Source: Roseofilum acuticapitatum BLCC-M154
GTDB taxonomy: Bacteria > Cyanobacteriota > Cyanobacteriia > Cyanobacteriales > Desertifilaceae
Assembly: GCF_030068475.1 (NCBI RefSeq)
Contig: NZ_JAQOSP010000063.1
Span: 1 to 64,000 of the forward strand
DNA length: 64,000 nt
Direction: 5' to 3'
The translations under genes and the position numbers were made by a program. Below, piece by piece: positions 1-64,000 of the stretch. Below the pieces are notes generated by a model. That model made no database searches and was not told where the DNA came from. It saw nothing but the letters and a program-made list of their open reading frames with translations. How positions within the stretch are numbered: the stretch's first letter is position 1; every line of letters starts with the position of its first letter.

Positions 1-141
1 GAAGACCCAGAATTTGAAACCTTCTACACCAAGAACATCTTGTTGAATGAAGGCATTCGCGCTTGGATGTCTCCGGCTGACCAACCCCATGAGTTCTTTA
101 CCTTCCCTGAAGAGGTTCTTCCTCGCGGTAATGCTCTGTAA
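1..141 (+). CDS. psbD: Photosystem II D2 protein, 3' end (partial)
   Basis: Only the last 46 codons are in the window, and the 5' part lies upstream. The reading frame from base 1 ends at TAA 139-141 and gives the very conserved D2 C-terminus, including [11 protein letters not shown], a tryptophan-methionine pair and the ending [11 protein letters not shown]2 is the PsbD half of the photosystem II reaction-centre heterodimer in the thylakoid membrane. The neighbour psbC follows on the same strand, the usual psbDC arrangement, but here the two genes are separated by 112 bp instead of overlapping. Confidence 0.97.
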
Positions 142-150
142 AATAAACCT

Positions 151-186
151 GTGGTCATTATCCCCAAATCAGGGATAATGACTCAC
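151..186 (+). promoter_or_regulatory. Strong hairpin between psbD and psbC
   Basis: An 11-bp perfect stem (154-164 with 172-182) closes a 7-nt loop. It extends outward by GTG/CAC (151-153 with 184-186) past a one-base bulge. No T-run follows, so it does not look like a simple intrinsic terminator. In a psbDC transcript it could be a processing or stabilising element, or an attenuator that sets the psbD:psbC ratio. The structure is seen in the sequence; the role is inferred. Confidence 0.6.
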
Positions 187-253
187 ATCCCTTGATTGAT
201 TCACCATTTTTCTGACCTAGATCGTAGAGAGTAGAACAAGAGGTTCGACTAGC

Positions 254-1639
254 GTGCAAACCACCTTTAATACTTCAATGGTAATGGGCGGTCGTGACCA
301 AGAATCCACCGGTTTTGCTTGGTGGGCTGGTAACGCCCGTTTAATTAACCTATCCGGTAAACTGCTGGGCGCTCATGTTGCCCACGCCGGTCTAATTGTC
401 TTCTGGACTGGCGCAATGACCCTGTTTGAAGTGGCTCACTTCATTCCTGAAAAGCCCTTGTATGAACAAGGCGCTATCCTGCTTCCTCACCTGGCTACCC
501 TCGGTTGGGGCGTTGGCCCTGGTGGCGAAATTGTAGACACCTTCCCCTACTTTGTAGTAGGTGTTCTGCACCTCATCTCCTCTGCCGTCCTCGGCTTAGG
601 TGGAATTTATCATGCGGTTCGCGGCCCGGAAACTCTAGAAGAATACTCTTCTTTCTTCGGCTATGACTGGAGAGATAAAAACCAAATGACCAACATCATT
701 GGCTACCACCTGATCCTATTAGGTGTAGGAGCCTTATTGTTGGTCTTCAAAGCCATGTTCTTCGGTGGTGTTTATGATAGCTGGGCCCCTGGTGGTGGTG
801 CGGTGCGGATCATTAGTAACCCCACACTCAACCCGGCTGTGATCTTCGGCTATCTGGTCAATGCTCCCTTTGGCGGTGAAGGCTGGATCATCGGGGTGAA
901 TAACATGGAAGATATCATCGGCGGCCATATCTGGATTGGCTTGATTTGTATCTCCGGTGGTATTTGGCATATTCTCACCAAACCCTTTGGCTGGGCCCGT
1001 CGTGCCTTCATCTGGTCTGGGGAAGCTTATCTGTCTTACAGCTTAGGCGCTCTAGCTCTGATGGGCTTTGTGGCTTCTGCCTATGTTTGGTTTAACAATA
1101 CTGCCTATCCCAGTGAATTCTACGGCCCCACCAATGCTGAAGCTTCTCAAGCTCAGTCCTTCGTCTTCTTAGCTCGTGACCAAAAGTTAGGAGCTAACAT
1201 CGGTTCTGCCCAAGGCCCCACCGGTCTGGGTAAATACCTGATGCGCTCTCCTACCGGTGAAATCATCTTCGGTGGTGAAACCATGCGCTTCTGGGATTTC
1301 CAAGGCCCCTGGTTAGAGCCTCTGCGTGGCCCCAATGGTTTGGATCTCAACAAACTGAAAAATGATATCCAACCTTGGCAACTGCGTCGTGCGGCTGAGT
1401 ACATGACTCATGCTCCTAACGGTTCCATCAACTCTGTAGGTGGAATTATTACTGAGCCGAATGGGTTTAACTATGTTAACCCCCGTGCTTGGTTAGCTGG
1501 GTCTCACTTCATTTTTGGTTTCTTCCTGTTTGTTGGTCACCTGTGGCACGCGGGTCGCGCTCGTGCGGCTGCGGCTGGCTTTGAAAAAGGAATTGACCGC
1601 GAAAATGAACCCGTTCTGTCTATGGGCGACCTGGATTAA
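254..1639 (+). CDS. psbC: Photosystem II CP43 chlorophyll-binding protein
   Basis: This 461-residue core antenna protein of photosystem II binds chlorophyll a and supplies ligands to the Mn4Ca cluster from its large lumenal loop. The sequence is highly conserved throughout: [12 protein letters not shown] near the N-terminus, six hydrophobic helices, and the loop motif [10 protein letters not shown], in which E342 and R345 correspond to the cluster-contacting E354 and R357 of the longer 473-residue numbering. The start is GTG at 254, preceded by AAGAGG (238-243). An in-frame TAG at 218-220 rules out any start further upstream, so the psbD overlap found in many relatives is absent. A 3' stem-loop follows at 1676. 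Confidence 0.98.
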
Positions 1640-1675
1640 TTAACCCTGGATATTAGAGCTAAAATTAGCTTTTCC

Positions 1676-1715
1676 AAAAGAAAGAGAGAGGAATTAACCC
1701 CTCTCTCTTTCTTTT
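1676..1715 (+). terminator. Stem-loop terminator after psbC
   Basis: A 16-bp perfect inverted repeat (1676-1691 with 1700-1715) encloses an 8-nt loop 36 bp after the psbC stop. The 3' arm ends in CTTTCTTTT, which gives a partial U-tract. It is the likely 3' end, or a stabilising structure, of the psbDC message. Confidence 0.75.
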
Positions 1716-1782
1716 GTTCAGGATTCAGCCGCAAACTGCGGTGGACAGTAGGAAAAGATCCCCCCTTGCCCCCCTTATAGAC

Positions 1783-1953
1783 TGATATCAAGTTCGCTTA
1801 TTCATGTCCGCGAAGCGGAAATACCCTAATTAAAAATCCAGGGAGCAAGATACTCCCACTCCAGTCATATCAAAGAATTCGAGGAGTGCGGGCATCTTGC
1901 CCGCTTCTTAAGAAATTTTCATGTCCGCTTGCGGAAACCGGACTTGATATGAC
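1783..1953 (+). mobile_element. MITE-like palindromic element, copy A
   Basis: The ends are near-perfect inverted repeats: TGATATCAAGT at 1783 and ACTTGATATGA ending near 1952. Inside are three small palindromes: TCCGCGAAGCGGA, a GGGAGC...CTCCC core and GCGGGCATCTTGCCCGC. The reverse complement of 29204-29354 matches it along almost the whole length. It is non-coding and about 170 bp. A non-autonomous transposon or REP-like element fits best; I see no transposase in the window. Confidence 0.7.
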
Positions 1954-1958
1954 ATTAA

Positions 1959-2004
1959 ACACAAAACCGCCCCAGGGTTGTTTCTCCCCCAGGGCAGTTT
2001 GTGT
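1959..2004 (-). terminator. Hairpin downstream of ppsA
   Basis: ACACAAA at 1959 pairs with TTTGTGT ending at 2004, followed by an imperfect GC-rich inner stem. It lies 49 bp beyond the ppsA stop. Read on the minus strand the 3' arm runs into GTTTAATG, only a weak U-tract. Probable transcript end for ppsA. Confidence 0.5.
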
Positions 2005-2052
2005 GGATTTCAGATTGTTGAGATAGAGTGAATCCAAAATCCAAACCTGTGA

Positions 2053-4554
2053 TTAGTTCGCTTTAGCGACTTCCAACACTTCATCCATAATGGTTCCGGA
2101 CTGCTCCATCTTGCTGATATCCAAGATGGTCTTGAGAACAGAATCCGGGTTCAAACTCATGGAATCAATGCCAAGTTCAACTAAGAAGCGAGCGAACTCT
2201 GGATAGTCACTAGGCGCTTGACCGCAAATACCAATCTTGCGATTGTGTTTCTTGGCTGCTTTAATGGCGATTTGTACCATCCGGCGAACGGCTTCGTTGC
2301 GTTCATCGAAGATATGGGCAACCAAGGCGGAGTCACGGTCTAATCCCAAGGTCAACTGGGTTAAATCGTTAGAACCGATGGAGAAGCCATCAAAGACTTG
2401 GGCAAATTCGTCTGCGTAGATGACATTACTGGGCAATTCGCACATCACGTAAACTTGCAAACCATTTTCACCGCGTTTCAAGCCATTGCTTTCCATTTCC
2501 GCCAATACTTTGCGACCTTCATCAGGAGTACGGCAGAAGGGAATCATGGGAATGACGTTGGTTAACCCCATTTCATCCCGAACCCGTTTGAGGGCTTTAC
2601 ATTCTAGGGCATAGGCTTCCCGATAGTTGGGGTCGTAGTAGCGGGATGCACCACGCCAACCAATCATCGGGTTTTCTTCCTTGGGTTCAAACTGACGACC
2701 GCCTAAGAGGTTGGCATATTCGTTACTCTTGAAGTCGGACATCCGTACAATCACTGGATTGGGATAGAAGGAAGCGGCAATCATGCCAATACCATGGGCC
2801 AGTTTGTCTACGAAGAAGTCGGGCTTGTTGTCGTAGAGGGCGGTGAGTTTGGCGATTTCCCGTTTGGCTAACTCGTCTTCGAGTTCGTTGTAGCGCAGCA
2901 AAGCTAAGGGGTGAGCTTTAATGTGGTTGGCGATGATGAACTCTAAGCGGGCTAATCCAACGCCGTCACAGGGGATGGAGGATAAACCGAAGGCTTCTTC
3001 GGGGTTACCCACGTTCATCAAGATTTGGGTGCGAGTCTTGGGTAGGTTGTCGAGTTGGGTTTCGATGACTTCAAAGGGGACAAGACCTTGATAAACCCGT
3101 CCTTCTTCACCTTCGGCACAGGATACGGTGACATCTTCACCGGTGGTGAGCAGTTGGGTGGCATCTCCACAACCGACGATCGCCGGAATACCCATTTCCC
3201 GTGCAATAATAGCTGCGTGACAAGTCCGACCGCCTTGGTTGGTGACGATGGCGCTGGCTCTCTTCATGATGGGTTCCCAGTCGGGGTCAGTCTTGTTGGT
3301 GACTAAGACTTCACCGGCTTGGAATTCGTCGATGCGGTGAACATCCATGATCACCCGTGCTTTTCCTTGACCGATCATTTCACCAACGGCACGACCGCGA
3401 ACCAGGATGTCTGATGTGCCTTTGAGTTTGAAGTTTTTGAGGATACTACCGGATTTTTGGGATTGAACGGTTTCTGGGCGGGCTTGAACGATGAACAGGT
3501 CACCGGTGATGCCGTCTTTTGCCCATTCAATGTCCATGGGGGTGTAAGTGCCCCGCACTTCGGAGTAGTGGTCTTCAATAATACAAGCCCATTTGGCTAA
3601 CTGAAGAATTTCATCGTGGTTCAGGCAATATTTGCCCCGTTCAGATTCGGGAACGGAAACGTTTTTGGTGAGTTTGGAGCCGCCGAGGTCATAGACCATT
3701 TTCAGTTCTTTTGTACCTAGGCGTTTTTCCAGGATTGGACGGTAGCCATCTTTGAGGGTGGGTTTGAAGACGAAGTATTCGTCGGGGTTGACGGCTCCTT
3801 GAACGACGTTTTCTCCTAAACCATAGGCTGCGGTAACGAGGGCTGCGTTTTTGAAGCCGGTTTCGGTGTCGATGGAGAACATAACGCCAGAGGAAGCGAG
3901 GTCAGAGCGTACCATTTTTTGTACGCCGACGGATAGGGCTACATCAAAGTGGTCAAAGCCTTTGACTGTCCGATAGGAGATGGCGCGATCGGTGAAGATG
4001 GAGGCGAAGCATTTATGGCAAGCCTTAAGAACGGCATCTACACCATAGACGTTGAGGTAGGTTTCTTGTTGTCCGGCAAAGCTGGCATCGGGCAGGTCTT
4101 CTGCGGTAGCACTGGAGCGCACGGCTACGTCTGTGTCATTGAGTTCTCCACTATCGCCTTTGCCGTACCACTGGCACATTCTTTCGTAGGCTTTGGCGAT
4201 CGCCTGTTCTAGGTCTTCTGGGAAGGGAGTATCGAGAATTAGCGATCGCGCTTTTTTACCCCGTTGCCGTAAGTTACTCAGGTCTTCTACATCCAGATCC
4301 GAGAATAATTCCCGTAGTTTGCTCTCTAAGCCTGCGGATTTGATGAAGTAGCGATAAGCATGGGCAGTCGTTGCGAAACCATTGGGTACGACTACTCCTT
4401 TGGGAGCTAATTGCTGGATCATTTCTCCTAGGGAGGCGTTTTTACCCCCAACTAGGGGAATATCAGCGATCCCAACTTGTTCAAACCAAAGAACGAAAGC
4501 TTCATTTTTTTCAGCTTCACTGGTTATATTTCCTACGGCTAAGGTCTGAGTCAT
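2053..4554 (-). CDS. ppsA: Phosphoenolpyruvate synthase
   Basis: This 833-residue enzyme of the PEP-utilising family converts pyruvate, ATP and water to PEP, AMP and phosphate for gluconeogenesis. The N-terminal ATP-grasp part runs to about residue 360 (VGGKNASLGEM, AVRSSATAEDLPDASFAGQQ). The swivelling phosphohistidine domain contains GGRTCHAAIIAREMG with catalytic His446. The C-terminal TIM barrel ends with SIGSNDLTQLTLGLDRD and the CGQAPSD cysteine loop. The architecture fits PEP synthase rather than pyruvate phosphate dikinase. A GGAGGG ribosome site lies about 10 nt before the ATG. It is divergent from the HxlR gene across 385 bp. Housekeeping function is near certain. Confidence 0.95.
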   Translation of the reverse strand: MTQTLAVGNITSEAEKNEAFVLWFEQVGIADIPLVGGKNASLGEMIQQLAPKGVVVPNGFATTAHAYRYFIKSAGLESKLRELFSDLDVEDLSNLRQRGKKARSLILDTPFPEDLEQAIAKAYERMCQWYGKGDSGELNDTDVAVRSSATAEDLPDASFAGQQETYLNVYGVDAVLKACHKCFASIFTDRAISYRTVKGFDHFDVALSVGVQKMVRSDLASSGVMFSIDTETGFKNAALVTAAYGLGENVVQGAVNPDEYFVFKPTLKDGYRPILEKRLGTKELKMVYDLGGSKLTKNVSVPESERGKYCLNHDEILQLAKWACIIEDHYSEVRGTYTPMDIEWAKDGITGDLFIVQARPETVQSQKSGSILKNFKLKGTSDILVRGRAVGEMIGQGKARVIMDVHRIDEFQAGEVLVTNKTDPDWEPIMKRASAIVTNQGGRTCHAAIIAREMGIPAIVGCGDATQLLTTGEDVTVSCAEGEEGRVYQGLVPFEVIETQLDNLPKTRTQILMNVGNPEEAFGLSSIPCDGVGLARLEFIIANHIKAHPLALLRYNELEDELAKREIAKLTALYDNKPDFFVDKLAHGIGMIAASFYPNPVIVRMSDFKSNEYANLLGGRQFEPKEENPMIGWRGASRYYDPNYREAYALECKALKRVRDEMGLTNVIPMIPFCRTPDEGRKVLAEMESNGLKRGENGLQVYVMCELPSNVIYADEFAQVFDGFSIGSNDLTQLTLGLDRDSALVAHIFDERNEAVRRMVQIAIKAAKKHNRKIGICGQAPSDYPEFARFLVELGIDSMSLNPDSVLKTILDISKMEQSGTIMDEVLEVAKAN

Positions 4555-4939
4555 GGTTCAATACCCTCCATGGGTTTTCAATTCAATTTAGCCAGGCAGT
4601 ACAGTCATACTTTTTAATGGAGTTTTGTTTCTGTATCCTGCCTTAGAGGTTAAGAGAGATTAAGTTCTCTCTCAATTTGTATCAACTTCTGTATTTTCAG
4701 ACTATCAACTAACAGTTATAAATCGTTTCAAACCTTGGGATACCAAGGCTTTGAAGTTCACTGCTGGGCAATTGCCCGTGATAGTGGCTTTGGATTCACT
4801 CTTCTTACAGGCTATTACTTTCTATTAAAATTACAAGATAGGTACGCCCTGAATCCTTACTTACCTAAAGGAAACAAATAGGATGTGGTCAGGGATACAA
4901 ACATCTTTAAATAAACATTAAGGTGAGTGGTATTGGCTT
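4555..4939. promoter_or_regulatory. Divergent intergenic region ppsA / HxlR gene
   Basis: These 385 bp must hold promoters for both genes, but no -35/-10 pair stands out clearly. Two compact inverted repeats lie close together: CCTTGG-GATA-CCAAGG (4733-4748) and the perfect 12-bp palindrome GGGCAATTGCCC (4766-4777). A weaker GAGAGA...TCTCTC pair occurs near 4650. They could be operator sites, for instance for the HxlR protein encoded next door; this is inference. Confidence 0.4.
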
Positions 4940-5332
4940 ATGAACTATAAACCTAACTTAGTCGAAACAGATGTCTCTATCCCAGAGTCCACTTGTTTTG
5001 TACCCAGTTGTCCAATTCAATTTGTGCTGGACTTAATTGGCTCAAAATGGTCAGTTCTGATTTTGCGGGAACTGTTCCAAGGCGATCGCCGCACCCATGC
5101 TCTTCTGGATGCCTTACCGGGTATTAGCTCCAAAACCCTCACCCTGCGTTTACGAGAACTGGAACACCATGGGTTGATCGAGCGCACTGTATACCCCGAA
5201 ATCCCGCCCCATGTGGAATATTCCATTACTGACAAAGGTCGAGAACTGCGTCCCGTGTTAACAGAACTTAAACAACTTGGAGAGCGATGGTTAAACCAGT
5301 CTTGTTCTTGTCAAGCCATCACTAAGCCTTAA
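4940..5332 (+). CDS. HxlR-family winged-helix transcriptional regulator
   Basis: This 130-residue protein has the HxlR fold. The motif CPIQFVLDLIGSKWSVLILREL opens the first helices (about 27-48), then the recognition region GISSKTLTLRLRELEHHGL and the wing before ITDKGRELRPVL. Family members are small dimeric DNA-binding proteins that often sense redox or electrophile stress through cysteines. This one has a cysteine in the usual N-terminal position, another shortly before it, and a C-terminal SCSC pair, so thiol sensing is plausible but unproven. AGGTGAG at 4921 serves as ribosome site. It diverges from ppsA. Its target is unknown. Confidence 0.85.
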   Translation: MNYKPNLVETDVSIPESTCFVPSCPIQFVLDLIGSKWSVLILRELFQGDRRTHALLDALPGISSKTLTLRLRELEHHGLIERTVYPEIPPHVEYSITDKGRELRPVLTELKQLGERWLNQSCSCQAITKP

Positions 5333-5359
5333 ACTCTACTCATTTCTCACCAACAACAA

Positions 5360-5387
5360 GTAGGGATGAAAAATTTTTCACCCCTAC
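5360..5387. terminator. 28-bp near-perfect palindrome between convergent genes
   Basis: GTAGGGATGAAAAA is followed directly by its near-exact reverse complement TTTTTCACCCCTAC (one mismatched pair). It lies between the HxlR gene and the methyltransferase gene, which converge. It can act as a bidirectional terminator. It also belongs to the GTAGGG...CCCTAC palindromes seen at 37191 and in the element at 63529. Confidence 0.6.
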
Positions 5388-5413
5388 CCCTATGACTCTA
5401 TTTCAGTTATTCC

Positions 5414-6172
5414 CTAAAACCGAGAGGGACGATACAACACTGAAATATCCTGCAACCGTCGTGCCTCCTCCATAAAATGGGGATTCTTCAACACCCGATT
5501 ATGTTGATTCCATTGGGGATCTTTAACCTTAAATGTGGATAAACAATCCTTGAGAATATCATCTTGATCGCCCCAATTAATCCATTCTTGACTTAAACAT
5601 TGCAGTCCCGCTTTATGGGCATATTCATCAAACAATCGAGCGGTCATACTTTCGGCTCGCATATGGGGATTGGGAAAAGGAAGATTTCCCGAACTATCCT
5701 TAAAGTGACCGATATTAGAATGATGAAAAAACCCGGCTCCATTGGGCTTGAGCTTGCGCCCTAGTTGCATTAAGTAGGCTTCAATCACATCCGATTCGGC
5801 ATGAACCAAAGAATCGAAGCTGAAGACAAAATCAATGGATTGGTCTGGAATCATATCTAAGGACTTGCCATCATTCACATAATATTTAATATGGGAATAG
5901 TTAGCAAACCGTTTTTGACAAATTTCAATACAAGGTTCAGCTAAATCAACAATCGTTAATTCTTGGCAATAATCCTTAAAATAGGTGGTAAATCGACCAT
6001 AACCCGGAGCAATTTCTAAAATGCTACCTGTGGGAATAAAGGCTTGAATTCGGGGATAGAGGGTTCCCCACCACAAAAACTCTGTGCCGCCCCAAGCATG
6101 AGACCATTCATCGCCTTGGTCAGACCAGCTATAATTTGACCAAAATTCTAAGTTATATTCAACAGTGGGCAT
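5414..6172 (-). CDS. Class I SAM-dependent methyltransferase
   Basis: This 252-residue soluble protein has a Rossmann methyltransferase core. Motif I is ILEIAPGYGRF (about residues 51-61), an acidic end of strand 2 follows at TIVDLAEP, and SIDFVFSFDSLVHAE occupies the motif IV region. The family (Methyltransf_11/25 type) methylates small molecules, sugars or lipids; nothing here identifies the substrate. The GYGRF form with a following tyrosine and phenylalanine resembles enzymes from polysaccharide clusters, but no such cluster is adjacent. It stands between a palindromic terminator and the cysteine desulfurase gene, both on the same strand, with an 85-bp gap. Confidence 0.8.
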   Translation of the reverse strand: MPTVEYNLEFWSNYSWSDQGDEWSHAWGGTEFLWWGTLYPRIQAFIPTGSILEIAPGYGRFTTYFKDYCQELTIVDLAEPCIEICQKRFANYSHIKYYVNDGKSLDMIPDQSIDFVFSFDSLVHAESDVIEAYLMQLGRKLKPNGAGFFHHSNIGHFKDSSGNLPFPNPHMRAESMTARLFDEYAHKAGLQCLSQEWINWGDQDDILKDCLSTFKVKDPQWNQHNRVLKNPHFMEEARRLQDISVLYRPSRF

Positions 6173-6257
6173 AGTTTGGGAATGAGTAAGGGTTTATCGG
6201 ATTCTTCTAGTTTAAAGGTTTAAGCGGATTTGATATCACTTTCTAGGCAACCATTTT

Positions 6258-7421
6258 TTAAGTCAGGAGTTGATTGAGCTGGGTAATGGCATCGATGAGA
6301 ATGGAGGCGGCGCGATCGCTCTCGGTTTCTGTGGTAAATTTACCGAGGCTAATTCGCATAGCTCCGTCCATTTCCGACTCTGGTAGTTGCATGGCTCGCA
6401 GGACGTGGGAGGGGGCTGGGGTTCCGGAGGCACAGGCGGCTCCGGTGGAGATGGCGAGTTGGTGACGGATGCGGGCGATGATGGCGCTGTTGGGGATATT
6501 CGGGACGGAAATATGGAGATTTCCGGCTAAACGGTGGTTGAGGTCGCCGTTGATGCGGAGGTTGGGGATGTGTTGGGTGAGCATGGCTTGCAGGCGATCG
6601 CGGTTTTGGGCGATTTGGGTTTCATCTTCTTCCATTTCCTGCTCCCGTAAGGCACAGGCTTCTCCTAAGCCAACGATACCGGGAGTATTCAGGGTTCCGG
6701 GACGTAGTTCTCGCTCTTGCGATCCCCCATGGAGCAGGGAATAGAGGGAATAACGGGGACGGATGACTAATGCACCAATGCCTTTGGGAGCGTAGAGTTT
6801 ATGACCAGAAATGGCCAGATAGGTGATTCCCCAGTCGGAAAAGTGGATGGGAATTTTACCCACGGCTTGAGAGCCATCACAGAACCAGGGGATGGAGTAT
6901 TGTTTGACAATTTCACCAATGGTTTCTAGGGGGTAAATGTTGCCGACTTCGTTATTGGCTGCCATCAGGCACAGGAGAGCAGCCCCCTCGGAACAGAGGT
7001 CTTCGAGATGGTCTAGGTCAATTCGCGCTTGGCGATCGACTTTGAGCCATTGGATTTCAGCGAGTCCTTGGTTTTCTATGGCTCGACAAGTGTCTAAAAC
7101 GGCTTTGTGTTCGACGGGGGAAACAATCAGAGGATGGGGACAACCGGCAGATGGGCGGAAGTGCCCTTGAATGGCTAGATTGATGCTTTCGGTGGCTCCA
7201 GAGGTGAAGATGATGTCTTTGGGGGCAGCATGGACGAGGTGAGCGATTTGCTTACGCGCTCTTTTCACGGCTTTTGCAGCTTGGTCACCATAGCTATGAT
7301 CGATGCTGCTAGGGTTGCCGAAGCTGGTGGTCATGGTTTGGAGGATGCGATCGGCGATCCGGCGATCGACCGGGGTCGTCGCCTGATAATCAAGGTAAAT
7401 TGCTCGATCATTTTGCTTCAT
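6258..7421 (-). CDS. Cysteine desulfurase (NifS/IscS/DndA-SspA family), last gene of the defence-like block
   Basis: This 387-residue PLP enzyme takes sulfur from cysteine as a persulfide. It has YLDYQATTP at the start, the PLP lysine K208 in SGHKLYAPKG and the persulfide cysteine C330 in TGAACASGTP, all intact. It lies 58 bp after the DGQHR gene on the same strand and is the last gene of a six-gene run. Dnd and Ssp phosphorothioation systems use such an enzyme (DndA or SspA) as sulfur source, so this copy may serve that role. A second cysteine desulfurase at 38850 could do housekeeping Fe-S work. Assignment to the block is inferred from position; the enzyme class is clear. Confidence 0.85.
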   Translation of the reverse strand: MKQNDRAIYLDYQATTPVDRRIADRILQTMTTSFGNPSSIDHSYGDQAAKAVKRARKQIAHLVHAAPKDIIFTSGATESINLAIQGHFRPSAGCPHPLIVSPVEHKAVLDTCRAIENQGLAEIQWLKVDRQARIDLDHLEDLCSEGAALLCLMAANNEVGNIYPLETIGEIVKQYSIPWFCDGSQAVGKIPIHFSDWGITYLAISGHKLYAPKGIGALVIRPRYSLYSLLHGGSQERELRPGTLNTPGIVGLGEACALREQEMEEDETQIAQNRDRLQAMLTQHIPNLRINGDLNHRLAGNLHISVPNIPNSAIIARIRHQLAISTGAACASGTPAPSHVLRAMQLPESEMDGAMRISLGKFTTETESDRAASILIDAITQLNQLLT

Positions 7422-7479
7422 TAGCTATTACTTGAATAAAACTCAGTATTCCAAGCTACATAAAATTCATTGGTTTACA

Positions 7480-8808
7480 CTAATCAATATTTTCACCTTC
7501 ATCAGAAGTAAGATTAGGATTCCCAGACCATGATATAGGGGGTAATAAAGGAGCTGTTGGGTCTTCAACTCTATCACGATATTTTTGCTTTAAGTCTCGA
7601 ATCTTTTGTTTTATTCTTAATCCCAGAGAATGACTTATGATTGATGCTAATAATTGTCTTTCAGATTTAGTACCCATGATTCTTTCTGTTGATGGATTCC
7701 AAATCACCCGAACCCAAGGAGATTCATTAATATCCATTGTTATGTTACCCATAATAGCTTGGATCGTATCCTCAAGAGATTTTCCTTGAATTAAAGCGAG
7801 TTTAATTACTTCAGCTATAATGAATTGACCTATTGGGCGAGCAAAAACATTTCCTCCTGGTATTGGTTTACCGCTATCATCTAGTACCAAATAACCATTA
7901 ATATCTGTACATTTTCGTATATCTCCGGGTTGCTTTCTTCCTGTTAAAATTAGTTCAAAACCAGGGCAACGTTCTAATAACATCATCCAAATTTTTTCTA
8001 AAAATATGTAATAAGAGTCCAGATCGTCATTAGACGGTCTGAACTGTTTGAAGTTTTTATCAATTTCTAAGCCACCATCATAAGCACTAAGCAAAATTTC
8101 ATTGGCTTCATAAAAAGCAGCTAAAGTTGTGATATAAGGTTCATGAGACTTACTACGAGATATTTGTTTGGAACCCAGATTAGGCAAAACCAATCCCTGT
8201 AGAATGTTATTTTCTTTAACTAATCTACGACTAACAATTGCGATGCTATCATCTTCATCAATGGCAATATTCATACCTGATGTGGTTGGTTTAGCTCGAC
8301 GATTGAGTGTAGAAAATAGTCTTCTGGTACGCTCTAAACCTTCTTTGGTTTGTTCATGTTTAAGAATAATGACAGTAATTTCTTCTGAAGCCAGATCTGG
8401 ATCTTTTGTAATGGCTTCTTGGATAGACTTAAGTCTATGTTGACCATCTAAAGCGTAGTAGATTTGACTTCCATCAAACCGAAGTAAACCAAAACCATAG
8501 CTTTGTCGCTCTTTATCATCTATTAGTTCATGTTCCTGAACACGCACAGGTGAGAATTCAGGATCTCCTCCATAAACAGCTACAACTAATGCACCATAAA
8601 AACGTTGACGTTCATGTAAGAGATAAGGAACCATCTCTTTTTGAACGCGATCTTGTATTGCTCTTTGAATAAGTTCATCTAAACTTTGATTAGCATGAAT
8701 TTCTTCCGCTAGTCGGCATTCACGAGCAATTTTACCAAGCTTCATCACTGTTACATAGTATTGCCAATCACCCATATGGGCTTTTAAGGCTGGAATATAG
8801 TCTGGCAT
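7480..8808 (-). CDS. DGQHR-domain protein, DndB-like
   Basis: The signature YALDGQHRLKSI lies at about residues 118-129, and LFSTLNRRAKPTTSG follows, a pairing typical of DGQHR/DndB-type proteins. DndB regulates Dnd phosphorothioation operons; other DGQHR proteins occur in defence islands with unknown activity. I place the start at ATG 8808 (442 residues) because AGGAGA lies 6 nt upstream. An upstream ATG at 8838 (452 residues) has no such site. The gap to the HNH gene is only 35 bp. The C-terminal region has basic stretches (RIKQKIRDLKQKYRDR) suited to nucleic acid contact. Regulator or modification factor of the block is the best guess. Confidence 0.75.
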   Translation of the reverse strand: MPDYIPALKAHMGDWQYYVTVMKLGKIARECRLAEEIHANQSLDELIQRAIQDRVQKEMVPYLLHERQRFYGALVVAVYGGDPEFSPVRVQEHELIDDKERQSYGFGLLRFDGSQIYYALDGQHRLKSIQEAITKDPDLASEEITVIILKHEQTKEGLERTRRLFSTLNRRAKPTTSGMNIAIDEDDSIAIVSRRLVKENNILQGLVLPNLGSKQISRSKSHEPYITTLAAFYEANEILLSAYDGGLEIDKNFKQFRPSNDDLDSYYIFLEKIWMMLLERCPGFELILTGRKQPGDIRKCTDINGYLVLDDSGKPIPGGNVFARPIGQFIIAEVIKLALIQGKSLEDTIQAIMGNITMDINESPWVRVIWNPSTERIMGTKSERQLLASIISHSLGLRIKQKIRDLKQKYRDRVEDPTAPLLPPISWSGNPNLTSDEGENID

Positions 8809-8843
8809 GGGATGTCTCCTGTTAAATAATTGATTCATACATT

Positions 8844-10013
8844 TTAAAGAATATCACATATAGGCTCAGTGCTTTTCCTTGGATTATTGTTATACACCCA
8901 TCCCTGGCTAAATCCTTGTAAACTCGCTAAACCGATCAAAGGGTTGATCGTGCGTTCATAAGCATGGCTTAAAATCTCTAAGTTTAATAAATCCTCGCCC
9001 TGACTGACTTTGAGTTCAGCAATAAAAGACTCGGTATACTTGAGCCATTGTTTTCTAGGATAGTTCTGGTGAGAGACCGTTAACCCTAAATGTTGTAATG
9101 CAACAAATTTATCAAAATATTCTGGCGCAGGCAAGTGATTAGACTTAGCTGAGTTAACCGAGGGGAGGGTTGGAATCAGATTCCAAAGGCGATCGTGAGC
9201 AACAAATGACCAAGGCAAATAATGATCTAAAGAAATTTGATTGGGATCTAATCGAGTCTGAGAGTAAATACAGTTTACCTCTTGATTGGTTAAAACCGTT
9301 TTCCAGTAATTCTTTTGTTGCGTCAGTGAATCCCGTTGCTGAGGCATAAACAGCTTATTCACCACATTGGGAATATTCGGATTACGTGCCTGCATATACT
9401 TCAACCATTCCCACGAGATCCAGCCTCGAACGATGGCGTAATTATCCTGAAAATATTTGACCCAATCCGGATGTAAAACAATGGCATTACAATCTTTTAG
9501 TTCTTCAGCATCAAAGCAATATAAAGGATTTTTTAGATTAAACTCTGCTTTCGCTAACTGAATGATTCGGCCATTGACTTCATAATCTTTTACTCCTCTC
9601 ATCTCTTCCCCGAAAAAAGGCCGGATTAACCGATAGGGAACATAACGACTAATGAAAACAACAATATCATCTATATTTTGCGCTGAAATGGTTTGACGTA
9701 ATAACTGTTTATCCGTATCGGTAAATCGTAAAATTGGATCGGCAATCTCCAATTCAAGAGCATCTAACTTATTGGCGATCTGATCTTGTGTCCCAAACGA
9801 AAGCTTAAAATATTGATGAGCATACCAGGCATTCGCCAACATCTCAATCACAAGATCTCGAAAGCTAACTGATTCTGTCGGATCAAAATCCCGTCTTTTG
9901 AGGATATCCAGGATCGACAAAAACCATAAATACTTATAAGAATTGGTAGTTGAGTTGAATAACCCCGATAGTGCGGCGATATTGAGTTGACTAGAATCCG
10001 GTAAGTGATACAT
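8844..10013 (-). CDS. HNH endonuclease domain protein
   Basis: This 389-residue protein has an HNH nuclease motif in its C-terminal third. C248 in NCIYSQ is followed by LDHYLPWSF (D263, H264), then LWNLIPT (N278) and VNSAKSNHLP (N287, H293), matching the LDH-x-N-x-H order of HNH_4-like domains. The first 240 residues are helical and unrecognised, and may bind DNA or a partner. It sits between the PD-(D/E)XK-like gene and the DGQHR gene on the same strand. In a phosphorothioation or defence setting it would be a candidate restriction effector; this is inference. The downstream gene begins 6 or 36 bp after its stop, depending on start choice. Confidence 0.75.
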   Translation of the reverse strand: MYHLPDSSQLNIAALSGLFNSTTNSYKYLWFLSILDILKRRDFDPTESVSFRDLVIEMLANAWYAHQYFKLSFGTQDQIANKLDALELEIADPILRFTDTDKQLLRQTISAQNIDDIVVFISRYVPYRLIRPFFGEEMRGVKDYEVNGRIIQLAKAEFNLKNPLYCFDAEELKDCNAIVLHPDWVKYFQDNYAIVRGWISWEWLKYMQARNPNIPNVVNKLFMPQQRDSLTQQKNYWKTVLTNQEVNCIYSQTRLDPNQISLDHYLPWSFVAHDRLWNLIPTLPSVNSAKSNHLPAPEYFDKFVALQHLGLTVSHQNYPRKQWLKYTESFIAELKVSQGEDLLNLEILSHAYERTINPLIGLASLQGFSQGWVYNNNPRKSTEPICDIL

Positions 10014-10110
10014 AAAGTGAATTAATTCTAACTGAGAGTGACTGAAATCAGGACTAAAAAGTTTTTCATTTTTATTTGATCCAATTTGGAGATCACCCCA
10101 TTTTTCAGAA

Positions 10111-10758
10111 TTATGGCTTGATCTTGGGTTCTAGATTTTTCAAAACCCTCAGCACTTCATACAACTCATTCCGTAAAGGCAACAGGGAAAAACTGGGAGA
10201 AATATCATATTGTCGCATTCCTTGACCACTGAGCTTGAGGAAAAAGAATTCTCGACCATTGGTTACCATTGCAAATACCGGTTTCCCTGGATCGGGATTT
10301 GCCATCATATAGGCAAGAGTTTGAGGAATTGCTGTATCCAGATTCAGTTGGCTACTTTTCGATTCTAATACTGCGATCCAGATTCCTTGGGAGATCACTA
10401 AAAAGTCAATTCTACCGCGTAAGACTTCCTCAGAACTTTCACTCACAGCCACAGATGTATTGACTTCAACAGGAACTTCTGCTTGCATTTGAAACGGCGG
10501 ATCGTAAAATCCTGCCAATTCTAACAAGGGAGATAAAACGACTAAATTCACTAATCCTTCAGCCAGATTTCCCTGAGCGCCATGATAACGATATCTAGCT
10601 TTAATGCGATCGAGTTCTGCTTTTTCTGTCTCGGTTAACTGGGGTAAGTCAACCTGCCATTCTGTAAAAAAATCAGGATCTACAGTCTGCACTAAATTAA
10701 AGTGCTGCTCCGCTTCTCGAATTGTGGTGATTTTTTGAGTAATGGCGGTTACAGACAT
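10111..10758 (-). CDS. Small PD-(D/E)XK nuclease-like protein (HsdR N-terminal type)
   Basis: About 215 residues from ATG 10758; an in-frame ATG at 10773 would add five. The core GRIDFLVISQG...IAVLESKSS gives D118, E132 and K134 (numbered from 10758), the classic D-x(n)-E-x-K catalytic triad. An upstream glutamate in GNLAEGLVN completes the type I HsdR N-terminal pattern. No helicase domain follows, so it is a free-standing nuclease-like subunit. Similar short proteins are common in cyanobacteria and often remain hypothetical. It lies between the big ATPase and the HNH gene. The 5' end sits in a repeated segment (10753-10807) that recurs upstream of the DUF4007 gene. Confidence 0.7.
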   Translation of the reverse strand: MSVTAITQKITTIREAEQHFNLVQTVDPDFFTEWQVDLPQLTETEKAELDRIKARYRYHGAQGNLAEGLVNLVVLSPLLELAGFYDPPFQMQAEVPVEVNTSVAVSESSEEVLRGRIDFLVISQGIWIAVLESKSSQLNLDTAIPQTLAYMMANPDPGKPVFAMVTNGREFFFLKLSGQGMRQYDISPSFSLLPLRNELYEVLRVLKNLEPKIKP

Positions 10759-10807
10759 GGTTTTAATGAACAATTAACAATTAACAATTAACAATTAACA
10801 ATTTTAG
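10753..10807. repeat. Direct repeat with heptamer tract, copy 1
   Basis: The segment starts AGACATGGTTTTAAT, continues as about five tandem AATTAAC heptamers, and ends ACAATTTTAG. The same start and end recur at 15313-15353 with fewer heptamers. The stop codon of the large ATPase gene (10804-10806) lies inside this copy. Confidence 0.8.
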
Positions 10808-13800
10808 GTGTCGAGTGGGTCTTCACCATCTGTAACAGTTTCACCGAACACCTGTTCGCTCAGTTTAGCAATAAAGGCTCTCTGGAGTTTGGGATTATCC
10901 TTCAATTCTTCTAACTCTAGAGTCTTTTGCACTAAAGCTTGTAATTGCTGATTGGGTTCGCGATCGAGCCAAACCACCTGATGAACTTCTCGACCATCGG
11001 ACTCAGTGACGGTGATGCGCTTGGCTGTAAACTCTGAACTCTTTGCGTCCACATCTTTTTGCAGGCTCTCCAGATTCTTGAACCGGCGCACTAAATCGCT
11101 TAAGGTCATCTCAAACTGGGTTACATCTCCATCCGTGAGCGATCGCGGCGGTTTGTCAGCTATAATCATGACCACGCTCTCCAACCACTGCTGATCCGAC
11201 TTCTGCTCATCCACCGCCGCGAGAAGAAACCGCTTCAAAGACGACTCGACACAGCGCCCGATTAAAACACGGGCACGAGTGGCTAAATCATCCCGCACCT
11301 TATCCTCATCCCGGACACCAAAACCCTCATGGAGCCGTTGCCGAAACTCACTCAATAGGCGATCATACGCGGTTTGAATTTCGTGCAAAGCTTGCACCAA
11401 CTTCTGGCGATAAACCTTCGCTGTGGCCAGATCTTGATCCAGTTCATCCGTAAAGGTAATTGGGGATAAACCGCAGGCTTTCGGCAAAGAATTAAACAAT
11501 AAATCGTCAGGTTCCTGGGCCTCTTGCAACGCCTGTAAAACCTGCCGCGCTCCTGCACTTAAACGCCCCGTCGATCGCGTATATTTCGGTAACTGAGCCA
11601 CAAAACTCAACAAGGGTTTAGCCACCGCCAACAGGGACGCATTACGCAAAGATTGATTCGCCTGGAGTTGGGGAGAACTAAAAATCGATTGTAACTCTTT
11701 GAAGACCTGCGATCGCAACCCGACAATCTGAAAATACTTCACCCCAAAGCGGCCAGGATTTTTCAGCAACAATTCAAAATGCTCCACACCCAACATCGGG
11801 ATAAACGTCCCATCCCGATAAATGCCCACATCATCACTGTGATACAACAAAACCGCCGCCAACAACACCGGAATCACCCCTTGCTTAATCCCAAAGGGAG
11901 GATGTTGTAATTCTTGCCCCAGTAAATCCAGAGATTTTTGAGACTCGTGAGCCGAAAAACAAAACTCTTCAATGGCTCTCCAGAGGGTATACACTCCCGA
12001 CTCCTGATCCGGGGGATGAAAATCCCATACTCCGTCCTCTTGCCGATGAATCCCTGTAGTTTCCAACACCGAATAATAAATCGCCACTTCCGGCCCATAT
12101 CCCGTGAACCCTAACCGCTCTTGGGAGGACTTTTCAATCATGGCCGAAATTAACACTCTCCGCGCTTTCACCCCTTGACCGGTTAATTGCCGACGATTAA
12201 TTAACTCATTGTCGAGCTTTAGTCCTCGATGGTAGATGCGATCGCACAAATCAGATAATTTAGACTGAAACTGTCGGTCTCGGCCAATGCTCACCCATTC
12301 TCCAGCAACCCAGCACTCTTGATTCCCCAACCAAGCAAGAGACTTAGCAAAACTTTCATCTAACAACCGTTTCGCCTCAATGTGGCGGTGTTTGACTTCC
12401 CGTCGCGCCACCCCATCATTTTGCAATTCCGGAGCCTGTTTAACCCTCTCCAGCGCCCTAAATTCTCGCCCCCGCATCCCCAGCTCGTCTAACTGATGCA
12501 CCTTCACCACCACTAAGGGTTTATTCTGGGCAACTTTATCCGGGATAACCGGGGGAAATTGGGGCGCTAACCAATAGAGAATCAAGCCATCATAACTGTC
12601 TAGGGTGCAACTCAACTCCTGTAAATTGGTGGACTGATCGCCATACTGCCGCTCAAAATAACGCAGAGTTCCCGTCTGGGTATAATGCCGCCCCGCCACC
12701 AGAGGTTTTAAGGGGTAAACCTGACTGAGCAGCTCCAGCAAAGAAGAGCGGTCTTGTTCTATTTCATCATCGATCGCCACTTCCACATTAAAATCAGAAC
12801 CCTCCCAAATCCGCAATTCCTCCACCTGTCTGCGGTAGGTAATCAACCCTTGCTTCTGTAACTTGGCGATCGCCGTTTGCCACTGCTCTCGATCCTCCCT
12901 GGGGCGATCGCATAAAGCCAGAGCCACGAGATCTCGACTCGCCCGCAAGCCTCCCGTCGAAGTGACCAAATTAAAAATACCAATGGTTTTCAGCAGTTTT
13001 AGCGTGTCTGGAGAGCGGTCTTGTGCATCCTGAATTAAACCTTGAATTTCCACCCAACGCTGTAAATTAAACCGCGAGGTTAACCCAGTCACATTTTCCA
13101 CAAAATAATCATAGAGTTGATACAGTTTCAGCGTCGGCAAGCGATCGCTTGACCGGTCAAATTCTGTAGTCTCTAAAAACCTCTGAAACCCATAGGGTTC
13201 ATCACTGGTTAAAAACGTAAATAAAGAGCGGTCATTCTGAGCATAGCGGGTACAGAGCAAGGGCAACACCAGAGCGGTTAAGGGATGCAAAGGATAGGTT
13301 TTTTCGATTAATCCCGCTTTAATGTCCTCTTCAGACAACACCCCAGCCAAAACTGAACACCATTCCTCTGCCCACTGATGGACACCGCAGGATATTGGCT
13401 CGGCCTCACGAGTATCAATTGCCTGACCGATCAACCGCGTTATTTGACTAGGGGAGTCGGTAAAGGGAATATCTTCAAAGCGCCCTTGAATTTTAATCCA
13501 TTCATTCTGCTCACTGCTGCTCAGGCGATCGCCATAACCGGCAAAGGATTGATGGAGCAACCCTAACAAATAGACCTGTTGCTCAGGATCAGACCGAAGC
13601 TCGGCAATTTGTTGCAGCAAATATAAGTCGCTCACCCCCTTGTTCGTGCTGGCAAACTCTAGATTTTTGCCCAGTTCATCCAGAACCAACAAAATCGGGG
13701 TATTCGCTTCACGAGCCACTGTTTGCAGCGCTTGCACAATTTGGCGATCGCTTATTTCACACTTGCCCTCATCGGCTGCAAATTGCCAATCATTCAACTG

Positions 13801-14274
13801 CATCAAAATCTCCGGTTTTCGCCCCTTCCCTTGCCAAAACCGTTCCGCTCCCGAAGCCAAACCACGGGCGATCGTCCAACTCATGGGTTCACTGCGTCCT
13901 GTGGCAACTGCAATCACAAAACCGCGATCGGGCAATTGGGCGATCGCCTCCATCACTGGGGAATTCTCGGCAAATGCCTTTTGTGCAATGGCGATCGCTT
14001 CTGCTTGAATTGCACTCTGTTTCGGGTGACATAACCCAGCCACATAGTGAGCAAAGGCCGATTTTCCCGACCCATAAACCCCCGTTAACGTCCAAGATTG
14101 ATGAGAGCCTTCCGCCGTTAGAGCCAAGACAATTCGCTCCAAAGTAGACGCAGAGCGCTCCGTAAAAATATAGCCTTGAATTGCCTCTGCTTTTTCAATA
14201 TCTCGCTCCAAACTTACCGAGCGATAATAACGCCGATAGACCTGAAAATAATCGGATAAAACAGTCTGACTCAT
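10804..14274 (-). CDS. Large P-loop ATPase, SspC/BrxC-like, of the defence-like block
   Basis: About 1156 residues from ATG 14274, which has GGGAG 7-11 nt upstream right after the stop of the DUF4007 gene. An ATG at 14298 would add eight residues and overlap that gene. Walker A is TGVYGSGKSAF (about 64-74) and Walker B is ILLVLDELGKNLE (near 200). The rest is long and largely helical, with no recognised nuclease motif. Size, early P-loop and pairing with a DUF4007 protein resemble the ATPase subunits of Ssp-type phosphorothioation systems and, more loosely, BREX BrxC/PglY. The family assignment is from memory of architecture, not from a search. It probably couples ATP hydrolysis to DNA recognition by its partners. 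Confidence 0.7.
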   Translation of the reverse strand: MSQTVLSDYFQVYRRYYRSVSLERDIEKAEAIQGYIFTERSASTLERIVLALTAEGSHQSWTLTGVYGSGKSAFAHYVAGLCHPKQSAIQAEAIAIAQKAFAENSPVMEAIAQLPDRGFVIAVATGRSEPMSWTIARGLASGAERFWQGKGRKPEILMQLNDWQFAADEGKCEISDRQIVQALQTVAREANTPILLVLDELGKNLEFASTNKGVSDLYLLQQIAELRSDPEQQVYLLGLLHQSFAGYGDRLSSSEQNEWIKIQGRFEDIPFTDSPSQITRLIGQAIDTREAEPISCGVHQWAEEWCSVLAGVLSEEDIKAGLIEKTYPLHPLTALVLPLLCTRYAQNDRSLFTFLTSDEPYGFQRFLETTEFDRSSDRLPTLKLYQLYDYFVENVTGLTSRFNLQRWVEIQGLIQDAQDRSPDTLKLLKTIGIFNLVTSTGGLRASRDLVALALCDRPREDREQWQTAIAKLQKQGLITYRRQVEELRIWEGSDFNVEVAIDDEIEQDRSSLLELLSQVYPLKPLVAGRHYTQTGTLRYFERQYGDQSTNLQELSCTLDSYDGLILYWLAPQFPPVIPDKVAQNKPLVVVKVHQLDELGMRGREFRALERVKQAPELQNDGVARREVKHRHIEAKRLLDESFAKSLAWLGNQECWVAGEWVSIGRDRQFQSKLSDLCDRIYHRGLKLDNELINRRQLTGQGVKARRVLISAMIEKSSQERLGFTGYGPEVAIYYSVLETTGIHRQEDGVWDFHPPDQESGVYTLWRAIEEFCFSAHESQKSLDLLGQELQHPPFGIKQGVIPVLLAAVLLYHSDDVGIYRDGTFIPMLGVEHFELLLKNPGRFGVKYFQIVGLRSQVFKELQSIFSSPQLQANQSLRNASLLAVAKPLLSFVAQLPKYTRSTGRLSAGARQVLQALQEAQEPDDLLFNSLPKACGLSPITFTDELDQDLATAKVYRQKLVQALHEIQTAYDRLLSEFRQRLHEGFGVRDEDKVRDDLATRARVLIGRCVESSLKRFLLAAVDEQKSDQQWLESVVMIIADKPPRSLTDGDVTQFEMTLSDLVRRFKNLESLQKDVDAKSSEFTAKRITVTESDGREVHQVVWLDREPNQQLQALVQKTLELEELKDNPKLQRAFIAKLSEQVFGETVTDGEDPLDT

Positions 14275-14284
14275 GGGTTCTCCC

Positions 14285-15211
14285 TTACCGAGCATCATAA
14301 TAAGTTTGAAGGATGCTAAAAGCTAGGCTTTGTGGTTCATCATCAAACGCCAATTGTAACTTACCTGCCACATCCGTAATCTGAATCTTCTTCAACTGAC
14401 GACCCACCTGTTCAATCGCCCTACAAATCACGCTCTCAGTCAGCTTAAAAACCAAACCCGGACTACCCAGATCATAGAGCAGATTAGCCAGTGCAATAGT
14501 ACGCGCCGAAGACTCTTTTTGCGCCGCATAATCAAGACAAGCATAAACAATGATCGCCTCTGGTAAACTGGGTTTATAGCCAATCCGAAACGTATAATAT
14601 TTAGACTCTCCCACCCGATGAATCAAGCCTAATTCCGCAAACGGACAATCGAGGGAGTCTTCCCCCTGCCAAGATCGAGAAGGCTGTTCTACATACATTC
14701 TTAACAAACAACTCACATCTTTACGCAGGGAAGAGTCCGCAATTTTAGAACTCTGGCGATCGCGATAGTCAACTAAATAATTAAACAAATTGTCTGGGCT
14801 AAACTCAACCATACGAAATCCATTAAAAATCGCTTCCCAAGCCGTTGCTAAACAAGGATATTTCAAGAAATGCCAATGCAAAAGCCACAAGGAAGCCGGA
14901 TCTTCCAGATAGGTATCCCAACCCGATTCTCCCAAAAGGTATTGACCAAACTCTGTCGGTTGATCGTTTTCTAAAATCTTAAATGCACCACACCAATACC
15001 GAATTGATCGTACCATATTTTTCCCCACGCCCAACCGAATAGTGGCATCGTCTGCCAGAAAAACCTTGTCATCTTTTTGGGCACAATCAAACCCTTTTTT
15101 GAGCCAACCAAAGCGAGGATGAAACGTTTCATGACGCGCAAAAATCATGGGGGAATTCGGAGGATTAGTCGAGCCAATTTTGGGAATTTTTTCTATAGTT
15201 GATTGATTCAA
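14285..15211 (-). CDS. DUF4007 family protein (SspB-like)
   Basis: This 308-residue protein begins with a short disordered segment, then FARHETFHPRFGWLKKGFD, a characteristic opening of DUF4007 proteins, followed by LGVGKNMVRSIRYWCGAF, which looks like a helix-turn-helix. DUF4007 proteins are found with DNA phosphorothioation genes, and I believe SspB belongs to this family. It is the first gene of the block, and its stop is 10 nt from the preferred start of the large ATPase gene, so the two are almost certainly co-translated. Upstream lie two hairpins and a direct repeat. Function in this organism is inferred: DNA-binding or nicking subunit of a modification or defence complex. Confidence 0.75.
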   Translation of the reverse strand: MNQSTIEKIPKIGSTNPPNSPMIFARHETFHPRFGWLKKGFDCAQKDDKVFLADDATIRLGVGKNMVRSIRYWCGAFKILENDQPTEFGQYLLGESGWDTYLEDPASLWLLHWHFLKYPCLATAWEAIFNGFRMVEFSPDNLFNYLVDYRDRQSSKIADSSLRKDVSCLLRMYVEQPSRSWQGEDSLDCPFAELGLIHRVGESKYYTFRIGYKPSLPEAIIVYACLDYAAQKESSARTIALANLLYDLGSPGLVFKLTESVICRAIEQVGRQLKKIQITDVAGKLQLAFDDEPQSLAFSILQTYYDAR

Positions 15212-15312
15212 GACAGTTACGGTTGGTTTTTAGACAACTTTTCTATTGTACTATGATTTTATCATCAAGGCTTAGGGAATCACTTAATAAGGGGTATCGT
15301 TAAAACATCTAG

Positions 15313-15353
15313 AGACATGGTTTTAATTCACAATTCACAATTAACAATTTTAG
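15313..15353. repeat. Direct repeat, copy 2
   Basis: This shorter copy of 10753-10807 shares AGACATGGTTTTAAT and ACAATTAACAATTTTAG. The two copies flank the DUF4007-ATPase pair. Read on the minus strand it contains an ATG followed by a reading frame of only about a dozen codons, like a truncated copy of the nuclease gene's start. Confidence 0.7.
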
Positions 15354-15375
15354 ATAGCTGCCCCTCATCCCCCAG

Positions 15376-15428
15376 CCCCTTCTCCCGCAGGAGAAGGGGA
15401 GCAGAAGTCCCTCTCCCGTGGGAGAGGG
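15376..15428. repeat. Twin hairpin repeat
   Basis: Two adjacent perfect inverted repeats: CCCCTTCTCC-CGCA-GGAGAAGGGG (15376-15399) and CCCTCTCCC-GT-GGGAGAGGG (15409-15428). C-rich and G-rich hairpins of this kind are dispersed in many cyanobacterial genomes. They lie upstream of the defence-like block and downstream of the DUF29 gene, so could also stop transcription. Confidence 0.6.
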
Positions 15429-15480
15429 ATTAGGGAGAGGGCATTTCTTGTTATACAACTCATTTAGACTAGCTATAAAG

Positions 15481-15942
15481 CTATGAATGCCAAAATTTTT
15501 CCGTTAGCAAAACCTCTAAATCTTCTGGGAACGGACAAACTTCAGGAAAATCGATCTTCGGGTAAATATCTTCAACATCCGATCGCGCATCTTCCCAGAT
15601 TTCTGAGAAAATCTCGGTAAAATAAGTTTTGAGACTCGGTGAGCTACGCAACAAACGCCGGATCTGTTTACGCTGCTCTTTAATGGTTAGCTCCCATCCG
15701 CGATTGTCATAAGTGCTATCAACATAACATCGCTTAAGTAGATGTTCGAGCAAAACTTCTAAGCGATTTTCTAGTTGCTGCCGTTCACTGCGTCCCCAGG
15801 CTAAAAGTTCCTCTTGAATATTGTCCCAATCTATTGCCTCTAAATCGCGGTTACCAAGATAACGAGATTGTTCTTTAGTCCAGAGAACAAAATCTTGTTC
15901 ATATAAAGATGTTGTCATCGAATTTTTCAATTTATCATTCAT
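15481..15942 (-). CDS. DUF29 family protein
   Basis: This 153-residue protein matches the DUF29 pattern: an N-terminal LYEQDFVLWTKEQSRYL, a middle WDNIQEELLAWGRSERQQLENRL, and an aromatic and acidic C-terminus. DUF29 proteins are abundant in cyanobacteria, usually in many copies, with no established function; some lie in mobile or toxin-like settings. It is on the same strand as the defence-like block but separated from it by about 270 bp with hairpins, so I do not include it in that operon. An internal ATG at codon 9 (MTTSLYEQDF) is an equally good start. Confidence 0.8.
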   Translation of the reverse strand: MNDKLKNSMTTSLYEQDFVLWTKEQSRYLGNRDLEAIDWDNIQEELLAWGRSERQQLENRLEVLLEHLLKRCYVDSTYDNRGWELTIKEQRKQIRRLLRSSPSLKTYFTEIFSEIWEDARSDVEDIYPKIDFPEVCPFPEDLEVLLTEKFWHS

Positions 15943-15996
15943 ATTTTATCTAGGGTAACAGAACGAATTTAACGAAGCTTATTGAAACTCTCTACT

Positions 15997-18258
15997 TTAG
16001 TTAACCTCCGCCATTTTTTGGGCGATTTCAGGATTATACAAGCGTAGATAATTCCAGTAATTTCCAAAAACGGATTTGACATAGCCATAGGTTTCCGGAA
16101 AGGGAATTTTTTCGACAAAATCATCGGGATCTCGGAACCCGAACCGGTTCAACCAATCGGCCACATTTCCCGGCCCGGCATTGTAACTGGCTACAGCTAA
16201 TAAAGAGTTATTGTTATACTCGCTGTGGGTATAGTTTAAGTACCAAGTTCCGAGTTTAATATTATCATTGGGATTATCTAACTCATAACTTGCTAAGTTG
16301 ATTTGTCCCGCGATCCATTCGGCAGTTTCGGGCATGACTTGCATTAAGCCCGTCGCGCCGACAACGGATTTAATTTGGGGCATAAACCGGGATTCTTGGC
16401 GCATTAGAGCAGTGACTAACAGGGGATTGAGTTGTCGATCTTTTGACCAACTTTGAATGGGTTCTAGATAAGGAAAAGGATAGAGTGCTTGCCAATAGGC
16501 GAGTTGTTGACGAAGCATTTGATATTGTTTTTGCTCTTCGGGATCGTCTCGCCAGGCGAGGCTATCAAGCATGAAAATTCCGTCTATATAATCGCCGATT
16601 TGTAGGCGCATAATGCCATCGGTAAACTGTTGGGCTACGGTGGGTTCCATGGGGTTGGTAAATTCTACTTGCCAGAGTGCCCAAGCGTCTCGATCTTGTC
16701 CGAGTTGATGGAGTTCTTTGAGGGTTTCGGAACCGGCGGGTAAGAGGGGACGAGGGGCGCTGTATTCTACGTCGGCTTGGAGATAGCGAACGGTGGTAAA
16801 GTCGCCAACGTTCCAGCCGAGCATGAGGGCCGATCGCCAGGCATAGTAGGATTCAGGATAGCGCTGTAAGACATATTCATAGGCGGCTTTGGCATCCCGT
16901 TCTCTACCGAGTTTTTGCGCCCATTTGCCCACCCAGAAGGCGGCTTCGGGAGCGTACTCCGTATCAGGATTTTCGACAGTGATTTCTTGGGCAACTCTCC
17001 AAGCTTGCAGGAGGTTGCCGTTGTCGGCAGCATCTTCGGCTTGTTGCCATCGGAGTTTGGCGGCTTCTTCTGACTTGCTGTATTGGGTTAAAACGGACTG
17101 TCGCGCTTGTTTTGCCGACTCGGAACTTTTGAGCGCGTCTAATACTTTGCTTTGTTCGATCAGGGCTTCGGGGGCTTTGTGGGGAAACTGGGCAATGACG
17201 ATATTGAGGTAATCCTGGGCGGGTTGGAGATCGACTAAGCGAGAGAGATGGATTAAGCCTTGGGCGGTTTCTCGATCATTGGGATAAGTATTATAGAGGA
17301 GTTTATAGGCGGCGATCGCCTCTTGGGTTTTGCCGCCGAGTTGCAACCCCCTACCGGCTCGATATCTGTTTTTCGCTGTGGGGGGCGCTTTGGCATAGGC
17401 TGCCCCGGCTTTACCATAGGTGATTTTTTCCCAATAGCCAAAGGCGATGATTTCCCAATCTTCTGGGGTGAGTTGGGCGCTGTGGGTTTGGGTTAGGCGA
17501 TCGAGAATGTCGGTATAGTCGGGTTTGTAGTGGGCATATTGAGCCAGTAAGCGCAACAGGGGTAAGGAATTGGGATTGGTTTTGAGCTGATTTGCCGCAA
17601 TTTCTACGCTGCGGGGATGGGCAGGAAATTTGGCGATCGCCTCTTGCCAGAGTTGAGGATTGGTTTTCCCTAACTCATAGAGCGCCTCAGCCGCTACGGG
17701 ATGATTGGGATGGGTGGTTAAAAGCTGTTGCCAAGTGGCTGCTGCTTTCGTATTGTCGCCTAACTGAGCATAAGCTTGGGCGCGTTGAGCAATAATATGA
17801 GCCGCCAGTAGAGGGTAGCGGGTTTCTAAATTGGCTAAAGTGGCGATCGCCTCCTGGGGTTGATTTTGGGCTAATTGATCCATCGCCAACAGATAGCGAG
17901 CGCGAGGGTATTCTGGATCGTCAACCTGTTGACTCAACGCTTCCAAATAGGGTTGGCGCTCTGTGACTGAAAGTTGCACCAACTGGGAAATCTGGGATTG
18001 TTGCATGGGCTTAGAGGTGAGCTGGAGTCCTGATTTTTGGGGGTTATTTTCCGGAAACCAAGAGCGCAGTTCATCAGCAATCTGGCGATCCATATGGGTT
18101 TGATGAAGGATTAAGCCTCCGACAATTGCCCCTAAACTGACTCCGGCGATCGAGAATATAACAGCAAGACGGGATTTAGCGTTAGACATGATTGGGGTAG
18201 AAATAGCGATCGGGTTAGGAGACGAATAGAACCGGGGCATAGGTTTCAGGAAGCACAC
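15997..18258 (-). CDS. Lytic murein transglycosylase with TPR-rich N-terminal domain (Slt70-like)
   Basis: Up to 753 residues. The C-terminal SLT domain (about 600-720) has ALMRQESRFMP with the catalytic glutamate, then GATGLMQVMP and VASYNAGPGNVADWL, all hallmarks of soluble lytic transglycosylases that cleave peptidoglycan to anhydromuropeptides. Before it come about 500 residues of TPR-like helical repeats. One N-terminal membrane segment lies just after MSNAKSRL, so the protein is probably anchored and periplasmic. The longest frame starts with GTG at 18258; ATG 18189 (MSNAKSRL) places the membrane helix normally and may be the true start. It is a single gene transcribed away from hicA. 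Confidence 0.88.
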   Translation of the reverse strand: MCFLKPMPRFYSSPNPIAISTPIMSNAKSRLAVIFSIAGVSLGAIVGGLILHQTHMDRQIADELRSWFPENNPQKSGLQLTSKPMQQSQISQLVQLSVTERQPYLEALSQQVDDPEYPRARYLLAMDQLAQNQPQEAIATLANLETRYPLLAAHIIAQRAQAYAQLGDNTKAAATWQQLLTTHPNHPVAAEALYELGKTNPQLWQEAIAKFPAHPRSVEIAANQLKTNPNSLPLLRLLAQYAHYKPDYTDILDRLTQTHSAQLTPEDWEIIAFGYWEKITYGKAGAAYAKAPPTAKNRYRAGRGLQLGGKTQEAIAAYKLLYNTYPNDRETAQGLIHLSRLVDLQPAQDYLNIVIAQFPHKAPEALIEQSKVLDALKSSESAKQARQSVLTQYSKSEEAAKLRWQQAEDAADNGNLLQAWRVAQEITVENPDTEYAPEAAFWVGKWAQKLGRERDAKAAYEYVLQRYPESYYAWRSALMLGWNVGDFTTVRYLQADVEYSAPRPLLPAGSETLKELHQLGQDRDAWALWQVEFTNPMEPTVAQQFTDGIMRLQIGDYIDGIFMLDSLAWRDDPEEQKQYQMLRQQLAYWQALYPFPYLEPIQSWSKDRQLNPLLVTALMRQESRFMPQIKSVVGATGLMQVMPETAEWIAGQINLASYELDNPNDNIKLGTWYLNYTHSEYNNNSLLAVASYNAGPGNVADWLNRFGFRDPDDFVEKIPFPETYGYVKSVFGNYWNYLRLYNPEIAQKMAEVN

Positions 18259-18418
18259 CTTTACCTACACAGCAGGTTATGATTTTGATCTTAATGGTAA
18301 ATTCTCATCCTGGCGATCTCATTCTCTCTCCCTTGAAAATGCTATATTAATTCTTGAGGGCTACCCTGAGCAGTGACACATTCAATAGTGAAAGTTATGT
18401 CAATTAGGCAAGATAACT

Positions 18419-18640
18419 ATGCCGAGAAAAATTAGAGAGTATAAGGCTGAGTTAATTGCATTAGGATTTGTGCAACGCCGTGGTAAGGGGAGCCATGAAA
18501 ACTGGAAACATCCACAACTACAGCTATTAATTACGATTGCTTTTAGGGATGGTCAAGATACACCCTTATATTTAGAAAAATTGTTAAAGAAAGCGATTCA
18601 ACAGTTAGAAGCGATAGAAAGGGAGGAAATAGAAGAATGA
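18419..18640 (+). CDS. hicA: HicA-family mRNA interferase toxin
   Basis: This 73-residue protein has the YcfA/HicA double-stranded RNA-binding-like fold. GKGSHENWKHP carries the conserved G-S-H residues, with His as the catalytic residue in the family. HicA toxins cleave mRNA and block translation until neutralised by HicB. Its stop overlaps the start of the next gene in an ATGA junction (18637-18640), so the pair is translationally coupled. The toxin-first order is typical for hicAB. Confidence 0.85.
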   Translation: MPRKIREYKAELIALGFVQRRGKGSHENWKHPQLQLLITIAFRDGQDTPLYLEKLLKKAIQQLEAIEREEIEE

Positions 18641-18855
18641 ATTACCGGTATACTTTACTCATCCAATGGTCGGAAGAGGATAAACTTTATCTAGTAACTC
18701 TACCAGAGTTTGCTGAATTAGCCATGCAACCTTGTTCTTATGGACGGAGTTATGAAGAAGCGATCGCCAATGCACAAGAAGCGATCGCTGGTTATCTTGA
18801 GTATTGCCAAGAAGAGGGTTTAACGCCTCCAAGTCCCAGTTCAGTTGCTGCTTAA
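18637..18855 (+). CDS. hicB: HicB-family antitoxin
   Basis: This 72-residue partner of hicA has a partial RNase H-like HicB fold: YTLLIQWSEEDKLYLVTLPEF, then the GRSYEEAIANAQEAIAGYLE helix. It is a short HicB without a C-terminal DNA-binding domain, so it probably neutralises HicA without strong autorepression of its own. Together the genes form a type II toxin-antitoxin module near the defence-like block, though 3.2 kb and three strand or operon boundaries separate them. Confidence 0.85.
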   Translation: MNYRYTLLIQWSEEDKLYLVTLPEFAELAMQPCSYGRSYEEAIANAQEAIAGYLEYCQEEGLTPPSPSSVAA

Positions 18856-19008
18856 ATCTGAGGCGATCGCTACCTTAAAGATGAATCCCCCAGTATTAGT
18901 CCAGGCTAGAGAAAGATGGAAGGAAACAAACCCTTGACCTATTGCCCATGACCAGCGCGAAGGGCACTATACTGATCAAAGGAAACGGTACACTTTATCT
19001 TAATAACG

Positions 19009-20484
19009 ATGGAATTTCAACCTACAGATACGCCACGGTTAGATTGGACGGGGGATGCTCTTGCCCTGGGATTTTTTCAGGATGCAGTGGAACTGAGTGC
19101 AGATTTGGCACAACTGGATGAAAAGCTAGACGGCGCTCTGGCTGAGTTCATTGAAGATACGGAATTTAAGGGTAAAGACGGTAGCACAGTATTTACTCGG
19201 TTAGGGAAGAAATACCCGATCCGTAAGCTGATTTTGGTGGGCTTAGGAAAAGCGGAAAAACTGAATGCAGAGACTCTGCGTCAAGGGGGATCATCGGCGG
19301 CAAAGTTGGCGCAAAAGGAACGTTGCCAAACTTTGGGGATTAGTTTTCCGTTGTTGAATGACGATCGCTCCTTGACGGCTCAGGCGATCGCCGAAGGGAT
19401 TGAGTTAGGCTTACATCAAGATACTCGCTTTAAGTCGGAACCCGAAGAGAAACCCCCAGAGTTACAAAGTGTGGCACTGTTAGGGTTAGGTGGTACGGAA
19501 GCAGCTCTAGAGAAAGCGAAGATCATCTGTTCTGGGGTGATTTTAGCGCGGGAATTAGTGGCCGCTCCCGCCAATGAAGTGACCCCGATTACGTTGGCAG
19601 AGACGGCAAAGGCGATCGCCTCGGACTATGGCTTAGAAGTCGAAGTTTTAGGGCAAAAAGAATGCGAAGAGCTGGGAATGGGGGCATTTTTGGGCGTAGC
19701 TAAAGCCTCCGATTTGCCTCCCCAGTTTATCCATCTCACCTACAAACCCCAAGGAACACCGCGCCGCAAGTTGGCGATTGTGGGTAAGGGGTTAACCTTT
19801 GACTCTGGTGGCTTGAATATTAAAGCGGGTGCAGGAAGTAGCATCGAGATGATGAAAACTGACATGGGGGGTGCAGGAGCCACATTAGGTGCGGCAAAGG
19901 CGATCGCCCAACTTAAACCTGATGTCGAAGTTCATTTTATCTCCGCCGCTACCGAAAATATGATTAGCGGCCATGCCATGCATCCGGGGGATATCCTCAA
20001 AGCCTCCAATGGTAAAACCATTGAGGTCAACAATACGGATGCTGAAGGCCGTCTCACCTTAGCCGATGCGCTCGTGTTTGCCGAAAAATTGGGTGTAGAG
20101 GCGATCGTCGATTTGGCAACCTTAACCGGCGCTTGTGTCGTCGCTTTGGGCAATAAAATCGCCGGGTTATGGACAGCCGATGACACCCTAGCCGCCGACT
20201 TTATGAGTGCCTCCGAACTGGCTGGAGAACAGTTTTGGCGGATGCCCCTAGAAGAGAGCTATTTTGACAGCATGAAATCTGTCGTTGCTGACATGAAAAA
20301 CACCGGTGCAAGGGCTGGCGGTTCCATTTCTGCCGCCCTATTTCTGAAGCAATTTATCAAGGAAACCCCTTGGATGCATTTAGATATTGCTGCCCCCGTT
20401 TGGACAGATAAAGATGACCGTTATCATAGTGCCGGTGCAACCGGTTTCCCCGTTCGCTCTTTGGTGAATTGGGTGTTGAGTTAA
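19009..20484 (+). CDS. pepA: Leucyl aminopeptidase (M17)
   Basis: This 491-residue cytosolic metallopeptidase removes N-terminal amino acids. The catalytic half has [16 protein letters not shown] (metal-binding Lys and Asp) and the family signature [14 protein letters not shown], followed by [13 protein letters not shown]. The N-terminal domain (about 1-170) is the less conserved regulatory or DNA-binding-like domain. Length is normal for PepA. Plus strand, monocistronic, followed by a short hairpin before the convergent response-regulator gene. Confidence 0.95.
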
Positions 20485-20492
20485 CGTGAAGT

Positions 20493-20519
20493 TTAGGGGT
20501 TGGTTTTTCCAATCCCTAA
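20493..20519. terminator. Hairpin between pepA and response regulator
   Basis: TTAGGGGTTGG (20493-20503) pairs with CCAATCCCTAA (20509-20519), with one G-U pair and a TTTTT loop. It lies between two converging genes and can serve either direction. No T-run follows on the plus strand. Confidence 0.55.
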
Positions 20520-20542
20520 TGTTGATGACTGATTGAAAAGCA

Positions 20543-20920
20543 CTATAGTCCTAAAATTTCCATTGCTTTTTCTAACAAATCATCGGGATCGAACGGCTTG
20601 GTCATATATAAATTCGCCCCGACTTCTTCGCCTTTTTTCTTATCAAACTCTTGACCTTTTGCCGTTAACATGATAATATACATTCCCTTCAAATTTAGTT
20701 TCTTTTTCACGTGATAACACACATCAAACCCATTCATTTTGGGCATCATCACATCTAAAAAGACTAAATCTGGCTGTTGTTCCTGGATCAAACCCAGAGC
20801 AGTTTCTCCATCTCCAGCCGATAACAGCTCGACTCCTTTATCTTCTAGTTCCTCTAGGGTTTGCTCTAGGAGAATTCTGATATGAGTTTCATCATCGACA
20901 ATTAAAACTTTTTTCGCCAT
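20543..20920 (-). CDS. CheY-like single-domain response regulator
   Basis: About 125 residues from ATG 20920; a GTG one codon earlier overlaps the cyclase stop. Receiver features are complete: VLIVDDE, phospho-acceptor Asp in LVFLDVMMPKMNG, the threonine in IIMLTAKG and the lysine in YMTKPFDPDD. There is no output domain, so it acts through protein contact. It is the last gene of the cluster encoding the hybrid kinase and the cyclase, with essentially no gap, and is the obvious phosphoryl acceptor partner in that circuit. Confidence 0.9.
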   Translation of the reverse strand: MAKKVLIVDDETHIRILLEQTLEELEDKGVELLSAGDGETALGLIQEQQPDLVFLDVMMPKMNGFDVCYHVKKKLNLKGMYIIMLTAKGQEFDKKKGEEVGANLYMTKPFDPDDLLEKAMEILGL

Positions 20921-20922
20921 CA

Positions 20923-22326
20923 CTAATATAAAACCTCAAAGATTTCCACAGTTTGAGCTTTGCCTTTAACGTTCACTAATCCTACCTCCTTGAAATTAAA
21001 GTGGTCAACCGTGCGATCGTAGATGGTGCGATCGACTAAGATTTGCCCTCCTTTGGCGATCGCCTGCAACCGCGATGCCGTATTCACTTTATCCCCAATC
21101 GCCGTATAATCCACATGCTGACGAGCGCCAATATTGCCCACGACAACCTCACCAGAGCTAATACCGATACCAGTTTTGAAGTTGTCGCGAATCCAAGGAA
21201 CCGGTATAGATTGTAAACACTGTTGCATGGCGATCGCCGTTTGAATCGCTTTCTTTTCACTCTCTTCTAACGGAGCAGGTGCGCCAAACATACAGACAAT
21301 CATATCTCCCACAAACTTATTCACCGTGCCCCCATAGCTAAAAATCACATCCACCATGTGAGTAAAATAAATATTCAAATATTCCACCATAGTTTCCGGT
21401 TCCAGCATTTCACACTGAGCAGTAAAATCACGGATATCTGAAAAGAGTATAACCAGATCTTTCTTCCCCGTTTTCAGCAAGCTTTCTTCTTTATTATCAA
21501 TAATCGCTTGTACCAACTGAGGAGACATATACCGCTCTAAATTACTTTTAATTCTTTCCTCTTGTAACTGATAGTTATGCAACCGAGCATTTTCCATAGC
21601 ATTAGCGGTTTGAGACACTAAAGCAGTGAGTAACTTTAAGTCTGCGGCTCGATAATGAATCGGTTCAGAATGACCAATCCAAATCACCCCAAAAGCCTCA
21701 TGCCTACTTTTGAGAGGACAACAAATCAAGGCTCGATTGAAGCGATCAATTGGAGTTAACCGAGCATCATTTTCTACATCATTAATCACTTCAGCCACTC
21801 CCGTAGATAAGACATAACCCATAATGCCATCATCTATCGCTAAATCTCGTGAAGGAGAATCACCAAATTTTGCCAGAGTTTTAAATCTTTGATGTTCAGG
21901 ATCGACTAATAAGACTTCACCCTGGGTAGATTCAATAATATCTCGTGCTTCTTTGAGTACCAGTTCGGCAATCACTCTCATATCTAAACAAGCACTCATC
22001 TCCTCAGAAATCCGATATAATAAATTAATTTCTTTATATCTTTCTAGAGTTTCATTCACCAATGCTTTTTGAGAAAGCGTCTGATTCGCCAAATAATTCA
22101 ACAAACTTGATAGGGCAGAACTTCCCCGATCTCCAAGCACCCATCCGATAACCTCCCCCTCGGCTTTAATCGGATATTCTTGAGGGAAAAAAGGAGCGGT
22201 ATGACCCATCAATAAACTTCTCTGTCGATCAAAAATGCCTATCTTTCCTGGAAATAAATCAAGCCACTCTTGAATCAAGGTTTTAGTAATCGATTTGTTA
22301 ATTAATGATTTCAGTGTTAGTTTCAT
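20923..22326 (-). CDS. GAF-domain class III adenylate/guanylate cyclase
   Basis: This 467-residue protein has an N-terminal segment of about 110 residues, a GAF domain (about 115-260) and a class III cyclase domain (about 280-460). The cyclase has LFSDIRDFTAQ and KFVGDMIVCMFGAP, which supply the two metal-binding aspartates, then DYTAIGDKVNTASRL, the transition-state region. It should make cAMP or cGMP under control of a GAF ligand. Its start lies 29 bp inside the 3' end of the hybrid kinase gene, so the two are translationally coupled, and the CheY-like gene follows directly. Confidence 0.9.
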   Translation of the reverse strand: MKLTLKSLINKSITKTLIQEWLDLFPGKIGIFDRQRSLLMGHTAPFFPQEYPIKAEGEVIGWVLGDRGSSALSSLLNYLANQTLSQKALVNETLERYKEINLLYRISEEMSACLDMRVIAELVLKEARDIIESTQGEVLLVDPEHQRFKTLAKFGDSPSRDLAIDDGIMGYVLSTGVAEVINDVENDARLTPIDRFNRALICCPLKSRHEAFGVIWIGHSEPIHYRAADLKLLTALVSQTANAMENARLHNYQLQEERIKSNLERYMSPQLVQAIIDNKEESLLKTGKKDLVILFSDIRDFTAQCEMLEPETMVEYLNIYFTHMVDVIFSYGGTVNKFVGDMIVCMFGAPAPLEESEKKAIQTAIAMQQCLQSIPVPWIRDNFKTGIGISSGEVVVGNIGARQHVDYTAIGDKVNTASRLQAIAKGGQILVDRTIYDRTVDHFNFKEVGLVNVKGKAQTVEIFEVLY

Positions 22327-25300
22327 TCTGCATAGGGGGATTCTCTAATAATAAAACAATGATCTGATCGTTACCTTTTTGAAAGCTTAAGGTTTTGACT
22401 AATCTAGAACTATTAGACATATTCACATTGGTAATGACCAAATCAGGATTAGCTGAAAATAGGGCATCCTCCGTATTCATAGTTTTCATTTGATATCCTT
22501 GAGCCTGGAGAAATTCCGCTAAGTTTTGCGCGTTTGAAGATTGTTGATCGAAAACCAAAACTCGTTTAGATGAGTATTTTTGATCCAGTAGCGTCTGCAC
22601 CCTTTGTAAAAATTGTTCTGAGCTTATCGGTTTGGTGAGATAATGATCCACACCAATACGATAACCTCTTTCGGAGCGATCGTCACCTGAAATCATCAGA
22701 ATAGGAATCTGCATCGTTTCTGGATCGTTCTTGAGAATAGCAGCGACATCAAACCCATTCAACTCTGGCATCATTACATCTAAAACCACTAAATCGGGTT
22801 TTTCCTGTTTAATTTGGGCGATCGCCTCTTTTCCATTTTCCGCCTGTCGTACTTCATACCCTTCTACATCTAAATGTTGCCTCAGTAACTCCCGAAGATT
22901 GGCATCATCATCAACCACCAAAATTACTCGTTGTTTTTGCTCCCCATTAACCTGATTATCCTGTTGATAATCAGTTAATTTTTGCACTAACTGATTCCAT
23001 CCCATATCACCATAGCTTTCTGATATCGGTAACCAAAAAGCAAATGTACTCCCCACACCTATCTCACTTTCTACCCAAATATGGCCCCCATGATGTTCAA
23101 TAATTTCCTTACAAATAGGTAATCCTAGACCAGTACCTTTCGGTTTATTAATCATCGTATCCCCTACTTGCTTAAACTTCTCAAAAACTTTCGGCAAATC
23201 CTCCTCTTCAATCCCAATTCCTGTATCAATGACTTTCACCACTACTGTTTCACCTTGTTTTTGGGCTTGACAAGTCACTCTTCCTCGATCGGTAAACTTA
23301 ACCGCATTAGAAATTAAATTAATCACCACCTGCATTAACTTATCTTCATCACCACGAATCACCGGTAAATTATTGTCAAGTTCAACCGCTAATTCAACTT
23401 GACTCTGATTAAATAATGAAGTGGTTGCTACCGTAGCTCGTTCAATCACTTGAGCGATCGCCACGGGTTGATCTTTCCAATCTACTTTACCAGCTTCCAT
23501 CTTGGCTAAATCTAAAACATCATTAATTAAAGCCGTTAAACGGAATCCTTCAGAGACAATAATATCTAAATTATCACTGACTTGACTAACCGCTCGTTCC
23601 ACCTTCTTATCCGTGATATCAACCCTAGGTAAAAGCACTTCTTCTAGTTTTTTCTTAATCAGTTTTGCAAACCCTAATACCGAAGTTAAAGGGGTTCGCA
23701 GTTCATGAGAAACCGTCGAAATAAACTCGGTTTTCATCCGATCTACTTCTTTATCTGCCGTAATATCCCGGACTAAAAAAACACAACCTAGAAATTTTGT
23801 TCCTAAGTCTAGGTCTTTTTTAGATACACCAGTAGCAACAATTTTGCCAACCCGATTTTCTGGTAAATCAATTTCTAAGTCAAATATTTTTTCTGGATTT
23901 TCTTTTACTTTTAGCCCCAATTTAGCAAAATTATCTCCGAAAAAATCCTCACTTTTTCTATTAACTAAATCACCCGTATCTAATCCAAATAACTTAAACA
24001 AAGCTTGGTTGGTTTGAGCAATCATTCCTTCTGGATCTGTGACTAATAATCCATCAGCAATATTATCAATAATTGCGGTTAAATTAGCCAAGGTATCTTG
24101 TAGGGATTGGGTGGCTGATGCGACTTGATTTTCTAAATCACTTTTCGATTCTTGAAGCTGAGTAATCATCTGATTAAAGGCTTGTGCTAAAGTCCCAATT
24201 TCATCCTCAGTTAGCACAGGAGCTTGAGATTGTAAATTTCCACCACTGACCTGAATTGCAGTTTCTGTAATTCCCAGGATAGGTTGAGTGATGCGACGAG
24301 AAATTAGATAAATAATAATCAGTAAAAATAAAGCTGCACTTAAACCAATTTGCAAAATTTCCTTCAACAGTCTTTGGGCAGGAGCAAATGCTTCCGCTTG
24401 ACTCATTTCTGCTAATAGGGCTAAATTTTGGTTTGCCATCCAAACATAAGCGCCAATTACGGGAGTGCCTTGATAATTTCTATAAAGTCCTAACCCATCA
24501 ATTCCTTCAGTAGCTTGTTGAATTCCAAAGCTATTGACTTCTGTCAATTTATCTGGATTCTCCGAGTTCCCACTCTCCTGTTTTTCTAGTTCAGTTCCTT
24601 GCTGAGAAATAAAAACATGGCGATTTCCTAAACGCCCAATTAGATAGGTTTCACCCGTTTCACCTAAGCCAGTTCTTTCACGAATAATATCATCAATCCC
24701 TTGTAGATCCAGATCGACTGCCAAGACTCCGAGACGTTGGCCGGATTCATCCAGGATAGGAGTCGCAAAAGTAATGGCTGATTTTCGAGTGATTGCAGAC
24801 GTATAAAAAGTAGGCACTACTGTTGTAGATTGATCTTCAGTAAAATAGGTGGTAGTTGTCCCTAATGGCTGATAAGTTTTCTCTTTAGTTTTATTGGTGG
24901 ATAAGGCGACAATACCTCCTGTCGTTAGCAGAGAAATTTCTTGTAAACTGGGTTTGACGTGGGAAAATTCTGCCAATTCTTGAGAGATCCTTTTATAGGC
25001 AATTAAGGTATTTAGCGTTTTTAAGGTTAAGGGAGTATTCGGATCTAGGTTTTGATCCGTCTGAAACTGGGCGATCGCAGCTTCCATGCTCGTGCCATAA
25101 ATACCGTCGATCGCGCCTTGATAATACCCCAACTTTTTTAACTGCTCTTGGGCAATAACAACATCCTTGGGATCTGAATCGGTGGTGAGGATAGAAGCTT
25201 CAGACGTTGAACGGAGTAAATATTGTCCTTGACTGAGAATAATCGGAGATTTAGCCAGTAATAGTACATCTTGATACTGGGTTTTTACCCAATCATCCAG

Positions 25301-25474
25301 TTGATATTCTTTGAGAGAAGTAGCCACTTGCAAGCGATTGTATACTGAGTCTCTCAAAGAATCCCTTGCCCTCACATAAGCGGCGATCGCCACCAAGCTA
25401 ACTGTGACTAAGGACAAGAGCGAAAAAGAGGTCACTAACTGAGATAGGAGACTTTTTTGGAGAAACTTGAGCAT
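22298..25474 (-). CDS. Hybrid sensor histidine kinase with periplasmic peptidoglycan-binding insert
   Basis: This 1058-residue membrane kinase contains, in order: TM1 (about 13-33); a helix; a PG_binding_1 domain (about 104-158, EQLKKLGYYQGAIDGIYG); a Cache-type sensor (about 160-370); TM2 (about 375-395); HAMP; PAS (about 460-570); HisKA with STVSHELRTPL; HATPase with GTGLGLPICKEI; a receiver with LVVLDVMMPELNG; and a second receiver-like domain whose equivalent motif reads LVITNVNMS, with Asn where Asp should be, so it is probably a pseudo-receiver. A cell-wall-binding module inside a Cache sensor is unusual. The gene lies between the binding-protein gene and the cyclase gene, which it overlaps. 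Confidence 0.92.
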   Translation of the reverse strand: MLKFLQKSLLSQLVTSFSLLSLVTVSLVAIAAYVRARDSLRDSVYNRLQVATSLKEYQLDDWVKTQYQDVLLLAKSPIILSQGQYLLRSTSEASILTTDSDPKDVVIAQEQLKKLGYYQGAIDGIYGTSMEAAIAQFQTDQNLDPNTPLTLKTLNTLIAYKRISQELAEFSHVKPSLQEISLLTTGGIVALSTNKTKEKTYQPLGTTTTYFTEDQSTTVVPTFYTSAITRKSAITFATPILDESGQRLGVLAVDLDLQGIDDIIRERTGLGETGETYLIGRLGNRHVFISQQGTELEKQESGNSENPDKLTEVNSFGIQQATEGIDGLGLYRNYQGTPVIGAYVWMANQNLALLAEMSQAEAFAPAQRLLKEILQIGLSAALFLLIIIYLISRRITQPILGITETAIQVSGGNLQSQAPVLTEDEIGTLAQAFNQMITQLQESKSDLENQVASATQSLQDTLANLTAIIDNIADGLLVTDPEGMIAQTNQALFKLFGLDTGDLVNRKSEDFFGDNFAKLGLKVKENPEKIFDLEIDLPENRVGKIVATGVSKKDLDLGTKFLGCVFLVRDITADKEVDRMKTEFISTVSHELRTPLTSVLGFAKLIKKKLEEVLLPRVDITDKKVERAVSQVSDNLDIIVSEGFRLTALINDVLDLAKMEAGKVDWKDQPVAIAQVIERATVATTSLFNQSQVELAVELDNNLPVIRGDEDKLMQVVINLISNAVKFTDRGRVTCQAQKQGETVVVKVIDTGIGIEEEDLPKVFEKFKQVGDTMINKPKGTGLGLPICKEIIEHHGGHIWVESEIGVGSTFAFWLPISESYGDMGWNQLVQKLTDYQQDNQVNGEQKQRVILVVDDDANLRELLRQHLDVEGYEVRQAENGKEAIAQIKQEKPDLVVLDVMMPELNGFDVAAILKNDPETMQIPILMISGDDRSERGYRIGVDHYLTKPISSEQFLQRVQTLLDQKYSSKRVLVFDQQSSNAQNLAEFLQAQGYQMKTMNTEDALFSANPDLVITNVNMSNSSRLVKTLSFQKGNDQIIVLLLENPPMQNETNTEIIN

Positions 25475-25528
25475 AAGACTTGCCTCAAAGAAACTTAGGA
25501 TTGAATGTACCCTAATGTACTAGGAAAG

Positions 25529-26902
25529 TTACTGCCAATCCTGAAAAATGGCTTTCATCGCTGCGATCGCCCGATCCGTAGCCTCTTGAGCTGACAAATC
25601 TTTACTCACCATCTCAGCAATTACTTTCCCCCAAACATTTTGGTTTTGCACCTCACTATAAGCTGGATTCAAGGCTTGTGCAAAGGGACGAATCTGATAA
25701 AACTGTTGATAAGCCTTTGAAATATGGGGATCGCTGGAATTTTGCCAAAATGGATCTTCCAATAATTGAGGCATAACGGGGAAAAACCGTCCTTGAGACC
25801 CTTGAATATAGAGTTTCAGATTTTCCGGCTCGATCAAATAAGATAAAAACTTCTTCGCTTCATCTTTGTACTTAGAAGACTCAAAAATTACAACTTGCTT
25901 AATAGATACCATGGAGGTCATTGGATCGCCATTCGGCTTATTCGGCCAAGCAGCAGTCAGCAGTTGCTCCTCATAAGTCACTTTATCTTGTCGTTGTGAG
26001 CCAGGAATCGACAAGGTAGGATTAATTGTCATCAAAGTCGAGCGACTCAAAAAGGCTACATTATTATCTGCATTTCCCCAGTTAGTTGCTTCAGGAGGAA
26101 CATACTGTTGCTTATAAAACCGGGTATAAGCATCTAGGCTTTTGGCAATGCCTTCACGCACCTGGGGACTGTCGAGTTGTAATTCTCCCGCTAGATTGAT
26201 AACTTCAACATCAAAAGCGGCCAAAAACTGCTCAAACACAAAAAAGGTATCTGAGGCTGAAGGAGACATGGGTAACCCCATACTATAAAAATCACCTTGT
26301 CCTTGATTCCGTATGGGAGCTTGTGCTGATTCCCAAAACTGCCAAAATCGCTCCCAATCTTGAGGAATTTCTTCGTCTCCTGCACCAATGGAAGCGAGCA
26401 AGGGTTGCCAATAATGGATATGATTGGTAGTCTGCGTGATGGGTACAGAATAATAACTCCGTTCTCCCGTTGTTTGATTTAAATATTTAACGGCATTCAA
26501 AACGGTCGGAGTATATAAAGATTCGGCCACTTCAATCACATCAGAAACATCAGCTAACTGATTCTTCCAAGCGAGTTGAGGAATAAATGTTAAATCTGCA
26601 TCATGACTATACAAAATATCAGGAGGACTACCCGCCGCGATCGCCCGTTCAGCCTCTTGAAGAATATCTCCTTCACTATAAAGAGTCAGTTCCACCGGTA
26701 ACCCACTATCTTCCTCCCATCGTTGCACTAAGCGACGAATAGCCTCCGTTTCCTCTGGATAAAATCCTTGACTCCACCAAATCCGAACACTATCACTACC
26801 ACTACTTGTAATGGTCGTCTCAGAATCCTGCCTTTGCCCACAGTTAGCCAAAGTCAGACCTAGTAAAAAGAGAGATAAATTTGTAAACTGCCGCCGTTTC
26901 AT
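25529..26902 (-). CDS. Extracellular solute-binding lipoprotein, family 1 (sugar type)
   Basis: This 457-residue protein begins MKRRQFTNLSLFLLG and has a lipobox ending LANC (Cys21), so it is an outward-facing lipoprotein. The body fits the MalE/UgpB-like binding-protein fold (DSVRIWWSQGFYPEE near the start, GSPPDILYSHDADL in the middle). No ABC permease or ATPase gene is nearby. Instead it lies 54 bp upstream of the hybrid kinase gene on the same strand. That suggests either a transporter encoded elsewhere or a binding protein that reports ligand to the kinase sensor. The ligand is unknown; oligosaccharide is the likeliest class. Confidence 0.82.
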   Translation of the reverse strand: MKRRQFTNLSLFLLGLTLANCGQRQDSETTITSSGSDSVRIWWSQGFYPEETEAIRRLVQRWEEDSGLPVELTLYSEGDILQEAERAIAAGSPPDILYSHDADLTFIPQLAWKNQLADVSDVIEVAESLYTPTVLNAVKYLNQTTGERSYYSVPITQTTNHIHYWQPLLASIGAGDEEIPQDWERFWQFWESAQAPIRNQGQGDFYSMGLPMSPSASDTFFVFEQFLAAFDVEVINLAGELQLDSPQVREGIAKSLDAYTRFYKQQYVPPEATNWGNADNNVAFLSRSTLMTINPTLSIPGSQRQDKVTYEEQLLTAAWPNKPNGDPMTSMVSIKQVVIFESSKYKDEAKKFLSYLIEPENLKLYIQGSQGRFFPVMPQLLEDPFWQNSSDPHISKAYQQFYQIRPFAQALNPAYSEVQNQNVWGKVIAEMVSKDLSAQEATDRAIAAMKAIFQDWQ

Positions 26903-27041
26903 AATTTGATATCCAACACTACTGATGCATAGGCAAGATTGATGCCATCATAGCCTATCATGCTCTCTTTAAAATGGTCGATCGTCTCTCCATAACTAAT
27001 TTCCAGCTTATGGAGAATCATGGATATTATTTATACTCAGT

Positions 27042-29057
27042 CTACCCTAAAATTGAGGATTGGGCTTGGGCTGTAATTGATAAGCGATAAACCGATAAAC
27101 TTTTTTGAGGATCAATAATATCAAATAAATCTTGTTTTGCCGTTTCATCCACTTCTCTAGCTGAAAAACCCAGTTGGAGAAAATAACTATTGCCAATCAG
27201 TTGAGCCTTGACCATCCCTAATAATGCGGCTTCTGCCTTATCTATTGTAATCTCAATCTGGTGGTAACAATCGCCTAAAATAACTCTTCCCTCCGTTACT
27301 CCTAGCCCACACATAGAAGACACCATTGCAGACACAGATTTATGGTGATCGAAAGATTTATCATTCAAAGGAAATTTTTCTAGATATTCTCCGCCATTAT
27401 GAGTAGCAAAAAACAAAGTTTTTAAGTCAAATGCCTGGGGATTTAAAAGCACATATCCACAGCGTAAGTAACCCATAATATTTTCAGGAAAATTCAATTC
27501 ATATCCTAAATCGACTTGAGCAACATCGATCCCAATCCCGACTTGTTTCTGAATTGAACCTAAAGGAGTATTTACTCGGCCAGTAACCCAAACTTTTCCC
27601 TCATCTGGATCGAACTGTATCACGGGATCGACCTGTTGTAAATCATCAATGCAGGGACTTCCCGGAGGCTGAAAGACTAAATGACCACAAAAATGATGAT
27701 CCACCCAATCAATATCATCATAATATCCATGGCGTAAACTACCGCATAACCAGCGAGGTGAGACTTCCTTAAACCATAATCGATCGATATATAGGCCGCG
27801 ATCGCAATTAAGCCGGATTTTAATTTTCTCGGTTTCTAACGTTAACCACTGATTTAAGCGCTCTGTCTTTAACTGAGGGGGTAGGGATATATCAGGATTT
27901 CCAGTTTGCAATCTAGGATGAGCAAAAACTACTCCTAATCTATTGGCTAGGGATCTTAACTGTTCTTGATGTTCGGTAAAGCGTTTAGGGGTAATATGAG
28001 TGCGAAAATCACTCCCCCATAAGTAGCATAACTCCTGCCAAAGGGGATCGACATAACTGACCTGCTGTTTGAGCGTTTTATAAATAGACCAACATTGGCT
28101 ATTAATCTCTAAATCTGTACCTGTAACTGCCCAGCGAGTTACATTATATTTGCGTTGTTTCTTCACTGGAATGGGATCTTCTGAAGACTCTAATGACAGA
28201 TTATGACCAGCAAAAGGGGATGATAAATTCTCTAATACATCGGTTATGGAAATAAACTTAAATTGACTCTCTTCTTGTAAATTTTTCAATAAATCATAGA
28301 TTCTTTGCCATTCATCTGATTCAAGTCGGGTTTCTGTTCCGTATCTACCCGGACGAAAATTAAAAACTTCTGCATCATTACCATATAACATGAATGATCT
28401 ACCCTTTTGACCGAGGTGACTTTTGATATACTCATTGATATATTCATCTCGATCTAATTCTCCATAAATATAGTGTTGGAATTTTTGAAAAGCAATTGAA
28501 TTATTCCAAATAACTGGGATTTTTTCTCCGTTTTGCCCACAAGCATATTGGGGATAATAACGCCATTCAGAATTCCATTCGTTATGATATCGATAGGGAT
28601 TATTCCATTCCATGACTATCCCTTCATATCCTGCTTTTAAATAATGAGAGACTAAACTAGCAGAATAGGCTTGTTCATTGACTAAGGCGATTTTGGGATG
28701 TATTCCTAATAATTTTTCATAGACTTTATGCCCCCAATAGAGATTGGCTGTATTAACTTCTGATGGGACAATTGGGCCAATGATTTGTGCATATCCACTG
28801 CCAATAAATTGACACTTGCCTTGAGCAATTAAATCCCGCAATTGATCCAGCCATTTAGGATCGAGTTCAGCCGCTACTTCTAGGGTATAACCAGTCGCTT
28901 CAATTGCTAAAGGGATATTGAGTTCAGAGGCTAGTTTTAAGATCGGCCAATAGCACTGTTCTAAAACGATAGGACGCTGGTTAATTTCGATGGATGAGAA
29001 AGCAAGATTGAGATGGAAAAGAACCGTGAGTGAGAGACAATTAGAAGACTCTAGCAT
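27042..29057 (-). CDS. GH57-like glycoside hydrolase / 4-alpha-glucanotransferase-type protein
   Basis: About 671 residues from ATG 29057 (MLESSNCLSLTVLFHLNL), where a GH57-like first strand begins. A longer frame to 29165 adds 36 residues without family character and reads through tracts unlikely to be coding. The N-terminal barrel has features expected of GH57: LEVAAELDPKWLDQLRDL, the nucleophile region in PKIALVNEQAYSASL, and FMLYGNDAEVFNFRPG with a candidate acid. The C-terminal half resembles a beta-rich DUF1925/1926-like domain. It probably acts on alpha-glucans. It precedes the binding lipoprotein gene by 139 bp on the same strand. Confidence 0.72.
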   Translation of the reverse strand: MLESSNCLSLTVLFHLNLAFSSIEINQRPIVLEQCYWPILKLASELNIPLAIEATGYTLEVAAELDPKWLDQLRDLIAQGKCQFIGSGYAQIIGPIVPSEVNTANLYWGHKVYEKLLGIHPKIALVNEQAYSASLVSHYLKAGYEGIVMEWNNPYRYHNEWNSEWRYYPQYACGQNGEKIPVIWNNSIAFQKFQHYIYGELDRDEYINEYIKSHLGQKGRSFMLYGNDAEVFNFRPGRYGTETRLESDEWQRIYDLLKNLQEESQFKFISITDVLENLSSPFAGHNLSLESSEDPIPVKKQRKYNVTRWAVTGTDLEINSQCWSIYKTLKQQVSYVDPLWQELCYLWGSDFRTHITPKRFTEHQEQLRSLANRLGVVFAHPRLQTGNPDISLPPQLKTERLNQWLTLETEKIKIRLNCDRGLYIDRLWFKEVSPRWLCGSLRHGYYDDIDWVDHHFCGHLVFQPPGSPCIDDLQQVDPVIQFDPDEGKVWVTGRVNTPLGSIQKQVGIGIDVAQVDLGYELNFPENIMGYLRCGYVLLNPQAFDLKTLFFATHNGGEYLEKFPLNDKSFDHHKSVSAMVSSMCGLGVTEGRVILGDCYHQIEITIDKAEAALLGMVKAQLIGNSYFLQLGFSAREVDETAKQDLFDIIDPQKSLSVYRLSITAQAQSSILG

Positions 29058-29203
29058 TGCAGATGTTAAAGAATTTGTGGATGATAACTTGAATGAGTCA
29101 GGAAACATATTTTTTTGTCTATACAGAAGATATAGCGAAGACCAGCTAATCCAACAGAGTCTCACCCTCTCCAGGGGTTTGCAATTTGATGTTATTCTTT
29201 AAT

Positions 29204-29354
29204 CATATCAAGTCCGGATAAAAAGTGAGGAAGCGGGCAAGATGCCCGCACTCCTCTAATCTCTTGATATTGCTGGAGTGGGAGCGTCTCGCTCCCTAAG
29301 TTTTTAATCATGGTATTTCCGCTTCGCGGACATGAACAATCGGACTTGATATCA
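29204..29354 (-). mobile_element. MITE-like palindromic element, copy B
   Basis: Its reverse complement matches the element at 1783-1953. It has ends TCATATCAAGTCCGG and CGGACTTGATATCA, and the internal palindromes GCGGGCAAGATGCCCGC, GGGAGCGTCTCGCTCCC and TCCGCTTCGCGGA. It fills the space between the divergent GH57-like and oxidoreductase genes, and must lie within or next to their promoters. Confidence 0.7.
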
Positions 29355-29408
29355 TACAATTGATTGAAGTAACCAACCGGGTTTTCTATCTCTTGAGTGG
29401 TATTGTGA

Positions 29409-30455
29409 ATGCAGAACTTTGTACACCAAAGCCTTATGAATCAAGTGCGTTGCTTTAGATTAGCCATTATTGGACTCGGTGAAGTCACAAATTATTATTG
29501 GCCAGCCTTAGCTAACCGAGAAGATTTGACGGTTGTGGGAGTGGTGGATTGCGATCGCCAGAAAGTGGATACCTGGAATAATCATTATCCCCATTGTCCT
29601 GCTTTTACCTCTCTGAACCCATTATATGAGCAGGTTAACCCTGATGCTGTCATCATTGCCACCAGCTCTTCCAGTCACTATACTGTAGCTCAGGAAGCCC
29701 TATCTTGGGGTAAACCGATTCTCTTAGAAAAACCCGCTACTGCTTCTAGAGGTGAGTGGGAAGCCTTAATTGAGCAAGCTTCCCAAGCTCAAGTTCCTCT
29801 GGCGATCGCCTTTCATGCTGCTTTTGGTGCTGAGGTGTTGTGGTTTCTAGAACATCAATCCGCATTAGAGGAAACTTACGGCCCCATCACGGGATTTTTT
29901 GCCCATTTTTATGATCCCTATTGGGTCGATGGCATCTTACAGCCCCATGCCCATAGTTTAATTTCGAGTTGGATGGATTCAGGAGTGAATGCATTAAGCC
30001 TCATCGCTAAAATTGTTCGCAATTTAGAGCTAACTCAGTCCTATTTTACTCCAGACTTAACTGACTCGAATGGGAAGATTCATAGTCAGGTTGGATTCAG
30101 GTTTGCGACAGCAGAAGGTAATTGTGCCGGTCGAGGATGGATTGAAACCCATTGGGGTTTAGGAATTAAAAGTAAAACCACTGATCTACAGTTTGCAAAA
30201 ACGGGTTATGAACTACGGTTAGACCACGATCGCCAAAGATTGCTCTTAACCGATCCTCACGGAGAGTCGAGTATTCTAGCTGATTTGACCACAGAACAAC
30301 CCCGCATGGTCAATCATTATCAAGGGGTTTTTCAGGACTTTAGAAACCATTTACAGCAAGGAACTGATAATTTAGAATTTGCCCAAACTGTACATCATTT
30401 ATTATATTCTGCCTATGAATCCCCCTATAATATTCAATTGAAGCAGAAAACTTAA
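29409..30455 (+). CDS. Gfo/Idh/MocA-family oxidoreductase
   Basis: This 348-residue NAD(P)-dependent dehydrogenase has a Rossmann start LAIIGLGEVTNYYWPAL, DAVIIATSSSSHYTVAQEAL, and the family motif ILLEKPATAS with its lysine. The C-terminal half is the alpha/beta oligomerisation and substrate domain. Members oxidise or isomerise sugars, inositols or related compounds; the substrate cannot be told here. It starts just after the MITE-like element and ends in a 4-bp overlap with the convergent transporter gene. An internal ATG at codon 10 is an alternative start. Confidence 0.88.
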   Translation: MQNFVHQSLMNQVRCFRLAIIGLGEVTNYYWPALANREDLTVVGVVDCDRQKVDTWNNHYPHCPAFTSLNPLYEQVNPDAVIIATSSSSHYTVAQEALSWGKPILLEKPATASRGEWEALIEQASQAQVPLAIAFHAAFGAEVLWFLEHQSALEETYGPITGFFAHFYDPYWVDGILQPHAHSLISSWMDSGVNALSLIAKIVRNLELTQSYFTPDLTDSNGKIHSQVGFRFATAEGNCAGRGWIETHWGLGIKSKTTDLQFAKTGYELRLDHDRQRLLLTDPHGESSILADLTTEQPRMVNHYQGVFQDFRNHLQQGTDNLEFAQTVHHLLYSAYESPYNIQLKQKT

Positions 30456-31480
30456 GCGCCAAATAACCATACCCAAATAGGCAAAGTAAATAACAAGATA
30501 ATCGAGCCAAGAGCTAAACTGGTAACCGCTAAATCTTGATCTAAATGATAGGCTTGGGCAATGACTAAGGTGGCAAATGAAGGGGGCATGGACATTTGTA
30601 GCACCATGACTAATCGGGGAGGGCCATCGATGCCAAAAAACATTAATCCTGTCCCTACCACTAGGGGAACGAGGAGCATTTTAATTAATAAACAAGTGGA
30701 GGCTCTTTTGAGCTTGCCCAGGGTTTTGAGTTCACTAAGCTTAATGCCAATTAATACCAAAGAAATCTGCACAACTGTCCAAGCGGCATTATATAAGGTG
30801 GTTTCAATGGGTTCAGGCAGAGGGACATAGCGAAATCCTAAGCCAAATAATAGGCTCCAAAATGCTGGATTATTGCGGGTGGCTTTGAAGGTTCTTTGTA
30901 GGACAGATTCTTGCTCTTGATCGCTGCTACCAAAATAGGAAGCGAGAGCAACGCCAACCACGTAAACGGCGATCGCCGATCCGAGTAGATCGTAAAATAA
31001 GGCCCAGGCAAAATAGTCTTCTCCTACCAACCCCAAAACGCAAGGAAATCCCAGGTAGCCTGTATTTCCACACATCATGGCCAGCATAAAACTACCTTGG
31101 GTGGGTTGACTCCATTTACTGGTGGTTACCGCTACAGTGTTAGGCCCTTCCAGAGCTGGATTTAAGCCCTGTGCAATGGCTCGCAACCGCTCATCACTGA
31201 CACCCAGATCGATCCAAGTCCACGCAAAAGCAGCTCCTACGGCGATCGCGATCCAAGCCGTTAAGGGTGCAATCCAAATCCCCCCCGAAAGATCGGTTTT
31301 CCGCAGAAACGCCACAATACTAATGGGTACGCCAAACATAAATAAGGCTTTCCCTAAATAAGCACTGATATTCTTAGGCAAAAGTGTACCAATCAGAAAC
31401 TTACCGATACTCCATCCCAGTAGTGTCCAGCCAATTAAAGGAACATAGAGCTTGATTAAGTTTTCAACTAAGGGAGTCAT
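30452..31480 (-). CDS. AEC (auxin efflux carrier) family transporter
   Basis: This 342-residue integral membrane protein has about ten hydrophobic segments. Typical AEC features are FMFGVPISIVAFL in the first repeat, a crossing region with NTGYLGFPCVLGLVG, and MVLQMSMPPSFATLVIA in the second half. Family members export or import organic acids and similar anions. It converges on the oxidoreductase gene and is divergent from the acetyltransferase gene, with no operon partner to hint at a substrate. Confidence 0.88.
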   Translation of the reverse strand: MTPLVENLIKLYVPLIGWTLLGWSIGKFLIGTLLPKNISAYLGKALFMFGVPISIVAFLRKTDLSGGIWIAPLTAWIAIAVGAAFAWTWIDLGVSDERLRAIAQGLNPALEGPNTVAVTTSKWSQPTQGSFMLAMMCGNTGYLGFPCVLGLVGEDYFAWALFYDLLGSAIAVYVVGVALASYFGSSDQEQESVLQRTFKATRNNPAFWSLLFGLGFRYVPLPEPIETTLYNAAWTVVQISLVLIGIKLSELKTLGKLKRASTCLLIKMLLVPLVVGTGLMFFGIDGPPRLVMVLQMSMPPSFATLVIAQAYHLDQDLAVTSLALGSIILLFTLPIWVWLFGA

Positions 31481-31521
31481 GATCGCTTAAAATTTCGGTG
31501 AACATACCCATCTATACAGCT

Positions 31522-32022
31522 ATGGAACAACTTTACCGTAACTATTTAATTCGAGATTGGCAACCGAGCGATCGCCAAAATGTTGCCACCCTCATCAGCT
31601 CTGTTTTAGCTGAATATGGCTTAACTTGGGAACCCCAAGGAACCGATCGAGATGCTCTAGAAGTGGAAAGTGCCTATCTACAAACAGGGGGAGAATTTTG
31701 GGTAATTGAATCGGATCGCCAATTGGTCGGCACAGCAGCCTATCATCCCATCTCCAAAGGCCACAAAGCCGTAGAAATTCGCAAAATGTATCTTTTATCC
31801 TCTGTACGCGGACAAGGACTCGGTTCTTTTCTCTTACAATCTTTAGAATCCAGGATTCAAGCTCAAGGCTATCAAGAAATTTGGGTTGAAACCGCCTCGG
31901 TTCTAAAAGAAGCCATTTGGCTTTATGAGCGTCGGGGATATCAACAAGCAACCGGAGTCCAAACGCCACGCTGCGATCGCCTGTATATCAAAACCATTCT
32001 CAACAACTTAGACCAACTATAA
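31522..32022 (+). CDS. GNAT-family N-acetyltransferase
   Basis: About 166 residues from ATG 31522; a GTG at 31498 would add eight. The acetyl-CoA-binding motif A is MYLLSSVRGQGLGSFLLQSL, followed by the motif B region AIWLYERRGYQQ. The N-terminal YLIRDWQPSDRQNVATLI opening is typical. The substrate is unknown. It is divergent from the AEC transporter gene with about 40 bp between them. Confidence 0.88.
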   Translation: MEQLYRNYLIRDWQPSDRQNVATLISSVLAEYGLTWEPQGTDRDALEVESAYLQTGGEFWVIESDRQLVGTAAYHPISKGHKAVEIRKMYLLSSVRGQGLGSFLLQSLESRIQAQGYQEIWVETASVLKEAIWLYERRGYQQATGVQTPRCDRLYIKTILNNLDQL

Positions 32023-32126
32023 CTCTGTAGCTAGACAATACTATAGGATCACAAACCGCAACCGAAAGACAGAAAGTAAGGAATAGGGAAACACAAGAAT
32101 TACTTCTCACTCCCTACTCCTCAGAT

Positions 32127-32816
32127 TCAACCAAACATATTTTCTGAGCGATAATCCGCTTCCGGTTCAGCCGCAAAGGGAGCATCCGTTTTACCCTTCG
32201 CCCTAGCTTTCGCCTTCGATGCACTACGCTTCAGGGCTTGCAAACGAGCTTCATAGCGACTGCGTTGGCGTTTTTTGGGATTTTGTTCGATTAAGATTTT
32301 TAAAGCACTGCCCAGACTCTTATAGGCATTCGGCAGGGTATAGCCGAAACGAGTCGCTAAGGCGATCGCCTTTTCATCCGCTTGAATCGCTTCCTGTAAA
32401 GTCTTTTCAGGATTATTTTTCTGATAGAGGCGATAACCGGAAACACCGCATAACGCCAGAGCTAAGAGGAGCAATAAGCCATCTTGTACCCAAAGCTCTC
32501 CCACTGCCCCTCCTAAACCAATAGCCAGGGCTGCCATTTCCCAGCCATCTTTAGGAATCGTATCATTCTGAATTCGTCCCACCTCATGCCAAAACAGCAA
32601 ATTCCGTTGGTCGATCGCCAGTTGATCCCATTTAGTCAAATCAATCTGAATTTCCACCTCATCATTGCCAATTTCTTCCGATCGCACTAGGGGAGGGTTC
32701 ACTTCTGTTGCCACCTCTACGATCACCCAACTTTGCAGTTCTGGCGGCAATAAGCCTTTTAAGCGGCGCAGTTCGTTCATTTCTGCTCTTGCAGAGGAGG
32801 TTGCATAGGATTTCAT
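32127..32816 (-). CDS. DUF3318 membrane protein
   Basis: About 229 residues from ATG 32816 (MKSYATSSARAEM); an ATG at 32840 would add eight. It matches the cyanobacterial DUF3318 family: LRRLKGLLPPELQSWVIVEV near the N-terminus, WDQLAIDQRNLLFWHEVGRIQ, then a hydrophobic segment WVQDGLLLLLALALCGVSGY. The C-terminus is strongly basic (KRQRSRYEARLQALKRSASK). Function is unknown. The LFWHEVGRIQ segment recalls a metalloprotease-like HE motif but lacks the full HExxH. Confidence 0.8.
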   Translation of the reverse strand: MKSYATSSARAEMNELRRLKGLLPPELQSWVIVEVATEVNPPLVRSEEIGNDEVEIQIDLTKWDQLAIDQRNLLFWHEVGRIQNDTIPKDGWEMAALAIGLGGAVGELWVQDGLLLLLALALCGVSGYRLYQKNNPEKTLQEAIQADEKAIALATRFGYTLPNAYKSLGSALKILIEQNPKKRQRSRYEARLQALKRSASKAKARAKGKTDAPFAAEPEADYRSENMFG

Positions 32817-32909
32817 ATCGCTTGCCCTAGAATCTGACAAAACAAGTAGGTCGTCTTCTCTTGAGTATATCTTGGACGCTGACCGAATGGGTGATTACAG
32901 CGCTATCGA

Positions 32910-34658
32910 CTACTTTATCTCCTTTTCAGCCGTTAATGGCTCGGATAAGTTCATATTTTCGTTAATCTTCTCACTCATACCCGAATGGGTAATCACTTCG
33001 TGAACCTCTAATTGTCCCAGTAGAGCGATCGCCTGTTCTAGAGCTTTCTGACGGGTTGTTGCTTGATGTTCAACCGGAATCCGACTCAATAACTCTAGGC
33101 GTTCCAGGCGTTTTTTCACATCTCCTGTTGCTCCCACAACGAAGACCCACCGACGTTTCCCTAAAGCCTCATTCACCATATTTTCAATCGCCAAAGAAGC
33201 CGTAACCCCCAACAACGGCACATCCTCTAGATCCAAAATCAACACATCATAGTCTTCCACAATTCCCATCCGTTGGGCAATCGACTTAGCCGCGCCAAAA
33301 CTCATCGGGCCTCCCAAACGCAATAACAGAATTCGGCCCATTGCCTGTTGTAATAGCTGCCGTTCCTGCGCCGTTAAAGGTAGATGATGATCCCCATGGT
33401 GTCCAGTTGTCGCTTGCACATCCTGCTGTTGCAGATCGCTTAACTTTTTCACCGTTAACATATTGGCCACAAAGACCCCCACTGCCACAGCCGTAATCAG
33501 ATCGACAAAAACCGTTAAAAGCAGCACAATATACATTAAACCCGTTGCTTTGACAGATAACTTATGGGCCCGTTTTAGGAAACTCCAATCAATAATATCA
33601 ATCCCCACCTTAATCAAAATTCCGGCTAATACCGTATGAGGAATGGTTGCCGTTAAAGGCCCTGCACCAAACACAATCACCATCAACACTAAGCCATGGA
33701 TGATGCCAGAAAGGTTCGTTTTTCCTCCCGCTTGCACATTAATCACCGTTCGCATGGTGGCCCCAGCACCAGGTAAACCACCGAGAAATCCAGAGACCAT
33801 GTTGCCGATTCCTTGACCAATTAATTCGCGATCGGAATCATGTTCAGTGCGGGTAATATTATCAGCCACTAAGGAAGTCAGCAGGGAATCAATCGATCCC
33901 AACATCGCTAAAATCAAGCTATAGCCCACCATATCCTTTAAATCTTGCACCCGAAACTGGGGCCAATGAAGGCTTGGTAGTCCGCTTGGAATTTCGCCAA
34001 TACGCTCAATCTGGCTCCCTTCTGGCAGAAAGAGGGAAACTAGAGTACAAACGATCAAAGCTAAGAGGGGAGAAGGGATGACCCGATTAACTCGTTTAGG
34101 ATTCAAAAACACGATCGCCAAAGTGAGTACCCCTAACCCCATAGCTGCGGGATTCACATTTTGGATAAAATAGCCAAAATTTTGCAGCGCTTCAATCACA
34201 TTAGCTGAATTGGGATGACCCAACAGAGGGGCGATTTCAATCAGAATAATAATTACCCCAATGCCAGACATAAAACCAGAAATCACCGTGTAGGGAATCA
34301 GGGTAATATATTGTCCCAGTTTCAGCACTCCAAACAGGATTTGTAAGGCTCCACCGAGCATAATCACGGTAAAACTCATGGCTAAACCCGTTTCGGGATA
34401 TTTGGCAATCAGTGCTGTAAACACACTGGCCATCACCACGGTCATCGGCCCTGTGGGGCCAGAAATCTGTGAGGGAGTCCCCCCACACAGAGCCGCCAAT
34501 AGACCCACACAAACCGCCCCATAGAGACCGGCGATCGCCCCAGCACCAGAGGACACCCCAAAGGCAAGAGCCAGGGGAAGGGCCACAATGGCGGCCGTAA
34601 TCCCCCCAAAGAGGTCACCTCGCAGGTTTTTTGTCGTAATTGGATTAATCAGTTGCAT
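32910..34658 (-). CDS. bicA: SulP-family bicarbonate transporter, BicA-like
   Basis: This 582-residue protein is close to characterised BicA throughout. The N-terminus has RGDLFGGITAAIVALPLALA, followed by GGTPSQISGPTGPMTVVMAS, VISGFMSGIGVIIILI, TRTEHDSDRELIGQG and VLAGILIKVGIDIIDWSFLK. The STAS domain follows at about 435-560 (LGGPMSFGAAKSIAQR). BicA is a low-affinity, high-flux Na+-dependent HCO3- importer of the CO2-concentrating mechanism. SulP sulfate transporters are the alternative, but the match to BicA is strong. It is monocistronic, with about 180 bp to the HtrA gene. Confidence 0.85.
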   Translation of the reverse strand: MQLINPITTKNLRGDLFGGITAAIVALPLALAFGVSSGAGAIAGLYGAVCVGLLAALCGGTPSQISGPTGPMTVVMASVFTALIAKYPETGLAMSFTVIMLGGALQILFGVLKLGQYITLIPYTVISGFMSGIGVIIILIEIAPLLGHPNSANVIEALQNFGYFIQNVNPAAMGLGVLTLAIVFLNPKRVNRVIPSPLLALIVCTLVSLFLPEGSQIERIGEIPSGLPSLHWPQFRVQDLKDMVGYSLILAMLGSIDSLLTSLVADNITRTEHDSDRELIGQGIGNMVSGFLGGLPGAGATMRTVINVQAGGKTNLSGIIHGLVLMVIVFGAGPLTATIPHTVLAGILIKVGIDIIDWSFLKRAHKLSVKATGLMYIVLLLTVFVDLITAVAVGVFVANMLTVKKLSDLQQQDVQATTGHHGDHHLPLTAQERQLLQQAMGRILLLRLGGPMSFGAAKSIAQRMGIVEDYDVLILDLEDVPLLGVTASLAIENMVNEALGKRRWVFVVGATGDVKKRLERLELLSRIPVEHQATTRQKALEQAIALLGQLEVHEVITHSGMSEKINENMNLSEPLTAEKEIK

Positions 34659-34842
34659 AGCAAGTTAGAAAAGACAGGGCAAATGTAAGGATGGAGATCG
34701 TCTAAATATAGGGAATGAGGAATAGGGAATTAGTGAATTATGAGCCTTAAGAGCGATCGATATCCATTAAATAAACATTAAAAATACCCCCAATAAGTAA
34801 ATACTTTAGGGGATATAGCAATAGATATTTGATCCTAGAGAA

Positions 34843-36069
34843 TTACTGAGCTGGAAAGACTCCCGGACGAACCGTTAACGGTAAAGACCGATCGCCACGA
34901 CGAACCAATACCTTCAAAGGACTACCCACCTGAGTATTTTGCACCGCTTCTTGAATTGCTGTTGCTTCCTTCATCGGTTTGCCCTCAATTTCGGTAATCA
35001 CATCTCCAACCCTTAATCCCGATTGCGCTGCTGGAGATTGGGGGATCACTTGCACAATTAAAACCCCCTCACTGGCAGAGATATTAAAACCACTGTTGGG
35101 ATTTTGATTAATTTCCTTTTGTAGATCGGGGGTTAAGGTCACCATTTGAATGCCGAGGTAAGGATGATCGACTTTTCCGTTAGCCACCAGTTGATCGGCA
35201 ATATTTTGGGCAGTATTGATCGGAATAGAAAAGCCTAAGCCTTGGGCCCCTTGAATAATGGCGGTATTAATACCAATCACTTCTCCTTGTTGGTTGAGCA
35301 GGGGGCCGCCGGAATTACCGGGGTTAATGGCTGCATCGGTTTGAATAAAGCTCACTCGTTTATCGGGAATCCCTACTTGGGCACTAGAGCGACCGGTGGC
35401 ACTGATAATGCCTACCGTAACCGTATTGTCTAAACCGAGGGGGTTACCAATGGCGATCGCCCATTCACCTGGCTGTAAGTTATCCGAGTTCCCCAATTTC
35501 ACCGTGGGCAGATTTTCTCCATCAATCTTGACGACTGCCACATCCGTTACCGGATCGGTTCCTAAAACTTTTCCCTCTAATGTGCGCCCATCTTTGAGCG
35601 TCACATCTACCGTATCTGTGCCCTCAATTACATGAGCATTGGTTAAAATTACGCCATGTTCATTGATAATGAATCCGGAACCTGACCCCTTAACTTCCCG
35701 CTCTTGAGGCATGGGGGTAGCACCACCAAAGAAGCGACGGAAAAAAGGATCGGTGAAGACATCCGGTACTTGTTGGGTCACCACGCGGGAAGCATCAATA
35801 CGAACTACTGCCGGCCCCACATTTTGTACGACTTGACTGACGAAACTAGCATTACTTCCGGGAACGATGGGTGCAGTTGGACTTGAAGGGAGAGCGGCAA
35901 TGGTGCTAGAAGTCTGTTGAGTGGTTGGAGACGAACGAGTTGATCGCGATAAAACCTGAGTCCCCACTAAGGTCAGGGTACTGCCAAAGAGCATCAGGGT
36001 GACATAGATGAGGGGCTGCTTCCAAGGTGCTGGAGAGGAACTTTTATCGGATGGATAGGGATTTGTCAT
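34843..36069 (-). CDS. HtrA/Deg-family serine protease (HhoA/HhoB/HtrA type)
   Basis: This 408-residue protein has one N-terminal membrane anchor (about 18-40), a linker, a trypsin-like domain and one PDZ domain. The triad is seen in [10 protein letters not shown] (His), TDVAVVKID (Asp) and [12 protein letters not shown] (Ser). The single PDZ (about 300-395) has [18 protein letters not shown] and RVGDVITEI. In cyanobacteria three paralogues (HhoA, HhoB, HtrA) handle periplasmic and thylakoid-lumen quality control; I cannot decide which one this is. It is followed by bicA on the same strand, too far for a sure operon. Confidence 0.93.
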
Positions 36070-36186
36070 GGTTCACGCTGGGGTGATATCAGGTTAGGTC
36101 AAGGTTGACCCTTTAGCTTTATGTTATTAGATTAACGATTTTGTCTATCGATCGGCTGTTTCGGTTAACCGCACTAACTCCTCAGA

Positions 36187-37080
36187 CTATAGGGGCCAAA
36201 AGCCTTCATCCGTTTCTTCTGATGGAGATCGATCGCCACTTTCCCCATTTAAGGAAGCAATTTGGTATTGATATGCATCGGGATCGAGTCCATCACCGAC
36301 GGCGGCAAATTCGGGATCGATCGCCTGTTCTAGAGCATTGATGCGATCTCTTGTATGGGGATGGGTGCTAAGAAAAGTGGGCATAGAAGGCGATCGCGCT
36401 AATTTGTGCATAAAATCTACCATGCCAATTTGGGCATAACCGGCCGCTGTCAGCATATTCAGTCCCACCCGATCCGCTTCATATTCGGCATCCCTAGAAT
36501 GGGGTAAACGCAGGGCAATTTCTACCCCTAATCCCACGATCTGGCTTTGATCGACTCCCGCAGCAGTCACTAAGCCATTAGTGAGAGCCATACGGCGCAT
36601 TTGGTTAATCGCATGACGTTCGGCAATGTGGGCAATTTCATGGCCGATGACGCTGGCGAGTTCTGCTTCATTTTCCGCTTCTTCGATCAGCCCCGTGTGG
36701 ATATAAACAAAGCCTCCCAAGGTAGCAAAAGCATTCACCGAATCATCATCAACCACTTGGAATGTATACTTATAGTTCGATGTGGGAGGGCGATAACTTT
36801 CTTGGGCCAACCGTTGACCAATGCGATTAATGTAATCCGTTAATTCCGGATCGTCATAAATTCGCACTTCCTGCCTAATCAGTTGCTGATTAATTTGTTT
36901 TCCTAGGGCTATTTCTTGGCGATCGCCTAAACTCGCCAATTGCACATATTGAATCACATCCGGGAGAATATCCCAAATCGAAAATCCTTGGCTCATTTGG
37001 GGGCTACTCACCCCAATTCCTAGGGCGACTCCCAGAGAAATGAGGGGATAGATCCATCGCCGAAACCATAATTGCTTCAT
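36187..37080 (-). CDS. M48-family zinc metalloprotease
   Basis: About 297 residues from ATG 37080 (MKQLWFRRW); an ATG six codons upstream is possible. A signal peptide or anchor runs from RRWIYPLISLGVALGIG. The zinc motif is VIGHEIAHIAERHAI (HExxH) with a downstream glutamate in RDAEYEADRVGL. It resembles BepA/LoiP-type periplasmic proteases that act on misassembled outer-membrane or secreted proteins. It lacks the TPR tail of BepA. It sits next to the HtrA gene on the same strand, both envelope proteases. Confidence 0.88.
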   Translation of the reverse strand: MKQLWFRRWIYPLISLGVALGIGVSSPQMSQGFSIWDILPDVIQYVQLASLGDRQEIALGKQINQQLIRQEVRIYDDPELTDYINRIGQRLAQESYRPPTSNYKYTFQVVDDDSVNAFATLGGFVYIHTGLIEEAENEAELASVIGHEIAHIAERHAINQMRRMALTNGLVTAAGVDQSQIVGLGVEIALRLPHSRDAEYEADRVGLNMLTAAGYAQIGMVDFMHKLARSPSMPTFLSTHPHTRDRINALEQAIDPEFAAVGDGLDPDAYQYQIASLNGESGDRSPSEETDEGFWPL

Positions 37081-37190
37081 TAGGCCTACCATAATCATCC
37101 TTCAATATCATGCAGATGTACTTAGACGCACCGATCTCCTTAAAAGTTGCTGCTTCTCTCTTCTACAGTAGAGAGTCCCCATAGATCGCA

Positions 37191-37217
37191 AGTAGGGGCA
37201 AGTTAATTGCCCCTACT
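37191..37217. repeat. GTAGGGGCAA palindrome
   Basis: An 11-bp perfect stem (37191-37201 with 37207-37217) with a GTTAA loop. The same GTAGGG...CCCTAC ends occur at 5360 and in the TPR gene insertion. It lies upstream of the M48 protease gene. Confidence 0.65.
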
Positions 37218-37298
37218 GTCATTAGTATTGATTTGGCTATAGTACATACCAGTCTTTAAAATTCAGATTGAGCTAAAGACAGTTCGATAATCAGCGAT

Positions 37299-37535
37299 TC
37301 AGCCTTCTGATTCCGCTTCTAAAGCCTCTTCAACTGGAGAAACCACCCCCAAAGCCAATATGAGGACTCCGAGACTGGTTATTCCTAAGAGGAGTAAAAA
37401 AATTAGGCTTTTGATCCATAGAAGCAAACCGCGATCGACACAAGCCATTGTTTCCATGGAACTCGATCGAACTTGCCGTTCTGGGAGATCGGCAGAAACC
37501 GAAGCTGTAGGGGTGAAATAGGATAATTCTCTCAT
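37299..37535 (-). CDS. Small single-pass membrane protein, unknown
   Basis: About 78 residues from ATG 37535 (MRELSYFTPTAS). A longer frame to 37574 exists. It has a Ser- and Arg-containing N-terminal part, a single hydrophobic helix (LIFLLLLGITSLGVLILALGV), and an acidic tail (EEALEAESEG). I do not recognise the family. It stands alone between the M48 protease gene and menC. Confidence 0.55.
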   Translation of the reverse strand: MRELSYFTPTASVSADLPERQVRSSSMETMACVDRGLLLWIKSLIFLLLLGITSLGVLILALGVVSPVEEALEAESEG

Positions 37536-37748
37536 GGCAGTTTTACCCAAATGCAAGGGAATAAAAATAAGCAATTTTGCGCTTTATTCCTGACTAACTG
37601 ATGTGTTTATCTTTTTTATCCTATGGTATCACTTTCTGGAATACCTTTCCATCAGGGTTTATACTAATTTGATAAAAACTTGATATCTTATTAAGTTAGA
37701 ATCACAGGAAAAACAATCTAATATATATATTAACAAGATTAGTTGCCA

Positions 37749-38738
37749 ATGGGGATCAATTTTAACAATTATCAAGAAAACACTAAATATCAGCTCAGGA
37801 TCGAACCCTATTGCCGCCGGTTTAAGCAGCCCTTGCAAACCCATCATGGACTGTGGCGCGATCGCCAAGGGATTTGGATTCAGTTGCGCCCGATGACAGC
37901 ATCTGAACTTGGAGAGGAGGGCTGGGGAGAAATTGCCCCCTTACCGAGCTTTGGTTCAGAAAACTTAACAGAAGCCTTAGCGTTTTGTCATTCCTTTGGA
38001 GGTGAAATCAGTTTTAAACAGATAACCTCTATTCCGGATCGCTTCCCCGCTTGTCAATTTGGGTTTGAGTCTGCCTTAATCGATCTACAGGCTTTAGAAG
38101 ATCCCCCCCATTTAACCAACATTTGTGGATTATTACCTACAGGAAAAGCCGCCCTCGACCCTAAATTACCCATTTGGAATCAGGGATATCAAACCCTAAA
38201 ATGGAAAATAGCCGTAGCAGAGATTAGCCAAGAATTAAAGCTCTTTCAAGACCTCTTATCGATACTTCCAGAAGGAGTTAAATTGCGTCTTGATGCCAAT
38301 GGGGGACTGACGGAACAAGAAGCCCATCAATGGTTACAAGCTTGTGCAGGTCAGCCGGTAGAATTTTTGGAGCAACCCCTAGGAGTGTCGGAATTTCCAG
38401 CCATGTTGACGCTCTGCAAACAGTATCAAACTCCGTTAGCTCTGGATGAATCGATCGCCACTTGGCAGCAGTTCCTACAAGTTTATCATCAGGGATGGCC
38501 GGGCATCATGGTCATTAAACCAGCAATTTTCGGCTTTCCCTCGCGGTTGATCGACTTTTGTCAAACTCATCCGGTGGATATCGTCATCTCATCCGTCTTT
38601 GAAACGGCGATCGCCCGCAAAATGCTGCTCCGATTAGTCGCAACTCTCCCTAACCTAGATCGCGCCCTCGGATTCGGAACCGATCGCTGGTTTGAGGAGG
38701 GGATAGGGGGATGGGGAGATGGGGAGATAGGGGGATAG
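37749..38738 (+). CDS. menC: o-Succinylbenzoate synthase
   Basis: About 329 residues from ATG 37749; TTG 37743 is in frame. The enolase-superfamily barrel has the catalytic pair Lys in LKWKIAVAE and Lys in MVIKPAIFG, and metal ligands in LRLDANGGL, EFLEQPLG and LALDESIA. The enzyme dehydrates SHCHC to o-succinylbenzoate in phylloquinone synthesis, needed for photosystem I. The last dozen residues (GIGGWGDGEIGG) are encoded by the start of a G-rich tandem repeat, so the true C-terminus has been replaced or extended by repeat sequence. The family core ends at about DRWFEEG, so activity is probably kept. Confidence 0.9.
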   Translation: MGINFNNYQENTKYQLRIEPYCRRFKQPLQTHHGLWRDRQGIWIQLRPMTASELGEEGWGEIAPLPSFGSENLTEALAFCHSFGGEISFKQITSIPDRFPACQFGFESALIDLQALEDPPHLTNICGLLPTGKAALDPKLPIWNQGYQTLKWKIAVAEISQELKLFQDLLSILPEGVKLRLDANGGLTEQEAHQWLQACAGQPVEFLEQPLGVSEFPAMLTLCKQYQTPLALDESIATWQQFLQVYHQGWPGIMVIKPAIFGFPSRLIDFCQTHPVDIVISSVFETAIARKMLLRLVATLPNLDRALGFGTDRWFEEGIGGWGDGEIGG

Positions 38739-38830
38739 GGAGATGGGGGGATGGGGGGATGGGGGGATAGGGGGATAGGGGGATAGGGGGATAGGGGGAT
38801 GGGGAGATGGGGAGATAGGGAGATGGGGAG
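38698..38830 (+). repeat. G-rich minisatellite (GGGGGATA / GGGGAGAT units)
   Basis: About 130 bp of near-8-bp units, variants of GGGGGATA, GGGGGATG and GGGGAGAT, with almost no C on the plus strand. It begins inside the menC frame, supplies its stop and ends just before the stop of the convergent cysteine desulfurase gene. Runs of four to six G could form G-quadruplexes. Copy number is likely to vary between strains. Confidence 0.85.
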
Positions 38831-38849
38831 AGCGCCTATTCCCTATCGC

Positions 38850-40016
38850 TCAAATTTTCACCAAACGTTCAGAATTGGAGCGCAACCGGTGCAGAATCTG
38901 CTTTAAAACCATTGCCGTCCAATCCACATCTGCTAGTGTAGTTTGCTTACCCAATGTGAAGCGAATACCGCCAATGGCTTCAGAATCTGAATATCCCATC
39001 GCCCTTAAAATTGGACTCGGAGAGAGTTTACCACTGTGACAAGCCGAACCCGCACTGATACCAATTCCTGCTAAATTCAATTGCCTGACCAAAGTTTTGC
39101 CTGTAATCTGCCGGGTATCTTGCCAACATAAACTCACATGATGGGGCAAACGATGCCAGCGATCGCCCGTAGGAACCAAACCCTCAATATCTGCCAATTG
39201 CTCAAACAGGCGATCGCGCAACCGCCTTAAGCGCAACATTTCCTCCGGTAACTCCTCATTGGACAACTCCGCAGCCACTCCAAAACCGGCGATCGTCACA
39301 GTTGCCTCCGTTCCCGAACGCACTCCCCGCTCCTGTCCCCCTCCCCCGATCAACGGATGCAACTTAACCCCAGGGCGCACATACAACGCTCCCGCCCCTT
39401 GGGGGCCATAAATTTTATGACTCGACAACGACAGCAAATCTACGGGTAAACTGCTCACATCTAACGGCAATCGTCCCGCCACTTGTACTGCATCCGTATG
39501 AAAGAGAACTCCATGACTCTGGGCAATTTTGCCCAACTCCTCAATCGGTTGTAGGGTTCCCACCTCACTTTGACCATAAATGATCGAAATGAACACCGTA
39601 TCTGCACAGATAGCCGCCTCTAGATCGACCGGATTCAACCGTCCTTGACGATTCACCGGTAAACGAGTCACCCTCCATCCCCGTTCCTCTAAAAATTGGG
39701 CTGGTTGAGAAATGGCCGAATGCTCCACACTAGAAATAATCAAATGCTGCGGTTTTGCATACTGACGGGCAACCCCCATCAGGGCTAAATTATCTGCCTC
39801 CGTGCCTCCAGAAGTAAAGATAATCGAGTCGCTGGAGGTGGCTCCAATTAAAGCGGCTACTTGCATTCTAGCTAATTCTAATACCGTCGCCGCCCGTTGC
39901 CCCCAACTGTGTAAACTAGAGGGATTACCCCATTGATGGAGCAAAATCTCCTGCATGGCTGCGATCGCCTCTGGGCGTGTCGGGGTAGTAGCACTATAAT
40001 CCAGATAAATTTGCAT
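38850..40016 (-). CDS. Cysteine desulfurase (IscS/NifS family)
   Basis: This 388-residue PLP enzyme is a second member of the class in this window. It has IYLDYSATTP at the start, K201 in LSSHKIYGPQG and C326 in SAGSACHSGK. The overall form is the IscS/NifS group that provides sulfur for Fe-S clusters and thio-modification. It converges on menC with the minisatellite between them. No iscU or suf gene is adjacent. Compared with the copy at 6258, its active-site surroundings differ (SACHSG versus AACASG), so the two are clearly separate paralogues. Confidence 0.9.
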   Translation of the reverse strand: MQIYLDYSATTPTRPEAIAAMQEILLHQWGNPSSLHSWGQRAATVLELARMQVAALIGATSSDSIIFTSGGTEADNLALMGVARQYAKPQHLIISSVEHSAISQPAQFLEERGWRVTRLPVNRQGRLNPVDLEAAICADTVFISIIYGQSEVGTLQPIEELGKIAQSHGVLFHTDAVQVAGRLPLDVSSLPVDLLSLSSHKIYGPQGAGALYVRPGVKLHPLIGGGGQERGVRSGTEATVTIAGFGVAAELSNEELPEEMLRLRRLRDRLFEQLADIEGLVPTGDRWHRLPHHVSLCWQDTRQITGKTLVRQLNLAGIGISAGSACHSGKLSPSPILRAMGYSDSEAIGGIRFTLGKQTTLADVDWTAMVLKQILHRLRSNSERLVKI

Positions 40017-40210
40017 AGGTGGCTTCAGTCGCGTCGGGATCTCCTCTTCTCAGCTTAGTATGCTTTGACCTCTGTGCAATAATTGGCATCTTCAGCTAGA
40101 GATTCGATACACTAAGCAAGGCGATCGCCATAGGGACTCTTCACCAAACTGAGTCCCCAAATTCAGGCGAAAGGGAGCATTATCGCCCATTTATCTACCC
40201 ATGCTTAACA

Positions 40211-41650
40211 ATGATAGAAATTTTGGCCAAACAACAACAGAAACAGGGAATTCGGTGGTTAATGGGATCGGGGGCGATCGCCGGAATTTCGGTTTTGAGT
40301 CTTCTGGGTTATACCTGGATCGCTCAACGACCTCCTGCACCTATTAAAGTAACCACCAGAGCGATCGAGTTGGGATCGGTTGAACAAACCATTAATGAAA
40401 GTGGCATCTTGGAGTTAGCCAATCAGCAAATCCTCAAAGCCCCTGATGATAGCACCGTGGAAGAAGTATTAGTCACCGTAGGACAACCGGTACAAGCTGG
40501 ACAGGAAATCATTCGGTTACGCAATCCGGAACGGGAAACTCGCTTGCAACAGCAACTGAGTACCATCGAAGAAACCATGGTTCAGTTAGCCCACCATCAG
40601 CAAAAAGTACAAACCGCCCAAAAAAACCTAGAAACCGCCCAAGGGCAACTTCAGATTCATGCCTTAGAATTGGAACAAAAACAGTTACAACTAGAGCGCT
40701 ATCAACAACGGGTGCAGGAAAAACAGGCAGATCTAGAAGATACCCAAGAAGAGTTAAAGAATTTACAAGAATTGGCAGATAAGGGGTTTATTGCTGGAGA
40801 TCGATTGCGATCGCAACGTCAAGCAGTCAGAAACGCTGAAATTGCAGTGCGCGATGCCCAACACCAGGTAGAAACAGAAACCTTAAGCTTAGACCAGCAG
40901 AAATTAGCCAAATCTAACGAACTTCAAACTAATATTGCTAATGCTACCTCTGAAATGCAAAGCAGCCAACTTACTGTCAACACCACTCAACTGCAACTCC
41001 AACGGCAAGAACTAGAGTTACGAAAAATTGAACAAGAACTCCAAGATACCCTAATTAAGGCTCCCATTAATGGCGTGATTTTAGGCGTGAATGTTAGTAA
41101 TGGGGAGGGAGTCACACGAGGGCACGATTTATTAACCCTCGGAAATCCCAGCCAAGAATATGTCAGACTCAGTTTATCTATCCTGAATGCACCCAAAGTA
41201 CGGTTAAATCAACCCGCGCGCATTACGATTATTGGCCCAGATGCTCCCATCTATGAGGGTCAAGTGGTAGCTTTATCTCCCCAAGCCATCTCCGTCTCCG
41301 ACTCTGAAGGGGTGGGAAGGGGACTAGCCACGGTATCAGCAGTTGTGCAACTGAATCAACCCACAGGAACCTTAATTCCTGGAAGTCAGGTGAATGTGGA
41401 AATCATCCTCGATCAACGTCAAGATGTAGTAGTGATTAGCTTAGAATCCCTACAAAAGTCAGGGAAAAACAGCTTTGTCTGGGTCAAAGATCAACAGGGT
41501 TTAGCCCAAAAAAGAGAGGTTACCCTAGGCTTAGAAGGATTAGAGACTGTGGAAGTGCTTTCCGGTTTAGAACCAGGAGATCAAGTCATTCTACCCACTC
41601 CCGATCAGAACCTGGAACCAGGAATGGCCTTAGAAACTCAATCGAGTTAA
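40211..41650 (+). CDS. HlyD-type periplasmic adaptor (membrane fusion) protein
   Basis: This 479-residue protein has an N-terminal membrane anchor (about 17-37), a biotinyl-lipoyl half-motif (SGILELANQQILKAPDD), a long coiled coil rich in Q, E and L (about 115-280), the second lipoyl half (DTLIKAPINGVILGV), and beta-barrel and membrane-proximal domains. It would link an inner-membrane exporter to an outer-membrane channel. No ABC or RND partner gene follows; the next gene is on the other strand, so its transporter must be encoded elsewhere. DevB-like function in glycolipid export is possible but not shown. Confidence 0.88.
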   Translation: MIEILAKQQQKQGIRWLMGSGAIAGISVLSLLGYTWIAQRPPAPIKVTTRAIELGSVEQTINESGILELANQQILKAPDDSTVEEVLVTVGQPVQAGQEIIRLRNPERETRLQQQLSTIEETMVQLAHHQQKVQTAQKNLETAQGQLQIHALELEQKQLQLERYQQRVQEKQADLEDTQEELKNLQELADKGFIAGDRLRSQRQAVRNAEIAVRDAQHQVETETLSLDQQKLAKSNELQTNIANATSEMQSSQLTVNTTQLQLQRQELELRKIEQELQDTLIKAPINGVILGVNVSNGEGVTRGHDLLTLGNPSQEYVRLSLSILNAPKVRLNQPARITIIGPDAPIYEGQVVALSPQAISVSDSEGVGRGLATVSAVVQLNQPTGTLIPGSQVNVEIILDQRQDVVVISLESLQKSGKNSFVWVKDQQGLAQKREVTLGLEGLETVEVLSGLEPGDQVILPTPDQNLEPGMALETQSS

Positions 41651-41660
41651 GGAACATGGC

Positions 41661-42269
41661 TCAGGATTCCTTGGGGGGAGTATGCTGCAACACTCGATAG
41701 AGTAGCCAGAGAGTGACCCCTAAACCCACCAGTTCAGCAGCGATTGTATTGATCGTGGCTTGCAGGGCAATCATATTCATCGGCACAATAATAGAGCCAG
41801 GATTGACAACCGCAGTTCCTGGCACTGGAGTATAGAGGGTTGAGGCTCCAGGGGGTAAGGATAACATCCGAAATAATAGGGTTCCCACTCGCCAAAGAGC
41901 GACAAGAATCGCACAAGTCATACCACCGATATTCGCCACAATCCCAATCCATAGGCTACGCCGAATTTGTGCCTTAGAGGGACGAACGTCTGGATTGCCC
42001 AGTCGATCGGACAGTTGAGTGTAATGAAAACACCAATAAATTGTAAAAATTAAGGTGAATAAACACCCATAGGCTAAAATTGTAGCAAGCCAAGAACTCC
42101 CAGCTTGTACAGAGTTGGGCGTGTTGTCAAAGAGCAAGACAAACAGCAAAATAACAATGGGGATAATGCCTAAACCCAGTTGTGCCCAAAAGCCAATCCA
42201 TCCCAAGCGATAAAATTCGCTGGCAATTTGCTGGAGGTTAGGTTTGGGGGGAGCGATCGGATCAAACAT
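41661..42269 (-). CDS. DUF3611 membrane protein
   Basis: This 202-residue protein has four hydrophobic segments and the DUF3611 features: SEFYRLGWIGFWAQLGLGII near the N-terminus, and RLGNPDVRPSKAQIRRSLWIG in the central loop. DUF3611 proteins occur in cyanobacteria and chloroplast-bearing organisms; the function is unknown. It converges on the HlyD-type gene with a 10-bp gap. Confidence 0.82.
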   Translation of the reverse strand: MFDPIAPPKPNLQQIASEFYRLGWIGFWAQLGLGIIPIVILLFVLLFDNTPNSVQAGSSWLATILAYGCLFTLIFTIYWCFHYTQLSDRLGNPDVRPSKAQIRRSLWIGIVANIGGMTCAILVALWRVGTLLFRMLSLPPGASTLYTPVPGTAVVNPGSIIVPMNMIALQATINTIAAELVGLGVTLWLLYRVLQHTPPKES

Positions 42270-42407
42270 AGACGAGGACAGTAAGGGTGATAATCGATAG
42301 TGTATAGGGGAACAGGAAGATCGATACTATGAGATCTCTAGTTTTAGAGAATTGGTTTATCCTAAAAACAATTCTGTCAGGATGCATCTAGGGACATCAT
42401 AACTGTA

Positions 42408-43412
42408 ATGAGGCCGTCCACAGTGAGCTTAAATACTCATCCTTATCTTGTCCTTAAAACCCAATCATCAATTCGCCATCTTTCGTTAGCGGGGAATCAG
42501 TGTTGGACACTTGGACGAACTCAAGACAATATGGTGGTGTTGTCCGATCCCTGGATCTCGCGTAACCATGCCATGATCCAACATACAGATACAGGAACGG
42601 TTTATTTGATTGATTTGGGTAGTCGTAATGGCACGTTTGTCAATGGCCGTCGGGTGAATGTACCGGTAACTCTACAAGATGGCGATCATCTGATGTTTGG
42701 CCAAACGGAAGCTCAGTTTCACGATCCCTTGGCTGTTCCAGAACACACTTTAAGTTTGGAAGAAGCTGAAGAGAATTCCCATGTGACGGCGGCTCTGCAT
42801 GTGCGGCGGTTGATTTCGGTGATGGTGGTTGATATTCGCAATTTTACTGGACTGACTCAACAGATGGATGATGTCACCCTATCGACAATGATGGGCAATT
42901 GGTTTCGGAATGTGGGCAAAATTCTTCGCAAGTATGATAGCTGGGTGGATAAGTATATTGGGGATGCGGTGATGGCGGTTTGGTTTCATGGTACGGAGGG
43001 GGTAAACCAAACGGAGGTGATGCAAATCCTTTATGCTCTGAATCAGTTACATCAGATGACTCAAAAGTTGGCAAAAGAGTATCCTTTGCCTTCACCCATG
43101 CGGATTGGGGCTGGGGTGAATACGGGATATGCGATGGTGGGGAATACGGGAAGTGGCGATCGCCCCGATTATACGGCTTTAGGCGATACGGTGAATGCCG
43201 CATTCCGACTTGAATCTTGTACGAAGCAAATTAAGAAGGATATTGCTTTAGGTAAAACAACTTATCAATATTTGTTTAGTGTGGGCACGAATCCCACCTT
43301 ATTTGAAAAACATATGGTTCAGCTTAAAGGCTATGAACATCCTGCGGTGACTTATGGGTGTTCTTTTAGCCAACTCCAGGCATTTTTGCTTAAATCCCCT
43401 AAATTTTACTGA
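42408..43412 (+). CDS. FHA-domain class III nucleotide cyclase
   Basis: This 334-residue protein has an N-terminal FHA domain (about 28-100: WTLGRTQDN, WISRNHAMI, DLGSRNGTFVNG) and a class III cyclase domain (about 130-310). The cyclase domain has VMVVDIRNFTGL and DKYIGDAVMAVWFHG with metal aspartates, then DYTALGDTVNAAFRLE. FHA binds phosphothreonine, so cyclase activity is probably linked to Ser/Thr kinase signalling. It is the second cyclase in this window. The next plus-strand gene is psbU, 96 bp on by its preferred start. Confidence 0.9.
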   Translation: MRPSTVSLNTHPYLVLKTQSSIRHLSLAGNQCWTLGRTQDNMVVLSDPWISRNHAMIQHTDTGTVYLIDLGSRNGTFVNGRRVNVPVTLQDGDHLMFGQTEAQFHDPLAVPEHTLSLEEAEENSHVTAALHVRRLISVMVVDIRNFTGLTQQMDDVTLSTMMGNWFRNVGKILRKYDSWVDKYIGDAVMAVWFHGTEGVNQTEVMQILYALNQLHQMTQKLAKEYPLPSPMRIGAGVNTGYAMVGNTGSGDRPDYTALGDTVNAAFRLESCTKQIKKDIALGKTTYQYLFSVGTNPTLFEKHMVQLKGYEHPAVTYGCSFSQLQAFLLKSPKFY

Positions 43413-43508
43413 TGCATGGCATGAATGGGCCAAATCAGTCCCATAATAGGTAATGATGGCTGTGTCATGGTTTAGTGATAACTGATTAACAAAGGAGGAA
43501 TGATACCC

Positions 43509-43931
43509 ATGAAACGATTGCTGCGCCTGTTGCCAGCTTTAGTAATTCTGATTGCTACTCTGATTACCCTTAACACAGCACCTGCTACGGCTGTGTCTTT
43601 ACAGGTTTCGAGTGTCCAGTTTCCCATCTTGGCTGAGGCGGATGTCCGCAATAAGGCTGATGATAAACTGGCGGAAATTGGCGATCGCATTGATTTGAAT
43701 AACTCTAGTGTTCGATCCTTTCTAGATCTCAAAGGATTTTATCCAGTCTTGGCGACTAAAATTGTGAATAGTGGCCCTTATGAGAAGGTGGAAGATATTC
43801 TGAAGATTGCTGGACTGAGCGATCGCCAAAAAGCAAGACTTGAAGCCAATTTGGATAAGTTTACCGTTACTGAACCCACAGAAGCTTTTGTCTATGGGCA
43901 AAATAATGTGAATAACGGTAACTATGACTAA
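43509..43931 (+). CDS. psbU: Photosystem II 12 kDa extrinsic protein PsbU
   Basis: I choose ATG 43509 (140 residues) because AAAGGAGG (43491-43498) is 10 nt upstream; the in-frame ATG at 43500 is too close to it. A signal peptide (MKRLLRLLPALVILIATLI...TAPATAV) directs it to the thylakoid lumen. The mature part has helix-hairpin-helix-like repeats: DLNNSSVRSFLDLKGFYPVL and PYEKVEDILKIAGLSDRQK. PsbU stabilises the oxygen-evolving complex together with PsbV. A clear terminator follows at 44049. Confidence 0.95.
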   Translation: MKRLLRLLPALVILIATLITLNTAPATAVSLQVSSVQFPILAEADVRNKADDKLAEIGDRIDLNNSSVRSFLDLKGFYPVLATKIVNSGPYEKVEDILKIAGLSDRQKARLEANLDKFTVTEPTEAFVYGQNNVNNGNYD

Positions 43932-44414
43932 GCATAACCACTCAGATTAAGAGTTAAGGATGATCTTAGATGATCTATCTTATGGATCTCTGGCTCAACC
44001 TCATCATTTTCTGATTAATGCTCAGTCTCAGTTTTGAAATGTTCCGCTCCCAGTCTCTAGGCTCTATAAGTTCATCAGAGACTGGGATTTTTCTTCCCTT
44101 AACTCTGGTTACTTCCTAAAGAAGGTGTTATACTGAAAGCAGTTCATAAGTTATCGAACGTAACAACAATTATAAACGCGCACAACCTTTATAAATCGGT
44201 TACATAGACTACTGAAAGACTATTTCCACCTAGAGTACACTCAGATATTGTTCCTTCATTCTTCTACTGGGCGTGGATCTCGTTGCTGCCAACCTAGTTA
44301 ATCGCGAAAAAGTGTAGATGTGTGTTCCCAATAGGCTCTAGTCATTTCATCATCCCTATGGGTTGCTCGTATTCGATGCCATACAATAAGGGCAAAGCTT
44401 ACCTCTAGTTTCGA
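43932..44414. other. Intergenic region after psbU
   Basis: These 483 bp hold the psbU terminator and otherwise AT-rich sequence. I see no credible ORF, tRNA or repeat in the rest. Confidence 0.6.
44049..44092 (+). terminator. Intrinsic terminator after psbU
   Basis: CCCAGTCTCT (44049-44058) pairs perfectly with AGAGACTGGG (44077-44086), and ATTTTT follows. The stem is 10 bp and the loop 18 nt. It is the clearest rho-independent terminator in the window. Confidence 0.85.
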
Positions 44415-44627
44415 TCACCGTCCGCCTGTATCTCCCGTACTGTCAGGAGATCCATTATCAGGAGGCTCATAACCCTTAAGCAGTTGCATGAGATCTCGAT
44501 GGGGTCGCTCAACCTGATTAATAGAGGAGTGAGCCACACTGGGTTGAGAACAAGCGGCGATCGCTAATGTTCCAACGAATAGGATAGCTGTGTATTTGTC
44601 AAGGCTTAACTGTGTTCCCATACCCAT
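44415..44627 (-). CDS. Small putative lipoprotein
   Basis: About 70 residues from ATG 44627 (MGMGTQLSLDKYT); a longer frame reaches 44657. A hydrophobic stretch AILFVGTLAIAAC ends in a lipobox-like LAIAAC. The C-terminus EPPDNGSPDSTGDTGGR resembles the Pro/Gly/Thr tails of many small secreted cyanobacterial proteins. Function unknown. It lies alone, on the opposite strand to psbU. Confidence 0.55.
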   Translation of the reverse strand: MGMGTQLSLDKYTAILFVGTLAIAACSQPSVAHSSINQVERPHRDLMQLLKGYEPPDNGSPDSTGDTGGR

Positions 44628-44899
44628 AACCCTAGTTAATGCGAGACCTACTTTCAATTATACTGGCAATTTCACTGGCCGTTTTACCAATTTTAACAAT
44701 TATTGTCAATTGCTAAATGTTTCTGATTCCGTAAATATACGGTTATTTTTTCAGAAGACCTACGATAATTAGAAGTTCCACAACTCAGACTAGAGTCTGG
44801 GGATTTACGGAACCTTATTTTTTTATTCTAACCAGGTGCTTTAAAACCGGAAGTAATAGACGATGAATTCTAAAGACTTCATAAACCCTTAACGGTTTT

Positions 44900-47056
44900 C
44901 TATGCTGAGGCCAAGAAATAGCGATTCTTACCCTGTAACTTAGCCTGGTACATGGCTTGATCGGCAGCTTTGATCAGGGACTCCAGAGTCTTACCATCTT
45001 GAGGATAAATGCTAATGCCCAAACTTAAAGTGATCTGGAGATCCCGATCTTTGAGAATTAAGGGTTTAGTCACTGCGAGAATAATCTTTTCAGCCACCCG
45101 AATAGCGACAGACTGACTCGGAATTTGGGGTAAAAGTACGGTAAACTCATCTCCTCCGAGTCGAGCAACCGTATCGCTACCGCGTAAACAAGTGGTCAGC
45201 CGTTTCGCCACTTCCTTAATTACCAAGTCTCCCATATCATGGCCAAAGGAATCATTAATCAGCTTAAAACCATCTAAATCGAGGAAGAAAGTGGCCAGCA
45301 TTGTCTCATTCGCTTGAGCATACACTAGGGCTTCTTGTAGCTTCTCTTCAAACAACTTACGGTTAGCCAAGCCAGTCAAGACATCATGATTAGCCATGTG
45401 GCGCATTTGATCTTCCGAGAGTTTCAGTTCAGCATTGTGGCGTTTGAGATCTTCCGCTAACCGTTGTAATTCCGCTTCCCGTTCTTTCTGTTGAGTAATA
45501 TCTCGGATCACACCCACTAAAAATAAATTACCTGCTGCATCCCGATGGAGCGTTCTTTTGGTCTCAATCACTCGATGAATTCCCCCAGCATCCGTAAATT
45601 CTTCTTCCTGCTGGGTGCTTTCCTGAGTCAGAAACAGGTTCTCATCCTGTTGCCAAAATTGTTCCGCTTCTTCGGGGGCAAACAAATCATAATCGGATTT
45701 GTCCATTAACACTTCCAAGCGATAGCCCACTAACTGGGAGTAGGCTTGGTTTAAAACAATCCAACGGTGGCTTTGATCTTTGACAAAGATGGGGTCGGGA
45801 ATTGTATTTATAATCCCTTGTAGAAATTCCGTAGATCGTTTGAGTTCCCCTTCTTGATGGGCAAAGTGAATTAAAATCATCAGGGATGAGCTAACAAAGC
45901 CGAACAGGGGAGGAATAAGGGGAAACCACCAACGAGCTAGAAATAGAGCGTAGCTGGTCATGCATAAGGTTCCTACCGCTAGACTTGAACTGAGCGTTAA
46001 GTGGGAGGAGTTTCTCAGCTTCCACGCTAGAATTGAACCTAATCCCGACCAAGCAAAAATCCATAGCCCTTCAAGGAGATCGGGTAAGGTTTTGATGAGG
46101 GTCTGTTCCCCAGTGGCTAGATCTAAAATAAAGCTAATTAAATTGGCTTGGGCTTCGACACCGGGAATCTCACCCGGTCTGGTGTAGGGAATGGGAACAA
46201 AGTCTTTGAGACTAATGGCTGTTGAGCCAATTAAAACAATGCGATCGCGAAATAAATCGGGATCAACTTCTCCATTTAAGACTTCAGAAATGGAAATCGT
46301 GGTAAAAGTATTGCGGGGGCCACGAAAGTCTGCTAGGAAGGGATAGCCACTGGCATCTGCATTGACATAAGCTCCATCATAAGCGCGAAAGGGATAAAAG
46401 ACGGCTTGACCCAGTTGTAAGTATTCAGGATTGACTGATGCTGCTTCTTCTTCAATACCAAATTGCTTTAGATATTTTAGGGATAGTTGTAGGGCAAAAC
46501 TTTTGTGAAGGGTTTCTTGATGCACATATAGTAAACCTCTACGCACCGTACCATCAATATCTAAGAGAACATTATTAAACCCAACTTGAGTTTTGGGATC
46601 TAAGGCTGGAGGGGGAGGGATATGGCGTGCTTTTTGGTCAGCAAACCGCTCAATACCAATCAGGTGGGGCAATTGTTGCATCACCTGATTTAATTCTTCA
46701 TTGCCGGGATTGACGGGTAAATCTCGATATAAATCTAGGCCGATGGCGTTGGGTTGACCTCGATCGATCGTTTGTAGAAGATCTGCTAAAGTGCGATCGG
46801 GGATGGGCCATCCTAGAGCTTGTAAGTCCGGTTCATCAATGCCAATAATAATGATCCGGTCATCTTTGGGTAAGGTGGGGCGAAGACGAACCAGGGTATC
46901 AAAGGCGATGAGTTCGATTCCTTGTAAGAGACCGAAAAAGCGGAGGGTGAGAATCCCCAGAGTAATGCCTGAAGCGGTAAAAATGACTCGATGTTGAGGA
47001 GAAAAGCGTCGGGTGAGCCGATGCCAAAAAGCCTGTATGGAAGTTGGATATGACAC
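44900..47056 (-). CDS. CHASE2-PAS-GGDEF diguanylate cyclase
   Basis: This 718-residue membrane protein has an N-terminal anchor, a CHASE2 sensor (about 40-310: IELIAFDTLVRLRP, IGIDEPDLQALGWPIPD), three further hydrophobic segments (about 325-400), a PAS domain (about 405-530), a short coiled coil, and a GGDEF domain (about 555-715). The active site reads ARLGGDEFTVLLP, intact, with a RGSD I-site five residues before it for product inhibition. It should make c-di-GMP in response to an extracytoplasmic cue. Confidence 0.94.
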   Translation of the reverse strand: MSYPTSIQAFWHRLTRRFSPQHRVIFTASGITLGILTLRFFGLLQGIELIAFDTLVRLRPTLPKDDRIIIIGIDEPDLQALGWPIPDRTLADLLQTIDRGQPNAIGLDLYRDLPVNPGNEELNQVMQQLPHLIGIERFADQKARHIPPPPALDPKTQVGFNNVLLDIDGTVRRGLLYVHQETLHKSFALQLSLKYLKQFGIEEEAASVNPEYLQLGQAVFYPFRAYDGAYVNADASGYPFLADFRGPRNTFTTISISEVLNGEVDPDLFRDRIVLIGSTAISLKDFVPIPYTRPGEIPGVEAQANLISFILDLATGEQTLIKTLPDLLEGLWIFAWSGLGSILAWKLRNSSHLTLSSSLAVGTLCMTSYALFLARWWFPLIPPLFGFVSSSLMILIHFAHQEGELKRSTEFLQGIINTIPDPIFVKDQSHRWIVLNQAYSQLVGYRLEVLMDKSDYDLFAPEEAEQFWQQDENLFLTQESTQQEEEFTDAGGIHRVIETKRTLHRDAAGNLFLVGVIRDITQQKEREAELQRLAEDLKRHNAELKLSEDQMRHMANHDVLTGLANRKLFEEKLQEALVYAQANETMLATFFLDLDGFKLINDSFGHDMGDLVIKEVAKRLTTCLRGSDTVARLGGDEFTVLLPQIPSQSVAIRVAEKIILAVTKPLILKDRDLQITLSLGISIYPQDGKTLESLIKAADQAMYQAKLQGKNRYFLASA

Positions 47057-47149
47057 GGATCGGATTTTAGGTTAAGGAGAAGGGGATTGACCACAAAAGC
47101 AGGATGGCATATCCGGTTGTTCATTGTTGAAAACAATAGATGCACAGAA

Positions 47150-47380
47150 CTAAAGGGGCAAAATCTTACTCCACACTTTTTCCAAAAAGGGGTTAAGGGT
47201 TGTGGGGTTTGAGGAATTGGCGTTTACCTTCTCAATGGATAGGTTGGGATCTGATATGGGATGCCAGGAAGAATCCATGGAGGCGATCGCACTTAAACCG
47301 ATGGTGAAGGCGATCGCATGAATAAAAATCCATCCCTTATATTGTAAACGCATCATCATCGACCCTTGAAAGACAACCAA
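47150..47380 (-). CDS. Small putative secreted protein, uncertain
   Basis: A 76-residue frame with an N-terminal hydrophobic segment (GWIFIHAIAFTIGLSAIA) like a signal peptide, then a polar tail. An ATG cluster near codons 8-10 offers shorter starts. It fits neatly between the CHASE2 gene and the VKOR gene on the same strand, but has no recognised family. It could be chance. Confidence 0.35.
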   Translation of the reverse strand: MVVFQGSMMMRLQYKGWIFIHAIAFTIGLSAIASMDSSWHPISDPNLSIEKVNANSSNPTTLNPFLEKVWSKILPL

Positions 47381-47446
47381 AGTCCTTTATATGCCTTTTT
47401 GGTCTTGGGTAGTGTGATAGTTTCCCAACTCAAGGGGTGATTGAGA

Positions 47447-48355
47447 TCACGGCTGGAGGAAGTTACGGGGGCCTTGATAATCGGAGAGATCGGCAATTTC
47501 ATTGAGCGATCGCACTCCGGCATAGATTTCACCCTTAATTTCCCAACTGGGAAAGGCTTGAATACCCGCAGCTTTACATTGTTCAACTTGGGCATTTACG
47601 CCATCAGCAGCACATTCAACATAGTCAATTTTAGAGGCGGCCTCTTGACCAAACAACTGTTTTTGTTCATGGCAGTGGGGACACCAATACGCACCATAAT
47701 ATTTAGCTCCCATGTCATTCAGGTGTTCAACTAAGGCCACTTCAGCCGGGCTAGATGTTGTGGTCACTGGAGGAGGTGTTCCTGGGGCAGCTTGGGGATT
47801 ATTCACACTACCATAGACTCCTAGGGTAGCCACTAGGGTAATCATGGCCACGGTTAACCCCGTCAAGGCTAATTGGCCGATATCGTCCCAAGCATGGCCG
47901 ATGAGGGTGACCACAAATAGGGAGAGGGACAGGAAAGCGGAGACTAAACAGTAGGGACAAAAAGCTTCAATGGTGAAGGCCATGATGTACATCAAATAGG
48001 CACTCCCGACGACCATCACGGTACTGGTGGCGAACATCAGGAAACGAGTCCACTGTTCTAGGGTATTTCGCAGTTCCTTGTTTTGATCGGGATTAATCAA
48101 TAAGGGAGAGATGGCCAGGATCAGCATCCCAGCATAGCCAAAAAAACCGAACAGGGTTAGAGGCAAACCAAAGACGGTTGCATAGGGGCTACCCAAGACC
48201 TCTTTACAGCCACTGGTGGGACATATGGCTTCTGTACTACCCATGACCTCGGCGACGGTTAAAAATGCCGTTTCGATCGCCCCAATGGTAGCGATTGCGG
48301 CGGTAATCGGTCGAGACCAACGATGAATCCAAGGACTAGAACGCCTACGTCTCAT
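47447..48355 (-). CDS. Vitamin K epoxide reductase-thioredoxin fusion (VKOR-DsbA-like)
   Basis: This 302-residue protein has a four-helix VKOR domain (about 15-190) with the loop pair in EAICPTSGCKEVLGS and the active CxxC in AFCPYCLVSAF. A linker follows, then a thioredoxin-like domain with YGAYWCPHCHEQK. Fusions of this kind form disulfides in cyanobacterial lumen or periplasm proteins, passing electrons to quinone. It is the upstream neighbour of none in a tight operon, but a free-standing copy of its C-terminal domain is encoded 123 bp upstream on the same strand. Confidence 0.93.
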   Translation of the reverse strand: MRRRRSSPWIHRWSRPITAAIATIGAIETAFLTVAEVMGSTEAICPTSGCKEVLGSPYATVFGLPLTLFGFFGYAGMLILAISPLLINPDQNKELRNTLEQWTRFLMFATSTVMVVGSAYLMYIMAFTIEAFCPYCLVSAFLSLSLFVVTLIGHAWDDIGQLALTGLTVAMITLVATLGVYGSVNNPQAAPGTPPPVTTTSSPAEVALVEHLNDMGAKYYGAYWCPHCHEQKQLFGQEAASKIDYVECAADGVNAQVEQCKAAGIQAFPSWEIKGEIYAGVRSLNEIADLSDYQGPRNFLQP

Positions 48356-48478
48356 AGTTTTATTACTTTATTTATTAATCAACGATCGGGATATATTTGA
48401 TTGCAGCACAAAAATCTTGGGCTTGCCACCTGAAACCGATTCAGGTTCAACACTATTGTCCGGGGTTTAAAAATTCTG

Positions 48479-49036
48479 TCACCCCTGATAGCCAGAGAGT
48501 TCAGCTAACTGCTGTAAAGACAAATTGCCTTCATATTTTTCCCCCTCAATGACCCAAGTTGGATAAGCCCTAATGCCTGCCTGTTGACAAACTTGGGCTT
48601 GGGGAGCCGTTCGCCCTTCTGGTGAACATTCGATATAAACCGGAGTGGTGTTTGATAGCAGGATTTGATTGACAGCTTCTTCTCCAAACCGTTCTTTTTG
48701 GGAATGGCAATGGGGACACCAATAGGCTCCATACATTTTAGCGCCTATATTTTGTAGATGTTCGGCTAGGGCTAGACTCTCTGGAGTCGAAGCCGTTTCT
48801 ATGGGGGGACTTTCAGGGGCTGATTGTTGAGCATGAGCGGGTTGACCCCTTAGAGGATGGTCAACATTTAGCCAGAACCCTAATCCCCCTGTGCCTAGGC
48901 CAACACTTAATAGGGAAAGGGCCACTTTTTTGGATATCAGTTTTGGGAAAGGGTTCACAGATTCTACTCCATTGATAGGGGTTTGACGACTAGGGATCGG
49001 GACTAGGGTTTTATCTGGGATGTTTCCCTTCCCCAC
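48479..49036 (-). CDS. Membrane-anchored thioredoxin-like protein, paralogue of the VKOR C-terminal domain
   Basis: This 185-residue protein has an N-terminal hydrophobic segment (VALSLLSVGLGTGGLGFWL), a linker, and a thioredoxin-like domain with YGAYWCPHCHSQKERFGEEA. That segment closely matches YGAYWCPHCHEQKQLFGQEA in the adjacent VKOR fusion, and the endings (AELSGYQG versus ADLSDYQG) also match. It looks like a duplication of the fusion's C-terminal half, now a separate protein. It may exchange disulfides with the VKOR domain. Confidence 0.85.
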   Translation of the reverse strand: MGKGNIPDKTLVPIPSRQTPINGVESVNPFPKLISKKVALSLLSVGLGTGGLGFWLNVDHPLRGQPAHAQQSAPESPPIETASTPESLALAEHLQNIGAKMYGAYWCPHCHSQKERFGEEAVNQILLSNTTPVYIECSPEGRTAPQAQVCQQAGIRAYPTWVIEGEKYEGNLSLQQLAELSGYQG

Positions 49037-49058
49037 CGGTTGAGTCGATCGCAGGCAG

Positions 49059-49868
49059 TTAGTTTGGGGTTAAACTGCGCTGGGCCGCTTCTACAAATTG
49101 GCTGACTCGGTTGGGGTCAATGGGTTGATCGATTTGCCCGTGGCGTTTGAGGGCACTGGCAATAATGACTCCATTGGCATGGGGAAGGAGGCTACTAATA
49201 TTATGCCAATCTGCTCCACTGCCGATCAATACCGGGGTGTCTGAGGACAGTTGCTGGGCTAATTTTAGCTCTTCGAGATCGGGGGGTGTACCGGTTCCTG
49301 GCCCGGATAGGATGATGGCATCAGCGAGTCCTCTTTCAATGGTGTCTTTAATGGTAGAGGGGAGGGGTTGATGGCCTAGGGGGTGTGCATGTTTGACGAG
49401 GACATCGGCGAGGATTTTTACGTCTGCTCCGAGTTCGCGTCGATAGCGTAGGAGTTCGTTGGCTCTGCCTTCGATGATGCCTTGATCGGTTGCCATTACG
49501 CCGGTGAGGACGTTGACGCGAATAAAGGCAGATTCGGTGCAGGTGGCGATCGCTAGGGCACTGTGAGCATCATTTCGCAGCACATTGACCCCGATGGGTA
49601 AGGTGACGAGGTTTTTGAGGCGATCGATAATCAGGCTCATGGCGCTCACCACTGCTGGATCGACCCGATCTTTGCTAAATGGAGCATCAAAGAAGTTTTC
49701 GACCATGATGCCATGGACTCCGCCTGATGCTAGGGCAGTGGCTTCTCTTTCGGCCCTAGCGATGACGGTTTGCAGGTTCCCTCCCCACCGCGATGATGTT
49801 GGTAGGGGTAGAAGATGAACCACGCCAATAATGGGGTTTGAGGTTTGAAAAATCTTAGTTAAGTCCAC
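49059..49868 (-). CDS. btpA: Photosystem I biogenesis protein BtpA
   Basis: This 269-residue TIM-barrel-like protein begins with GTG 49868 and reads FQTSNPIIGVVHLLPLP, then GGVHGIMVENFFDAPFSK and PIGVNVLRNDAHSALAIA, hallmarks of the BtpA family. In Synechocystis BtpA is needed for stable accumulation of photosystem I reaction-centre proteins at the thylakoid. AAAGAG lies upstream as a weak ribosome site. The thioredoxin-like gene follows on the same strand 22 bp later, so a shared transcript is plausible. Confidence 0.92.
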   Translation of the reverse strand: MDLTKIFQTSNPIIGVVHLLPLPTSSRWGGNLQTVIARAEREATALASGGVHGIMVENFFDAPFSKDRVDPAVVSAMSLIIDRLKNLVTLPIGVNVLRNDAHSALAIATCTESAFIRVNVLTGVMATDQGIIEGRANELLRYRRELGADVKILADVLVKHAHPLGHQPLPSTIKDTIERGLADAIILSGPGTGTPPDLEELKLAQQLSSDTPVLIGSGADWHNISSLLPHANGVIIASALKRHGQIDQPIDPNRVSQFVEAAQRSLTPN

Positions 49869-50135
49869 CCGTTTTCTCTTTCCGGACTGATCGACAACAA
49901 CTCCACCGGGACATCTGGGATGCGGTTTCTGTAAGGTCGGTAAACGCTATGGGTTAAGGATTGCTCTTTCATGGGTTTCTGGCTTCTCACAGGAGCAGAT
50001 GTCAGCATGAGCCGAGTTTGGCTCTTAAGTCAGGTTGACTTGGGAAGTTGCTTTGGCTTGTGTTGGCAAGACAACACCGTATGATAATACCATAGGCTTG
50101 ATCTGTGCGATTTATTCACGCAAGGGGATAGCGAT

Positions 50136-50762
50136 ATGCTCAGTTATCTGAGGGGAAGGGTTGACCAGATTCAGAGGCGATCGCCCAATCGGGTGACTCT
50201 GATTTTGGAGGTTAATGGTCTGGGTTATGAGATTCAAGTGACTCGTCAATTGGCTGATGGGATCTCGGAGGATCGGAATACTGAGCTGCAAGTGTTTACC
50301 CATTTTATGATTCGGGAGGAGCAACCCCTGTTGTATGGCTTTGCTTCTGCTGCCGAGCGGGATCTGTTTCGCCAATTGGTGGGAGTTAGTGGGATTGGAG
50401 CGCAGTTGGCGATCGCCCTTTTGGATACTCTGGGACTGTCGGATTTGGTTCAGGCGATCGTTACCGGTAATATTAAACAACTGGTTCGTACTCCTGGCGT
50501 GGGCAGTAAAACAGCCGAACGCATTTCTCTGGAATTAAGAACCAAGTTATCCCAATGGCGAGGAGCATCTGGAGTTGCTCTACCCGCTTCTAGTGCCCTA
50601 CCTTCTGCTTTGCAAGAAGATGTGGAAATGACTCTTATGGCTTTAGGCTATAACCAAGAAGAAATTGCCCAAGCTTTGGGTGCATTGAGTCAGAAGCCCC
50701 ATCTGATGAAAACTCAAGAAGCAGAAGATTGGATCAGGGAAGCCATTAGTTGGTTAAGTTAA
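50136..50762 (+). CDS. ruvA: Holliday junction branch migration protein RuvA
   Basis: This 208-residue protein has an N-terminal OB domain (MLSYLRGRVDQIQRRSPN, VNGLGYEIQV), two helix-hairpin-helix motifs (LVGVSGIGAQLAIALLD, RTPGVGSKTAERISLEL), and the C-terminal RuvB-contact domain (about 155-208). It tetramerises on four-way junctions and recruits the RuvB motor. Length is normal. It is the first of a run of plus-strand genes. The 267-bp gap upstream contains several small stem-loops. Confidence 0.95.
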   Translation: MLSYLRGRVDQIQRRSPNRVTLILEVNGLGYEIQVTRQLADGISEDRNTELQVFTHFMIREEQPLLYGFASAAERDLFRQLVGVSGIGAQLAIALLDTLGLSDLVQAIVTGNIKQLVRTPGVGSKTAERISLELRTKLSQWRGASGVALPASSALPSALQEDVEMTLMALGYNQEEIAQALGALSQKPHLMKTQEAEDWIREAISWLS

Positions 50763-50790
50763 GTCTTTATTTTTTTCAAGAGGTGATTCC

Positions 50791-51699
50791 ATGAACTCAG
50801 CAGTTAAACTTCCCAATTTTTTGATTATTGGTGTTCAGAAAGCCGGAACGACTTCCATCTATAACTATCTTAAAGAACATCCTCAAGTCTATATGAGTCC
50901 GGTTAAAGAACCTAATTTTCTGGCTAGAGACCCCAATAAAGACCCCAAAGATATAAAGCCTGTCCCCTCTCATAAAAAACGGATCGACACCTTTGAAAAA
51001 TATTGTGAATTATTCCAAGGTGTAACAGATGAAATTGCTATTGGTGAAGCCTCTCCCAACTATATGGCTAACTATCCCATTGCAATCCAACAGATTAAGC
51101 ATTATATGCCTGATGCTAAATTGATTGCCATTTTGAGAAATCCAGCCGATCGCGCCTACTCTGATTATCTGATGCATATTCGCGATGCCATTGGTAAACC
51201 GAGAAGCCTATCTGAACAAATCCGCAAAAAAGGGAAAGAGTCAGCTACTCTCAAGAAAGGATTTTATGGAGAACACTTAAGTTATTTTTACGATCAGTTT
51301 GAACCCGATCAAATTAAGGTCTTCTTGTATGAAGAGTTGCGAGAAAATTCTCAAGGTTTGATGCGGCAAATTTATCAGTTTATTGGTGTAGATGAAACCT
51401 ATACACCGGATACATCAAAAAAATCTCAAGTAGCGAAATTACCGAAAAATCAAACCCTCAATAAAATGCTTCACACTCATAATCCCTTGAGAAAAACTAC
51501 AGCTAAAGTATTAAAAAGCCTATTTCCAGCTCATCTAGTGGAGAACTTTCGCCAAAAGCTAATGGACTTAAATCAATCCCAGGAAAAAATCCCCTCTCTC
51601 TCGGCGGAAGAACGTCAACAGTTAATTGAATTCTATCGTGAAGATATCCTCAAACTGCAAGAGTTGATTAACCGTGACCTTTCCCATTGGCTCGTGTAA
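50791..51699 (+). CDS. PAPS-dependent sulfotransferase
   Basis: This 302-residue soluble enzyme has the 5'-phosphosulfate-binding loop IIGVQKAGTTSIYNYL near the N-terminus, the 3'-phosphate region AILRNPADRAYSDYLMH, and VFLYEELRENS. This is the heparan N-sulfotransferase-like group, which sulfates sugars. In cyanobacteria such enzymes modify exopolysaccharides or glycolipids. It follows ruvA by 28 bp, with AAGAGGTG as ribosome site. The substrate is unknown. It uses PAPS, but that does not make it a partner for the defence-like block 35 kb away. Confidence 0.88.
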   Translation: MNSAVKLPNFLIIGVQKAGTTSIYNYLKEHPQVYMSPVKEPNFLARDPNKDPKDIKPVPSHKKRIDTFEKYCELFQGVTDEIAIGEASPNYMANYPIAIQQIKHYMPDAKLIAILRNPADRAYSDYLMHIRDAIGKPRSLSEQIRKKGKESATLKKGFYGEHLSYFYDQFEPDQIKVFLYEELRENSQGLMRQIYQFIGVDETYTPDTSKKSQVAKLPKNQTLNKMLHTHNPLRKTTAKVLKSLFPAHLVENFRQKLMDLNQSQEKIPSLSAEERQQLIEFYREDILKLQELINRDLSHWLV

Positions 51700-51720
51700 C
51701 TGACTCATTTGACCCAAAGC

Positions 51721-51750
51721 TTGAGTAAAACTGAAAATTTGTGTTATAGT
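51721..51750 (+). promoter_or_regulatory. Sigma-70-type promoter of rpsO
   Basis: TTGAGT (51721-51726) and TATAGT (51745-51750) are separated by 18 bp. This lies 44 bp before the rpsO start codon, in the gap after the sulfotransferase gene. Confidence 0.6.
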
Positions 51751-51794
51751 ATAAAATTGCTGAATTTTGATGGATTACCCTAAAAGAATACCCT

Positions 51795-52064
51795 ATGAGT
51801 CTAACGCAAACCCAAAAACATCAAATTATGGCTGAGTATCAGGTTCATGAAACCGATACGGGTTCAGCAGATTTACAAGTGGCAGTTTTGACTGAGCGGA
51901 TCAACCGTTTAAGTAACCACTTGAAATCAAATAAGAAGGATTATGCCTCCCAGCGCGGTCTAATGAAAATGATCGGTCAGCGCAAGCGTTTGTTAGGTTA
52001 CATTAACGAAAAAGACCAAGACCGGTACAAAGCTTTAATTAGTCGTTTGAGCATTCGAGGCTAG
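51795..52064 (+). CDS. rpsO: Ribosomal protein uS15
   Basis: This 89-residue protein matches S15 along its whole length: HETDTGSADLQVAVLTERI, LSNHLKSNKKDYASQRGL, and RLLGYINEKDQDRYKALI. It binds 16S rRNA at the platform and nucleates central-domain assembly. It has its own promoter at 51721 and is followed 5-11 bp later by the PAM68-like gene. Confidence 0.97.
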   Translation: MSLTQTQKHQIMAEYQVHETDTGSADLQVAVLTERINRLSNHLKSNKKDYASQRGLMKMIGQRKRLLGYINEKDQDRYKALISRLSIRG

Positions 52065-52075
52065 AGGTTTTGCCC

Positions 52076-52555
52076 ATGTCCCCAGAACCCGATCAAAAGG
52101 CTGAGTCGGTGGCCAAGGAGCGGTTGCCTTTCGAGCCAAAAACCAGCCGTAAGAAAAATAGCTCGACCCCTTCATCCCCCCCCAGAAAATCCAAGCCCTC
52201 GAAAGGAACTGGGAAACGAACCCCTATTCGTAAGGAAGACCGAGTGATTCCCGAAGCGGTGAGTAAGCGGATGATTAAGCGGATGGCTTTGTTGTCTGGC
52301 GTACCCACTGCCCTAGGTGTATTAACGTTTGTGGTCAGTTATTTGATTTTGACGCAAACGGAGTTTGAGTTACCCCATGTTGCCGTGGTGTTGGTAAGTA
52401 TGGGTTTCTTCGGACTGGGTGTCCTCGGTTTAAGTTATGGGGTACTCTCGGCCTCTTGGGATGAAAATCGGGTAGGTACTCTACTCGGTTGGCAGGACTT
52501 TACCCAGAATTTAGGTAGAACGATCGCCGCGTGGCGATCGGTCAAACAAGATTAA
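52076..52555 (+). CDS. PAM68-family photosystem II assembly factor
   Basis: About 159 residues from ATG 52076; TTG 52070 is in frame. A long basic, Pro- and Lys-rich soluble N-terminus is followed by two membrane helices (ALLSGVPTALGVLTFVVSYLI and VAVVLVSMGFFGLGVLGL) and WDENRVGTLLGWQDF, all typical of PAM68. In cyanobacteria and plastids PAM68 helps early PSII assembly and contacts ribosomes. Its position right after rpsO fits the ribosome link. Confidence 0.85.
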   Translation: MSPEPDQKAESVAKERLPFEPKTSRKKNSSTPSSPPRKSKPSKGTGKRTPIRKEDRVIPEAVSKRMIKRMALLSGVPTALGVLTFVVSYLILTQTEFELPHVAVVLVSMGFFGLGVLGLSYGVLSASWDENRVGTLLGWQDFTQNLGRTIAAWRSVKQD

Positions 52556-52590
52556 GTATTCAAGACCCTATTGAGTCAGGATAATCAACC

Positions 52591-53649
52591 ATGATTGTAG
52601 TAATGAAAAGCGGTACGCCAACCGCAGAAATTGACCGAGTAAGTGATGAACTAAGCACCTGGGGACTGACACCAGAAAAGATTGTGGGCCAACACAAGGT
52701 GGTCATTGGTTTAGTTGGGGATACAGCAGATCTAGACCGGGAAAGAATTCAAGAATTGAGTCCTTGGATTGAGTTAGTGTTGCGCGTTGAACAACCCTTT
52801 AAGCGGGCGAGTCGGGAATATCGTCATGGTCAAGCCTCAGATGTGATTGTTTCTACCCCTCAAGGGGATATTCCCTTTGGCGAAAGTCATCCTCTGGTGG
52901 TGGTGGCTGGCCCTTGTTCGGTAGAGACGGAGGAGATGATTACGGAAACAGCTATGCGGGTGAAAGCGGCTGGGGCGAAGTTCCTGCGCGGTGGCGCTTA
53001 TAAGCCGAGAACGTCCCCCTACTCTTTCCAAGGCCATGGGGAAAGTGCCCTAGAACTGCTGGCCGCAGCACGGGAAAAGAGCGGCTTAGGAATTATTACG
53101 GAAATCATGGATACTGCGGATATTGATGCAGTATCAGAAATTGCCGATGTAATCCAGATTGGGGCCAGAAATATGCAAAATTTTGCCCTCCTCAAGAAAG
53201 TCGGAGCGCAGGATAAGCCAGTTTTACTTAAGCGGGGGATGGCAGCCACGATTGAGGATTGGTTGATGGCGGCTGAGTATATTTTAGCGGCGGGGAATTC
53301 CCAAGTAATTTTGTGCGAGCGCGGTGTTCGTACGTTTGACCGTAAATATACGCGCAATACCTTGGATCTGTCGGTGGTTCCGGTGTTGCGGACGCTGACC
53401 CATTTACCGGTGATGATTGACCCATCCCATGGTACGGGATGGTCTCAGTATGTACCGGCAATGGCTAAAGGGGCGATCGCCGTAGGAGCCGATTCTTTGA
53501 TGATTGAAGTCCATCCCAACCCCTCCAAAGCCCTCTCCGATGGGCCCCAGTCCCTCACCCCCGATCAATTCGATCAACTGATGAAAGAATTGGCAGTTAT
53601 TGGTAAAGCCGTCGATCGCTGGTCTATCCCCGAAACTGTTCTCGCTTAA
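52591..53649 (+). CDS. aroF: 3-Deoxy-7-phosphoheptulonate synthase (AroF/AroA-beta type)
   Basis: This 352-residue enzyme performs the first step of aromatic amino acid synthesis, PEP plus erythrose 4-phosphate to DAHP. An N-terminal ferredoxin-like regulatory domain (about 1-70) precedes the barrel with VVAGPCSVETEEM, FLRGGAYKPRTSPYSFQG, VLLKRGMAATIEDW and PVMIDPSHGTG. This is the type I-beta form. It lies on the plus strand after the PAM68-like gene, with 36 bp between. Confidence 0.94.
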   Translation: MIVVMKSGTPTAEIDRVSDELSTWGLTPEKIVGQHKVVIGLVGDTADLDRERIQELSPWIELVLRVEQPFKRASREYRHGQASDVIVSTPQGDIPFGESHPLVVVAGPCSVETEEMITETAMRVKAAGAKFLRGGAYKPRTSPYSFQGHGESALELLAAAREKSGLGIITEIMDTADIDAVSEIADVIQIGARNMQNFALLKKVGAQDKPVLLKRGMAATIEDWLMAAEYILAAGNSQVILCERGVRTFDRKYTRNTLDLSVVPVLRTLTHLPVMIDPSHGTGWSQYVPAMAKGAIAVGADSLMIEVHPNPSKALSDGPQSLTPDQFDQLMKELAVIGKAVDRWSIPETVLA

Positions 53650-53769
53650 CGAATTCAGCAGCGATCGCCACGTGAAGATCGGGGTGGATGGTTTGCCATC
53701 CACCCCATTTTTAGTGAAACAAACTATAATTAAAACTGAAAGTAATAATAGTTTGGGTTATTATTCACC

Positions 53770-54732
53770 TTGTTTACTGCTATTCCCTCCCCCACTCGCT
53801 TCTCTGAAGCACCCGCAGATCTTTTTGAGGCGATCGCCATCCTCAAACAAGAACTCAACGCCATCATCCTCGCTCACTACTACCAAGACCCCGACATCCA
53901 GGACATCGCCGACTACATCGGCGACTCCCTCGGCCTATCCCGCAAAGCCGCCCATACCGACGCAGAAGTAATCGTCTTTGCCGGAGTTCACTTTATGGCC
54001 GAAACCGCCAAAATTCTTAACCCCAATAAATTGGTGCTTTTACCAGATCTCGATGCCGGTTGCTCCCTAGCTGATAGCTGTCCAGCCGATGCCTTCGCCG
54101 CATTCAGAGCCTTACATCCCCATCACTTAGTCATTTCCTACATCAACTGCACCGCCGAAATCAAGGCCATGAGCGACATTATCTGCACCAGTTCCAACGC
54201 TGTCCAGATAGTCCAGCAAATTCCTGCTCACCAACCCATCATTTTCGCCCCCGATCGCAACCTAGGACGCTACGTCATGGAACAAACCGGGCGGGATCTC
54301 CTCCTCTGGGATGGCAGTTGCATCGTCCATGAAACCTTTTCCGAAAAAAAGATCGTGCAACTCAAAATCCAGCACCCCGAAGCCGAAATCATCGCCCATC
54401 CCGAATGCGAACCCCCCGTACTGCGCCATGCCGATCATATCGGCTCCACCACCGCTCTACTTAACTATGCCCAAACCAGCAATAGTCCTGCCTTCATCGT
54501 CGCCACCGAACCCGGAATCATCCATCAAATGCAGAAAGAAGCCCCCCATAAACAGTTCATTCCTGCACCACCCATGAATAACTGCGCCTGTAATGAATGT
54601 CCCCACATGCGCCTCAATACCTTAGAAAAACTCTACTGGGCCATGAAAAACCGCACACCAGAAATCACCCTACCCAAAGACATTCAACTAGCCGCTTTAC
54701 GTCCCATTCAACGAATGTTAGAAATGACCTAA
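53770..54732 (+). CDS. nadA: Quinolinate synthase A
   Basis: This 320-residue [4Fe-4S] enzyme condenses iminoaspartate with DHAP to form quinolinate for NAD. It has [20 protein letters not shown] at the N-terminus. The cluster cysteines lie in [11 protein letters not shown], in a central segment, and in [15 protein letters not shown]. The start is TTG 53770: an in-frame TAG at 53749 closes the upstream frame, with no ATG between. The gene ends just before a cluster of GCGAGCATCTTGCTCGC repeats. Confidence 0.94.
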
Positions 54733-54837
54733 CTCTAATAGTAGTGCGAGCATCTTGCTCGCTAGGGCAGACTCTAATAGTAGTACGAGCATCTTGCTCG
54801 CTAGGGCAGACAACAGCGAGCAAGATGCTCGCACTCC
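54733..54837. repeat. GCGAGCATCTTGCTCGC palindrome cluster
   Basis: Two direct copies of a 39-bp unit (starting ACTCTAATAGTAGT, ending CTAGGGCAG) are followed by an inverted copy of the palindrome core (GCGAGCAAGATGCTCGC). The core resembles GCGGGCATCTTGCCCGC inside the MITE-like elements. The cluster lies between convergent nadA and the hydrolase gene, and may act as a terminator. Confidence 0.8.
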
Positions 54838-54869
54838 TTGCTTGGCCTCATTTTAGCCATTATTAATGG

Positions 54870-55757
54870 TTAATTAATCTGAATTAAACCCCTTAAAATC
54901 AGCCGATTCACTAAATCCGGATGCTCATCATGGGGACAATGACCCGCATTCGGAATCGAAATAAACTCTACATCAGCACGGGTTTGAGCCAAACGACGAT
55001 AGAGCTTACCCGCACTAATCGGAGTCCAAGGGTCATCTTCTCCCCACAACACCAACAAAGGTTGCTTGACGTGGGGTAATAACTCCTCCGGTTTCGGCCC
55101 TGGAGGAGCAGTCAGTACCGAAGCAAACACCTTTTGCGCTCCTGGATCGCAAGACGGTTGATAGAGTAAATCCACTAACTCATCCGTAATCGCCTCAGAA
55201 GACATATAAACTTGATGCAGCGTCCTCCGAATACGGTGTTTTTGTCGCACCTGATTAAACAGAAACGGCCCCGTTATCGGAGAACTGACCAAACGGGTAA
55301 ACGCTCCCATCACTATCCGTAAAGGTAAATTCAGCTCTTCAGGACGGTGGTTCAACCCTCCCGCGCAGTTAATTAAAATGCCAGCCTTTCCCCGCTCTGG
55401 AGTGTGGGCTAGAATCATTAAACTGAGCAGTCCCCCAATCGAATTCCCAATCCATACAGCCGGTTGTTGAATGTGAGTTGCCCAAAAGTCTTGCAGTAGG
55501 CTATACCAGAGATCCAGGGAGTAGTCTAAGGGAGGTTTATCTGAAGCTCCAAACCCTAGTAAATCTAGAGCAAACACTTGGTATCCAGCTTGGGCTAAGG
55601 TGGGGATATTGTTGCGCCAATGTCCCACACATCCCCCAAAACCATGGACTAAGACTAAGGGAATCCCCCGTCCCTGAACAGTATAAATAATACGGTGATT
55701 TTGCCAAAGCCAGGTTTGAGGAGTTAAAGTATTTCGGGATAAAAGTTGAGTAGTCAC
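54870..55757 (-). CDS. Alpha/beta hydrolase
   Basis: This 295-residue protein has LVHGFGGCVGHWRNN (oxyanion loop), the nucleophile elbow WIGNSIGGLLS, an acid in LWGEDDPWTP, and the catalytic His in IPNAGHCPHDEHP. GNSIGG in place of GxSxGG with small residues is shared with pheophytinase- and dephytylase-like enzymes of oxygenic phototrophs, so chlorophyll-ester hydrolysis is one possibility. Otherwise an esterase of unknown substrate. Single gene, convergent with nadA. Confidence 0.85.
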   Translation of the reverse strand: MTTQLLSRNTLTPQTWLWQNHRIIYTVQGRGIPLVLVHGFGGCVGHWRNNIPTLAQAGYQVFALDLLGFGASDKPPLDYSLDLWYSLLQDFWATHIQQPAVWIGNSIGGLLSLMILAHTPERGKAGILINCAGGLNHRPEELNLPLRIVMGAFTRLVSSPITGPFLFNQVRQKHRIRRTLHQVYMSSEAITDELVDLLYQPSCDPGAQKVFASVLTAPPGPKPEELLPHVKQPLLVLWGEDDPWTPISAGKLYRRLAQTRADVEFISIPNAGHCPHDEHPDLVNRLILRGLIQIN

Positions 55758-55816
55758 AGGGTTGGAAATTAGAATCTAGGATCTTAGTTGGTCTACTGAT
55801 TGAATTTTAAACCCTT

Positions 55817-55844
55817 TTGACAGTTTAAGCGTTAAGGTTATAGA
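55817..55844 (+). promoter_or_regulatory. Sigma-70-type promoter upstream of REC-GAF-GGDEF gene
   Basis: A consensus TTGACA (55817-55822) is followed after 16 bp by TATAGA (55839-55844). It would give a leader of about 200 nt before the GGDEF gene, which contains a 61-codon ORF. Confidence 0.55.
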
Positions 55845-55888
55845 GCCTACAAAGGATAATCCAATAGCCTATTCATTGGATATACCTT

Positions 55889-56074
55889 ATGATGATAATT
55901 AGTAAGGTCAGTTCTCTTAAGCTCTCTGAATTAGAAGTTACTCGACTCTATGAGTTTTGTTTTCGATCATTAATAATTGTTTATGATTGCATTAGAGAGT
56001 TAAACACTTGTGCTTATAATCTTAATTTTACGGCTCACCTAGCTTGTATGAAACAACATGAGCAACTCTCCTAA
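55889..56074 (+). CDS. Possible leader peptide upstream of REC-GAF-GGDEF gene, uncertain
   Basis: A 61-codon frame lies between the promoter candidate and the GGDEF gene, overlapping its start by 17 bp in another frame. The sequence has an amphipathic segment (LKLSELEVTRLYEFCF) but no recognised family. There is no strong ribosome site. The downstream gene also lacks one, so coupling through this ORF is conceivable. May be chance. Confidence 0.3.
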   Translation: MMIISKVSSLKLSELEVTRLYEFCFRSLIIVYDCIRELNTCAYNLNFTAHLACMKQHEQLS

Positions 56075-57602
56075 TTCTAAGCTATGCCCACAACTCTTAG
56101 TCGTTGATGATTTTCCGGAAAATCTTCGACTACTGAAAACAGTTTTACAACAACAAGGTTACGAAGTTCGTTTAGCCGCTAATGGTAAATTTGCTTTGAC
56201 TAGTCTTGACCATTTCCAACCCGATTTAATTTTGCTCGATATCATGATGCCCGAAATGAATGGGTATCTTTTTTGTCAAACTCTTAAGAAAAATCCTAAA
56301 ACTTCTGATATTCCAGTGATTTTTTTGAGCGCACTTCAAGAAGGTACGGATAAAGCCAAAGCATTTCAACTGGGAGGAGCAGATTACTTAACAAAACCCT
56401 TTCAAGTTGAAGAACTTTTAGCTAGAGTCAAACATCACCTAGAGCTAAGAAACTTACAAAGAGAGTTACAGATTAAGAACAAAATTTTAGAGGATAAAAA
56501 CAAGGAATTACAAAAAACTCAAAAAGAAATGAGTTTAATGCTAGATGTTACCAAAATAATCAATGATATTTTTGATGTTCAATCAGCAATTTCTCAGGTT
56601 CTCGATCGAGTATGTAATCATATTTTATGGGATCATGCAGAAGGTTGGATTCCGAATCAGGAGCAAACTTTATTAACTTATGTTCCCTGCCTAGAAAATG
56701 AGAATAAGCGATTTCAAGAATTCCAAAAAGAAAGCGCCAAAATCAGTTTTGCTCCTAATCAAGGTTTACCGGGTAGAATTTGGCAATCTCAAAAGCCGGA
56801 ATGGATCGATAATTGTTGCGATTGTTCAGAGAATTTGTATATTCGTAAAGACTTAGCTAAACAATCGGGATTTAAATCGGTGTTTGGTGTACCGATTATC
56901 GCTAACAAGCAAGTTCTATCTATACTGGTTTTCTATAAATTAAGTCTAGAAGATCGCCAAGATGATTTAGTGGCTTTGATTCAAGCTATTGTTAATCAAT
57001 TGGCTTCACCGTTGGAAAAATCCAATTTATATCAAAAACTGGAAGAAGCAAACCAAGAGTTAGAATTTTTAGCTCATCGAGATGGCTTGACTCAAGTGGC
57101 TAATCGCCGTGTGTTTGATTCGGTCTTAGAACAAGAATGGTTACGCATGAAACGGGAACATAAATGTCTATCTTTAATTTTGTGTGATGTAGATTATTTT
57201 AAGAAATATAATGATTTTTATGGACATTTGTTAGGGGATGATTGTTTGATTAAAATTGCGGGTGCTTTGACGAAGGCAGCTCGAAGACCAGGGGATTTGG
57301 TAGCTCGATATGGTGGAGAAGAGTTTGCTATCATTTTACCCAATACCAATCCTAAAGGAGCTGGGGAGGTGGTTCATTGTGTACAGAAAGAAATTGCTAA
57401 TTTGCAGATTCCTCACCAGAGTTCCGAGGTGAGTTCATATGTAACGTTGAGTTTGGGAGTAACCAGTATAATTCCTACTGCTCAATGGTCAGTAAAGTCT
57501 TTAATTAATGCTGCGGATCAAGCATTATATGAAGCAAAACAATTGGGAAGAAATCAATTTTGTTCTCGTTCTTTAGATCGTTTATCTATTGATGAAATAT
57601 AA
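56058..57602 (+). CDS. Response regulator with GAF and GGDEF domains
   Basis: This 514-residue cytosolic protein has a receiver (about 10-130, Asp61 in LILLDIMMPEMNG, lysine in YLTKPFQVEE), a coiled coil (about 135-165), a GAF domain (about 170-330), and a GGDEF domain (about 350-500) with ARYGGEEFAIILP. An RPGD I-site stands five residues before GGEEF. It should make c-di-GMP under control of a partner kinase; no kinase gene is adjacent. Confidence 0.94.
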   Translation: MSNSPNSKLCPQLLVVDDFPENLRLLKTVLQQQGYEVRLAANGKFALTSLDHFQPDLILLDIMMPEMNGYLFCQTLKKNPKTSDIPVIFLSALQEGTDKAKAFQLGGADYLTKPFQVEELLARVKHHLELRNLQRELQIKNKILEDKNKELQKTQKEMSLMLDVTKIINDIFDVQSAISQVLDRVCNHILWDHAEGWIPNQEQTLLTYVPCLENENKRFQEFQKESAKISFAPNQGLPGRIWQSQKPEWIDNCCDCSENLYIRKDLAKQSGFKSVFGVPIIANKQVLSILVFYKLSLEDRQDDLVALIQAIVNQLASPLEKSNLYQKLEEANQELEFLAHRDGLTQVANRRVFDSVLEQEWLRMKREHKCLSLILCDVDYFKKYNDFYGHLLGDDCLIKIAGALTKAARRPGDLVARYGGEEFAIILPNTNPKGAGEVVHCVQKEIANLQIPHQSSEVSSYVTLSLGVTSIIPTAQWSVKSLINAADQALYEAKQLGRNQFCSRSLDRLSIDEI

Positions 57603-57643
57603 ATTTTACTCGGTCGGTATGTTTTTCTTTAAGATCAATTTTC

Positions 57644-59308
57644 ATGAATATAAAAAAACGGAAAAAGGTCAAAAATAAATTTTGGTCTATTGGATGGATA
57701 ATAATTTTAGGTTTAATAATTTCTCTGGTCTTTTTAAAACTCTCTCCAAGTCTTGTTCAGGTTGCTGATTCACCGGTATCTGTTCGTGAAGTTGCACAGA
57801 AGGGTTGTGCTGTAGAGGATTCGCAACTGGAAAATGATCCGATCGCCACGTTTTATGGAAAAGAGGCTTATCCCTGGAGTAATCAGTTACCTTGGGATTG
57901 TGTCTATAATATCACAGATTTTCCTGGAGAAACCAGCGATCGCCAATTTGAGCAAGCTAAAGCCGCCGTTTTGGCTCAGGGAGGTGGCGTGATTTATTTC
58001 CCGGCTGGAACCTATGAATTTACTGATGATTTGGTTTTAGACGATCGCATTATCCTTCGCGGAGAAACACCGCAGATCGCTCAGGCAAAATCCGATAACT
58101 TCCAACCCCCCTCCCGTCTGCTGTTCCCCCAGTATAAACCCCAGTTATCGGGAGATGGAACCCCCAATAAAACTGCATTTAAGACCATTCGCACCGCTCA
58201 TCCCGAAACCGATAGTAATCTGGGATTAGTCTATTTAGATATCAATCGCGCTGGAGTGCAGATTAAACCGGATTTAGCCTCAGCCAAAAACCGTAATATC
58301 ATTCTATTTGGCCTTCGCAGCAACAATGTGGCCTATCCTGATGGTAGAGTGCCCGATCGCTCCTTCCAGGACGGTTGGATGCGGTTTAGCGATCGGTTTA
58401 CAGCCAATTTGAAGGTGAATGGCTATGAACAGATTTTAGTGGCCAATAATCGCCTCAATGACCAGATTACCGATACTTATGAGCAACCGGGATATAAAGT
58501 AAAAAGCCTGGACAAGAAAACCATTATTACTTATGCTCAAGGCGATCGCGTCCCCTTTGATTATAGCGCCCACCATGGCATTGCCGTCAATCGTTCTGGC
58601 CAGTTCGATTTAGCCGAAACTCCCACCACTCAACCGGGATTATTTCGCCAGGGAATTACCATCCGAGATAATTGGGTTTATCATACCATGCGTACAGGAA
58701 TTCAAGCCTCTGGTCAAGGATTGGTGATTAAAGATAATGAAATTCATGATAAACCAGGAAAACAAGTCTGGACTCATCCCACAGGATTAACGCAACCAAG
58801 AAATTCTAATACCTATGAAAATCGGGGAATTGATTGGTCGGGTCATCAGGTGACAATTGAGGGGAATGAGTATGAGGTTTATCGCCATCGAATTATGGAG
58901 AATCGCTATTGGAGTGTGGATGGAGAAGGGATTTTAATTCAAGAGTGTTGTGGAGGGACTTCAGTTAAAGGGGTAGTTATTCGCGGCAATCAAGGGAATG
59001 CTTATATTGGGATTTATAAGATTCCTGAAATTGAGAATGTGACGATTATAGATAATATTCTTTTACCTGCTCCCATTGGAGACTCCAATATTTATGTGAG
59101 TGCGGATACGAATCGGGGAGAAAGTGGGATGAATAATGTCAGAATTGAGAATAATCAAGTCCCTGGCAATATTGTGGTTAAGGCTTCTCAAGGGGGACAA
59201 GGTAATACCATTGTTAATAATCAGTCTACAGGTGAGGGCGTTTTAGAGTTTTCTTGTTCAGTTTCCGTGAAGGGAAATCGGGGATTTGAGCAAAAAGAGT
59301 GCCTATAG
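57644..59308 (+). CDS. Membrane-anchored right-handed beta-helix (pectate-lyase-like) protein
   Basis: This 554-residue protein starts with a basic stretch and a membrane helix (WIIILGLIISLVFLKL), then a pectate-lyase superfamily N-terminal region (FPGETSDRQFEQAKAAVLAQGGGVIYFPAGTYEF in part). Repeated short strands follow, typical of a parallel beta-helix (IRDNWVYH, IKDNEIHD, IEGNEYEV, IRGNQGNAY, IENNQV). Such proteins bind or cleave polysaccharides outside the cell. The substrate is unknown. A short GGGGGAT tandem repeat follows its stop. Confidence 0.8.
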   Translation: MNIKKRKKVKNKFWSIGWIIILGLIISLVFLKLSPSLVQVADSPVSVREVAQKGCAVEDSQLENDPIATFYGKEAYPWSNQLPWDCVYNITDFPGETSDRQFEQAKAAVLAQGGGVIYFPAGTYEFTDDLVLDDRIILRGETPQIAQAKSDNFQPPSRLLFPQYKPQLSGDGTPNKTAFKTIRTAHPETDSNLGLVYLDINRAGVQIKPDLASAKNRNIILFGLRSNNVAYPDGRVPDRSFQDGWMRFSDRFTANLKVNGYEQILVANNRLNDQITDTYEQPGYKVKSLDKKTIITYAQGDRVPFDYSAHHGIAVNRSGQFDLAETPTTQPGLFRQGITIRDNWVYHTMRTGIQASGQGLVIKDNEIHDKPGKQVWTHPTGLTQPRNSNTYENRGIDWSGHQVTIEGNEYEVYRHRIMENRYWSVDGEGILIQECCGGTSVKGVVIRGNQGNAYIGIYKIPEIENVTIIDNILLPAPIGDSNIYVSADTNRGESGMNNVRIENNQVPGNIVVKASQGGQGNTIVNNQSTGEGVLEFSCSVSVKGNRGFEQKECL

Positions 59309-59370
59309 GGGATGGGGGATGGGGGATGGGGGATTTGCTGGCGATCGCTCCCAGCTTGCATTAAAATAAA

Positions 59371-59385
59371 AATGATAATCATTCT
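59371..59385 (+). promoter_or_regulatory. Zur/Fur-like box upstream of znuA
   Basis: AATGATAATCATTCT holds a near-perfect dyad (AATGAT-A-ATCATT), similar to cyanobacterial Zur and Fur operators. It lies 12 bp before the znuA start, so binding would block transcription start or ribosome access. With a zinc-importer gene downstream, Zur is the likeliest regulator. Confidence 0.65.
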
Positions 59386-59396
59386 AATTACAGTCG

Positions 59397-60416
59397 ATGA
59401 TGATTCTAGCAAAGAGGTTCAGTCACTTAACCCTCGCCGTTTTCACCGCTCTATCTGGGGTCAGTTGTGTGGCTAACTCCAGCATTGAAAGCACTACAGG
59501 GGAAAATACAGCCGTTGTGGAAGAGCAGGACGAGTTGGAGGTGGTGACTACATTTTTACCGATGACCCAATTTACGAAGGCTGTAGTCGGCGATCGCGCA
59601 GAAGTCGTACAATTACTACCAATCAATGTGGGCCCCCATGACTACCAAGCCAAACCTGCGGATGTTCAGGCGATCGCCCAAGCCGATATTTTAGTCAAAA
59701 ATGGCTTAGAATTAGAATCTTACCTGGATAACATGATTAAAAATGCCGAGAATAGCGATTTAATCATCGTTGATTCGAGTGCCGGTATTGAACCCTTGAG
59801 ATTTGCAGAAAAAGACCACGACCATGACCATGACCATGACCATGATCATGACCATGAAGATGGTGACCATGAAGATGAACATAGTCACGATCATGGAGAA
59901 TTCGATCCCCACATTTGGCTCGATCCTAAACGAGCCATTCAGCAAGTCGAAAATATTCGTGATGGTTTAATTTCCGTCGATCCAGAAGGACAAGAAATTT
60001 ACACTCAAAATGCGGCTGCTTTTATCGAAGAACTCAAAGCCTTAGATGCTCAAACCACCGAAAAACTGCAACCTTACGCCGGCCAAACCTTGATCACCTT
60101 CCATGATTTCGCTGCTTATTTTGCCCAGAGTTATGGTCTGAGATCCGAGTTTTTGGTGGACATCCCTGAAGAAAATCCTTCTCCTGAAGATATGCGTCGT
60201 TTAATCGAAATTGTGCAAGCCGAACAGATCAAAGCCTTGCTGCAAGAACCAGGAGTTGAAACCAAAGCCTTTGAAACCTTAGCTGAAGATCTCAAAATCA
60301 AAGTTAGCATTTTCGATCCCATTGCTATTGGAGAAACAAGCAGCAGTGAACCGACAGTTTATTTAAGAAGGATGGAAGAGAATGTGACTAATTTAGTCGA
60401 AGCTTTAAGTGACTAA
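59397..60416 (+). CDS. znuA: Zinc ABC transporter substrate-binding protein ZnuA
   Basis: This 339-residue cluster A-I binding lipoprotein has lipobox LSGVSC (Cys24), zinc-ligand histidines in VGPHDYQ (H81), FDPHIWLDP (H172) and TFHDFAAYF, and an acidic ligand near the C-terminus. A His/Asp-rich loop (about 140-168) sits between the first two, encoded by a GACCAT hexamer tract, as in zinc-type rather than manganese-type proteins. No permease or ATPase gene follows; they must be elsewhere. The upstream Zur-like box supports a role under zinc limitation. ATG 59400 is an equal start. Confidence 0.9.
   Translation: MMILAKRFSHLTLAVFTALSGVSCVANSSIESTTGENTAVVEEQDELEVVTTFLPMTQFTKAVVGDRAEVVQLLPINVGPHDYQAKPADVQAIAQADILVKNGLELESYLDNMIKNAENSDLIIVDSSAGIEPLRFAEKDHDHDHDHDHDHDHEDGDHEDEHSHDHGEFDPHIWLDPKRAIQQVENIRDGLISVDPEGQEIYTQNAAAFIEELKALDAQTTEKLQPYAGQTLITFHDFAAYFAQSYGLRSEFLVDIPEENPSPEDMRRLIEIVQAEQIKALLQEPGVETKAFETLAEDLKIKVSIFDPIAIGETSSSEPTVYLRRMEENVTNLVEALSD
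59814..59860 (+). repeat. GACCAT hexamer tract in znuA
   Basis: About seven tandem GACCAT-type units encode the alternating Asp-His tract of ZnuA. The tract is prone to length change, which would alter the metal-binding loop in frame. Confidence 0.8.
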
Positions 60417-60523
60417 TCTCTTGCGGTCTAGGGTTCAAAGTTAAAAATAAACCAAAGGATTGCTAAAATTGGGAAGCGATCGCCGATCATAGAAGCTGAA
60501 CCATACAAGGACATACATTAGGA

Positions 60524-62008
60524 ATGCTCAAGCAACTGGATCTCGATCGCTCTCTCGACAAGCACCGCTACAAAACCGAAATAGAAGATCTCATGCAACA
60601 GTTGCGATCGCTTCAACATGCCTGTTGGGAAAAAAAGTTACCCATGATCGTTGTTCTCGAAGGATGGGCAGCCGCAGGTAAAGGCGCTCTAGTCAAAAAA
60701 GTGATCGGCTATATGGACCCTAGGGGATTTGCACTACATCCCATTTGGCCCCCCAACGCCCAAGAACAAAATTATCCAGTCCTCTGGCGATTTTGGCAAA
60801 AAATCCCCCACTACGGCAGCATTGGCCTGTTTTACCATAGCTGGTATACCCATGTTCTCGAAGACCGGCTCTTTGATCGGGTTCGAGAATCGGAAGTTCC
60901 AGGCCTGATGCGTCATATTAACGCCTTTGAGCGACAAATGAGTGATGATGGTTGTGCGATCGCCAAATTTTGGATTCACTTGAGTAAAAAAGAACTCAAG
61001 CAACGGCTCCACGCTTATGCCAAAGACCGCCTGAATTCTTGGCGAGTCCGGGATGAAGATTGGCAACAGGTCAAACGATATGAAGACTATCGGATGTTAG
61101 CCGAAGAAATGATCGTTCAAACCAGTACCGGGTTTGCCCCCTGGACATTAGTCGAAGGAAACTGTCAACGTTGGGCCCAAGTCAAAGTCTTGCAAACCGT
61201 CGCCGCTACCTTACGAGAAGCCTTAGACCGTCGCCAAAGTCAACTCATTCCCGCTCCCTTACCTCCCCAAGAGCAACTAGAACCCACAGAACCCGACTTT
61301 CTAGCACGGGTGGATCTGGGCGCATCCTTATCCAAGAAAGAGTATAAGAAACGGCTGAAAAAAGCCCAAGTAAGATTACAGGAATTACAACTGAAGATTT
61401 TTAAGGCTAAATTGCCCGTATTGGCAGTATTTGAAGGATGGGACGCAGCCGGAAAAGGGGGAGCCATTAAGCGCTTAACCGATAATTTAGACCCGCGCAG
61501 TTATGAAGTAAGAGCCTTTTCTGCACCCACGGCTGAAGAAAAAATGCATCATTATCTCTGGCGATTTTGGCGGGATTTACCCACGGCTGGCAAGATTGGT
61601 ATTTTTGACCGCACCTGGTATGGTCGAGTTTTAGTCGAGCGCATTGAAGGTTTTGCCACTGATATTCAATGGCGCAGGGCTTATCGTGAAATTAACGAAT
61701 TTGAGGCTATGCTGACGGATGCGGGCTATGTTTTGGTTAAGTTTTGGCTCCATGTGAGTCCAGAGGAGCAATTAAAGCGATTTGAGTCCCGCCAGGATGA
61801 CCCCTTTAGGCACTATAAATTAACTGAGGAAGATTGGCGCAACCGGGAAAAGTGGGGATTATATGAGGTAGCAGTGAATCAGGCTATTGGGCGCACTCAT
61901 ACGCCTAATGCGCCTTGGACAGTGGTGGCGGGCAATGATAAGCTCTATGCACGGGTGAAGGTATTAGAGTCAGCGATCGCGGCGATCGAACTGGGTTTAA
62001 GACGTTAA
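60524..62008 (+). CDS. Two-domain PPK2-family polyphosphate:nucleotide phosphotransferase
   Basis: This 494-residue protein has two PPK2 domains in tandem (about 1-240 and 265-494). The C-terminal domain has the full catalytic set: VFEGWDAAGKGGAIKR (Walker A) and IGIFDRTWYGRVLVER (Walker B and lid). In the N-terminal domain these read VLEGWAAAGKGALVKK and IGLFYHSWYTHVLEDR, losing the Walker A Asp and the DR pair, so it is probably structural. This matches class II PPK2, which transfers phosphate from polyphosphate to AMP. Plus strand, followed by the TPR gene. Confidence 0.9.
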   Translation: MLKQLDLDRSLDKHRYKTEIEDLMQQLRSLQHACWEKKLPMIVVLEGWAAAGKGALVKKVIGYMDPRGFALHPIWPPNAQEQNYPVLWRFWQKIPHYGSIGLFYHSWYTHVLEDRLFDRVRESEVPGLMRHINAFERQMSDDGCAIAKFWIHLSKKELKQRLHAYAKDRLNSWRVRDEDWQQVKRYEDYRMLAEEMIVQTSTGFAPWTLVEGNCQRWAQVKVLQTVAATLREALDRRQSQLIPAPLPPQEQLEPTEPDFLARVDLGASLSKKEYKKRLKKAQVRLQELQLKIFKAKLPVLAVFEGWDAAGKGGAIKRLTDNLDPRSYEVRAFSAPTAEEKMHHYLWRFWRDLPTAGKIGIFDRTWYGRVLVERIEGFATDIQWRRAYREINEFEAMLTDAGYVLVKFWLHVSPEEQLKRFESRQDDPFRHYKLTEEDWRNREKWGLYEVAVNQAIGRTHTPNAPWTVVAGNDKLYARVKVLESAIAAIELGLRR

Positions 62009-62029
62009 CGTATTCTACCGAGTAATATA

Positions 62030-63592
62030 GTGGAGAATTACACGGTTATTCTGAACAGGGCACAACTGAACCCAATTATTGGCGCGATTCAAGGACGACA
62101 GTTCCAGGAGGCGCTAAACCGGTGCGGGCAGATTCTCCAGCAAAATCCCCAAAATGGACAGGTTTGGCATCTGTTGGGTGTGACTTACTATAGTGCCGGG
62201 GATATTCAAAAGGCGATCGCAGCCTATCAAAATGCCCTTAAGGTTGACCCCAATCAACCGCAAACCCATAATAATCTAGCCACTGCCCTCGCTCAAAGCG
62301 ATCGCCCCACGGAAGCGGTAAACCATTATAAACAGGCGATCGCCCTTGCCCCTGACTATACAGAAAGTTACTATAATCTGGCGAAAACCTACAAAACCCT
62401 GGGTAACCTGGATTTAGCCCTTGAGAATTACCAAGAAGCCTTAAAACTTAATCCTGACTATACCCAAGCGCGGCAAAATTTAGGCAATCTCTATTTAGAA
62501 CAGGGAGACTATGAACCCGCTATTCTTGAGTTAAAACAGGTTATTGATCAAGTTCCCGATCATGCTGGGGTTCACTATAGCCTCGCCTTCTGTTACCATC
62601 AACAAAACGAACGCAAAGAAGCGATTTCCCATTACCAAAAAGCGCTAGATCTTAACCCAGACTATACCCAAATTCATGGTCATCTGGCTTCTCTCCTGCA
62701 TCAAGAAAACCAGATCGAGCAAGCCATTCCTCACTATGAAACCGCCCTGATTCACGATCCCAACTCGCCCAAATTGCACCACGATCTCGCTGTTGCTCTA
62801 AGCGCTCAAAAACAACTGGAAAGGGCAACACAACATTATTATCGCTCCTTAGAACTCGAACCCAATTCACCGGAAGCTCACAATAATTTAGGGGTAACTC
62901 TGAGTCAACAGGAAAAATTGGAAGAGGCGATCGCCGAATATCACAGATCCCTAGAACTCAATCCCCATTATGCCGATGCGTATAATAATCTCGCTGTTGC
63001 TCTGGATAAAATTGGAGACTATGATGGGGCGATCGCCGCTTATGAAACTTGTATTCGTCTTAAACCTGACTATGCCGAAGCTCACACGAACCTCGGTATA
63101 GCGCTCTTACTTGCCGGAGATTTTACCAACGGTTGGGCAGAATATGAATGGCGCTATCAATGGCAAACTTCTGGCCATCATAAACCCGTTTATCAGCCCC
63201 GATGGAATGGACATCCATTTAGAGGAAGAACGTTACTCCTCTATTGTGAACAAGGGTTTGGCGACTCCATCCAATTTTTGCGCTATTTGCCTTTGGTGCA
63301 AGAGCTTGGGGGAGAAGTGATTCTCGAATGTCCCCGACTGTTGATCGCATTGTTTGCAGACTTTGTAACAGAACATAGCGCTGATGGATATAAACCCGTT
63401 AGGTTAGTGCCACGGGATCAACCTTTACCCGACTATGATATTTGGGCCCCGTTGATGAGTTTGCCCTATATTTTAGGTACGACTTTAGACACCATTCCCG
63501 CATCTATTCCTTATCTTCGCGCTCCGGTTAGGGCGGGTTTAGGGCATTTACAGCCTTCTGCCTCAGATCCGGTGAGAGGGGGGCGGGTTTAG
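62030..63592 (+). CDS. TPR-repeat protein with glycosyltransferase-like C-terminal domain, 5' part (frame interrupted)
   Basis: 520 residues from GTG 62030. About ten TPR units (residues 30-370, for example GDIQKAIAAYQNALKVDPNQ) precede the start of a GT9/GT41-like domain (LLLYCEQGFGDSIQFLRYL). The frame then enters an inserted repeat and stops at TAG 63590-63592. The rest of the domain continues at 63643 in another frame. TPR-glycosyltransferases of this type modify proteins or surface glycans. The start follows the PPK2 gene by 21 bp. Confidence 0.85.
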   Translation: MENYTVILNRAQLNPIIGAIQGRQFQEALNRCGQILQQNPQNGQVWHLLGVTYYSAGDIQKAIAAYQNALKVDPNQPQTHNNLATALAQSDRPTEAVNHYKQAIALAPDYTESYYNLAKTYKTLGNLDLALENYQEALKLNPDYTQARQNLGNLYLEQGDYEPAILELKQVIDQVPDHAGVHYSLAFCYHQQNERKEAISHYQKALDLNPDYTQIHGHLASLLHQENQIEQAIPHYETALIHDPNSPKLHHDLAVALSAQKQLERATQHYYRSLELEPNSPEAHNNLGVTLSQQEKLEEAIAEYHRSLELNPHYADAYNNLAVALDKIGDYDGAIAAYETCIRLKPDYAEAHTNLGIALLLAGDFTNGWAEYEWRYQWQTSGHHKPVYQPRWNGHPFRGRTLLLYCEQGFGDSIQFLRYLPLVQELGGEVILECPRLLIALFADFVTEHSADGYKPVRLVPRDQPLPDYDIWAPLMSLPYILGTTLDTIPASIPYLRAPVRAGLGHLQPSASDPVRGGRV

Positions 63593-63637
63593 AGAGTTTA
63601 TCCTCTTCGTCCTCAGATACGGATAAACCCGCCCCTA
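63529..63637 (+). mobile_element. 109-bp MITE/REP-like insertion in TPR gene
   Basis: Ends are TAGGGCGGGTTTA and TAAACCCGCCCCTA, inverted repeats apart from one missing G on the left. Flanking CGGT occurs on both sides (63525-63528 and 63638-63641), a 4-bp target duplication. Inside, a segment starting GGGCGGGTTTAG is repeated. Removing the element and one CGGT restores the TPR frame exactly. Confidence 0.7.
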
Positions 63638-63642
63638 CGGTG

Positions 63643-64000
63643 GATGGGGCGATCGCCAAATCGGATAAATTTAAGGTGGGGTTAGCCTGGGGAGGGAATC
63701 CCAACCATGGAAACGATCGCCAACGCTCCTGTAAATTTGCCGAGCTTCTGCCCTTGTTAGACATCGAAGGAATAGACTTTTACAGCTTACAGAAAGGCGA
63801 TCGCACCCAAGAACTAGAAGGGGTAGAAAACATCACTAACCTTGACCCCATAATCCAGGACTTTGCCGACACCGCCAACCTAATTGAGCAACTCGACTTA
63901 ATCATCACCGTCGATACCTCCCTGGTACATCTAGCTGGAGCTATGGGTAAACCCACCTGGCTGTTACTCTCCTTTGTCCCCGACTGGCGCTGGATGCTCG
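63643..64000 (+). pseudogene. 3' continuation of the TPR-glycosyltransferase gene, out of frame (partial)
   Basis: The frame starting at codon 63643 reads DGAIAKSDKFKVGLAWGG and continues as a glycosyltransferase C-terminal half with NPNHGNDRQRSCKF and ITVDTSLVHLAGAMGKPTW, a typical GT9-like donor-site region. It runs off the window. It is displaced by one base from the 5' part by the element at 63529. It may be decayed, frameshifted in this strain only, or an assembly error in a G-run. Confidence 0.75.

Follow-up and report, generated by a model that had tools for sequence, protein, structure and literature searches.

Rickettsia is the lineage best known for palindromic repeats that lie in frame within genes. 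Very small mobile repeats also occur in cyanobacterial genomes, where small dispersed repeats were reportedly described by Elhai et al. in 2008 and where a MITE with terminal repeats, Nezha, is found. The repeat described here resembles these in its very small size and in its mobility in cyanobacterial genomes, but differs from Nezha in that no target duplication was seen in its family. Closer counterparts are the GTAG-tagged REPs mobilised by RAYTs (REP-associated tyrosine transposases), which comprise 24 families and occur in Cyanobacteria (Di Nocera et al. 2013, PMC3733652), and the Rickettsia palindromic elements (RPEs). In the passages that PMC10969869 and PMC3733652 devote to the work of Ogata et al. 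(2000, 2002), RPEs are described as in-frame palindromes that lie in many unrelated protein genes and encode a semi-conserved peptide.

The window (i.e., the whole stretch of 64,000 nucleotides that was analysed) holds a repeat that, judged on the architecture described for GTAG-REPs (PMC3733652), shares with them a GTAG at one end, a stem formed by a palindrome, a copy number of about 100 with both scattered and clustered members, repeats next to RAYT genes, the absence of a target duplication, and the presence of some copies within ORFs. Its stem of 12 bp falls within the 6 to 13 bp of GTAG-REPs, and its loop, at about 32 nt, exceeds the usual length. Unlike in GTAG-REPs, a separate subfamily with a 56-bp core supplies every copy found in long ORFs; in either orientation, it is read in a single register in nearly all cases. 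With RPEs, the repeat has in common the in-frame insertion of palindromes into unrelated genes and a shared peptide. However, PMC3733652 gives the RPE tag as CGTC, in contrast to GTAG here; RPEs are mostly longer and belong to an unrelated lineage, whereas a RAYT is present here and the peptide is different. The repeat is best classed as a GTAG-REP/RAYT-type repeat that acts like RPEs, and not as an RPE. Its kind is known; the interest lies in its protein-coding guise. We consider it highly probable that the whole insert is explained by a copy of a GTAG-tagged, RAYT-type palindromic repeat, together with a later indel or an assembly error at the junction of two units. Points against this explanation, detailed below, are the long loop, the clean measurement of the net length at a single site, the replacement of residues in GltB, and the deviating register of one copy in a long ORF.

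Tandem units in a TPR-glycosyltransferase gene

The original prediction placed a 109-bp element with inverted ends (63529-63637) in a TPR-glycosyltransferase gene, and the presence of a small inverted-repeat element within this gene was borne out. The gene is split between two frames (Table 1). The stop codon of the 5' ORF (TAG, 63590-63592) lies within the element. The 3' part (DGAIAKSDKFKVGLAW...) is in a frame other than that of the 5' ORF and carries Glyco_transf_9; a second glycosyltransferase-like domain follows beyond the window end. Orthologues with intact frames of 1096 to 1130 aa were found in four congeners (G001, G002, G003, and G005, where G003 is R. halophilum). The nearest congeners found for the window were R. 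halophilum BLCC-M91 and UBA2566.

Table 1. Features of the split gene and its insert (window positions)
Feature	Position	Strand	Details
5' part of TPR-glycosyltransferase gene	62030..63592	+	520 aa ORF encoding the TPR repeats plus the first half of the glycosyltransferase-9-like domain
3' part of TPR-glycosyltransferase gene, other frame	63532..64000	+	open from 63532 to past the window end
Left CGGT	63525..63528	.	host coding sequence; kept in element-free G005, CAGT in G001 and G002
Upstream second unit, degenerate or truncated	63529..63579	+	76% identity over 42 nt to 63581-63622
Interval of register loss	63532..63589	+	frame analysis; congeners intact
Repeat element proper	63577..63638	-	inner ~60 bp of the insert; GTAG tag read from 63638 to 63635 on the minus strand; 56-bp core 63580-63635
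Left hairpin arm, 12 nt (GGGGCGGGTTTA)	63580..63591	+	12/12 complementary to right arm
Right hairpin arm, 12 nt (TAAACCCGCCCC)	63624..63635	+	pairs 12/12 with left arm
Right CGGT	63638..63641	.	element end and host flank (ACG GTG GAT)

The predicted inverted ends do exist (GGGCGGGTTTA at 63531-63541 and its complement at 63624-63634), and they form a weaker arm pair than the two 12-nt arms. What had been overlooked is a tandem arrangement, in which one unit is present twice, at 63529-63579 and again at 63580-63641. The left part of the upstream copy (GTTAGGGC.GGTTTAG) is coding sequence (PVRAGL) common to the congeners, whereas the element proper shares its architecture with a family of 101 copies. 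The hairpin folds with -29.7 kcal/mol, at a z-score of only -1.7, and an Rfam search gave no match.

The linker that holds the insert, delimited by RAP and (V)D.AI.KS, varies in length across Roseofilum. It measures 26 nt in G005, 65 nt in G002, 68 nt in G001, and 89 nt in G003, all four lengths falling in one register, and 118 nt in the window. G003 carries the element in frame and exceeds G005 by 63 nt; degenerate versions are found in G001 and G002. The 118 nt of the window are made up of a degenerate unit and, in tandem behind it, a unit that forms a good palindrome with 12-bp arms. Because GTTAGGG appears in each of the five aligned Roseofilum genomes, even in G005 with its lack of a hairpin, the supposed left end belongs to the coding sequence (PVRA/PVRE), as does the left CGGT, and the 109-bp limits do not hold. 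Nor had the element freshly entered a site that was otherwise clean, as had been proposed, since the congeners carry in-frame or degenerate versions in the same linker. Conserved coding sequence in orthologues from distant genera had been named as the outcome that would speak against the original prediction. The alignment came close to it, with the element present as in-frame coding sequence in congeners, not in distant genera. The element may have been acquired by the common ancestor of the Roseofilum genomes sampled, or may have arrived more than once; it would then have decayed in G001 and G002, been lost from or never gained by G005, and been duplicated or re-inserted in the lineage of the window genome and G003.

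The gene has a second linker, just past the window (64109-64265 of contig C63), which holds two further elements in opposite orientation. They use two different registers, and both are also in frame in G005; G001 has a Pro/Ser-rich stretch in their place.

Loss of the reading frame

The two halves of the gene differ in register by one base, as had been predicted, but the break lies at the element junction (within 63532-63589) and not at the left end, where the G said to be missing is present in no orthologue. Removing 113 bp (the predicted element plus one CGGT) does join the frames arithmetically, but the short state actually observed, PVREGLEQVDGAI in G005, differs from the clean joint that was expected. 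The register was most likely lost at the junction of the two units, which includes the G-run 63578-63583.

The ratio dN/dS in comparison with G005 was 0.038/0.34 (about 0.11) upstream of the break and 0.022/0.25 (0.09) downstream; the upstream comparison with G003 was left out because an indel shifts it. By this measure, the downstream half has not evolved as a dead gene. With low values on both sides, the break is either recent, an assembly error, or recoded or bypassed. It is possible, if somewhat doubtful, that the living strain has an intact gene and that the break stems from faulty sequencing or assembly of the G-run or the hairpin. Purifying selection as strong downstream as upstream, the loss of register at a G-run adjoining a strong hairpin, and the intact orthologues of all four congeners are consistent with such an error, but the assembly is otherwise 99.84% complete and a run of six Gs is not a typical error site.

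A real frameshift that is bypassed, with ribosomal or transcriptional slippage on the G-run returning a fraction of the product to the downstream frame, is unlikely. The G-run lies directly at the hairpin, the direction of the shift is compatible with a -1 step, and the downstream half is conserved. However, the hairpin begins within the slippery run, without a spacer of 5 to 9 nt, so that programmed slippage is a weak possibility; the modest z-score of the fold also speaks against it, and the congeners lack the shift, which argues against a conserved programmed site. Under the preferred explanation, the two halves would have been put out of register at the unit junction, either by a small indel that came later or by an error of assembly.

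Copies of the repeat within other genes

Among the 101 paired cores collected genome-wide, the 57-bp class had 62 members and the 56-bp class 28. A six-frame scan placed 12 of the 28 56-bp cores, and none of the 62 57-bp cores, in ORFs of at least 300 aa (Fisher p = 1.1e-7). The 56-bp-core subfamily encodes about 21 residues in either orientation. All but one of the 12 copies in long ORFs share a single register, V-GAG[S/L]P...[E/K]PAPT; the exception, at 64109-64164 in the second linker described above, is in another register. A peptide profile search of the window genome found, by hand count, at least 19 sites in frames of at least 400 aa among the matches listed; this search is biased to the V-GAG..EPAPT register, whereas the six-frame scan of copies is unbiased.

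Exclusion of the 57-bp copies from genes by stop codons was considered and rejected: 61 of the 62 57-bp cores have a stop-free register, so that the filter probably acts on net length and not on stops. With one base more than the net length of 63 nt, which was cleanly measured at one site (G003 versus G005, first linker), the 57-bp form would shift the frame. Copies that survive would be those with a net length of about 63 nt, an open register, and a tolerant inter-domain linker as their site, where they may act as neutral spacer peptides.

The proteins with in-frame copies include GltB (glutamate synthase), HyuAB (a hydantoinase/oxoprolinase-like fusion), a CobN/ChlH-like chelatase, a TamB-like protein, a membrane protein, and Cas10/Cmr2 (a match slightly below its curated cut-off). 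In all of these except Cas10/Cmr2, the sites were compared among congeners and proved to be filled, differently filled, or empty. The GltB site, for example, is empty in G005, G001, and the outgroup G006 (another genus), and G002 and G004 carry inserts of their own; the insertion in GltB replaced about 7 residues. In G003, a compact, almost loop-less form (GTAGGGGCGGGTTTGAAACCCGCCCCTAC-like) is in frame in the GltB, CobN, and TamB-like linkers, once with PFTPAPT tandem repeats after it. The CobN and HyuAB linkers of G006 hold an unrelated in-frame tandem repeat (SAECKVLSAEWEES), and these linkers thus seem to be general landing sites.

At the TamB-like site, the elements of G003 and G001 are in opposite orientation and are 0.88 identical after inversion, a pair that suggests flipping in place that leaves the frame open. 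In-place inversion was rejected as a general source of opposite orientations. The TamB-like pair is the only one above the cross-site maximum of 0.84, which leaves room for independent insertion as the origin of opposite orientations.

A broader model can be proposed tentatively, at close to even confidence: the GTAG-REP family may be split into an intergenic form with a 57-bp core and a protein-coding form with a 56-bp core, the latter made readable in frame in both orientations by its palindrome and its net length of about 63 nt, colonising the linkers of essential enzymes throughout the genus, and able to lie inverted at one site from species to species. It is very unlikely that the host proteins benefit from the spacer peptide and that this benefit maintains the repeats, as opposed to their being tolerated selfish DNA. 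Their recurrence in the same linkers of several species and their consistent register would fit such a use, but GltB and the membrane protein have element-free orthologues, the residues derived from the loop vary freely, orientation differs between species, and the host proteins are unrelated. Many in-frame copies are found in the enzymes (e.g., glutamate synthase and a cobaltochelatase-like subunit) of a free-living cyanobacterial genus in which the RAYT is still present, and the empty-site orthologues in sister species would permit tests of how selfish hairpins turn into protein segments.

RAYT genes and target sites

The window genome contains 106 copies of GGGCGGGTTTA, compared with 4 of a reversed control, so that the inner palindrome greatly exceeds chance expectation, and the other five Roseofilum genomes contain 16 to 83. 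In more than 70% of the 101 oriented family members, GTA precedes GGGG on one side only, which yields the GTAG tag. Copies are both dispersed and clustered, with arrays on contigs C36, C48, and C76. Two Y1/RAYT-like genes (C36:56355 and C76:6182) have family repeats on both sides, within arrays, and a third (C124:27068) has them on one side only, with two copies adjoining. When the C36 and C124 proteins were scanned with the NCBIfam model REP_Tyr_transpos, the former scored above the cut-off of 80 (83.3) and the latter below it (61.6). Given this co-location, the RAYT may move the element as a single-stranded hairpin; it counts against this that the repeats close to RAYT genes are mostly of the 57-bp form.

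The search for other genomic copies that the original prediction had proposed recovered about 100 relatives of the inner element, but no target duplication and no copy of the 109-bp unit as a whole, other matches covering only part of it. For the 101 family members, target duplications of 2 to 8 bp, at all offsets, were in no case clearly above permuted flanks. CGGT does stand on both sides of the insert, but it is not a 4-bp target duplication, given the state of the left copy in the congeners (Table 1) and the absence of duplications in the family; the two CGGTs match by chance. Neither the orthologue alignment nor the flank test revealed the combination of terminal inverted repeats and a fixed-length target duplication that defines a MITE. 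A single insertion of a 109-bp MITE-like transposon with duplication of CGGT, followed by the loss of one base at the left end, is extremely improbable: the flanks, inverted ends, and 113-bp arithmetic that would fit it are outweighed by the ancestral coding nature of the left end and left CGGT and by the family-wide results above. A 4-mer that matches on both sides of short inverted ends does little to establish a target duplication.

Among other Cyanobacteria, the 15-mer end of the repeat is patchily distributed, occurring in 18 of 194 genomes with up to 124 copies (control matches, 0 to 1). Upstream of the split gene, the window also contains a metal-binding lipoprotein-like ORF (59397-60416) with a His/Asp-rich stretch (HDHDHDHD), which appears ZnuA-like from its sequence.
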